From a candidate division FCPU426 bacterium (GTDB taxonomy: Bacteria > Oederibacteriota > Muellerivitia > Muellerivitales > Muellerivitaceae), in assembly GCA_003152075.1 (NCBI GenBank), contig PLZG01000081.1, positions 7,840-42,509 of the forward strand: a stretch of 34,670 nt of DNA, given 5' to 3'. Both the position numbers and the translations under genes were made by a program. Positions 1 through 34,670 of the stretch are shown here, piece after piece (position 1 is the first letter of the stretch; every line of letters starts with the position of its first letter). Below the pieces are notes generated by a model. The model was not told where the DNA came from. It made no database searches and saw nothing but the letters and a program-made list of their open reading frames with translations.

Positions 1-3000
1 GTCGAGAGATTAATAACCGCCGTCGTGCCGATATAAGTGGCTGTCCCCATCAAGGTGTCACCACCATCAACAATACCGTTTCCGTTGTTGTCCAGGTAAA
101 GATTCACGGACTTTATACCCGTGGTAAAGGTCCCTGTTCCCGAAACCGTCAAGGTAACGCTGGTAATGGTCGCATTGTTGTTCCCCGGGTTGCCCAACTG
201 GAATTGCATGACAGGCAGGGTGACACCGGGCAGTTGATTGGAATTACCGGGCGAGGACGACCCGATGGAAACCGACAAGGTCACCGATGTGGCGGTAGCC
301 GTGGCCGTAATCGTTGAGGTGGAGGTAAAGGTCCTTGTTGCGGTTGAAGAAAATGTTCGGGTTGGGGTTAGGGTTGAGGTAGATGTGAATGTTGGGGTAG
401 AAGTGGACGTCGAGGTGTTTGTAGGGGTTCCCGTATTGGTGAAAGTGGCCGTTGGGCTCAAGGTTCCTGTAAAGGTACTAGTAGGAGTTTTTGTATGAGT
501 GGCGGTTGAGGTAAAGGTGGGAGTGCTGGTTGAAGTAGAGGTCGAGGTTGACGTGGAACTGGAAGTAAATGTGGCCGCGGAAGTGAAGGTCGACGTAAAG
601 ACTGAGGTAAAGCTAAAGGTAGGTGTTGCCGTGCTGGTGGAAGTTGAGGTGGATGTGGAGGTCGAAGTAAGGGTATTCGTCTTAGTTGGCGAATTGGTTG
701 GGGTCCATGTATTGGTGGATGTTCCGGTTGAGGTAAAGGTATTCGTGGGTGACACCGTTCCAGTGGGGGTGTTGGTGGGTGTCCCCGTATTGGTCGATGT
801 ATTGGTCACCGTTGGGGTGAATGTCCGGGTGTTGGTGGAAGTCCGGGTAAAGCTGTTGGTCGAGGTTGGTGTTGACGTATTCGTATTGGTGAACGTTGGT
901 GTGTTCGTGCGCGTCGAGGTTGAAGTAAAGGTCGACGTCGCAGAGGCCGTATAAGTCGATGTCGAACTAGATGTGGAAGTCGATGTGGAGGTTGAAGTAG
1001 CCGTGTTGGTCTTGGTGGGTGTATTGGTCAAGGTCGAAGTATTTGTGAAAGTTCCAGTATTGGTCGGGGTATTGGTAGGCGGCACCGTTCCGGTTGGGGT
1101 ATTAGTAGAAGTCCCGGTATTGGTAGAGGTATTGGTCACTGTCGGCGTAAAGGTTCGGGTATTGGTCGCGGTGCTTGTAAGCGTGGAAGTATTTGTCGAA
1201 GTGAAAGTGGGAGTGTTGGTCCGGGTATTGGTTGAGGTTGAACTCGGGGAAAACGTCACCGTCGGCGTGTTAGTTGAAGTCGAAGTGGAAGTGAAGGTTG
1301 AAGTCCCGGTGAACGTCCGGGTGTTGGTCGCCGTGCTGGTAAAAGACAAGGTGCTGGTCATAGTTAGCGTGTTGGTGGATGTGTTCGTATTAGTGTTGGT
1401 TGAAGTAAAAGTGCTTGTGTTCGTTGCTGTAACCGTTGAAGTATTGGTCGGCGTAATGGTTCGGGTGGGAGTATTAGTCGAAGTCGAGGTATTAGTGGAG
1501 GTGCCAGTCGCCGTGAAAGTATTAGTTGGCGGTACGGTTCCAGTGGGCGTGTTGGTCGAAGTTCCCGTATTAGTTGAGGTCGGCGTATTGGTGCGGGTAT
1601 TCGTCGAGGTGTTAGTAAAGGTAGCGGTTGAGGTGTTGGTGGAAGTGTTGGTATTCGTAAAAGTGGGTGTATTGGTACGGGTGTTTGTTGAGGTATTCGT
1701 GTTTGTCGAAGTAGAAGAAGGGGTGTTCGTTGATGTGGCCGTGTTGGTTGATGTGTTAGTCCGCGTATTCGTGAAAGTCGACGTGTTGGTATAGGTAGAT
1801 GTGAAGGTGTTCGTAGAAGTGCTTGTCAGGGTGTTCGTTGGAGGGACCGGCGTGTTCGTAGAAGTATTGGTAGGTGTACTGGTCCGCGTGTTGGTGGAAG
1901 CCACCGTACTGGTAAACGTCGAGGTAAAACTGTTGGTAACTGTATTGGTAGGAGTGTTCGTGTAAGTGTTGGTAGATGTACTGGTTCGCGTGTTCGTGAA
2001 ATTCGAAGTAAAGGTGTTCGTAGACGTGCTGGTCGGAGTATTCGTTGGAGGAACCGGCGTGTTTGTGCAAGTATTTGTGGGCGTATTAGTTCGTGTATTC
2101 GTGGATGTCGGGGTATTGGTATAGGTTGGGGTAAAAGTATTCGTAGGCGGAACCGGCGTATTTGTATAAGTATTAGTAAGTGTGTTAGTTCGCGTATTCG
2201 TAGATGTTGGGGTATTGGTAAAAGTTGAAGTGAAAGTGTTCGTGGGAGGAACGGGTGTATTGGTAAAGCTATTAGTCGGCGTAAAAGTCCTGGTCGGGGT
2301 AAAAGTAAGAGTGTTGGTGGGTGGTATGGGGGTGTCCGTAAATGTTGAAGTATAGGTATTGGTCGAAGTAAAAGTCTTTGTGAACGTAAAAGTTTGCGTA
2401 TTGGTTGGTGGCACCGGCGTATTGGTAAAAGTATTCGTGGTCGTATCGGTTGACGTGAAGGTATTAGTTGAAGTGAACGTTCTCGTAAAGGTAAACGTTG
2501 GGGTATTAGTCGGCGGAACAGGTGTATTGGTAAAGGTTCGGGTTGGGGTACTTGTAAAGGTATTGGTCGGAGGAACCGGCGTATTGGTATAACTTGAAGT
2601 ATTTGAAGGCGTCGGAGTGGGGGTGTTACAGATAATCGTGATGGCAATAGTATTACTACTCGCGGGGCCGCCTCCCGGCCAAGTAGCCGTCCCATGATCA
2701 CTGACCACCTGGCATGAATCGCTGGCATTGAAACTATACGCTATGACATTGAAATTAATCGGAACACATGATCCACCGGGCAAGTTGTTCACCGTCCAGG
2801 TAATTGGAAATCCAGAAGTATTAACCGGATTGATCGTCACCGGAGCTCCGGATACCGTTACCACCCACTGGCTGAAGTTCGGGCCGTTTTGAGACCAGCT
2901 CAGGGGATTGGTCACATTATCCACGACGGTAACGCTATTAGCGGTTACCGAACCCGTAGCGTTACAAACCATAATGGTCATGGGTATATTGGTGCCGTTT

Positions 3001-4313
3001 TCTTGGTAACCGGAAGTCGGCCCTCCTGTTGTTTTGGTTAAGTTGATGTTTGGGGGGACAGTCGTCGGAGTTGAGGTGGGGGTTCGGGTGGGGGTATTCG
3101 TTGGTAGGGGCGGTCCCCCGCTGCCGCAAGTGGGCACAGCCGAAGCTAAAAAGTTCTTTTCAGCGGTTCCCCAGGTGGACGGGTTAAAACTCCAATCCGC
3201 CAAAAGGTTCGGACAAGAATTAGGTGTCATAGACCAAGCTGTTCCACCCGCAATGCCCGAAGTGCCGGTCAGCCAGGCGAACATATTGTTGTCAAAGGTG
3301 GAATCGTCCGTACCGCAACTGGTCGAGGGACCATATTCCCCCACGAAAACAGGGTAACTGGACAAAAGGGAACTGGGAACTTCAGCGTTCCAACTGGCGG
3401 AGGAAGTGCCGTCGTTATTTCCGTAAAGATGGGCGGCAAACATTAACCCATTTCCCCGGTTGGTCAATGAACCAGCGGGAAGACCGTTCAGATTGGCGCA
3501 CCAATGCAGGCCTCCCAAGAGACAAACATTGTTGGCGCCGGACGCCCGTACCGCGTTAAGAAGCGCCTGCATTCCAGGGGTAGAAAAAGATGCCCCGGTA
3601 AGTGTGCCGCCATTTAACCATGTGTTGTAACCAGTGGAATCAGTTACAGGCGGGCTGATGTTATCGTTTCCCGAATCGTAAGGTTCATTGTAGAGGTCGA
3701 AAATAACCGCTGGGTTATTGGCATAAGCCGCTCCCACCGATCTCCAAAAGGTAACCGCGTTGGCGTCGGCCATGGGCTGCTGTTTGGTGCTTGCGGCATT
3801 CCCCCACCCGCTCCCACAGGGCGCCGAGGCCGTTGAACTGGTACCCGACCAATGGAGATCCAAGATGACGTAAGCATTTTGCCCCGAACAATAATTAACG
3901 ATATTGGAAATGTATCCCTGGTAGTTGGCCTGGTTCGCGCCACCACATCCAAACCAATAATCCTGGTTCAAAGGTAGCCGGATGATATTACTTTTCCAAG
4001 TCGCAACAGCCGTCTGGGCTACTGTTAATGTATTACCACCGTTACCTGACGGGGGACCTTCCCCAGTACTTGAAAATTCGAGGCCATCCACATCCACACC
4101 TTTTAACAAGGCAACACAACCACTACCCGTTTGAAGTTTATTACCCGAAACTTGGAGGGCAGGTGGAGTAGCTTCAACTGTTGCGGTTGCCAGGAGCAGG
4201 AGGAGAAAAAAACCAATACACTTAAAACGTTTTTTGGACCGGTTAAAAAAATAGTCGCAAAAAAGTCCTTCAATACTTCGAATGGATAGGGGTGACATAT
4301 TCGTTTCAGTCAT
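1..4313 (-). CDS. Secreted GH5-type cellulase (endoglucanase), 3' end beyond window
   Basis: The frame is open from ATG 4313 to base 1 without a stop, giving at least 1437 codons; the C-terminus lies outside the window. An in-frame TAA directly precedes the ATG, and no good ribosome site is seen; Met6 is an alternative. A signal peptide follows a long N-region (KKRFK, then a Leu-rich core, cleavage near VEA-TP, residue 48). Residues about 50-390 carry GH5 hallmarks: VILDLHW, FDLYNEPY with the acid/base Glu210, AAHLYG, and VGEYG with the nucleophile Glu326. A short TNTPT linker leads to a DUF11-like beta domain (about 419-560). A Thr-rich linker of about 780 residues follows (562-1343), then the start of a domain also found in the expansin gene at 6991-10254. 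The family cuts beta-1,4-glucans outside the cell. Exact substrate (cellulose or another beta-glucan/mannan) cannot be read from the sequence. Confidence 0.88.
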   Translation of the reverse strand, partial: MTETNMSPLSIRSIEGLFCDYFFNRSKKRFKCIGFFLLLLLATATVEATPPALQVSGNKLQTGSGCVALLKGVDVDGLEFSSTGEGPPSGNGGNTLTVAQTAVATWKSNIIRLPLNQDYWFGCGGANQANYQGYISNIVNYCSGQNAYVILDLHWSGTSSTASAPCGSGWGNAASTKQQPMADANAVTFWRSVGAAYANNPAVIFDLYNEPYDSGNDNISPPVTDSTGYNTWLNGGTLTGASFSTPGMQALLNAVRASGANNVCLLGGLHWCANLNGLPAGSLTNRGNGLMFAAHLYGNNDGTSSASWNAEVPSSLLSSYPVFVGEYGPSTSCGTDDSTFDNNMFAWLTGTSGIAGGTAWSMTPNSCPNLLADWSFNPSTWGTAEKNFLASAVPTCGSGGPPLPTNTPTRTPTSTPTTVPPNINLTKTTGGPTSGYQENGTNIPMTIMVCNATGSVTANSVTVVDNVTNPLSWSQNGPNFSQWVVTVSGAPVTINPVNTSGFPITWTVNNLPGGSCVPINFNVIAYSFNASDSCQVVSDHGTATWPGGGPASSNTIAITIICNTPTPTPSNTSSYTNTPVPPTNTFTSTPTRTFTNTPVPPTNTPTFTFTRTFTSTNTFTSTDTTTNTFTNTPVPPTNTQTFTFTKTFTSTNTYTSTFTDTPIPPTNTLTFTPTRTFTPTNSFTNTPVPPTNTFTSTFTNTPTSTNTRTNTLTNTYTNTPVPPTNTFTPTYTNTPTSTNTRTNTPTNTCTNTPVPPTNTPTSTSTNTFTSNFTNTRTSTSTNTYTNTPTNTVTNSFTSTFTSTVASTNTRTSTPTNTSTNTPVPPTNTLTSTSTNTFTSTYTNTSTFTNTRTNTSTNTATSTNTPSSTSTNTNTSTNTRTNTPTFTNTNTSTNTSTATFTNTSTNTRTNTPTSTNTGTSTNTPTGTVPPTNTFTATGTSTNTSTSTNTPTRTITPTNTSTVTATNTSTFTSTNTNTNTSTNTLTMTSTLSFTSTATNTRTFTGTSTFTSTSTSTNTPTVTFSPSSTSTNTRTNTPTFTSTNTSTLTSTATNTRTFTPTVTNTSTNTGTSTNTPTGTVPPTNTPTNTGTFTNTSTLTNTPTKTNTATSTSTSTSTSSSTSTYTASATSTFTSTSTRTNTPTFTNTNTSTPTSTNSFTRTSTNTRTFTPTVTNTSTNTGTPTNTPTGTVSPTNTFTSTGTSTNTWTPTNSPTKTNTLTSTSTSTSTSTSTATPTFSFTSVFTSTFTSAATFTSSSTSTSTSTSTSTPTFTSTATHTKTPTSTFTGTLSPTATFTNTGTPTNTSTSTSTPTFTSTSTLTPTRTFSSTATRTFTSTSTITATATATSVTLSVSIGSSSPGNSNQLPGVTLPVMQFQLGNPGNNNATITSVTLTVSGTGTFTTGIKSVNLYLDNNGNGIVDGGDTLMGTATYIGTTAVINLS
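285..2630 (-). repeat. Giant Thr-rich linker repeat inside the cellulase gene
   Basis: About 780 codons encode imperfect TNTPT / TFTST / TSTST units in which nearly every second residue is Thr. In the part nearest the catalytic domain (about 1830-2590) a PVPPTNT phrase recurs at irregular spacing of roughly 18-36 residues; PPTNT variants also occur near 1080 and 1530. At the DNA level the units are not identical: Thr and Asn codons vary freely in the third base. The reverse strand reads as Val-rich open frames, which are artefacts of GTN opposite ACN. Such linkers are typically extended, exposed and O-glycosylated in secreted bacterial enzymes; glycosylation here is inference. Confidence 0.9.
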
Positions 4314-4521
4314 TTAATAGCCTTAAGGGCATTTATGTCCTTTTTTTGACAACCTAAAATCGTTTGCAATGCATTTTATTGGCATATTTAATGTTGAGAT
4401 GCGTGGAAGAAAACAATTGCCTAAATCAATGCTTCATTGAATTATATCAAGAATTTGAGGAGATAAGCGGATGAAAGCGGTAACAGGCGGTTGCACGATA
4501 AAACTTTGTCGACCTACGAAC

Positions 4522-6738
4522 TTAGAACACCATACCCTTTTCAAGAATCTCTTCCGTTAAGCCGCGTTTTTTCATGATGACGTGGAGCTGGTGTCGGAGG
4601 ATTGGCATTCGTTTAGCCAAGTCCCGAAGTTCTCTAGATGTTATGACAAGTGTTGTTACTTCGGTAGAAGCTTGCGCACTGGCATTTCGCTTGTCCGAAT
4701 AGCCCATGGCAACGTTTTCGCCGAAAAAATCCCCCGCTTTAAGGTTCGTGGAAAAAACAACTTTCCCATGGTCATTTTTTCTTAAAATCTCAACCTTTCC
4801 CGAGGAAATAACGTAAAAATCCTCAGTCTTGCTTCCCTGCCGCACGATCAATTCGTCCTTCTTGAAAGTTTGGCTCTTGGCCAAAAGCGAGATTTCATGT
4901 TTGGCGGTGGGGTCTAAATCTCGGAAAATCGCAACAGAGGATATCACCGGCCGTTTTTTCCACAAACTCGAGAAACTTTCTTTCAAATCATTTTTCTCCA
5001 CGAACTCCAGGAACAAATCACCCGCCAACTTGAAGAGGATGACCGGTGTGCGGGCAACTACCGTGGCGGTAGTCTTCGACTTGTTGATGAGGGACATTTC
5101 CCCAAAGAAATCACCGCCCTCCAAGGCGGCTAAAAAGGAATCCTTTTTGTTCTCCGGGTCCAGCACATCCACCGTTCCCGCGAGTATGAAATAAAAGGAA
5201 TCACCCACTTGTCCTTTTTTAACCACCTCATGCCCCGTGGGAAATTCAACCACCTGGCCTAAGGAATAAATGATGTTGATCCAATTGAGATCCTTGACCT
5301 CAAAAAGCTTCAAAGTCCGGAAAACACCGGTGTAAACCGATTGGGAAAAATTTCGTTCCTTAAGAAAGGTCTTTCCCCACCCCGGCTTAGCGACTTGATA
5401 TTTTTGGGCGTCCATCTTGGAGGGATTCACATGGTAAAAAAGGAACTCGGTCCCAGGATATTTCAGGATGCTTTCATCCCAGTTGGCCGGGTCACCATGG
5501 ATGGGCCCACCTCCCGCGTCAATCATGGCCAGGCATTCGTCCCCACGAACCAAGTTTTTCATCCGGTCAAAATGCTCCCGGCTAACCGCCCCAGCCTCAA
5601 CCAATTGTTCCATCCCCTTGAAATGGTCCAAGTCGCTGGAATGAAGGATGGTATGGTTCTTCCCCTTTTCGTCCTGCACTGTCACCCGGAAGCCAATGGT
5701 GGGAATGGAGTGGACGGTGTAAAAGAATTCCCAGGTCGCACCGTACATGTGATAAGTCTTTCCCGGTATGACTTCCACAAATTTCATCATGAGCTTCACC
5801 ATATCCGTCGATTCGCCGATAATATTCGCCACCTTTAACACTGTGCACTCGTATATTTCCCGGGTGGACATGAGGGTGAATGTGTGTTCCGAGAGCATGA
5901 GCTCGCTGAGGGCGCAATGGTCGTCATGGACGTGGGTCTGAATGATGGCGGTAAGCCGGTCCTTGGCGACACCCACTTGCTTAAGGTACTTGCTGATACC
6001 GGCGGGCGAATCCACCAAAAATCCGTTTCCATTTACCCATAACAACATTCCCGTGGTGGGCCCTTCAGGATCAAAGCCGGTGTAACAGCCCAAGACTTTC
6101 AACCGAAGAGCCTCCGGCTTTTCAACTTCCCCGGTTAAATCCACCAAAGGCGGCAGTTGTTCGCCCTCGAAATTTAAGTCCAGAACCTGAGTTTCCCCCT
6201 TAGAGGAAATCTCAAAGCGGTTATTTCCCATCCTTTTAATCCAATAGTCCTTGGAATCTGAAAAAATCGGGACAACCACTTCCCCTTCTTCTTCCGGTAA
6301 GTGGACAAATTCGAACAGATCCTCGATTTGTTGGACCTCCTTGCCCTTCTTGATCGCCATGCCCTCGGCCATGTTGACAAGAGCATCAATCCGGCTCTTA
6401 CTCAAACCCCATTTTTTCAATTCTCCGCGGCTAGGCCCCAATAAAGTAATACGGAGAATGTCATAAAGTCTTTGACACATTTTTTTCGTTCCCAAAACGC
6501 GGAACTTGTTTCCCCTTTGGTAACCCTGGTCCACAAACAAGAACCAATAGCCCAGGAATTCAAAGGCCATTTGGGATATGCCGTTTTTATGGGAAATATC
6601 GGGAAGTATTCCAACATGAGGAATTTTCTTTTTTTGCTTGAGTAGGGCTTTGAGAATTTCAGGTGGACTTCCCATCAGGGCGCTGGCGGTTGGCCCTTCC
6701 AAATGGAAACATCCCGGGGCGATGGAAGTGATTTGCAT
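4522..6738 (-). CDS. Metallo-beta-lactamase-fold protein with two C-terminal cyclic-nucleotide-binding domains
   Basis: 738 residues starting at ATG 6738, with an AAAGGAG ribosome site five bases upstream. An N-terminal part (about 1-200) that I do not recognise precedes an MBL-fold hydrolase (about 210-470) with the metal motif THVHDDH (His269, His271, Asp273, His274) and a later HSSDLDH motif for the bridging Asp. Two cyclic-nucleotide-binding (Crp/PKA-type) domains follow, about 480-590 and 605-715. Both have the GDFFGE phosphate-binding turn (Glu547 and Glu674). The first has Thr where cAMP-binding domains have Arg; the second keeps an Arg (DKRNAS). This suggests that the second is the better candidate for ligand binding. 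No signal peptide is seen, so it is likely cytoplasmic. It lies between two secreted polysaccharide-active genes on the same strand, but gaps of about 210-250 bases argue for its own transcript. The substrate is unknown. Confidence 0.8.
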   Translation of the reverse strand: MQITSIAPGCFHLEGPTASALMGSPPEILKALLKQKKKIPHVGILPDISHKNGISQMAFEFLGYWFLFVDQGYQRGNKFRVLGTKKMCQRLYDILRITLLGPSRGELKKWGLSKSRIDALVNMAEGMAIKKGKEVQQIEDLFEFVHLPEEEGEVVVPIFSDSKDYWIKRMGNNRFEISSKGETQVLDLNFEGEQLPPLVDLTGEVEKPEALRLKVLGCYTGFDPEGPTTGMLLWVNGNGFLVDSPAGISKYLKQVGVAKDRLTAIIQTHVHDDHCALSELMLSEHTFTLMSTREIYECTVLKVANIIGESTDMVKLMMKFVEVIPGKTYHMYGATWEFFYTVHSIPTIGFRVTVQDEKGKNHTILHSSDLDHFKGMEQLVEAGAVSREHFDRMKNLVRGDECLAMIDAGGGPIHGDPANWDESILKYPGTEFLFYHVNPSKMDAQKYQVAKPGWGKTFLKERNFSQSVYTGVFRTLKLFEVKDLNWINIIYSLGQVVEFPTGHEVVKKGQVGDSFYFILAGTVDVLDPENKKDSFLAALEGGDFFGEMSLINKSKTTATVVARTPVILFKLAGDLFLEFVEKNDLKESFSSLWKKRPVISSVAIFRDLDPTAKHEISLLAKSQTFKKDELIVRQGSKTEDFYVISSGKVEILRKNDHGKVVFSTNLKAGDFFGENVAMGYSDKRNASAQASTEVTTLVITSRELRDLAKRMPILRHQLHVIMKKRGLTEEILEKGMVF

Positions 6739-6990
6739 AAATCTCCTTTGCTTACCTTACTAAGCCGGGTCAGATCAAACCGCCCCCGGGTTTCAGGAAG
6801 CCATAAGATGGTGTTTGAGGTAAAGAGGGCTTACTTTCGTTTCAGCCTTTTCCCCAATAGATATCGTGAAAACAATATAAAAGAGTGGGCTGGTCGGGTC
6901 AATCTTTTATGGGGTCACCTGGGAAAACAAGGGGTTTTTAAAAGGAAAAAGTGGATAAGAAAACTATTCGGCCTGCCCAAACCTTGGAAA

Positions 6991-9900
6991 TTAACGGATC
7001 AAAACTATTCTCTTAATTTTCCGATCAAAGGGTTCTACCAAGTAAAGGACATAAACGCCGCTGGCACAAGGATCCCCGTTTTTGTTGGTCCCGTCCCATT
7101 GATAGTTTTTATTTACCGGAGAGTTCAAATGGGTCGTATCAAGGGTCTTGATATGTTCCCCAACTGAGTTATATATCCACAAGTCATAATTCCCTGGAAA
7201 TTTGTTGTATTGCACGTTGATGTTGACCACTTTATTCATGGACGGGCGAAAAAGGTTCAGGTCCACAGTAAATATATCGACGAATGGAACTGTCGCAGTT
7301 GGAGTGGGCGTAAAGGTCCTGGTTGGCGTACGCGTATTCGTAATTGTGGAGGTGTAGGTCACCGTCGGAGTGTTGGTAGCAGTAAAGGTATTAGTCGAGG
7401 TGCCAGTAAAAGTAGGTGTGCTGGTATTGCTTGGAGTATAGGTTGATGTTCCCGTATTCGTTGGCGTGTTGGTGCCAAAGGCGATAGTAACCGTCGGGCC
7501 ACTCAAAGGCATTCCATTGAACATTACCCCACCAGTAGAATTCGTCCCGGTGCCATTCGTTAAACTCGGGATGTAGGTCCCATTTGTGGCTGACCCGGAA
7601 TAATCATAAGTAACCAGGAAAGTCTGGCTGGCCGCCACGGGAATCACGGTGGTTAAGTTGAAAGTCACTGTCCCGCCCGAGTAAGTCGCCGTGCCAACTA
7701 GTGTGTCCCCGCCATCCACCACACCATTCCCATTGTTATCCAAGTAAAGTTTTACAGAGGTTATTCCTGTGGTGAAATTACCCGTTCCAGTGCCCGTAAA
7801 GACAAGGCTGTTAACCGTGGCCGGGTTGCTTCCTGGGTTGGTTAATTTAAATTGTAGCACCGGCAAGCCTGTGACCCCCGGAAGCTTGGTGGAACTGGTT
7901 GGTGGGTTGGGACCCATATTAACTGATAATGTCACCGGTGTTGGCGTCGCGGTGGCAGAGGGGGTGGACGTGAAAGTAAGTGTTTTGGTGGGTGTCCCAG
8001 TGTTAGTGGGTGTGGCCGATGGACTTAAGGTACCGGTAAAAGTCAAAGTTGGGGTATAGGTGATCGTGGGGCTACTGGTTAAGGTTGCTGAATTGGTAAT
8101 GGTGAAGGTTGAGGTAACCGTAAAAGTGGTGGCAAAGGTTGAAGAACTGGTTGGAGTTTTGGTGGACGTGAGTGTAAAGGTGCTAGTTGATGTCCCCGTT
8201 GAAGTGGAGGTGGACGTTCCAGTCAAGGTCGGGGTCAGGGTCTTTGTTGGGGTGGCCGTCGGTGAAACAGTTCCCGTAAAGGTCCAAGTCGGCGTAGAGG
8301 TAACGGTGGGCGTATTGGTAACTGTGAGAGTATTCGTTTTGGTCAAGGTGAAGGTGTTGGTCAGGGTATTGGTCGCGGTCGGGGTGTTGGATTTGGTGAA
8401 AGTGGAGCTACTAGTAGGGGTAAAGGTAAAGGTATTTGTAACGGTACTGGTGAATGTCGGGGTTCCCGTACTGGTTGGAGTAAAGGTGTTTGTGAAGGGA
8501 GCGAGGGTATTAGTAAAGGTTGGGGTTGAAGTGTTAGAAAAGGTAAATGTGTTGGTCTTGGTGGATGTAGCGGTAAGTGTCAAAGTATTAGATGGTGTAT
8601 TGGTTAATGTGGGGGTGTTTGTTTTCGTAAAGGTATTGGTGGGTGTTGAGGTCAAAGTAAAGCTATTAGTCGGCGTGGGAGAACGGGTAAAGGTTGGTGT
8701 CGGTGTGTTGGTGGGACAAGCCCCGTAAAAGCCGAAATCATCAATAAACACAGTTTGGGTTCCTGAGGACATCCCTAAACCCGTGGCGAAATCTATCTCA
8801 CCCACCTGGGCCGTGCTCCAACTGGCTCCCCCCGTGGTAAAAGCAGAAACGGGTATATCCACCACCTGCCATGTACCCGTAACACCACCCGGAAGATAGG
8901 TCGAAAGGGTTACTGGTGTGGAAGCGGTGACTCCACCCGCACCCGCCCCCCCCCAATCCGCCAAGGTGATAGTCATGCTGGTAACGGGAGCACCCGTCGT
9001 CGCGCGAATCCAGAATTCAAGAACGCTGTAGTTGGCCAAATTGATAATACGTGGTGAAACGTTGCTATATTTTGCCCAGTTCCATCCCAAACCAGCGAAG
9101 AAGGAAGCGGCTGGCCAGTTGTATGCGAGTTGTAAATCATTGGAGCCCCCATGAGGGGAAGTTGTTACTTCCGAAACCGTAGTGTTGGTCGTCCAGTTGC
9201 TTCCTGAAGCATAATTAGTTGCAGCGGTTTCCCCGTCATAAAGAACGTTTTTGCAACCCGAGAGGGGGGTAAAGGTAGGGGTCTGGGTCACGGTGAATGT
9301 GTCAGTAAAGGTGGCAGTTGGTGAACCCGGCGTATTGGTTTTAGTGGGTGTGTTGGTCGGCCCTATCACGCAACCCTGCATCTGGGCGGTGGTAGTGCCA
9401 TAGGCAACAAAAGAGGAATTGTTCGCTTGCATCAAGGGAGAAATGCTATTGATGGGACCCAAGGTGACCGAATTTCCACGAACATCCGTAATCACATAAT
9501 AAAGTGGACCGGCCGTGTTAGTTTGTCCCGTTCCACCCCAAAAATTTGGGAGGCTGTCCGTGGTATCCCGGTTAAGGTTAGTAAAGGGCCCTCCCGCGCT
9601 TGTACCTACCGCAACGGACTGAATCGGAAACAAAACATCCCAAAAAACTATCGGGTGCCAGCCATTATTACTGCCGTCTTTGAACTCATAAGTGATATTA
9701 CCCGGGCCATTGTTGTAGGAAATATTGGCCGACCCGGCCAGGGGGCATTGGACAAAGTGCCAAGTTACCTGGCCAGCCCCAGGCGCGGTTGGGCAACCAC
9801 CGGTATTGACCGATCCATTTGTGCTTCCCGCAATGGAAGCGCAGCCGGGCGAGTTCACCAATTCATCGTATGCTGTCGGCGACAAATCCAAATGATTGGA

Positions 9901-10254
9901 ATTCGAACCGCAGGTTCCGCACTCATCCACGATCATAACGGTTGTCGAATGGCCGTTATAAGTCAGCATCGCGCAGGAGCCACAAGCGGCGCCGTTTTTC
10001 CAGCTTCCGGGATCAATCGCCGCGTAGTGGTTCTGATCGAACATATTCCAGTTCACTCCGCAGGCACCCAACGCGGTGGAATTTGAGGTCCCCAGATAAT
10101 AGGTCGTGGTTTGTTCGGTTACGGTAAATACGGTGGGGGGATCACTGGGACAATACTTGGTTGTGGTGAAGTTGATTTGGGCGAAGGCCGGGGAAAGAGG
10201 CATCAACCACAAAAAGGAATATAAAATTAAATTTCTATAGGTAAATAATTTCAA
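6991..10254 (-). CDS. Secreted multidomain bacterial expansin with carbohydrate-binding and FlgD-like C-terminal domains
   Basis: 1087 residues. The start is TTG 10254, preceded by an AGAGGG site; no later ATG leaves a usable signal peptide. The signal peptide ends at AFA-Q (residue 26). Residues about 40-150 form an expansin-type double-psi barrel: GACGV, GxxCGSCA, VDECG (Asp110) and HLDLSP (Asp123), matching the two key Asp residues of bacterial EXLX1. Residues about 163-275 resemble the CBM63-like second expansin domain (WHFVQCP, ITDVRGN). A linker leads to a beta-sandwich domain (about 335-512) ending IDDFGF, like CBM11-type cellulose-binding modules. A long Thr-rich linker, the domain shared with the cellulase gene (about 775-925, DNNGNGVVDGGD loop), a third linker and a FlgD-like Ig domain (about 992-1087, WDGTNKNGD) complete it. 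Expansins loosen cellulose networks without cutting them. The role of the C-terminal domain in surface attachment or sorting is inference. Confidence 0.87.
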   Translation of the reverse strand: MKLFTYRNLILYSFLWLMPLSPAFAQINFTTTKYCPSDPPTVFTVTEQTTTYYLGTSNSTALGACGVNWNMFDQNHYAAIDPGSWKNGAACGSCAMLTYNGHSTTVMIVDECGTCGSNSNHLDLSPTAYDELVNSPGCASIAGSTNGSVNTGGCPTAPGAGQVTWHFVQCPLAGSANISYNNGPGNITYEFKDGSNNGWHPIVFWDVLFPIQSVAVGTSAGGPFTNLNRDTTDSLPNFWGGTGQTNTAGPLYYVITDVRGNSVTLGPINSISPLMQANNSSFVAYGTTTAQMQGCVIGPTNTPTKTNTPGSPTATFTDTFTVTQTPTFTPLSGCKNVLYDGETAATNYASGSNWTTNTTVSEVTTSPHGGSNDLQLAYNWPAASFFAGLGWNWAKYSNVSPRIINLANYSVLEFWIRATTGAPVTSMTITLADWGGAGAGGVTASTPVTLSTYLPGGVTGTWQVVDIPVSAFTTGGASWSTAQVGEIDFATGLGMSSGTQTVFIDDFGFYGACPTNTPTPTFTRSPTPTNSFTLTSTPTNTFTKTNTPTLTNTPSNTLTLTATSTKTNTFTFSNTSTPTFTNTLAPFTNTFTPTSTGTPTFTSTVTNTFTFTPTSSSTFTKSNTPTATNTLTNTFTLTKTNTLTVTNTPTVTSTPTWTFTGTVSPTATPTKTLTPTLTGTSTSTSTGTSTSTFTLTSTKTPTSSSTFATTFTVTSTFTITNSATLTSSPTITYTPTLTFTGTLSPSATPTNTGTPTKTLTFTSTPSATATPTPVTLSVNMGPNPPTSSTKLPGVTGLPVLQFKLTNPGSNPATVNSLVFTGTGTGNFTTGITSVKLYLDNNGNGVVDGGDTLVGTATYSGGTVTFNLTTVIPVAASQTFLVTYDYSGSATNGTYIPSLTNGTGTNSTGGVMFNGMPLSGPTVTIAFGTNTPTNTGTSTYTPSNTSTPTFTGTSTNTFTATNTPTVTYTSTITNTRTPTRTFTPTPTATVPFVDIFTVDLNLFRPSMNKVVNINVQYNKFPGNYDLWIYNSVGEHIKTLDTTHLNSPVNKNYQWDGTNKNGDPCASGVYVLYLVEPFDRKIKRIVLIR
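7285..7479 (-). repeat. Thr-rich linker 3 of the expansin gene
   Basis: About 65 codons of TNTPT/TYTPS-type repeats separate the shared domain from the C-terminal FlgD-like Ig domain. The repeat is imperfect at the DNA level. Confidence 0.8.
7935..8712 (-). repeat. Thr-rich linker 2 of the expansin gene
   Basis: About 255 codons of TNTPT/TFTST-type repeats join the CBM-like domain to the domain shared with the cellulase. The composition is the same as in the cellulase linker, with degenerate third codon positions, but the linker is about one third as long. Confidence 0.85.
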
Positions 10255-10497
10255 CTAAAAACCCTCTTTTGGATAAATTGGCATATAAGAATAACCTTCA
10301 CAAAAGCCCTTTTGTAAGGAAAAACTGTGCAATTTCCATTCCCAAGTAAAGCTTTTTGGCAATTTAAGGGAAAAGCACCAAATACACGGTTTTATTGGGT
10401 TTTCATGAAATCCGTTCCAATAAACAATTGCAGGGTTTTTAACAAAATGGTGGGGAATTTAACTAAGAAAACGGGCTAAAAAAAGGAGGTCGAAACC

Positions 10498-11742
10498 TTA
10501 TTCTTCCTCTGCGGAAGCGACCGGTTCCCCCGCTTCCAGCCCCGGTTGATTATTGGTTGGTAATCCCTCGACATTTTTCAACTTCCGCTCAATCGAACGG
10601 GTTTTCTTGGCCGCGTCCTCAATGGTATTGCTGGCTTCCTGCAATTTCTTCTGAGTTTTTTCAAGAATACCAGCGAATAAACCAAACTCTTTTTTGACAA
10701 GTCCAAGAAGACTCCAAACCTCGCTGGTTCGCTTTTCAATGGCCAAGGTCCGAAATCCGATTTGAAGGGTATTCAATAGCGCGGCCAGGGTCGTGGGACC
10801 AGTAACAACGATTCGATATTCCCTTTGAAGGATGTCCAATAATCCGGGTTGGCGCAAAACTTCAGCGTAAAGTCCCTCAGTGGCCAAAAAAAGAATTCCG
10901 AAATCGGTAGTGAAAGGCGGGTCCAGGTATTTATCCCTTATATTTTTACCTTCCAGTTTAATGCGTGTCATCAACCCCTTGGTGGCCTCCTCCGCAGCCG
11001 GGGCGTTACCTTTTTCCAAAGCCTCATTCAAGCGTTGGTAATCTTCCAGGGGAAATTTTGCGTCAATGGGGAGCCAAATATCGCCACCGTTGCCTTGTTC
11101 CCGACCGGGAAGGCGGATGGCGAATTCCACCCGGTCTTCGCTTCCCTTTTTGGTGGCGATATTTTTAGCGTACTGTTCAGGTGCCATGATCTGTTGGAGA
11201 AGGCTTTCAAGTTGGACCTCGCCCCAAGTCCCCCGGGTCTTCACGTTATTCAAAACGGCTTTCAAGTCCCCTACGCTGGAAGCCAAGGATTGCATTTCAC
11301 CCAAACCCTGGTGGACCTTTTCCAGCCTTTCGCTAACTTGCCGGAAGGAATCGCTTAAACGTTTCTCAAGGGTAGCTTGCAACTTCTCATCCACGACGGT
11401 GCGCATCTGGTCCAGCTTTTGACCGTTGTCATCCTGCAAGAGGCGCAATTGCCTTTCCAGGGTCTCGCGGATCTTTTCCAATTTTTGTTCGTTGATTTGG
11501 GAAAACCCGGAAAGCTGTCGGTTCATTTCCTCGCGGGCGGCCCTTTCGTTGGCGCTGCCTTCCTCCCGGTTGCGGCCCATCTCATCCCTCAAAACTTTTT
11601 CGAGTTTTTCCTGCTCTCGTGAAAAATTCTCCAAGCGGCCCTCGAAGCCGCTTCCGTTGGAGACCGGCCACCGGAGTAATAGCACTAGGATGAAGAGAAG
11701 CATCCCTAGTCCAAAAGTGATCAAAACCCATTCCAAAACCAT
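10498..11742 (-). CDS. rmuC: RmuC family DNA recombination protein
   Basis: 414 residues, ATG start with GAGGAAA and AAGG purine tracts just upstream. One N-terminal membrane segment (about 4-24) is followed by a long Glu/Arg/Gln-rich coiled coil (about 35-150) and the RmuC core (about 165-380; GTWGEVQLE, LPIDAKFPLEDY, LFLATEGLYAEV, VTGPTTLAALLN). The tail is disordered. RmuC proteins are membrane-anchored and limit DNA rearrangement at inverted repeats in E. coli; the core is nuclease-like. The length is typical for the family. It is transcribed away from the neighbouring penicillin-binding-protein gene; the 246-base gap must hold both promoters, but no clear consensus boxes were found. A run of T follows the stop, but only a four-base stem precedes it, so a terminator is not claimed. 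Confidence 0.93.
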   Translation of the reverse strand: MVLEWVLITFGLGMLLFILVLLLRWPVSNGSGFEGRLENFSREQEKLEKVLRDEMGRNREEGSANERAAREEMNRQLSGFSQINEQKLEKIRETLERQLRLLQDDNGQKLDQMRTVVDEKLQATLEKRLSDSFRQVSERLEKVHQGLGEMQSLASSVGDLKAVLNNVKTRGTWGEVQLESLLQQIMAPEQYAKNIATKKGSEDRVEFAIRLPGREQGNGGDIWLPIDAKFPLEDYQRLNEALEKGNAPAAEEATKGLMTRIKLEGKNIRDKYLDPPFTTDFGILFLATEGLYAEVLRQPGLLDILQREYRIVVTGPTTLAALLNTLQIGFRTLAIEKRTSEVWSLLGLVKKEFGLFAGILEKTQKKLQEASNTIEDAAKKTRSIERKLKNVEGLPTNNQPGLEAGEPVASAEEE

Positions 11743-11988
11743 GCCTTATTTTCCTCACGAAAACGAAGTTAATCGAAACCTGTTTCCTTATAGTACCTTT
11801 TGCGAGTCAGCGCAACGGCCCCAAGAGCCGAGGACGAAAAGGGCCCCGGAGTTCCCTTGTGTTTTTCTCCATTGCCACTAAAATGCTTGGTTCCGGGCCT
11901 GATTTGCGGCCGCCAATGTCTTGGTTGATGCCTTTCCTGGGCCCTGGACCTAATACTTCGTACCTGTCTATCAAGGAGTCTTAAATCC

Positions 11989-13815
11989 ATGGCGTTAATC
12001 GACCCTTTTAGCCGTTACAAACCCCTTCCCCTATCCCGGAAACGCCGGGGGAAATTACCTTCTTTCCGCACCATGCTCCTATTTTTTATCCTGTTTTTGG
12101 GGTTGTTGACTTCCAAAACCTACCTGATGAACCAATTCAATTACCTCAAAGGGATTAAGTATTGGCACAACGGGGACTTGGAACTGGCAAAGGCCGAGTT
12201 CAACAAAGTTTTAACCCGCACCCCTGGGGACGCCAAGGCTGTGGACGGCTTGGGACTCGTGGAAATGAAGGCCGGCCACCTGGATAAATCCAAGGCCTTG
12301 TATGACCAAGCCATCAAAATGGGCTTGGGTTACAGCAGGAAGTTCAACCACTTAAAAACGGGTCAGGCCTTCATTGACGAGGGCAAATATGTCGAGGCCG
12401 AGTTGGAACTCCAGCACGCCTTAGAGCTTCAATCCACTAACCCGGATATCTATATCGCCCTGGGAACCGTCGAAAGAGCCTTGGGGCAGGTCAACAAGGG
12501 CGAGAAATATTATGAAACCGCCCTTAACTACGATCCTAAAAACAAAAAAATGCAGGTTCTTTTAGAACAGGCCCGGGCGGAAAAAGACCAAGGTTCTATC
12601 TCCTATATTTTTGACCGAAACGGAGTCCCCCTCGCTATTGAGTTCACAAAAAACGGCGAGCGCGGGTACCCCTTCGGGAAAGAATGCGCCCATGTTATCG
12701 GCTACACCGATACCCAGACCATCAACAACCGCGGTACCACCGGTTTGGAGAAAATCTATCAGCAATATTTCCCAGGAAACAAACTTTACCTGACCCTGGA
12801 CAGCCGAATTCAACGAATCATCTCAAAAGCAATGGGTTGGCAAAAGGGAGCGATTATCGTGTTAAACCCTCGCACAGGGGAAATTCTCGGGTGCATATCC
12901 CAGCCTACCTTCACCCCGGAAAAGGTTCGTGACCAATGGTGGAATTATTTCGCCAACAAGAATATCCCCCTCAAAAACCGGGCCTTCGAAAGCCTATATG
13001 AGCCGGGCTCCATCATCAAGATCGTCAGTTCCGCCGCGGCCGTCGAAAAAAACATCAACCTCAACACCGTATTTCCCCTTTTCTGCAAAGGCTACACTTA
13101 CATTGATAACCAAATTTTTTATGACTGGCAAAAGCATAAGACCATCAAAACCCTCGAGGAAGCTTTTGACACTTCCTGCAATATGGCTTACGCGAAGCTT
13201 GGCATGACGCTGGGAGAAGATGTTCTGTTGGAATACAACAACCGTTTCGGGTTTAACTCCGTTCCAAAAACCCTCAACATCCCTGTAACGCCCGGCTTCT
13301 CCCCCAAGTTGGGACTCACCCGATATGAGTTGGCTCAATCCGCGACCGGCCTGGGAAAATCATTCCGCATCACCCCCCTTAACGCCGCCCTTCTGGTGTC
13401 CGCTATCGCCGACGACGGCGTCATGATGTCTCCCTACCTGGTCGACAAATTGACGAACATCAATGGAAAAGTGCTTGAGGAAAACAAACCTTCCGTTTAC
13501 AAAAGCACCATCACTCGGCAAACAGCCCAGTTCCTTACGACCATGATGTTGAACGACGTGGAACGAGGGATTGGGGTTAAGGCCCGGGTGAAGGGGATAA
13601 AGATTGCGGGAAAAACCGGAACCTCCGGGAGCCGCGACCCTAATTTCCACGCCTGGTTCATCAGCTTCGCGCCCTCCGACAACCCAAAAATTGCCATGGC
13701 CATCCTTTGTGAAAACGGTGGCACAGGCAAGGATGTGGCCGCGCCCATCGCCAAAAAAATCTATGAGGGAATTTCGGAAATCATGGACCTAACCACAGAA
13801 GGTGGTAAAAAATAG
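11989..13815 (+). CDS. TPR-containing penicillin-binding protein (class B-type transpeptidase)
   Basis: 608 residues, ATG start with AAGGAG about nine bases upstream. A basic N-terminus precedes one membrane anchor (about 29-46). TPR-like helical repeats follow (about 50-195; GDLELAKAEFNKVL, GKYVEAELELQHAL, GQVNKGEKYYETAL). A short PBP-dimer-like segment (IFDRNGVPLA, HVIGYTD, GTTGLEKIY) leads to the transpeptidase domain. That domain has all three penicillin-binding motifs: SIIK with Ser341/Lys344, SCN at 396-398, and KTGT at 542-545. It should cross-link peptidoglycan in the periplasm. The order anchor-TPR-transpeptidase is unusual; class B enzymes usually have a pedestal domain instead. No shape-determining or division genes adjoin it, so its pathway is open. 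Confidence 0.9.
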   Translation: MALIDPFSRYKPLPLSRKRRGKLPSFRTMLLFFILFLGLLTSKTYLMNQFNYLKGIKYWHNGDLELAKAEFNKVLTRTPGDAKAVDGLGLVEMKAGHLDKSKALYDQAIKMGLGYSRKFNHLKTGQAFIDEGKYVEAELELQHALELQSTNPDIYIALGTVERALGQVNKGEKYYETALNYDPKNKKMQVLLEQARAEKDQGSISYIFDRNGVPLAIEFTKNGERGYPFGKECAHVIGYTDTQTINNRGTTGLEKIYQQYFPGNKLYLTLDSRIQRIISKAMGWQKGAIIVLNPRTGEILGCISQPTFTPEKVRDQWWNYFANKNIPLKNRAFESLYEPGSIIKIVSSAAAVEKNINLNTVFPLFCKGYTYIDNQIFYDWQKHKTIKTLEEAFDTSCNMAYAKLGMTLGEDVLLEYNNRFGFNSVPKTLNIPVTPGFSPKLGLTRYELAQSATGLGKSFRITPLNAALLVSAIADDGVMMSPYLVDKLTNINGKVLEENKPSVYKSTITRQTAQFLTTMMLNDVERGIGVKARVKGIKIAGKTGTSGSRDPNFHAWFISFAPSDNPKIAMAILCENGGTGKDVAAPIAKKIYEGISEIMDLTTEGGKK

Positions 13816-13966
13816 CTGTCATTGCGAGGAATGTCCGGCGAGTAGCCGGGTGCTCATAACGAAGCAACCTCAGTTTAAATATGCCTTGCAGGTGTTCAAT
13901 CTAACGGTTTAACCCACCCATGAACTGGGGTTGCTTCGCCGCAGAATTCGCCGCTCGCAATGTCAG
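13816..13966. repeat. 151-bp palindromic intergenic repeat with nested inverted arms
   Basis: The outer arms CTGTCATTGCGAG (13816-13828) and CTCGCAATGTCAG (13954-13966) are inverted repeats with one mismatch. Inner arms at 13860-13875 (CGAAGCAACCTCAGTT) and 13923-13938 (AACTGGGGTTGCTTCG) also pair with one mismatch. The element starts immediately after the penicillin-binding-protein stop codon and ends 26 bases before the next gene. Repeats with TGTCATTGCGAG ends are, from memory, scattered through many bacterial genomes and behave like small non-autonomous elements. No protein is encoded. Confidence 0.8.
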
Positions 13967-13992
13967 TTTATTTATCTTTTTAAGGGGAATTC

Positions 13993-14220
13993 ATGATTTG
14001 GCTGGAAACCGCAGCTTCGTTCATCATGGGAACCATCGGGGCCTACATGATGTATCGGGGGAAAAAAATTCAAGACTCCAAAATGATCATGTGGGGGGGC
14101 GCGCTTATCGTTCTTTCTTACTTGCTGTTTTCTTGGGGCGGAAACGATGAATCTTCCAAAGCCGTCCTAAACAAACTGATGCCCACGGCCACCGAACCAC
14201 CACAACAGCAACAGCCTTAG
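13993..14220 (+). CDS. Small membrane protein, unknown function
   Basis: 75 residues, ATG start with AAGGGGA six bases upstream, which supports translation. Two predicted membrane segments (about 5-21 and 33-48) flank a short basic loop (RGKKIQDSK). The tail is polar and ends in a Gln-rich stretch. I do not recognise the family. It lies downstream of the penicillin-binding-protein gene, separated from it by the palindromic repeat, and converges on the M24 peptidase gene 20 bases away. Confidence 0.7.
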   Translation: MIWLETAASFIMGTIGAYMMYRGKKIQDSKMIMWGGALIVLSYLLFSWGGNDESSKAVLNKLMPTATEPPQQQQP

Positions 14221-14240
14221 ATCTTGCCTTTAGATTTGCT

Positions 14241-15383
14241 TCAGGAGATTTCGAGTTTTTTGGGATAAACGGTCAAGTTCTGGTGTCCTTTGTCCGTAAC
14301 AACCAGAAGGTCTTCGATTCGAACCGCCCCCACTCCAGGATAGTAAAGTCCCGGCTCCACCGTCACCACTTCCCCCTTTTTCAAGACATGATCCGAGGAA
14401 TTAACGCGCGGGGGTTCGTGCACGTCCAACCCTAACCCATGCCCGGTACCATGGAAAAAGCCCACCATCGTTCCATTGCGTTTCTCCGTGAAGTAACCCC
14501 GGTTTTCCATATCCCATTGGATAGTTTGGTGAACGGCCCTGCCATTAACCCCGGGCGCCACCATATCGATTCCCCTTTCCTGGGCCACCTTGACTGCTTC
14601 ATACTGGGCCTTTAATGCCGGGGAAGCCTTACCCTTCACGAATGTGCGGGTAATGTCGGCGTAATAAAAGGTATCCGCTGACCTGGGGAAGACATCCACG
14701 ATTAGGGATTGGTTCGCCCAAACCGGCCCAGTGCCCGTATTGTGCGGGTCGCAACCCAGGTTGCCGCTGGCCACGATGGTGTGGCTTCCGATGCAGTTGT
14801 CCTCCATCATGGAGACATTGAGAACCTTCTTCAGTAACTCGCTGGTGACCTTTTGACCTCCGTAATGAACGAACTTACCTTTGATTTTGGACTTCCGGAG
14901 CAAATCCTCCAGCTTATGGATAGCCGTTTCCGTATACCGAAGCGACTGGGTGATCATCCGAACTTCTTCTTTAGACTTGTAAACCCTTTCCTCAAAGAAA
15001 GGGTCAGTCTTGCTTTCAACCTTTATTCCCCTTTTCCGCAGGGCATCCGCTAACCCAAGGTTAAAGTTATCAGGCACTTGGATTGTTTTGATTTTATTGG
15101 ATTTGAGGAAATAAGCCGTAACATCCGCCACGCCAGGCTTGTCGTTGCCAGCTTTCCTTGCCTTGACCTGCCAGTCGGAGTAGGAAAGAACCTCATCCAC
15201 CTTGGCTTGCTTTTGGGACCGCCCAAGTTCCAGGTCGCTCATAAGAATGATTTTCTTGCCTTTGATTTGGAAAAAGGGAAAAGGGTCCGGAACGGAAAAT
15301 TTGACAGCGTAGTAGAGATTGGAATCGTACTCGCTGGCGGCATACATCATTAAAGCTGGTTCGTTTCGTTTCATAACTTCCAT
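14241..15383 (-). CDS. M24 family metallopeptidase (Xaa-Pro aminopeptidase-like)
   Basis: 380 residues. An N-terminal creatinase-type domain (about 1-145) is followed by the pita-bread peptidase domain. The five metal ligands are visible: Asp230 (VDVFP), Asp243 (ADITRTF), His in GTGHGLGLD, Glu in TVEPGLYY and Glu in RIEDLL. Such enzymes remove N-terminal residues next to proline or cleave dipeptides, normally in the cytoplasm; no signal peptide is seen. The start is ambiguous: ATG 15383 (preceded by GGGAAAGAG) or ATG 15374 (preceded by GGAAG). It may be the last gene of a minus-strand run, but the hairpin repeat at 15441-15530 lies upstream. Confidence 0.9.
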   Translation of the reverse strand: MEVMKRNEPALMMYAASEYDSNLYYAVKFSVPDPFPFFQIKGKKIILMSDLELGRSQKQAKVDEVLSYSDWQVKARKAGNDKPGVADVTAYFLKSNKIKTIQVPDNFNLGLADALRKRGIKVESKTDPFFEERVYKSKEEVRMITQSLRYTETAIHKLEDLLRKSKIKGKFVHYGGQKVTSELLKKVLNVSMMEDNCIGSHTIVASGNLGCDPHNTGTGPVWANQSLIVDVFPRSADTFYYADITRTFVKGKASPALKAQYEAVKVAQERGIDMVAPGVNGRAVHQTIQWDMENRGYFTEKRNGTMVGFFHGTGHGLGLDVHEPPRVNSSDHVLKKGEVVTVEPGLYYPGVGAVRIEDLLVVTDKGHQNLTVYPKKLEIS

Positions 15384-15440
15384 TTCTCTTTCCCACTTAG
15401 CTTTATAAACAGAGCTTTAGACTTCGAGTTCTGCTGTTCC

Positions 15441-15530
15441 CCTTCTCCCTTGACGGGAGAAGGCTGGGATGAGGGCGAAACACATTTGACCAATTACCCC
15501 TCCCCCTACCCTCTCCCGCAAGGGGCGAGG
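15441..15530. repeat. Dispersed-type double-hairpin intergenic repeat
   Basis: Hairpin one is a perfect 9-bp stem, CCTTCTCCC (15441-15449) with GGGAGAAGG (15455-15463) and a five-base loop. Hairpin two is CCTCTCCC (15510-15517) with GGGCGAGG (15523-15530), one mismatch and a five-base loop. Similar CCTTCTCCC/CCCTCTCCC elements recur in many bacterial genomes as far as I recall. It sits between the beta-barrel gene and the M24 peptidase gene, so it could also form RNA structure in a readthrough transcript. Confidence 0.65.
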
Positions 15531-15561
15531 ATTTATTAATTTGTTAAATTCAAAATTGCCT

Positions 15562-16053
15562 TTAAAAGTAGTATCGCGCTCCAAGGTCACCATAAACGAA
15601 AAAGGCGGAAGCGCCGCTTCCAAACCAAATTTCCGGAACCACTTGGACATAAATATCAACCGGGATATTGACCCGGTCAAAGAGGTAGGTAATACCAACC
15701 ACGCCCCGGGCCCCAACAGTAACATTGGTCTGAATAGACAAATCAGCCCCAGCGCCGAAATAAAGCGGCATCAGGCCCTGGTTGGGATGAATAACATCAT
15801 AGGTATGCCAAAGGTAATCGCATTGTAAAAGGGCCAACCCATTGCCCAGTTTCACTGCGGGCTGGAGGGCGTCTTGCCGGTCAATCCAGAATTTACCAAC
15901 AGCGCCCCAGGTGCCTGGGTCCCCCAACTCGAGACCTAACCCAAAGGGACCTCCCCCCTTGATGGGCGAATCACCGGCCATTAACCGGCCCGGGATAATG
16001 GCCAGCGAAATCAAAGTAAGCGCCACCATGAACCACTTCATTACTACTTTCAT
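15562..16053 (-). CDS. Small outer-membrane beta-barrel protein (BAPKO_0422/DUF3996-like)
   Basis: 163 residues, ATG start with a strong AAAGGAGG site. A signal peptide (KWFMVALTLISLAIIPG, cleavage near LMA-G, residue 26) precedes alternating beta-strand sequence (GPFGLGLELG, WHTYDVI, LYFGAGADL, GARGVVGITYLF) ending in the aromatic C-terminus RYYF typical of outer-membrane barrels. The GxGLGxxLGxPxG pattern and the overall layout resemble the eight-stranded BAPKO_0422-like family first described in Borrelia. The function is unknown; its presence supports a diderm envelope. It is followed by the double-hairpin repeat. Confidence 0.75.
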   Translation of the reverse strand: MKVVMKWFMVALTLISLAIIPGRLMAGDSPIKGGGPFGLGLELGDPGTWGAVGKFWIDRQDALQPAVKLGNGLALLQCDYLWHTYDVIHPNQGLMPLYFGAGADLSIQTNVTVGARGVVGITYLFDRVNIPVDIYVQVVPEIWFGSGASAFFVYGDLGARYYF

Positions 16054-16077
16054 GCCGCCTCCTTTTAGAAGCTCAGT

Positions 16078-16566
16078 TTAAAGACTTTCCCTCAACTGTC
16101 TCAGCTTCACCCGACGCTTCAATTCTTCCCGAAGTTCTCGCATTTTACCCGTGAGTTTTTCGGGTGATATCTCAAGGAAGTTTTCTTCGGTTTCAAGACT
16201 TTTCGGCGGTTCAAATTCTGAAGTCTCAGAATCCACAAACATCACTTCGGGAAGTTCCAGGTTATCCCGGTAATTCTCACCCATCTCGGCGAAATAATCT
16301 TTCTTATTAACAAACTTTCGAAACCTGTAAATCAAGGCCCCCAGTTCCTTTTTACCCTCGATAACTTTATGGATGAAATGGACTTCTAAATCCATGTCGC
16401 GGATAGCCATTTGGTCCTCAGGGAAATAACTGGCGACGAAGTCGATCAGCCATTTGAAGGTCTGTTCCAGGTACATCTGCTGGGATTCCTGGAATGCCCG
16501 CAGTTGCTCCTCGATTTCCTTCTCGCTCATTTCACTCTCGGCCGGTTGGTCGGAATGTTCATGCAT
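16078..16566 (-). CDS. Conserved-looking hypothetical protein, helical
   Basis: 162 residues from ATG 16566, chosen because a GGGGGG tract lies nine bases upstream; an in-frame ATG at 16599 has no ribosome site. The protein is rich in Glu, Lys and Arg and probably mostly alpha-helical: EKEIEEQLRAFQES near the N-terminus, a central block FKWLIDFVASYFPEDQMAIRD, and a basic C-terminal helix (MRELREELKRRVKLR). There is no signal peptide or membrane segment. I do not recognise a family. It ends 24 bases before the barrel-protein gene, so the two may be co-transcribed. Confidence 0.65.
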   Translation of the reverse strand: MHEHSDQPAESEMSEKEIEEQLRAFQESQQMYLEQTFKWLIDFVASYFPEDQMAIRDMDLEVHFIHKVIEGKKELGALIYRFRKFVNKKDYFAEMGENYRDNLELPEVMFVDSETSEFEPPKSLETEENFLEISPEKLTGKMRELREELKRRVKLRQLRESL

Positions 16567-16575
16567 GTTGGCTGT

Positions 16576-16581
16576 CCCCCC
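16576..16581 (-). promoter_or_regulatory. Ribosome binding site deciding the start at 16566
   Basis: On the minus strand, GGGGGG lies nine bases before ATG 16566, while the upstream in-frame ATG at 16599 has only a T-rich leader. This favours the shorter protein. Confidence 0.55.
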
Positions 16582-16628
16582 TAAAATTTGGCCCATCATA
16601 CAAAAAACACTAAGAGGTTAAAATCTTT

Positions 16629-17201
16629 TCATGGGGTCAGGTTGAATTCCTGGAGGACGGTGTAGACCGGTCCCGTGGGTTTCAGTTCACTTTGCATCAG
16701 GGCGAAAGACTTCACCTGCATCTTACCGATCAAAGCCGGCACTTTTCCTTCCAGCTTCGGCATGATGGTCTTGGCACCCTTGAACCCCTTGACCCGGCCC
16801 AAGGTTACATGGGCGTTGAATTCCCGATCTTCCTGTTTCTGCCCGAACCCTTGAAGACTTTTGGATATGCCAGTGGCCAAATCCCGAAGGGGTTCCCAGC
16901 CTTGGGTCACGGGGGCGAAAAGGACCTTGGGCTTCTTTAAATTCGGAAAGGCCCCTAAGCCCCCCAATTGCATTTCAAAAGGTGTCACGCCCTGGCGTGC
17001 TTGCCTTAACTTCTCAATCACCAAAGCTAACCTGCCTTTCGGAACATCGCCCAAAAAGCATAAGGTTAAATGAAGGTTTCCAGGTTCCAACCACTTTACC
17101 GGAACATCCAAAGGGGAAACTTGGTTAATGGCCGAGGTCAGGCCGTCTTGTAACCTTCGGTCAAGCAATACGGAAACAAACAGCCTCCAAGGGTTCTCCA
17201 T
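16629..17201 (-). CDS. thpR: RNA 2',3'-cyclic phosphodiesterase (2H / LigT family)
   Basis: 190 residues from ATG 17201 (AGGGAG eight bases upstream), the usual length for ThpR. Both 2H signature motifs are present: HLTLCFLG near residue 41 and HVTLGRVK near residue 131. The family opens 2',3'-cyclic phosphates on RNA; the in vivo role is not settled. The same frame stays open up to TTG 17438, which has an AAGGAT site overlapping the end of cinA. That would add 79 basic, low-complexity residues containing the phrase SDRSESN. I prefer the short form because family similarity starts at MENPWRLFVS and the extension covers a repeat-like palindrome. It is downstream of cinA in a tight minus-strand series. 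Confidence 0.85.
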   Translation of the reverse strand: MENPWRLFVSVLLDRRLQDGLTSAINQVSPLDVPVKWLEPGNLHLTLCFLGDVPKGRLALVIEKLRQARQGVTPFEMQLGGLGAFPNLKKPKVLFAPVTQGWEPLRDLATGISKSLQGFGQKQEDREFNAHVTLGRVKGFKGAKTIMPKLEGKVPALIGKMQVKSFALMQSELKPTGPVYTVLQEFNLTP

Positions 17202-17330
17202 TGGAGGGGCTCCCTGAAGTTGAACGGATGGTTCCGAATAGTTCGCTTTGGGAAAATGTGGAACCCTTTCTCCTTGAACGTTAGGGGGATGGGATGAAGA
17301 TGGAAAAGCCCTAGGCTTACCCCTGTCTGG

Positions 17331-17386
17331 GTTCGACTCGCTGCGGTCGCTCACCACAGGCCTACCCCTTCTACCCTTAGGCTCTC
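17331..17386. repeat. Short palindrome-rich repeat-like segment
   Basis: Between cinA and the core of thpR, a segment contains GACTCGCTGCGGTCGCTC flanked by CTGT/ACAG and by GGCTTACCCC and GGCCTACCCC copies. Such Ser-Arg-encoding GC-rich palindromes resemble REP-type intergenic elements. The pairing is imperfect and no second copy is visible in this window. Confidence 0.35.
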
Positions 17387-17441
17387 GAAGCGCTCCCTCA
17401 ACCGTCGAGTGTTTAAATGATTTTTTAGGTTTGTTCAATTG

Positions 17442-18695
17442 TTAATCCTTATAAGGGAGCTGAAGGCAATGGCGCCTCAAATACTCCAGCGCGGCTTGGC
17501 TCGCCCTCTTCTTGATGGTTTCCCGATCACCGGAAAAGCGATGCTCAAAAACATGGGTCTTTTGGTCGTCCGAAAGCCCGATGTAAACCAGCCCCACAGG
17601 TTTTTCCGTCGACCCGCCTGAAGGACCCGCCACACCCGTGGTGGACAAACCGATATCAGCCCCCGACTTTTCCCGGGCATTGCGAGCCATTTCCTCGGCC
17701 ACTTCCCGGCTAACAGCTCCCTTTTTCTCGATAACCTTGGGGTCAACACCTAGCGAGGCGCTTTTCATTCGGTTCGCGTAAACCACCCAACTACCTAGAA
17801 AATATTCAGAGCTTCCAGGAATTTGCGTAATGCGGTGGCTAATCAGCCCACCCGTGCAGGATTCGGCTACGGCCACCCTCATTTGGCGGGTGGTCAACAT
17901 GCGACCGACGATAGTTTCAAGATTGTCCTGGTCCTGGCCGTAAATAAAGTTGGGCAAGCGGGACAAAACGGTTTTGCCCAGCCCATCAAGCAAGCTATTG
18001 GCCTCGGCCTCGCTGGCCGCCTTTGCGGTTAGGCGTATATCCACGCCTTCGGCGTGAGCCAATACCCCAATCGTTGGATTTTTCGAGTTTTCAAATAAGT
18101 CCACGATCTTTTCGTTCAAAAGGGATTCGGAAATTCCTGTCGTTCTAAAAACCCGGGACTTAATGAGGGTTCCCGATGGCGAAAGGTTTTTGAGGAACGC
18201 TTTTAAAGTTCCCTCGAACATGGCCTTCATTTCAAAAGGCACTCCTGGCAGACAGGCGATTTGGGACTTCCCTACCTTCACAATGAAACCGGGGGCAGTT
18301 CCAAGAACATTAGGGATAAGGGTGGCCCCCTGGGGGATAAAGGCCTGGTTCAAGTTCACTTTGGGGCAGGGTTTGCCCGCCCTAGTGAAGAATTCCTCAA
18401 TATGTTTAGCGAGGGTTTCGTTGTAGACCAATTGCTTCTGGGCCAAACGGCCTGCCACCTTACGGGTTACGTCATCCGCCGTGGGTCCTAACCCGCCAGT
18501 GGTGATAACAAATTGGCTTCTTTCACAGGCCAATTTCAAGGCCGTCTCAATGCGCTTCTCGTTGTCCCCCACGGCCTGAAAGGCGAAAACGTCGATCCCC
18601 ATTAAAGCCAACTGTTGGGCCAACCAGGAGGAGTTGGTGTCCACGTTCTGGCCAAGGAGAAGTTCAGTTCCGATTGCCACTATCTCAGCGTTCAA
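17442..18695 (-). CDS. cinA: CinA: ADP-ribose pyrophosphatase / nicotinamide-nucleotide amidase family
   Basis: 417 residues, full length for the two-domain family. The start is TTG 18695 with AAAGGAT six bases upstream. The N-terminal MoaB-like domain (about 1-170) has IGTELLLGQ, NVDTNSSWLA and TTGGLGPTADD. The C-terminal PncC-like amidase (about 255-410) has AESCTGGL, GSWVVYANRMK and STTGVAGPSGG. The protein recycles pyridine nucleotides by deamidating NMN; it was named for competence and DNA damage in other bacteria. It starts 12 bases after pgpA and is followed by thpR. Confidence 0.95.
   Translation of the reverse strand: MNAEIVAIGTELLLGQNVDTNSSWLAQQLALMGIDVFAFQAVGDNEKRIETALKLACERSQFVITTGGLGPTADDVTRKVAGRLAQKQLVYNETLAKHIEEFFTRAGKPCPKVNLNQAFIPQGATLIPNVLGTAPGFIVKVGKSQIACLPGVPFEMKAMFEGTLKAFLKNLSPSGTLIKSRVFRTTGISESLLNEKIVDLFENSKNPTIGVLAHAEGVDIRLTAKAASEAEANSLLDGLGKTVLSRLPNFIYGQDQDNLETIVGRMLTTRQMRVAVAESCTGGLISHRITQIPGSSEYFLGSWVVYANRMKSASLGVDPKVIEKKGAVSREVAEEMARNAREKSGADIGLSTTGVAGPSGGSTEKPVGLVYIGLSDDQKTHVFEHRFSGDRETIKKRASQAALEYLRRHCLQLPYKD
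17445..17450 (-). promoter_or_regulatory. Possible ribosome site for an extended thpR (TTG 17438)
   Basis: AAGGAT (minus strand) lies inside the last codons of cinA, six bases before TTG 17438. The arrangement closely resembles that of the cinA TTG start (AAAGGAT before TTG 18695). It is the main argument for the extended thpR reading. Confidence 0.35.
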
Positions 18696-18701
18696 TTTGA
18701 A

Positions 18702-18708
18702 ATCCTTT
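18702..18708 (-). promoter_or_regulatory. Ribosome binding site for the TTG start of cinA
   Basis: AAAGGAT on the minus strand, overlapping the pgpA stop codon and six bases before TTG 18695. It supports the TTG start and translational coupling with pgpA. Confidence 0.6.
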
Positions 18709-19175
18709 TAAAGCCAATGAACAATCCAGGCCCCGATCTGGAGCCAAACCCGGGCGTACACGCCAGCCGCAAGGTCGTCGGTCATGATTCCCCAGCCGCC
18801 GGGGAGCTTCTCAAACTTCCGTATGGGATAGGGTTTCCAAATGTCGAAAATACGAAAAAGGATGAGGGCCATGAGAACAAAGGGCCAGCGGGGTATGCCC
18901 ACCACATTAGGAGTGATCAACATAGCCACCCCCATCCCCAAGACTTCGTCAATGACCGCGCTCGAGGGATCTATTTCCCCAATTTCTTTTTCCATTTTGG
19001 TCGAAGTGTAAACACCAAGGAAATAAACCACCACCAAAACCCCAAAGTGAATGAGCGGCTTATCGATGAGAAAATAAAAACAGGGTACAGCCGCTATGGA
19101 AGCCCAGGTGCCGGGAGCCCAGGGAATTTTTCCAATCCCAAAAAAGGTTGCAATGACTTGGTTGAAACTTTTCAA
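18708..19175 (-). CDS. pgpA: Phosphatidylglycerophosphatase A
   Basis: 155 residues, typical length. The start is TTG 19175, overlapping the pgsA stop by four bases, with GGGGAG just upstream inside pgsA. The family motifs are clear: GKIPWAPGTWAS near the N-terminus, VIDEVLGM, FRIFDIWKPYPI and GGWGIMTDDLAAG. Three or four membrane segments are predicted. It dephosphorylates phosphatidylglycerol phosphate to phosphatidylglycerol at the inner membrane, the step right after PgsA, so the overlap with pgsA joins two consecutive reactions. Confidence 0.95.
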   Translation of the reverse strand: MKSFNQVIATFFGIGKIPWAPGTWASIAAVPCFYFLIDKPLIHFGVLVVVYFLGVYTSTKMEKEIGEIDPSSAVIDEVLGMGVAMLITPNVVGIPRWPFVLMALILFRIFDIWKPYPIRKFEKLPGGWGIMTDDLAAGVYARVWLQIGAWIVHWL

Positions 19176-19825
19176 TGTTTCTCCCCGCTCAACACGTGCT
19201 TATTCTTGAAGAAATAATCCACACCCGAAATGATGGACATCATGGTGGCGTAAAACATTAGCCAGTAGGGACCGTACTGAATGAAATCATCGATCCACTG
19301 TCCTAAAGTTCCCTGACGGGCCACGAAAAGATCCCATTTGCCCTGATAGGCTTCCACGGTCCCCTGCGCGCAAATGATAGCCAGGATAACGGAGGCAGCC
19401 ACGATTTGGGAGACCGTCTTGTGTTTTCCCGCCCGGCTTGCCGCAATGATAATATTGCGGGTTTGAGCCATTTGACGGAGTCCCGTAATCAAAAACTCAC
19501 GGGCAAAAATAATGACCACCATCCAAAGGGGGACTAATTCCAGGACGACAAACGAACCAAAAACCGAAAGAAGCAGGATCTTATCAGCCAGGGGGTCCAT
19601 CAGGGTCCCGAAGTCGGTCCTCAAGTTGTTCTTACGTGCCAGGTAACCGTCCAAATAATCACTGATGGCCCCCCAGGCGAACAAGAGCCCCGCCGTCCAT
19701 TTGGCCCAAAGCTCATCCCGGAAAATGAAAAAAAGGAAAAGGGCCGCCACCACAATTCGGGAGAGAGTGACCAGGTTCGCGGCATTCCAGCGGGATGGAT
19801 TTGGAAGTTTATTTTGGGTATCCAC
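19172..19825 (-). CDS. pgsA: CDP-diacylglycerol--glycerol-3-phosphate 3-phosphatidyltransferase
   Basis: 217 residues. The start is GTG 19825, just after the rimO stop; the ribosome site is weak. The CDP-alcohol phosphotransferase signature is complete (SDYLDGYLAR, then TDFGTLMDPLADK), with several membrane segments. The enzyme makes phosphatidylglycerol phosphate in the inner membrane, and pgpA, overlapping by four bases, takes the product onward. It is longer than the common length of about 180 residues because of a loop with VEAYQGKWDLF before the last membrane segment. Confidence 0.95.
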   Translation of the reverse strand: MDTQNKLPNPSRWNAANLVTLSRIVVAALFLFFIFRDELWAKWTAGLLFAWGAISDYLDGYLARKNNLRTDFGTLMDPLADKILLLSVFGSFVVLELVPLWMVVIIFAREFLITGLRQMAQTRNIIIAASRAGKHKTVSQIVAASVILAIICAQGTVEAYQGKWDLFVARQGTLGQWIDDFIQYGPYWLMFYATMMSIISGVDYFFKNKHVLSGEKH

Positions 19826-19828
19826 TGG

Positions 19829-21226
19829 TCACGACCCCGGCCCAAGGGCCTTGCAAACTAAGTCTTGTTCCAAAGTGTGGGTAATTTCGACTTGGACCCA
19901 TTGGCCTATCTTGGGTTTGGACAGGCCTTCGATTAAAACAATTCCATCCACTTCCGGGGCTTGGTACTTAGTGCGGCCCTGCACTTCACCACTTTCCTCA
20001 ACCGATTCGACCACGGCCATCAGTTTCTCCCCAACCCAACGCTGATGGGATTGGGTGGCCACTTCTTCCTGCACCCGGTAAGCCTCCGCCAGCCGTCCCT
20101 TTTTCGCCGGATCTAGCACTTGGTTTTCCATGGTTCCGGCCGGAGTATTCTCTTCCTGGGAATAGGCGAAAAAGCCGACATAGTCCATCTTTGAGCTCTT
20201 TAAAAAACCCAAAAGTTCCTGGAAATCCTCATCCGTTTCACCCGGGAACCCGACGATAAAAGTTGAGCGTATGGAAGCGTTTGGGATTTTCGTCCGAATA
20301 CGTTGAATCAGCTTTTCCAAAAGTGCCCTATCCCCAATACGCTGCATGGATTTCAAGATTTTGTCGCTGGCGTGCTGCAATGGAACGTCAAAGTAAGGGG
20401 TAATTCGCGGGTTCGCGGCCATCACATCCAGCATTTCATTGGAAACACGGCTGGGGTATAAATAGTGAAGCCGAATCCATTCCAATTCATCCACTTTCGC
20501 CAAGGTCGCCAGCAACTCGGCGATCTTTGGACGCCCGTATATATCCGCCCCATACCAGGTTGAATCCTGGGCTACCAGGCAAAGCTCCTTCACGCCTTGA
20601 GAAGCTAATTGACGGGCTTCCTTTTCTATGTCCTCAATCGACCGGCTTCGGAAATGGCCACGAATCTTGGGAATGATGCAGAAGGTGCAGGGAAGGTCGC
20701 AGCCCTCGGAAATTTTCACATAGGCAAAATGGCCTGGCGTGGAAAGTAACCGGGGCGACGAAGCGTCATAAACATAAGTGGCCTCGCTCAAAGAGTTCGG
20801 CAAGAGAGGCCTCTTGGCCCCTTGGGAAGGATGTAACGGAAGGGATTCCCCTTTGATTTGATTGGCCACATTTTCAACATCGTTCAAGCCAAACAAAATA
20901 TCAATTTCGGGGAGTTCTTTTCGTAACTCATCACCGTAACGGTGTGCCAAACAGCCCCCCACCACCAGGGATTTCAGGTTTCCCGTTTTGCGGAGCTTGG
21001 CGACATCCAGGATGGTATCAATCGACTCCTTCTTGGAGGCCTCTATAAAACCGCAGGTATTAACAATCACCACCTCGGCTTGGGAAGGGTCCTTCACCAA
21101 GGAATAGTTATCCTGGGCCAGTTTGCCCAGCATGACTTCCGAATCCACGGTGTTTTTGGGGCAGCCGAGGCTGATTACGGCCACTGTTTTGGTTTTTTTG
21201 TGGGTTGGGAGTGTTTTCTCGGGCAT
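19829..21226 (-). CDS. rimO: Ribosomal protein S12 methylthiotransferase RimO
   Basis: 465 residues from ATG 21226. The longer open frame to 21301 would overlap bioA, and its extra residues match nothing expected. The UPF0004 domain has ISLGCPKN, VNTCGF and GGCLAHRYG, supplying one Fe-S cluster. The radical SAM motif CDLPCTFC gives Cys176, Cys180 and Cys183. A C-terminal TRAM-like domain ends the protein. The enzyme methylthiolates an Asp of ribosomal protein S12. SLGCPKN and the C-terminal features favour RimO over MiaB. It starts 25 bases after bioA and is followed within four bases by pgsA. Confidence 0.95.
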   Translation of the reverse strand: MPEKTLPTHKKTKTVAVISLGCPKNTVDSEVMLGKLAQDNYSLVKDPSQAEVVIVNTCGFIEASKKESIDTILDVAKLRKTGNLKSLVVGGCLAHRYGDELRKELPEIDILFGLNDVENVANQIKGESLPLHPSQGAKRPLLPNSLSEATYVYDASSPRLLSTPGHFAYVKISEGCDLPCTFCIIPKIRGHFRSRSIEDIEKEARQLASQGVKELCLVAQDSTWYGADIYGRPKIAELLATLAKVDELEWIRLHYLYPSRVSNEMLDVMAANPRITPYFDVPLQHASDKILKSMQRIGDRALLEKLIQRIRTKIPNASIRSTFIVGFPGETDEDFQELLGFLKSSKMDYVGFFAYSQEENTPAGTMENQVLDPAKKGRLAEAYRVQEEVATQSHQRWVGEKLMAVVESVEESGEVQGRTKYQAPEVDGIVLIEGLSKPKIGQWVQVEITHTLEQDLVCKALGPGS

Positions 21227-21251
21227 AAGGCAGCTTACTTTAGCACAGGGA

Positions 21252-22613
21252 TTAGGAAAAGCGAACCGTCGCTCGGTGAATACTGGCGGAAATAACCTCA
21301 ATTAAACGGGCCAAATCCTTCTTGGAAATCGTCAATGGCGGCATGAGGACAATCACATTACCCAAAGGCCTCAACAACACACCCATTTTCCTGGCCTCGG
21401 CGCAAACCCGGTAACCCATCTTCATCTTGTAAGAATAGGGCTCATCCGTTTTCTTACTTTTAACAAGCTCAATCCCTCCCATCAAGCCCCTTAAGCGTAA
21501 GTCGGATACATGAGGATAGGCAATTAAAGGTTCCAATAGCTCCCGCAACATTTCGCTTTTCTCCTGAATCGTTTCTAGGAAACCATTCATCTCGATCAAT
21601 TCCAGGTTCGCCAATCCGGCCGCGCAACCCAATTGGTTGCCGGTAAAAGTATGGCCGTGGTAAAAGGTCCGCGCCGACTCAAAACTTCCCAGGAATGCTT
21701 TATAAACTTTCTCGGTCGCCAGTGTGGCGGCAACCGGCAGGTACCCACCCGTCAGGTTCTTGGCCAAACATAGGAGATCAGGGCTCACCCCTTCCTGCTC
21801 ACAGGCGAACATGGTTCCTGTCCTTCCGAAACCGGTGGCTACCTCGTCCAAGATCAAGAGAACTTTATACTTGTCGCAAAGGCGACGTATGGCCTTAAGG
21901 TACCCCCAGGGATGGACTAGCATCCCCCCGGCCCCTTCGATGAGCGGTTCCATGTGCACCGCGGCTAACCTGGAGCCGTATTTTCGGAACATTCCTTCCG
22001 CTTCCTTTACGCAATCCTTCAGCCACTTTTCATTAGATAGCTTCCGGCTGGGATAGTCATGGGGACTTTTTACTTTAAGAGTTTTAAAGAGAAGCCCTCC
22101 AAAGATTCCATGGAACAGATCAATCCCGCCCAAGCTAACGGAGCCAATGGTGTCCCCGTGATATCCCTCCCGAACGGTCAGAAACATGTTTTTCTTTGGC
22201 CTAGCGGGGCGGACCTGCTGCCAATACTGGAAGGCCATCTTCATGGCGATCTCATTGGCTTCCGACCCCGAGTCAGAATAAAAAACCCGGGTCAGGCCCT
22301 TGGGCGCCACCTTGATGAGCTTTTCCGCCAAGAGGATGGCCGGTTCATTTGAAGCCCCCAGCAGGGTGGAATGGGCGATCTTCTTGAGTTGCTTTTGGAT
22401 AGCCCGGTCAATTTCGGGAACTTGGTGGCCGTGAACGTTGCACCAGAGCGAAGAAACTCCGTCCAAATACTTTTTGCCCCTAGCGTCGTAAAGGTAAGTC
22501 CCCTTCCCTTTCACAATGATGGGAACATTGGGGTCCGCTTCCCATTCCCGTTGTTGGGTGAAGGGATGCCAGAGGTATTTTTTGTCTTTGTGTGAGAGTT
22601 CTTTGTAATTCAT
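21252..22613 (-). CDS. bioA: Adenosylmethionine-8-amino-7-oxononanoate aminotransferase
   Basis: 453 residues, ATG start with AGGGG just upstream. Fold-type I class III aminotransferase features: WHPFTQQ, DGVSSLWCNVHGH, YSDSGSEANEIAMK, LILDEVATGFGRTG and the PLP lysine Lys285 in LAKNLTGG. The N-terminal WHPFTQ motif is characteristic of BioA, which makes 7,8-diaminononanoate for biotin. Whether the amino donor is SAM or lysine (BioK) cannot be told. bioF and bioD are 5-7 kb upstream on the same strand, with unrelated genes between. Confidence 0.94.
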   Translation of the reverse strand: MNYKELSHKDKKYLWHPFTQQREWEADPNVPIIVKGKGTYLYDARGKKYLDGVSSLWCNVHGHQVPEIDRAIQKQLKKIAHSTLLGASNEPAILLAEKLIKVAPKGLTRVFYSDSGSEANEIAMKMAFQYWQQVRPARPKKNMFLTVREGYHGDTIGSVSLGGIDLFHGIFGGLLFKTLKVKSPHDYPSRKLSNEKWLKDCVKEAEGMFRKYGSRLAAVHMEPLIEGAGGMLVHPWGYLKAIRRLCDKYKVLLILDEVATGFGRTGTMFACEQEGVSPDLLCLAKNLTGGYLPVAATLATEKVYKAFLGSFESARTFYHGHTFTGNQLGCAAGLANLELIEMNGFLETIQEKSEMLRELLEPLIAYPHVSDLRLRGLMGGIELVKSKKTDEPYSYKMKMGYRVCAEARKMGVLLRPLGNVIVLMPPLTISKKDLARLIEVISASIHRATVRFS

Positions 22614-22632
22614 GAGCCCCTAAACTAAGCGA

Positions 22633-23790
22633 TTATTTTGAGGAGCGCAATCCCTTCACCAAGGAAGGCCAAGCGATCTCGGGAATCAACCTTTCCTTTT
22701 TCACAGGGGCTTTGGCCAAGACAATTTTGCCTCCGATTGTCCCTTTCTTAGCAGGGGATGTTTGAGCGGAAACAATTTCCTTTAGCTTTTCGATCCTGTC
22801 ATCAGTCGCGGGATGAGTGGAAGCATACTTGAGAAATTGGGGCATTTTGTCGTATTTCTTCAGGGTCTCAAAAAAACGAATCATCCCTTGTGGATCAATC
22901 CCAGCCGCCAAAATCAACTTCATTCCTTCCCTATCGGCCTCCTCTTCCTCCCCCCTGCTATATTCCAACAAGGCCAGGGTCCGGGCGCTTTTCATGCCGA
23001 AGGCCATGCTCCCGGTAACATCTCCCGCCATTGCCGAGAGCAACAGGCCGGTCGAGGTATCCTGGATGATCCGTTGGGTAGTATGCCGTTTCAAAACATG
23101 CTGCATCTCATGGGCAAGTACTCCGGCCAATTCCTCGGGCGTACGTGTCTCCTCAAGGAGTCCTCGAAAAACAACGATGTACCCCCCCGGCAGGGCGAAA
23201 GCGTTGACAATGGGCACGTCGCATACGATGACCCGGAATTGATAAGGGCAATGGGGAATGGGGCGTATCAACCGCGCCATAATTCGTTTAATGGCTATAT
23301 CCAATCGGGGGTTATGAAGGCGGTTGCCGGGCGGAGCCAATTGTTCCAATTCGGTTTTACCCAAACCCTGTTCCCATTTCACCGGAACATGGGCGGCCAT
23401 CGATTTGGCTAAAGCAGGTATGCCCCACTTATAAGCAATGAAACAAACCGCCAGGGTGGCTATGGCGGTGTAAAAGGTCAACCACCAACGGGTTCGACGG
23501 AAACCCGGATCGTGGAAACGGCCCGCCCTTTCCCCGGCCTGTTTCCTTAGGGCGGTCAGAAAATCAGTGTTACCGACGATCAGGACTTCGGTAATTCCCT
23601 CGCCCCTTTCCAAACGCACGGGCTCGCCCTCAAAATGGCCTTGGGCTTGGCGAATCTCGTCATAGGGCCAAACCAGGCTGTCGCCGTTATCCAGGTTGAT
23701 CTTTAACCCGTCAGGCTCCGGACTGATCATCGCCTTTCGTTGGGCGGCGGTTTTGCCATCCAGAAAATGACCTTCCCAAATTTCTTCCAT
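22633..23790 (-). CDS. M48 family zinc metalloprotease, membrane-anchored
   Basis: 385 residues, ATG start with AAGGGCG upstream. A beta-rich N-terminal domain (about 1-90) precedes one membrane segment (about 101-120, WWLTFYTAIATLAVCF). The peptidase domain follows, with HEMQH (His227, Glu228, His231), the third-ligand region EEEEADREG and THPATDDRIEKL. Such proteins degrade or refold envelope proteins. It is 17 bases downstream of a DUF898 membrane-protein gene; this DUF898 (YjgN)-M48 pairing is seen in many bacteria and suggests joint function. Confidence 0.92.
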   Translation of the reverse strand: MEEIWEGHFLDGKTAAQRKAMISPEPDGLKINLDNGDSLVWPYDEIRQAQGHFEGEPVRLERGEGITEVLIVGNTDFLTALRKQAGERAGRFHDPGFRRTRWWLTFYTAIATLAVCFIAYKWGIPALAKSMAAHVPVKWEQGLGKTELEQLAPPGNRLHNPRLDIAIKRIMARLIRPIPHCPYQFRVIVCDVPIVNAFALPGGYIVVFRGLLEETRTPEELAGVLAHEMQHVLKRHTTQRIIQDTSTGLLLSAMAGDVTGSMAFGMKSARTLALLEYSRGEEEEADREGMKLILAAGIDPQGMIRFFETLKKYDKMPQFLKYASTHPATDDRIEKLKEIVSAQTSPAKKGTIGGKIVLAKAPVKKERLIPEIAWPSLVKGLRSSK

Positions 23791-23807
23791 GGCCGCCCTT
23801 TATGGGA

Positions 23808-24755
23808 TTAACCCAGGTCGAAATCCAAATCAAGGAAGCTAGACAACTCTTCCCCGGTCGCGTTGACCGATTGCGCGTCCTGTTGGATGGTTTCAAGGTC
23901 CACCGGGCCGTTCAAGCTCAGGTTAGTCAACAGATAATTGATAGATCTCACTTGCGCCCAGGGGTAGGCGAATCCAATAGTAAAAAGAACCATGAGGAAA
24001 TTTCCCAGGTAAAGCCAAAACATACCCCCAAAAGTAATCATGCATTCAAAACGAGCGTCGCCGAAAGTGGTGTGGTCCCAAACATAGCGGGTTCTTTTGA
24101 CGTGATACCAAAAGAGTGAAAAAAACAGGGTGGGAATAGCCAGGACGAGGGAAAGGAAATAGCTGCCGAACAAGTCATCCCCATTTCCGTCGTATTCAAA
24201 ATTACGGTTACCCACATAGCTATTGGCGATCAGGAATTTGTCACGGCGGGCCTGGTAGTAAGGCGAGTAGAATCCCAAGGTGAGGAGGTTCAAAATCATT
24301 CCCCTCAGGAAGATGGGGACATACTCCCTCCAAACTTTTTGAAAGGAGAAGCGAATTCCCCGCCAAGCCGTGCGACTTAGCCGATAACGCCGGGATCCGA
24401 CGGTGGCCATGGGGATAAAAACCATGATGAGGAGAACAGAAAACAGACCGCCTACAATGACGAAGACCCTTCCCAAGCCCATCAATCGTGGCAACTGGCT
24501 AACGACAAAATAGGGAATACCAAATATCACCAGGGCCTTTAGCCAACCCTTCAGCGTTTCCAAACCCGTGCCGTGATAAGAGAGGCGGTCCCCCTCGAAT
24601 TCCAATTGCCCCCAGATATATTTGCGAACCTTCACCCTGGCCCAAAAGAAATAAATGCCAAGCGTGATTAAGCCAAGAAAGAGGTTCACCAAATGAATGC
24701 CAAATAAAGTCCCCCCATTCCCAAAGAAAGTAAGGTTTCTTTTATCGTTCTCCAT
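23808..24755 (-). CDS. DUF898 (YjgN-like) inner-membrane protein
   Basis: 315 residues, ATG start with a strong GGAGGAG site. About six membrane segments are visible in two halves, each beginning with FFGxxGxLF/GDDLFGSY-type and LGIYFFWARVKVRKYIW/FAYPWAQVRSINYLL-type motifs, an internal duplication typical of DUF898. A short acidic cytosolic tail ends the protein (FLDLDFDLG). The function of the family is unknown. It forms a two-gene unit with the M48 peptidase. Confidence 0.88.
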   Translation of the reverse strand: MENDKRNLTFFGNGGTLFGIHLVNLFLGLITLGIYFFWARVKVRKYIWGQLEFEGDRLSYHGTGLETLKGWLKALVIFGIPYFVVSQLPRLMGLGRVFVIVGGLFSVLLIMVFIPMATVGSRRYRLSRTAWRGIRFSFQKVWREYVPIFLRGMILNLLTLGFYSPYYQARRDKFLIANSYVGNRNFEYDGNGDDLFGSYFLSLVLAIPTLFFSLFWYHVKRTRYVWDHTTFGDARFECMITFGGMFWLYLGNFLMVLFTIGFAYPWAQVRSINYLLTNLSLNGPVDLETIQQDAQSVNATGEELSSFLDLDFDLG

Positions 24756-24899
24756 ATCTCCTCCAGGTCAAAATATAAAAGGCCCAAGATTCAAAACACT
24801 ATACTCCCCCAACCTCCCCGGCACTCAATTTTTTCTCGTCACAAGCGAAAGGACGATCCTGAATTTCCATGATTTCGCGGTGGAATTCCATCGATGAAT

Positions 24900-25940
24900 T
24901 TACCTGGCCAGGGCTTTTTTAATTCTCCTGGTCTGGGCATTCGCGGAATCGAAAGGTTCGGGGCGGCCACTATTGAGAGAAACCGGTACCGCTTTCCAGC
25001 GAAGTCTTTTTCCCTTTTCCAAGTCCACCATCAAAATACAGCTGTCACGGCATCCTTTGCATTTCTGGTCAAAAAGAAAATTTCCCAGGCTGTAAGCCAC
25101 CAGGGTTTTTTCCCAGGCGCTAGGTTTTTTGCGGCACATGCGGATGGGCGCCGATCACCAGGTCCGCCCCCGCCTTTTTCAAAGCCCTGGCCAGTTTATT
25201 TTGATAGGAATTATGTCGATGGTACTCCTTACCCCAATGCACCATCACGATCACGAAATCAGCTTTTGATTTAGCCAGTCGAATTTCGGGCGACATCACC
25301 TTGGGGAGGGCGGCCCTCACGCCCGGTCTTGTCCCCCGCGCGAAAAAGGGATTGGGACACACCGAGCAATAGCCTAGGAAAGCCAGGGTAACTTCCCTTA
25401 TTTTCACATAAACTGCCCGGTCGGCCTCATCGCCGGGACAAGCCACTCCCACGCTTAGAATTCCCCTTTGCCGGAGCCCCTCGACGGTCTGATCCATTAC
25501 CTTGGGCCCATAATCCAAAATATGATTGTTCGAGAGCGTAACTAGGCCAAAACCAGCGTAAGCAAGCGCGTCCAGGGATTCGGGCCGGCCCTTGAGATAA
25601 ATCTCCTTACAGGTGTACTTTTTCCCGCCGTTCCCTTCTGGTGATTCCAAGTTGGCCACCGCCAAATCCGATTCATCCAGGATGGGCTTAACCGCCTCGA
25701 ACACCCACTTCGTTCCGAGGCGATCTATGCGCTTTCCACACCCCGGGCCAAGTTGATCTCCCCCACGAAGGCAAGCCGAACCCAGTTGGGTTCTCCAAGG
25801 CGTTGGGGGTGAAAATCCGGGGCTTGCGGAAAAGTAGGCTGGAGGGGCGGGATCGGAACCTCCCGCTTCACGGGCGCGTCGCTACAGCCAAGGATAAAGA
25901 AGATTCCGAACCCAAAAAGATATCCTTTTCGAAATCCCAA
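24900..25940 (-). pseudogene. CapA-family (PGA_cap) lipoprotein gene broken by two frameshifts
   Basis: Three consecutive frames together spell one CapA-type metallophosphatase-like protein. Frame one starts at TTG 25940 (AAAGGCG upstream), has a lipobox-like FFILGC and the first family motif RLAFVGEINLARGVE, and stops near 25725. Adding one base near 25727-25733 joins it to RLGTKWVFEAVKPIL, DLAVANLESPEG, LSNNHILDYG, VMVHWGKEY and GAHPHVPQ. That frame stops at 25120. Removing one A from the A6 run at about 25129-25134 (plus-strand T6) joins it to the third part with VAYSLGNFLFD. Every family motif is present in order, so the lesion is recent or a sequencing error. The family is linked to poly-gamma-glutamate capsule synthesis, but no capB/capC genes are near. 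Confidence 0.8.
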
Positions 25941-25987
25941 TCTTTCGCCTTTAAGTGTTTTTTAGAGCTGGCTGACAAAGCGGTCCA

Positions 25988-26323
25988 TTAAAATCCAAAT
26001 TTAAGCTTTGCGGCGGGAATCGTCTTTCCATCGAATTTGTTGTTCGCGAAACCCAGATCGAAGTTGAGTGAATAACATTCCTCCCCCAAATGTTTGGCAA
26101 GCTCACTGCGGACCAACAAGGAAGATTTCGTACTGGATTCTTGATGGAGTTTGTCGTTTCGATTAATACAAAATGGGTCAAAACCGGGAAAAAGATAGGA
26201 AAGGACAGCGAAAAGATTGGGCGATCTTACTTCGGTATGGGCGGGGATGGCCGTCTGGGCAAAGGCCATTCCCGTAAGTCCTATCCCCCAAAGAATTGTT
26301 AAGATCAGGATCGGTTTTTTCAT
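25988..26323 (-). CDS. Small secreted protein, unknown, possibly a remnant
   Basis: 111 residues, ATG start with AGGGTG upstream. A clear signal peptide (KKPILILTILWGIGLTG, cleavage AFA-Q, residue 22) is followed by about 89 residues I do not recognise. The C-terminus (SLNFDLGFANN, then AAKLKFGF) looks like closing beta-strands of an outer-membrane barrel with a terminal Phe. The middle lacks the length for a full barrel, so this may be an internally deleted barrel gene. It lies 47 bases upstream of the broken CapA gene. Confidence 0.5.
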   Translation of the reverse strand: MKKPILILTILWGIGLTGMAFAQTAIPAHTEVRSPNLFAVLSYLFPGFDPFCINRNDKLHQESSTKSSLLVRSELAKHLGEECYSLNFDLGFANNKFDGKTIPAAKLKFGF

Positions 26324-26424
26324 TTTTCACCCTGCCTAACCCCATTCTACACCCAACCCTTTGGGACCTTTGGCCCCTCTTCATCCGAATGTCTGAATGG
26401 ACGAAAAAAAGGACTAAACCGCCC

Positions 26425-26913
26425 TTAATAAACCCTGTCCGGCGCAAAAGGCTTGTAGACCATATCTTTGGGTCGCAAGGTTACTTTTCTTGGAACGTGA
26501 TCCAACTCGATATCGATTTCCAATTCCATGTCGAAGGGGAGTTGGGCTTCACCAGCCTTTCCCGTTGATTTAAACACACCGATAATGATGAAATCCTTGA
26601 AGAAATCAGCCCCCACCGAGCCCGAACCATGGTTTTCGTTTCCCGTCGCCACAAAAATCCAGGGATCATCACCGTGGCCATCATTCACGATCTTCAAGGT
26701 CCAATCAACCGGAACTACCGGCGCCGAGTAAATGTAGGCGTTTTGAAGTTTTAATTTGAACCCAACGATTTTTTCTTCCTGGGCCAATATTAATTTTCTT
26801 ACCGAAATCCGGGAATATTTAATGTGTTTTACAAATTCGGGATCCATTGGCCGAGCTGGGGCGGCCATCATCAAAAAAAACGCGACCCCAAGAATAAATT
26901 TAAGCCGATTCAT
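26425..26913 (-). CDS. Secreted hypothetical protein
   Basis: 162 residues from ATG 26913, chosen over the in-frame ATG 26961 because GGAGGTGG lies just upstream and a signal peptide starts at MNRLKFILGVAFF (cleavage near ARP-M, residue 23). The mature part has beta-rich sequence with a Gly/Asn/His-rich segment (DGHGDDPWIFVATG, NENHGSGSVGADFF) and ends with positively charged residues. It contains no Cys. I do not recognise a family. It is 22 bases downstream of the DUF3224 gene, probably in the same transcript. Confidence 0.6.
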   Translation of the reverse strand: MNRLKFILGVAFFLMMAAPARPMDPEFVKHIKYSRISVRKLILAQEEKIVGFKLKLQNAYIYSAPVVPVDWTLKIVNDGHGDDPWIFVATGNENHGSGSVGADFFKDFIIIGVFKSTGKAGEAQLPFDMELEIDIELDHVPRKVTLRPKDMVYKPFAPDRVY

Positions 26914-26915
26914 GT

Positions 26916-26923
26916 CCACCTCC
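26916..26923 (-). promoter_or_regulatory. Ribosome binding site deciding the start at 26913
   Basis: GGAGGTGG on the minus strand, two bases before ATG 26913 (GGAGG core five bases upstream). It picks this start over the in-frame ATG at 26961, which lies inside the preceding gene. Confidence 0.7.
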
Positions 26924-26935
26924 CGAAGTTGGGAT

Positions 26936-27346
26936 CTAGCCCAATTCATATTCCAATTCAAAATAATAGTTATCCTTGTCCGCCCGGTATTTCCCAGTCC
27001 CCTTGATTCCCTTCAAGGCCCCCGTGCCCGAACCCTCCAGGATTCGTAAAGTCGAATAAGCCGCGCCGCCCTCAAAAAGACCGCTGTCATCCGCCGCGAA
27101 ACTTCCGGTCTTTCCGGCGATTTTTCCCTCAATATGCATCATGCCAACATATTCCGCCGAGGACTTGTGCGGGTCTTTCGCGTCGAAGTAATTGTAATAC
27201 ATCAGATATTCCACCTTCGCCTTGGCTTCGATATCCCCCTTCAAAACGTACTCCACCGAGGCCTTGGTCAATTTCACTTCCAGCGAAATAACCTGCCAGG
27301 CGTCTTCCTTCCATTGCTGAACCGTATAGGTAGCTGTGGCTTTCAA
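26936..27346 (-). CDS. DUF3224 family protein
   Basis: 136 residues. The start is TTG 27346, preceded by a near-perfect AGGAGGA site. The layout fits the DUF3224 allene-oxide-cyclase-like barrel: ATATYTVQQWKED, KGDIEAKAKVEYLMYY, AEYVGMMHIEGKIAGKTGSF, GTGALKGIKGTGKY and the closing strand NYYFELEYEL. It is cytoplasmic, with no signal peptide. Family function is unknown. It starts 14 bases after bioD and probably shares its transcript. Confidence 0.85.
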   Translation of the reverse strand: MKATATYTVQQWKEDAWQVISLEVKLTKASVEYVLKGDIEAKAKVEYLMYYNYFDAKDPHKSSAEYVGMMHIEGKIAGKTGSFAADDSGLFEGGAAYSTLRILEGSGTGALKGIKGTGKYRADKDNYYFELEYELG

Positions 27347-27350
27347 TCTT

Positions 27351-27357
27351 TCCTCCT
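27351..27357 (-). promoter_or_regulatory. Ribosome binding site for the TTG start of the DUF3224 gene
   Basis: AGGAGGA (minus strand) lies four bases before TTG 27346. No ATG or GTG occurs nearby in frame, so this site decides the start. Confidence 0.65.
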
Positions 27358-27360
27358 GTT

Positions 27361-28032
27361 TTAAAATTTCAACCCTAGATCACGTAAATCCTTCGCTAAT
27401 AAATCGAGATCCTTTAGATAACGGGGATTGCGCATCAAAGGCCCATAGACCGGCACCTTGAGGAGCTTCTTGAAGGCTCTCACGTTGGTGCGTTCCGCCG
27501 CGGTCTTTCCCCTATAACTATTCACCAAGATACCCGCTACCTTTATCTTTCGCCGTTGAAGGGCTTCAACGGTCAGTAAAGTATGGTTAATGGTTCCCAA
27601 TCCCGCCCCAACCACGACCAGCGTCGGCATGTCCCACTTCTTAATCCAATCGGCGACATAGAAGCCTTGCGAAATGGGCACCATAACCCCGCCAACTCCT
27701 TCCACTATAAGAAAATCACAGGAAGCCTTGGCCTTTTCGTACGCTTCTTCTACTTTCGACAGATCGACCTTTCCCTCTTTCCAAGCGGCCACATAAGGCG
27801 CTACTGGCTGCTTGTAATGGATGGGAACAATTTCGTCATAAGCGGAATCGGGTTTCTTGGCGGCCTTCTGAAGAAGCTTGCCATCCTCACTTATATTCCC
27901 GCCTGAAGCCACTGGTTTGAAAACGCCTACCGAAACGCCTTTGTTCACAAGCATCCTCGCCAAGCCTGCGGCAACAAGGCTCTTCCCTATCCCAGTGTCT
28001 GTTCCAGTTATAAACAATCCTTCGGTTTTCAA
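27361..28032 (-). CDS. bioD: Dethiobiotin synthetase
   Basis: 223 residues. The start is TTG 28032 with AGGAG upstream, overlapping the end of bioF closely (gap 7 bases). The P-loop GTDTGIGKS is at residues 10-18, followed by KPVASGG, VEGVGGVMVPI and a GLGTINHTLLT segment, all typical of BioD. It closes the ureido ring of dethiobiotin from 7,8-diaminononanoate, CO2 and ATP. In this cluster bioD directly follows bioF, while bioA, whose product it uses, lies further downstream. Confidence 0.95.
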   Translation of the reverse strand: MKTEGLFITGTDTGIGKSLVAAGLARMLVNKGVSVGVFKPVASGGNISEDGKLLQKAAKKPDSAYDEIVPIHYKQPVAPYVAAWKEGKVDLSKVEEAYEKAKASCDFLIVEGVGGVMVPISQGFYVADWIKKWDMPTLVVVGAGLGTINHTLLTVEALQRRKIKVAGILVNSYRGKTAAERTNVRAFKKLLKVPVYGPLMRNPRYLKDLDLLAKDLRDLGLKF

Positions 28033-28039
28033 AGGGCTC

Positions 28040-29194
28040 CTAAAGCTTTTTAAAGGCGTTAATTAATTTATCAATGTCCGCGTCCGTATGGGCGGCGGAA
28101 ACAGAAAGGCGCAATCGAGCCGTGCCCTTTGGAACCGTGGGGGGACGAATAGCGACAACTAAGATACCCTCTTCCAAGAGCTTTTCCGACATCTTAACCG
28201 CTTCCTCATTATCCCCCACAATCACCGGCATGATTGGCCCGGCACCGCGGGGAATATCATGGCCCAAAGCCCTTAAACCTTCGCGTATCTTTTTCGCGTT
28301 CTCCCATAACCTTTCCACCCTTTTGGGTTCCTCATGGAGGACTTCCAAAGCCCCTAGCGAAGCCCCGCAAACGGCGGGAGCCAATCCCGTGGTGTAAATG
28401 AAGGTTCTAGCCTTATTTAGAAGGTATTCGATAAAAATCCTGGGACCGCAAACAAACCCGCCCATGCTTCCCAAAGCCTTGCTGTATGTGCCCATAACAA
28501 CCGCCGGATAATGCTTCAGGGGAAAATGATGGGTAATCCCCTGCCCTTCGGGTCCGAGGACTCCTGTACCATGTGCGTCATCCACCATTACCAAGGAGTC
28601 GTGTTCATGGGCCAAGTCCATTAATTTTTTAAGCGGCACCAAGTCGCCATCCATGCTGAACAAAGCGTCGGTCGCAATAAGCTGGCGGCGGTATTTTTCC
28701 GTCTTTTTCAACTGCTTTTTCAAGTCATCCAGGTTCAGGTGCTCATAAACCATAAACTTGGCCTTGGACATGCGGCAGGCGTCAATCAAGCTGGCGTGAT
28801 TCAACCGATCGCAAAGAACGACATCTTCTTCTCCTACCAAAGCCGAAACTGCCGCCAGGTTTGCCATGTAACCAGTGGGAAAGGCCAGACAGGCCTCGGC
28901 GCCCTTAAAGTTCGCAGTGATCTCTTCCAATTGAAGATGTATAGGAAAATGTCCCGAAACCAATCGGGAAGCCTGCGCCCCCGCCCCATACCTCAAAAGG
29001 GCCCTTTGGGAGCGTTCCAAAACCTTGGGATGGTCGGCCAAACCCAGGTAATTGTTAGTACAAAAGAGGACGCAGTCCTTGTTGTCAACCGAAGCCTTCA
29101 TGCCACCCAAAACATCAACCACCCTCAGGTGGCGTCTTAACCCCTGGGCATCTAGTTCGTGAAGTTCTTCGTGAATATCGTCAATCCAGCTCAT
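28040..29194 (-). CDS. bioF: 8-amino-7-oxononanoate synthase (AONS family)
   Basis: 384 residues from ATG 29194, with GGAG upstream. The longer frame to 29320 adds Trp-rich sequence overlapping the upstream gene and is rejected. Alpha-oxoamine synthase motifs: CTNNYLGLADHP, GAGAQASRLVSGHFPIH, VDDAHGTGVLG and the PLP lysine Lys239 in TYSKALGSMGG. BioF joins pimeloyl-ACP/CoA and alanine. The related enzyme Kbl (glycine C-acetyltransferase) has a similar fold; the biotin neighbours favour BioF. It starts 11 bases after the ketoacyl synthase gene, and bioD follows within seven bases. Confidence 0.92.
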   Translation of the reverse strand: MSWIDDIHEELHELDAQGLRRHLRVVDVLGGMKASVDNKDCVLFCTNNYLGLADHPKVLERSQRALLRYGAGAQASRLVSGHFPIHLQLEEITANFKGAEACLAFPTGYMANLAAVSALVGEEDVVLCDRLNHASLIDACRMSKAKFMVYEHLNLDDLKKQLKKTEKYRRQLIATDALFSMDGDLVPLKKLMDLAHEHDSLVMVDDAHGTGVLGPEGQGITHHFPLKHYPAVVMGTYSKALGSMGGFVCGPRIFIEYLLNKARTFIYTTGLAPAVCGASLGALEVLHEEPKRVERLWENAKKIREGLRALGHDIPRGAGPIMPVIVGDNEEAVKMSEKLLEEGILVVAIRPPTVPKGTARLRLSVSAAHTDADIDKLINAFKKL

Positions 29195-29205
29195 AACACT
29201 CCAAT

Positions 29206-30384
29206 TTATACTTTTGAAAAAATGACAGCCCCTAGTTGCCCACCAAACCCATAGGAAAGGGACATCACATGGTTTACCTTTTGTTTCACCCCGCCCTTTT
29301 CCACATGTCGCACTTGGCATCCGGGGTCAGGGTGACCCAAGTTACGGGTATCTGGTAACTCTTCCTGGTTTAATACCATGGCGGATAAAACCGCCTCCAC
29401 GCTTCCGGCCGCTCCCAACAAATGCCCGGTTGCACCCTTAGTGGAACTCACCCATGATTTTGAGTCCCCGAACACCTGGAAGAGGGCTCGAGACTCCACC
29501 TGGTCATTCAACCTCGTCCCCGTTCCATGGGCGTTGATATAACCGATGTCCGAAGGCTTTAGCCCGGCGTTACGAAGGGCTCGGTTTATGACTCCCTTTA
29601 TAGAACTTCCACTGGATTCGATTTCTAAATCATCCCCCGCGTCCGCCCCCAATGCCCAGCCACTCAAGCGGGCTAAAAGCGGAGCCTTTCTCAGTCTCGC
29701 GGAATCTTCTCTTTCAAGAACCAACACCCCAGCCCCTTCTCCCATGAGAAAGCCATCCCGAGTCACGTCGAAAGGAGAAGCTCCTTCAGCTTTCCTGCTT
29801 AAAACCCCCATGTTGTTAAAAGCGGCGTAGATCAAAGGATGTAGCGAGGACTCGGTGCTTCCCGCTAATACCGCGTCACATTGGCTCCCTTGTAAAAGTT
29901 CCGCCGCTCCGGCCAAACTGCCCAGGCCCGTGGAACAAGCGGAGGAAAATGAAAGGGTCGGCCCGCAAAAACCGAACCGTTGCTTTAATAACTGGCCCGC
30001 GGCATGAGGAAAAAAATCCGTTAGAAAATCTCCCGCTTCCAGGGGATTGGAATTAGCCGCGAGCAAACTAACCACACCGCCTTTACTTGAGGAAAAAGTC
30101 GTTCCAATCCGATCTTTTGGCATTTTGGATAATCCGGCTTGATCCCAAGCCTCTTGAACCGCCAAAACGCCCAATTGCAAGGACCGGTCTCGTCGGGCTA
30201 AGTCTTGGGGAATCGAAAGGCCCCGGACCCTGGCGGCCCTGGGCTCTTTAAAGGCATTCCAGTCCAATCCCACAAGGTCAATCGAAGCCTTTCCTTGGTT
30301 CATCAAGGCCTTCCATGTGAAATCCGTGTTTCCGCCTAAAGGCGTCACCATTCCCCAGCCAGTAACAACAATTGAGTGAGCCAT
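29206..30384 (-). CDS. Beta-ketoacyl-ACP synthase (KAS I/II, FabF-like) in biotin cluster
   Basis: 392 residues, ATG start with a weak GGAA site. The thiolase-fold condensing-enzyme triad is intact: Cys150 in SSACSTG, His286 in HGTGTRLND and His321 in GATGHLLGAAG; the GFGG loop is near the C-terminus. It elongates acyl-ACP with malonyl-ACP. It is slightly shorter than a standard FabF (about 410). It is placed between a FabG-like reductase and bioF, with small gaps, so a dedicated role in pimeloyl-chain elongation is a reasonable inference; a polyketide-like or general fatty-acid role is not excluded. No acyl carrier protein, bioC or bioH is visible. Confidence 0.9.
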   Translation of the reverse strand: MAHSIVVTGWGMVTPLGGNTDFTWKALMNQGKASIDLVGLDWNAFKEPRAARVRGLSIPQDLARRDRSLQLGVLAVQEAWDQAGLSKMPKDRIGTTFSSSKGGVVSLLAANSNPLEAGDFLTDFFPHAAGQLLKQRFGFCGPTLSFSSACSTGLGSLAGAAELLQGSQCDAVLAGSTESSLHPLIYAAFNNMGVLSRKAEGASPFDVTRDGFLMGEGAGVLVLEREDSARLRKAPLLARLSGWALGADAGDDLEIESSGSSIKGVINRALRNAGLKPSDIGYINAHGTGTRLNDQVESRALFQVFGDSKSWVSSTKGATGHLLGAAGSVEAVLSAMVLNQEELPDTRNLGHPDPGCQVRHVEKGGVKQKVNHVMSLSYGFGGQLGAVIFSKV

Positions 30385-30433
30385 TTAAGTTTTCCAATTC
30401 AAAATTTAAAATTCATAATTCAAAATTGTCGTT
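30385..30433. repeat. AT-rich spacer with short direct repeats
   Basis: Between the SDR and ketoacyl synthase genes, AATTCAAAATT recurs with variants (AATTCATAATT, AATTTAAAATT) within about 35 bases. A similar AAATTCAAAATT occurs near 15545. It may be a simple repeat remnant; nothing more can be said. Confidence 0.4.
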
Positions 30434-31165
30434 TTACAACCACCCGGGAAGCCGGGAATCAAGATTAAACACTTGGCCCGAAATAGTCTTGGCACCAGCC
30501 AACCAAACCATGAAATCAGTGACCTCATTGATATCGGTAGTTGAATTTAAGAAATGCTTCTCACGAATAGCTTCCTCCGCTTCCGGTGTCAAATTTGTCG
30601 AAAGCCGGGTTTTATGGAAACCCGGGCAGACCACGTTAGCTTGGATATTTTTTCCGCCATATTCCGCCGCCAAGCTTCTCATGAGGCCCGTGATCCCCGC
30701 CTTGGCGGCCACGTAACTGGCCTGGCCGATATTGCCCGTGGTCGCCACCACTGACGAGATAAAGATCAGGTGTCCCGACTTTTGTTTAAGCATGGGCCTT
30801 ATGCAAGCCTTGGCGATCCAAAAGGCCCCTTTTAAATGGACCCCCAGGGTGGCGTCCCATTCGTCTTCCTTCACGTTTAATATCCGGGCATTAATGGTAG
30901 ATCCCGCGTTATGGATCACGCAATCCAGTTTGCCCCATTTATCCAGGGCCGCCTGAACCATTTGGGCCACTGGCTCTTCAAGGGAGACGTCAGCTTTGAC
31001 CATAATGAGATTCGTTGTGATTTTAGAAAGTTCTTCTTGGGCAATCCGGGCCGCCTGTTCGTCCTGGTGATAACAGGTTGCCACATTCCAGTCCCTTTGG
31101 GCGAAGGCTTTGCAAAGGTCAAGCCCGATTCCCCTTGTACCCCCGGTGATTAAAATCGTGGACAT
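30434..31165 (-). CDS. Short-chain dehydrogenase/reductase, FabG-like
   Basis: 243 residues, ATG start with AAAGGA upstream. Classical SDR motifs: TGGTRGIG (nucleotide binding), NAG at the fourth strand, the catalytic Ser in FISSV, and Tyr151/Lys155 in SYVAAKAG, then CPGF. The residues suit NADPH-dependent reduction of 3-oxoacyl-ACP as in FabG, and length and spacing match. It is the first gene of a run with the ketoacyl synthase, bioF and bioD, supporting a combined chain-building role. Other SDR substrates remain possible. Confidence 0.9.
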   Translation of the reverse strand: MSTILITGGTRGIGLDLCKAFAQRDWNVATCYHQDEQAARIAQEELSKITTNLIMVKADVSLEEPVAQMVQAALDKWGKLDCVIHNAGSTINARILNVKEDEWDATLGVHLKGAFWIAKACIRPMLKQKSGHLIFISSVVATTGNIGQASYVAAKAGITGLMRSLAAEYGGKNIQANVVCPGFHKTRLSTNLTPEAEEAIREKHFLNSTTDINEVTDFMVWLAGAKTISGQVFNLDSRLPGWL

Positions 31166-31179
31166 TTAAAATTCCTTTT

Positions 31180-31308
31180 ACCGTGAAGACGCAAAGTGCG
31201 CGAAGAAAACATTATTCAGGAACCCCTAAATTCATTTCCTTATTCAGAAAGCCATGGTTTGAATCGAAACAGGATGGATTTTTGTCGTCTTCGCGACTTC
31301 GCGGTACT
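31180..31308. repeat. Inverted-repeat intergenic element upstream of the SDR gene
   Basis: A left arm ACCGTGAAGACGCAAAG (from 31180) and a right arm whose reverse complement is ACCGCGAAGTCGCGAAG (ending near 31307) match in 14 of 17 positions. The arms enclose about 95 bases with no gene. The GCGAAG-rich ends resemble widespread dispersed elements of the ACCGCGAAGACGCGAAG type that I recall from many genomes. It sits directly upstream of the SDR start, so it may contain or displace that gene's promoter. Confidence 0.6.
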
Positions 31309-31327
31309 TAAGTGTTTGTGGTCTCGT

Positions 31328-31690
31328 TTAATCCGTGGGCATCATGTCCGACGCCCAAGAAAAAGCTGCAATGGCGCCAAGGAACAGGAAAGTCAAAAAC
31401 ATCATTAAGGGGAAAACAACCCAGATCAAAAACCCGATTAAAAGGCAGTTCCTTCCCACCTTCCGGACATCCCTGGAGTCCTGGTCATATAAAAGAAGGG
31501 CGACGAAAATACCGGCGAAAGGAACAAACAAGGACAAAAGGTACCAACCCCATCGAAAGGAAGTAATGACATTTTGCTCCTGCCCTTGGGCTCCCAGGTT
31601 CTTGACCGCGGGATGGGAGATATCTGATTTCTTCAAAAAAAGCGTTTGGCCGCTTGGGTTTACGCGCCCGCTTGGTTTTGGTTGTTTCAT
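31328..31690 (-). CDS. Small membrane protein, unknown function
   Basis: 120 residues, ATG start overlapping the preceding gene by four bases (ATGA), which indicates translational coupling. A polar N-terminal part (about 1-45; KQPKPSGRVNPSG) precedes two hydrophobic segments (about 48-66, WGWYLLSLFVPFAGIFVALLL, and 80-112). The hydrophilic stretch between them is DQDSRDVRKVGRN. It resembles small DUF4190/YIP-neighbour-type membrane proteins only in general form; I do not assign a family. Confidence 0.65.
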   Translation of the reverse strand: MKQPKPSGRVNPSGQTLFLKKSDISHPAVKNLGAQGQEQNVITSFRWGWYLLSLFVPFAGIFVALLLYDQDSRDVRKVGRNCLLIGFLIWVVFPLMMFLTFLFLGAIAAFSWASDMMPTD

Positions 31691-32217
31691 TTAAAAACCT
31701 TGAACATCAAAGTGAAAAAACCAGCCAAAACGACAAGCATGGAGAAGGGCAGGCCCACGAAAACAGCCGCGGTCAAACGGGAGCAAGACAAGGTTTTCTC
31801 GATACCAAAAACCTGGAATAAAAAAATTGCCAAGGCCAGCCATTTTCCCAAACCAAACCCAAGCCCGAGGGCTATCAAGCCGGCTAATGAATAGGCCACG
31901 ACCAGGCGAACTTGCCGGGTCGGGAGGCTTTCCCCCAGAAGATAAGCGCAAAGTTTCACGAATGCGGTCCAGAGGTAAATCCAAACCGTGACGACTAGGG
32001 GCATCCCGGCCAGAAGAATGACCGTTACGAAAGCCACAATGCCGCGCGATCCACCGGTTAAGGCTTCCGAAATGCCCAACTCAAGGGCCACCAAAAGCCC
32101 TGTTAATACGGCGAATCGGAAGGCGTTTTTTTCCCCCTCCGGGCCAAAATCCTGGTCGAAAAACTCAGCCGGATTGAGCCATAAAAGCTTAAGTTTATTG
32201 AAATATTCATTCCCCAT
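31687..32217 (-). CDS. Yip1-like integral membrane protein
   Basis: 176 residues from ATG 32217; an in-frame ATG at 32244 is possible and neither has a good ribosome site. The N-terminal segment FNKLKLLWLNPAEFF followed by five hydrophobic segments resembles bacterial Yip1-domain proteins. Topology suggests an inner-membrane protein. The stop overlaps the start of the next small membrane protein gene (ATGA), so the two are likely made together. The function of bacterial Yip1-domain proteins is unknown. Confidence 0.65.
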   Translation of the reverse strand: MGNEYFNKLKLLWLNPAEFFDQDFGPEGEKNAFRFAVLTGLLVALELGISEALTGGSRGIVAFVTVILLAGMPLVVTVWIYLWTAFVKLCAYLLGESLPTRQVRLVVAYSLAGLIALGLGFGLGKWLALAIFLFQVFGIEKTLSCSRLTAAVFVGLPFSMLVVLAGFFTLMFKVFK

Positions 32218-32267
32218 TGCGCGGTAGAGTTTAGCACATCCCATTCAAGGGATTACCTGTAAAAAAG

Positions 32268-32311
32268 GCCTAAAAAACAAAACCCCCGGAAAGTTATCCT
32301 TCTAGGGGTTT
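32268..32311 (-). terminator. Rho-independent terminator after the acidic-protein gene
   Basis: On the minus strand, AAACCCCTAGAA pairs with TTCCGGGGGTTT (10 of 12 positions) around an eight-base loop, and is followed by TTGTTTTTT. It lies about 48 bases after the stop at 32359 and before the Yip1-like gene, so it separates the two transcripts. Confidence 0.75.
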
Positions 32312-32358
32312 AAAAAGCTTTGCTGTCGACCCTCCACAAATATCCTTCGTCCACCTTT

Positions 32359-32781
32359 TTACTCTTCCAGCCTTTCTATCGCTTCTCCCCAAGCCTCATC
32401 CATGGTGGCCACCTCCCCTTCGTTGACGACTTCGAGAAGGGCTTTCTTTAATTTGGGGGCCAAACTAACTTCCATCTCATTTTCCCGGAGGACTTCTTTC
32501 ACGTCTTCCATGGTCAAGCTCTCAAGGACTTCCTCGGCTTGGGCTTGAAACAACCTTTTACGCTCGATTTCCTCGACCGAATCGCCCGCCTTCTCCTCGT
32601 CCTCATCGTCGTCATCGACATCGTCGTCGTCCTCTTCCTCTTCTTCAGCCTTATCTAGGTCAATCGTATCCTCGTCATCATCGTCGAGGTCATCATCGTC
32701 ATCATCATCCTCTTCTTTCGCTTTGGGTTTTTCGATATCTTCATCATCCATTTCTTCCTCATCATGGCGTTTACGGGGCAA
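32359..32781 (-). CDS. Highly acidic Asp/Glu-rich protein, unknown function
   Basis: 140 residues. The start is TTG 32781 with a strong AGGAGGAG site. Residues about 7-65 are almost pure Asp/Glu runs (DDDDDDDLDDDDED, EEEEEDDDDVDDDDEDEE). The C-terminal half (about 75-140) is helical and more ordinary: LFQAQAEEVLESLTMEDVKEVL, LAPKLKKALLEVVNEGEV, DEAWGEAIERLEE. Acidic tails of this kind can mimic nucleic acid or bind basic proteins, as in the delta subunit of Gram-positive RNA polymerase, but no such homology is visible. It has its own terminator. I do not recognise the family. Confidence 0.7.
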   Translation of the reverse strand: MPRKRHDEEEMDDEDIEKPKAKEEDDDDDDDLDDDDEDTIDLDKAEEEEEDDDDVDDDDEDEEKAGDSVEEIERKRLFQAQAEEVLESLTMEDVKEVLRENEMEVSLAPKLKKALLEVVNEGEVATMDEAWGEAIERLEE

Positions 32782-32785
32782 GGTA

Positions 32786-32793
32786 CTCCTCCT
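32786..32793 (-). promoter_or_regulatory. Ribosome binding site for the TTG start of the acidic protein
   Basis: AGGAGGAG (minus strand) lies four bases before TTG 32781, a near-ideal site that supports the TTG start. Confidence 0.7.
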
Positions 32794-32882
32794 GGATCTG
32801 TAAGGTACACAATGAATACTTCCACTTCAATTATCTGTCAAGTGTTCCGATGAAATATTCCCAAGGTAGTTTTGTCCTGGCA

Positions 32883-34631
32883 TCAAATTTGCCTTCGAAG
32901 ATTTTCCCAAGTGTTCCGGTCGACCAACTCCACTCCCGAGAATCGGGAAAGGGCCTTGGCATCCATGGCAAAATCCGCAGGCACCATCAACAAACCCCGA
33001 TGACAAAATTCCGCTGACATCACGTGCGCCATTTCGCTCACCAACTCGGCCGCGACCCTTTCGGTGGCGGGAAACTGTTTGGCCATTACGGCAAATTTAC
33101 CCCCAGTAATCGGGTGGGGGAATTCTGCGACCGCGACCACCGCTCCCCCCGGCATACGTCGAATCTTCTCGACCCTGAAGCCCATGCTCTTGAGGAACAA
33201 ATCTACTTCCTTCTCAAAACTCATCAGGGGCATTTTGCTTAAATCATTCACTACACCTTTTTCATCGACAATCCGGAAGGTCCAACGCCCGTCATAGGCT
33301 GGTCCTTCCAATATCTCGGAAAATTTGGGCCCATCCACCAGGTCAATAGCCAATTTTTTTGAGATATTTTTAGCTTCCTCAGTAAACCGGCCCGTGACCA
33401 CAAAAACCCCTCTTTTGCAGGTTTCTTCCCGGGCCAATTCGTCCAACTGGCGAACCAGGTCGGCATGAACCGGCGCGTTCTCCGGATATTGGCGGGCCAA
33501 GACCACGAAGTTTCCCCCAACCACGGGATGGTGAAAATCCACCATGATTTGAATGGTGCCCCCTGGGATTTTCTTGGTTTTTAGGACCTCAAAACTCATC
33601 TTGGTTAGGAAACCCGTGACCAAGTTTTGAAATTCGTCCAGGGACATGGAATTCAATTCCTTACCTCGAAGAGTTTCTTGAATAACGCTGGGCTCCTCCA
33701 CCGGCTTGGGCTTTTCCCAACCCTCATCCACCTTCACCTTTTTGTCCTCATAGTGGATATCGAGCTTAGGGGCGTTTTCCTTTATCCTTTCGATCACCCT
33801 TGAGGTTTTGCTTTCCTCCTCCGGCATTCTCTGAACCTCCATTCCATCTTGATAACGAAGGTCAAAGGAAGTTAGCGCCTTGAAAGGAGGAGCCTTTCCC
33901 TTTACCACGTGCTCGAAAACCGGCCGATCAGCCTTAACGCTCAAGACCGCCCCTTCATAGTACTTCGCGCCGCGGTCGATAAAACTCATCAAGGCGTCCA
34001 CAATCACAGAGGGCATATTCTCAGAAAGTCCAAAAGCCGTCTCGAGAACATGCAGGGTGTCGGCAGAAAGGGTGTCCCTGAAAAGCTGGTAATTTTGATC
34101 CACCTTGCCCCCAAACTCCGTGCTGAAGCGTCGGGCTTGGAACCGTATTCTCGGAGTAGTATCCACCACATGGGCCGACTTCAGCTCAATTTCAGGGTAT
34201 TTTTCGGATAGGTAATGCCGTAGGATTTCCTCGAAGTTTCCCATGGCACCTTTGCGCAAGTATTGGCGCTTTTCATCCATTTTGTGTTTTTCGCGGCGTT
34301 CCTGATAATGTTTCTCAGCCTTTTTTTCGGAACTTTTTCTTAGAAAAAGGAAAAGGAGGGATAAAAAAAGAAAGGTCGACAATAATCCGAGGAGAATGGC
34401 TTGGCTTGGGTTTTCGGTGCATGAAACCCAAAGGCTGTTAAAAAACTGTTTTATCAACCCAAAGATAAAACTGTTAAGCAAAACAACCAGAACGATCAAC
34501 ATTGTGAACGAGGTGAATAATCCTCCGACTTCAGCCTCGAATTCCGTGTGACCCTGTTTTAATAGGTGTTCTTTGACCTGGCGGGAGCCGGGGATTTTAA
34601 GGAGACGGTCTTTCCATTCTTTCGAGAGCAT
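32883..34631 (-). CDS. Membrane-anchored protein with tandem degenerate Mrr-like (restriction endonuclease fold) domains
   Basis: 582 residues, ATG start preceded by AGGCTAGGG. Two membrane segments (about 38-62, 80-100) are followed by a charged helix and an unrecognised domain (about 115-270). Two copies of an Mrr_cat-like domain come next (about 328-435 and 468-580). Each has the layout fold-entry helix, PGG turn, GGxFxVxA strand, and a GVFVVTGRFTEEA or GLLMVPADFAMDA strand with a later LVDGPKF/LVDRNTW ending. Active Mrr domains have GGxD and QCK motifs. Here they read GGTIQ and LAR in copy one, and GGAVV and MAK in copy two, so the catalytic Asp is missing from both and Lys only survives in copy two. 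A binding rather than cutting role is inferred. Confidence 0.6.
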   Translation of the reverse strand: MLSKEWKDRLLKIPGSRQVKEHLLKQGHTEFEAEVGGLFTSFTMLIVLVVLLNSFIFGLIKQFFNSLWVSCTENPSQAILLGLLSTFLFLSLLFLFLRKSSEKKAEKHYQERREKHKMDEKRQYLRKGAMGNFEEILRHYLSEKYPEIELKSAHVVDTTPRIRFQARRFSTEFGGKVDQNYQLFRDTLSADTLHVLETAFGLSENMPSVIVDALMSFIDRGAKYYEGAVLSVKADRPVFEHVVKGKAPPFKALTSFDLRYQDGMEVQRMPEEESKTSRVIERIKENAPKLDIHYEDKKVKVDEGWEKPKPVEEPSVIQETLRGKELNSMSLDEFQNLVTGFLTKMSFEVLKTKKIPGGTIQIMVDFHHPVVGGNFVVLARQYPENAPVHADLVRQLDELAREETCKRGVFVVTGRFTEEAKNISKKLAIDLVDGPKFSEILEGPAYDGRWTFRIVDEKGVVNDLSKMPLMSFEKEVDLFLKSMGFRVEKIRRMPGGAVVAVAEFPHPITGGKFAVMAKQFPATERVAAELVSEMAHVMSAEFCHRGLLMVPADFAMDAKALSRFSGVELVDRNTWENLRRQI

Positions 34632-34670
34632 TCCCTAGCCTTTAACAGGATGATGAAAAAGTCCGCAAAA

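Follow-up and report, generated by a model that had tools for sequence, protein, structure and literature searches.

A divergent modular expansin from a candidate division FCPU426 bacterium, probably delivered to the cell surface

Results and Discussion

A 34,670-nucleotide stretch of DNA from a candidate division FCPU426 bacterium, here called the window, encodes a divergent modular expansin. From its sequence and the predicted structure of its parts, we consider it fairly likely that this protein belongs to a cellulolytic bacterium, loosens cellulose as a non-lytic expansin and reaches the cell surface by a type IX-like route. We prefer this explanation because the protein combines an expansin core and both of its key Asp residues with a carbohydrate-binding-module (CBM)-like module, Thr linkers and a tail found throughout its family, and because genes for a GH5 cellulase and another expansin are clustered with its own.

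Gene and protein architecture

The expansin-type open reading frame (ORF) occupies window positions 6991 to 10254 on the minus strand, whereas the plus strand there is rich in stop codons. Its TTG start codon is preceded by an AGAGGG-like ribosome site. The protein, its parts and two neighbouring genes are laid out as follows.

6991..10254, minus strand: expansin-type multidomain secreted protein, 1087 aa, TTG start
10180..10254, minus strand: signal peptide, aa 1-25 (...PAFA/Q), read by eye from the sequence
9775..10125, minus strand: expansin D1, double-psi beta-barrel, about aa 44-160, from profiles, alignment and fold
9364..9774, minus strand: expansin D2, CBM63-like beta-sandwich, about aa 161-297; predicted model aligned over both domains of 7wvr, 4js7 and 2bh0
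9259..9363, minus strand: Thr/Pro linker 1, aa 298-332 (35 residues), 40% Thr and 17% Pro
8716..9258, minus strand: CBM11/CBM30-like beta-sandwich, aa 333-513, fold match to 6r31 (CBM11) and 1wzx (CBM30)
7936..8715, minus strand: Thr-rich linker 2, aa 514-773 (260 residues), 44% Thr
7480..7935, minus strand: shared Ig-like domain, aa 774-925, present also in the GH5 protein and the paralogue
7255..7479, minus strand: Thr-rich linker 3, aa 926-1000, 42% Thr over aa 928-1000
6994..7254, minus strand: C-terminal FlgD-like domain, probable T9SS-type sorting tail, aa 1001-1087, from FlgD_ig, CHU_C and TIGR04183 (family tails)
4522..6738, minus strand: metallo-beta-lactamase-fold protein with two cNMP-binding domains, between the expansin and the GH5 cellulase
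3..4313, minus strand: GH5 cellulase (Cellulase, E 6e-30) with Thr linkers and the same shared domain, running off the window

A sequence-only reading of this DNA, which did not name the strand, had given the order of domains as expansin core, CBM-like module, Thr linkers, shared domain and FlgD-like end, and this proved correct; the three linkers that we measured contain 40-44% Thr. The shared domain of the window protein yielded faint Ig-like matches only, and a PDB sequence search with it returned no match.

Expansin core

Searches with the single sequence gave weak matches only. The whole protein scored 20.4 bits against DPBB_1, under the curated cut-off, and against the NCBIfam model NF041144 (expansin_EXLX1) it reached 63.7 bits as a whole and 70.9 bits with the core cut out; since the cut-off is 100 bits, it is not filed in that subfamily. 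We gathered 20 expansin homologues from related genomes by phmmer with --max, which keeps homologues with long linkers, and made an alignment and a profile from them. This family profile found solved expansins, with 7wvr as the best match (E 3e-29) and 2bh0 also detected (E 2e-11), which shows that the assignment to the expansins did not arise by chance. A D1-D2 model built by AlphaFold2 on the homologue alignment (mean pLDDT 73) matched 7wvr, 4js7, 4jcw, 2bh0, 9ms4 and 9ms5 in Foldseek, all with probability 1.00, spanning both domains of the solved expansins at target-normalised TM values of 0.67-0.80; the best match was again 7wvr (E 6e-13). Set against D1 and D2 of EXLX1, the modelled core is a double-psi barrel followed by a CBM63-like sandwich, matching solved two-domain expansins as the earlier reading had predicted.

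Asp110 and Asp123, which had been picked out as conserved, are both present and are invariant in the 20-sequence alignment. Thr51 is kept in 90% or more of the homologues, and several Cys residues are invariant, as in an exported protein. Sequence alignment places Thr51, Asp110, Cys112 and Asp123 at BsEXLX1 Thr12, Asp71, Tyr73 and Asp82, respectively, so that Cys112 occupies the Tyr73 position. The Clavibacter expansin likewise has a Cys there (PMC5072189). Tyr73 is thus a feature of some expansins only, and its absence does not exclude membership.

In D2, of the BsEXLX1 aromatic triad W125/W126/Y157, W126 aligns with Trp199 and W125 with Gly198, and Y157 is not clearly aligned. Trp239 of the window D2 is invariant among the 20 homologues. 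The CBM63-like second domain proposed earlier stands at the level of the fold only, W126 being the sole triad position aligned with an aromatic residue. With Gly198 in the place of W125, the binding surface of D2 may differ from that of BsEXLX1. We conclude that the window protein is a divergent modular expansin. Judging by its sequence, its model and the analogy with known expansins, from which the core mechanism follows, it probably loosens cellulose without cutting it.

CBM-like module

A predicted model of the CBM-like module (pLDDT 74) gave 6r31 (CBM11, E 1e-6) and 6r3m as the top matches in a fold search, followed by CBM30 (1wzx, TM 0.69). No curated CBM family or Pfam family passed its cut-off for the window copy, which scored 17.3 bits against CBM30, below cut-off, and a PDB sequence search with the module returned no match. 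Among seven homologous modules, Pfam CBM_11 weakly matched three (best E 0.0018), and a xyloglucan-binding domain also matched 3 of 7 (best E 1.7e-8). The CBM11-like assignment made earlier thus agrees with the predicted fold, but the Pfam CBM_11 cut-off was not reached. Only two copies of the module occur in the window's genome, both in expansins, and the seven family members that bear it form one group (support 86/99) in a tree of all 20 expansins.

Genomic neighbourhood and family

Leftward of the window expansin, on the same strand, lie the metallo-beta-lactamase/cNMP-binding gene, the GH5 cellulase and, just left of the window, a second expansin. An 'nn' assembly gap immediately to the left of window position 1 (L037:7839-7840) interrupts the GH5 reading frame; past it, the shared domain and FlgD-like tail of the GH5 protein go on in another frame. 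The second expansin repeats the domain order of the window protein and is 55% identical to it. A metallo-beta-lactamase/cNMP gene also adjoins an expansin in another species, G001 (L045:5025-7241). Assembly contamination was considered and rejected, since the order of an RmuC-like gene (as we presume it to be), an expansin and the metallo-beta-lactamase/cNMP gene recurs in G001, an FCPU426 genome of the same genus. Expansin genes of relatives have GH5, GH8, GH9 or GH30 genes nearby in some cases (G001, G004) and housekeeping genes around them in others. Goldbacteria, which fall within the FCPU426 cluster by 16S, were sorted or captured on cellulose and have 24 CBM11 copies and active cellulases; the paper describing them makes no mention of expansins (PMC7031533).

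The window's genome encodes six such expansins, compared with five in G006, at least three in G004 and one or two in other genomes. Among the 45 phylum genomes, 7 contain relatives: six belong to the window's family, which counts eight genomes here, and the seventh lies outside it. Beyond the FCPU426 group, a scan of 84,980 species with two peptide patterns, which could miss more distant relatives, detected only three Herpetosiphon relatives with 25-27% identity. G006 has an orthologue of the window expansin with the same order of domains; either a real frameshift or an assembly error has divided this gene into two overlapping ORFs (L047:4161-7810). Two expansin cores in the window's genome, L039 (G000:C56) and L038:9184-14364 (G000:C66), are nearly identical, with branch lengths of 0 and 0.025, reflecting a recent duplication or an assembly duplicate. 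The public MAG JAJPJW01, titled 'Proteobacteria bacterium Centralia_MAG_561', appears to correspond to G006, which groups in the window's family; its title looks wrong. The order of domains in the 1087-residue protein, which had been called unusual, is indeed new within the range of our searches, as is the lineage that carries it, but the protein is not a single oddity: its genome encodes five paralogues besides it, and the family is specific to this clade. The family consists of divergent, modular expansins that are probably surface-delivered.

C-terminal tail and type IX-like machinery

The tail matched FlgD_ig at 21.2 bits within the whole protein, under the cut-off, and at 27.6 bits when cut out, passing the cut-off of 27 by 0.6 bit. 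It also matched CHU_C (E 2e-4) and scored 13.6 of the 23 bits set as the cut-off of TIGR04183. Across the family, TIGR04183 and PF18962 (the Por_Secre_tail models) each matched 9 of the 11 complete tails at E of 1 or less (best E 1e-6). A FlgD/Por_Secre_tail-like domain stands at the extreme C terminus of all 11 complete family expansins, whose signal peptides were read by eye. Paralogue tails are strongly divergent, with 10-25% identity to the window tail. The neighbouring GH5 and GH9 proteins weakly show an FlgD_ig tail like that of the expansins, and PF18962 matches at 17 places in the window's genome, 9 of them over the cut-off.

Since the tail matched those of type IX cargo, we searched for the corresponding machinery. 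A Sov/SprA homologue of 1988 residues (L089:5308-11274, G000:C39, minus strand) scored 203.3 bits, just above the curated cut-off of 200; its identity rests on TIGR04189, because a PDB search with it gave no match. Such homologues were present in 16 of the 19 phylum genomes searched. PorV-family matches numbered 29 in the window's genome, the best at E 3e-52, over the cut-off. Among the window's genome and 11 relatives, these barrels are unusually many, reaching 56 and 66 in two phylum mates. In at least one ORF (G000:C20, 758 aa), a PorV match seems to be combined with an FlgD_ig match. Peptidase_C25 (PF01364), the catalytic domain of PorU, was absent from the window's genome. Matches to the PorU model NF033707 occurred in 12 of 12 genomes and were rejected as PorU, being confined in the window's genome to the tail region. 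GldM (TIGR03517) gave zero matches, and likewise zero in control genomes.

Because the genome encodes a Sov/SprA homologue and many PorV-family barrels, we read the tail as a probable type IX-like sorting domain. The earlier claim of a FlgD-like terminus is upheld by the FlgD_ig match of the cut-out tail, but in view of these homologues and of the Por_Secre_tail matches in family tails, a probable sorting domain is a better reading than a flagellar one. On these grounds, we infer that the tail serves as a sorting signal of a type IX-like system. Alternatively, it might be a mere structural Ig-like module, the protein exiting by another route and being freely released, as known secreted expansins are. 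The FlgD_ig fold is indeed a general one, the window copy does not reach the cut-off for T9SS tails, and neither the PorU sortase nor GldM was found (the latter in a search that had no positive control); a structural role nevertheless fits poorly with a domain that is always at the extreme C terminus, in expansins and neighbouring glycoside hydrolases alike, and with a genome that holds SprA and PorV homologues besides the 17 PF18962 places. We regard this alternative as somewhat improbable, though a serious contender.

According to one review, type IX secretion does not extend beyond the Fibrobacteres-Bacteroidetes-Chlorobi group (PMC11205867); in a survey of genomes, Bacteroidetes alone had it (PMC4793230). 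SprA homologues through most of this phylum lie outside the group usual for the system. The literature that we searched does not link type IX secretion to expansins; one type IX review mentions expansins generally and names no expansin cargo. Type IX export is the most doubtful part of our reading, and surface delivery is both new and less certain than the core mechanism. We suggest only tentatively, and with rather less than even confidence, that the expansins of FCPU426 bacteria form a surface-displayed set, exported as cargo by a type IX-like system that is found outside the Fibrobacteres-Bacteroidetes-Chlorobi group and works without the usual C25 sortase.

Proposed mechanism

In the mechanism that we propose, the signal peptide would take the protein across the inner membrane, and the C-terminal domain would direct it through the outer membrane via a type IX-like translocon, made of SprA with PorV-like partners, and retain it on the cell surface or close to it. 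The protein would be held on beta-glucan by D2 and the CBM11/30-like module while the D1 surface (Asp123, Asp110 and Thr51) would disrupt non-covalent contacts between chains, giving the co-encoded cellulases access to the loosened chains. Several results weigh against this explanation: NF041144, TIGR04183 and the CBM families all fall below cut-off in the window copy, Gly replaces W125, the tails are divergent, the genome has no Peptidase_C25, and GldM gave no match in a search that had no positive control.

The same architecture could belong to an adhesin, with the expansin core and CBM-like module only tethering the cell to cellulose and the D1 surface mechanically inactive. Long Thr linkers and a tail would suit a surface tether, two or more binding modules share one chain, and D1-D2 is divergent (70.9 of 100 bits). 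Pure binding, however, would not need Thr51, Asp110 and Asp123 to be kept at only about 40% identity, and in BsEXLX1 it is D2 that binds, not D1 (PMC5072189); we consider a pure adhesin unlikely. That D1 works as a barwin- or papain-inhibitor-like protein, as a 30-bit match to the papain inhibitor model NF041659 and Barwin matches in 7 of the 20 homologues might suggest, is highly improbable, since two-domain expansins are the best structural matches and single-domain barwin-like folds rank lower and cover D1 only.

If this tentative suggestion of expansins displayed by a type IX-like system is true, loosening of cellulose would be cell-bound, beside cellulases with the same tail, and such display would join free secretion and the cellulosome as a third mode in which expansins are deployed. 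The family adds divergent, multicopy expansins and natural CBM11/30-like fusions from an uncultivated, probably cellulolytic lineage. It also allows two questions to be put concretely: is there type IX export outside the range accepted for it, and do expansins perform better when anchored to the cell alongside cellulases?

Comparison with known systems

With BsEXLX1 and bacterial EXLX1 structures (2bh0, 4jcw, 9ms4, 9ms5), the window protein shares the D1-D2 fold, the D1 Thr and both Asp residues; it differs in having Cys for Tyr73, Gly for W125, extra insertions and four further regions attached. The Talaromyces leycettanus expansin 7wvr is closest by both profile and fold and has the CGAC and DECP-C...LDL cysteine pattern of D1 in common, but it is eukaryotic, and its solved chain (199 aa) is the two-domain core only. 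T9SS cargo with type A C-terminal domains, from Bacteroidota and Fibrobacteres, resembles the window protein in its signal peptide, its Ig-like domain at the extreme C terminus and the accompanying SprA/PorV homologues, whereas the host of the window protein stands outside the Fibrobacteres-Bacteroidetes-Chlorobi group, and no C25 sortase was found in its genome.

Modular bacterial expansins, in which the expansin is likewise fused to cellulose-related modules, include Clavibacter CelA (GH5-CBM2-expansin), the GH5-expansin of Xanthomonadaceae and the dockerin expansins of Clostridium clariflavum; fusions occur in about 10% of expansin-bearing species (PMC7729394; PMC5072189). In contrast to these, the window protein has no catalytic domain in its chain, carries its expansin at the N terminus, uses a CBM11/30-like binding module and ends in a FlgD/T9SS-like tail that replaces the catalytic or dockerin module. 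As far as searched, this combination of architecture and lineage is new among expansins.
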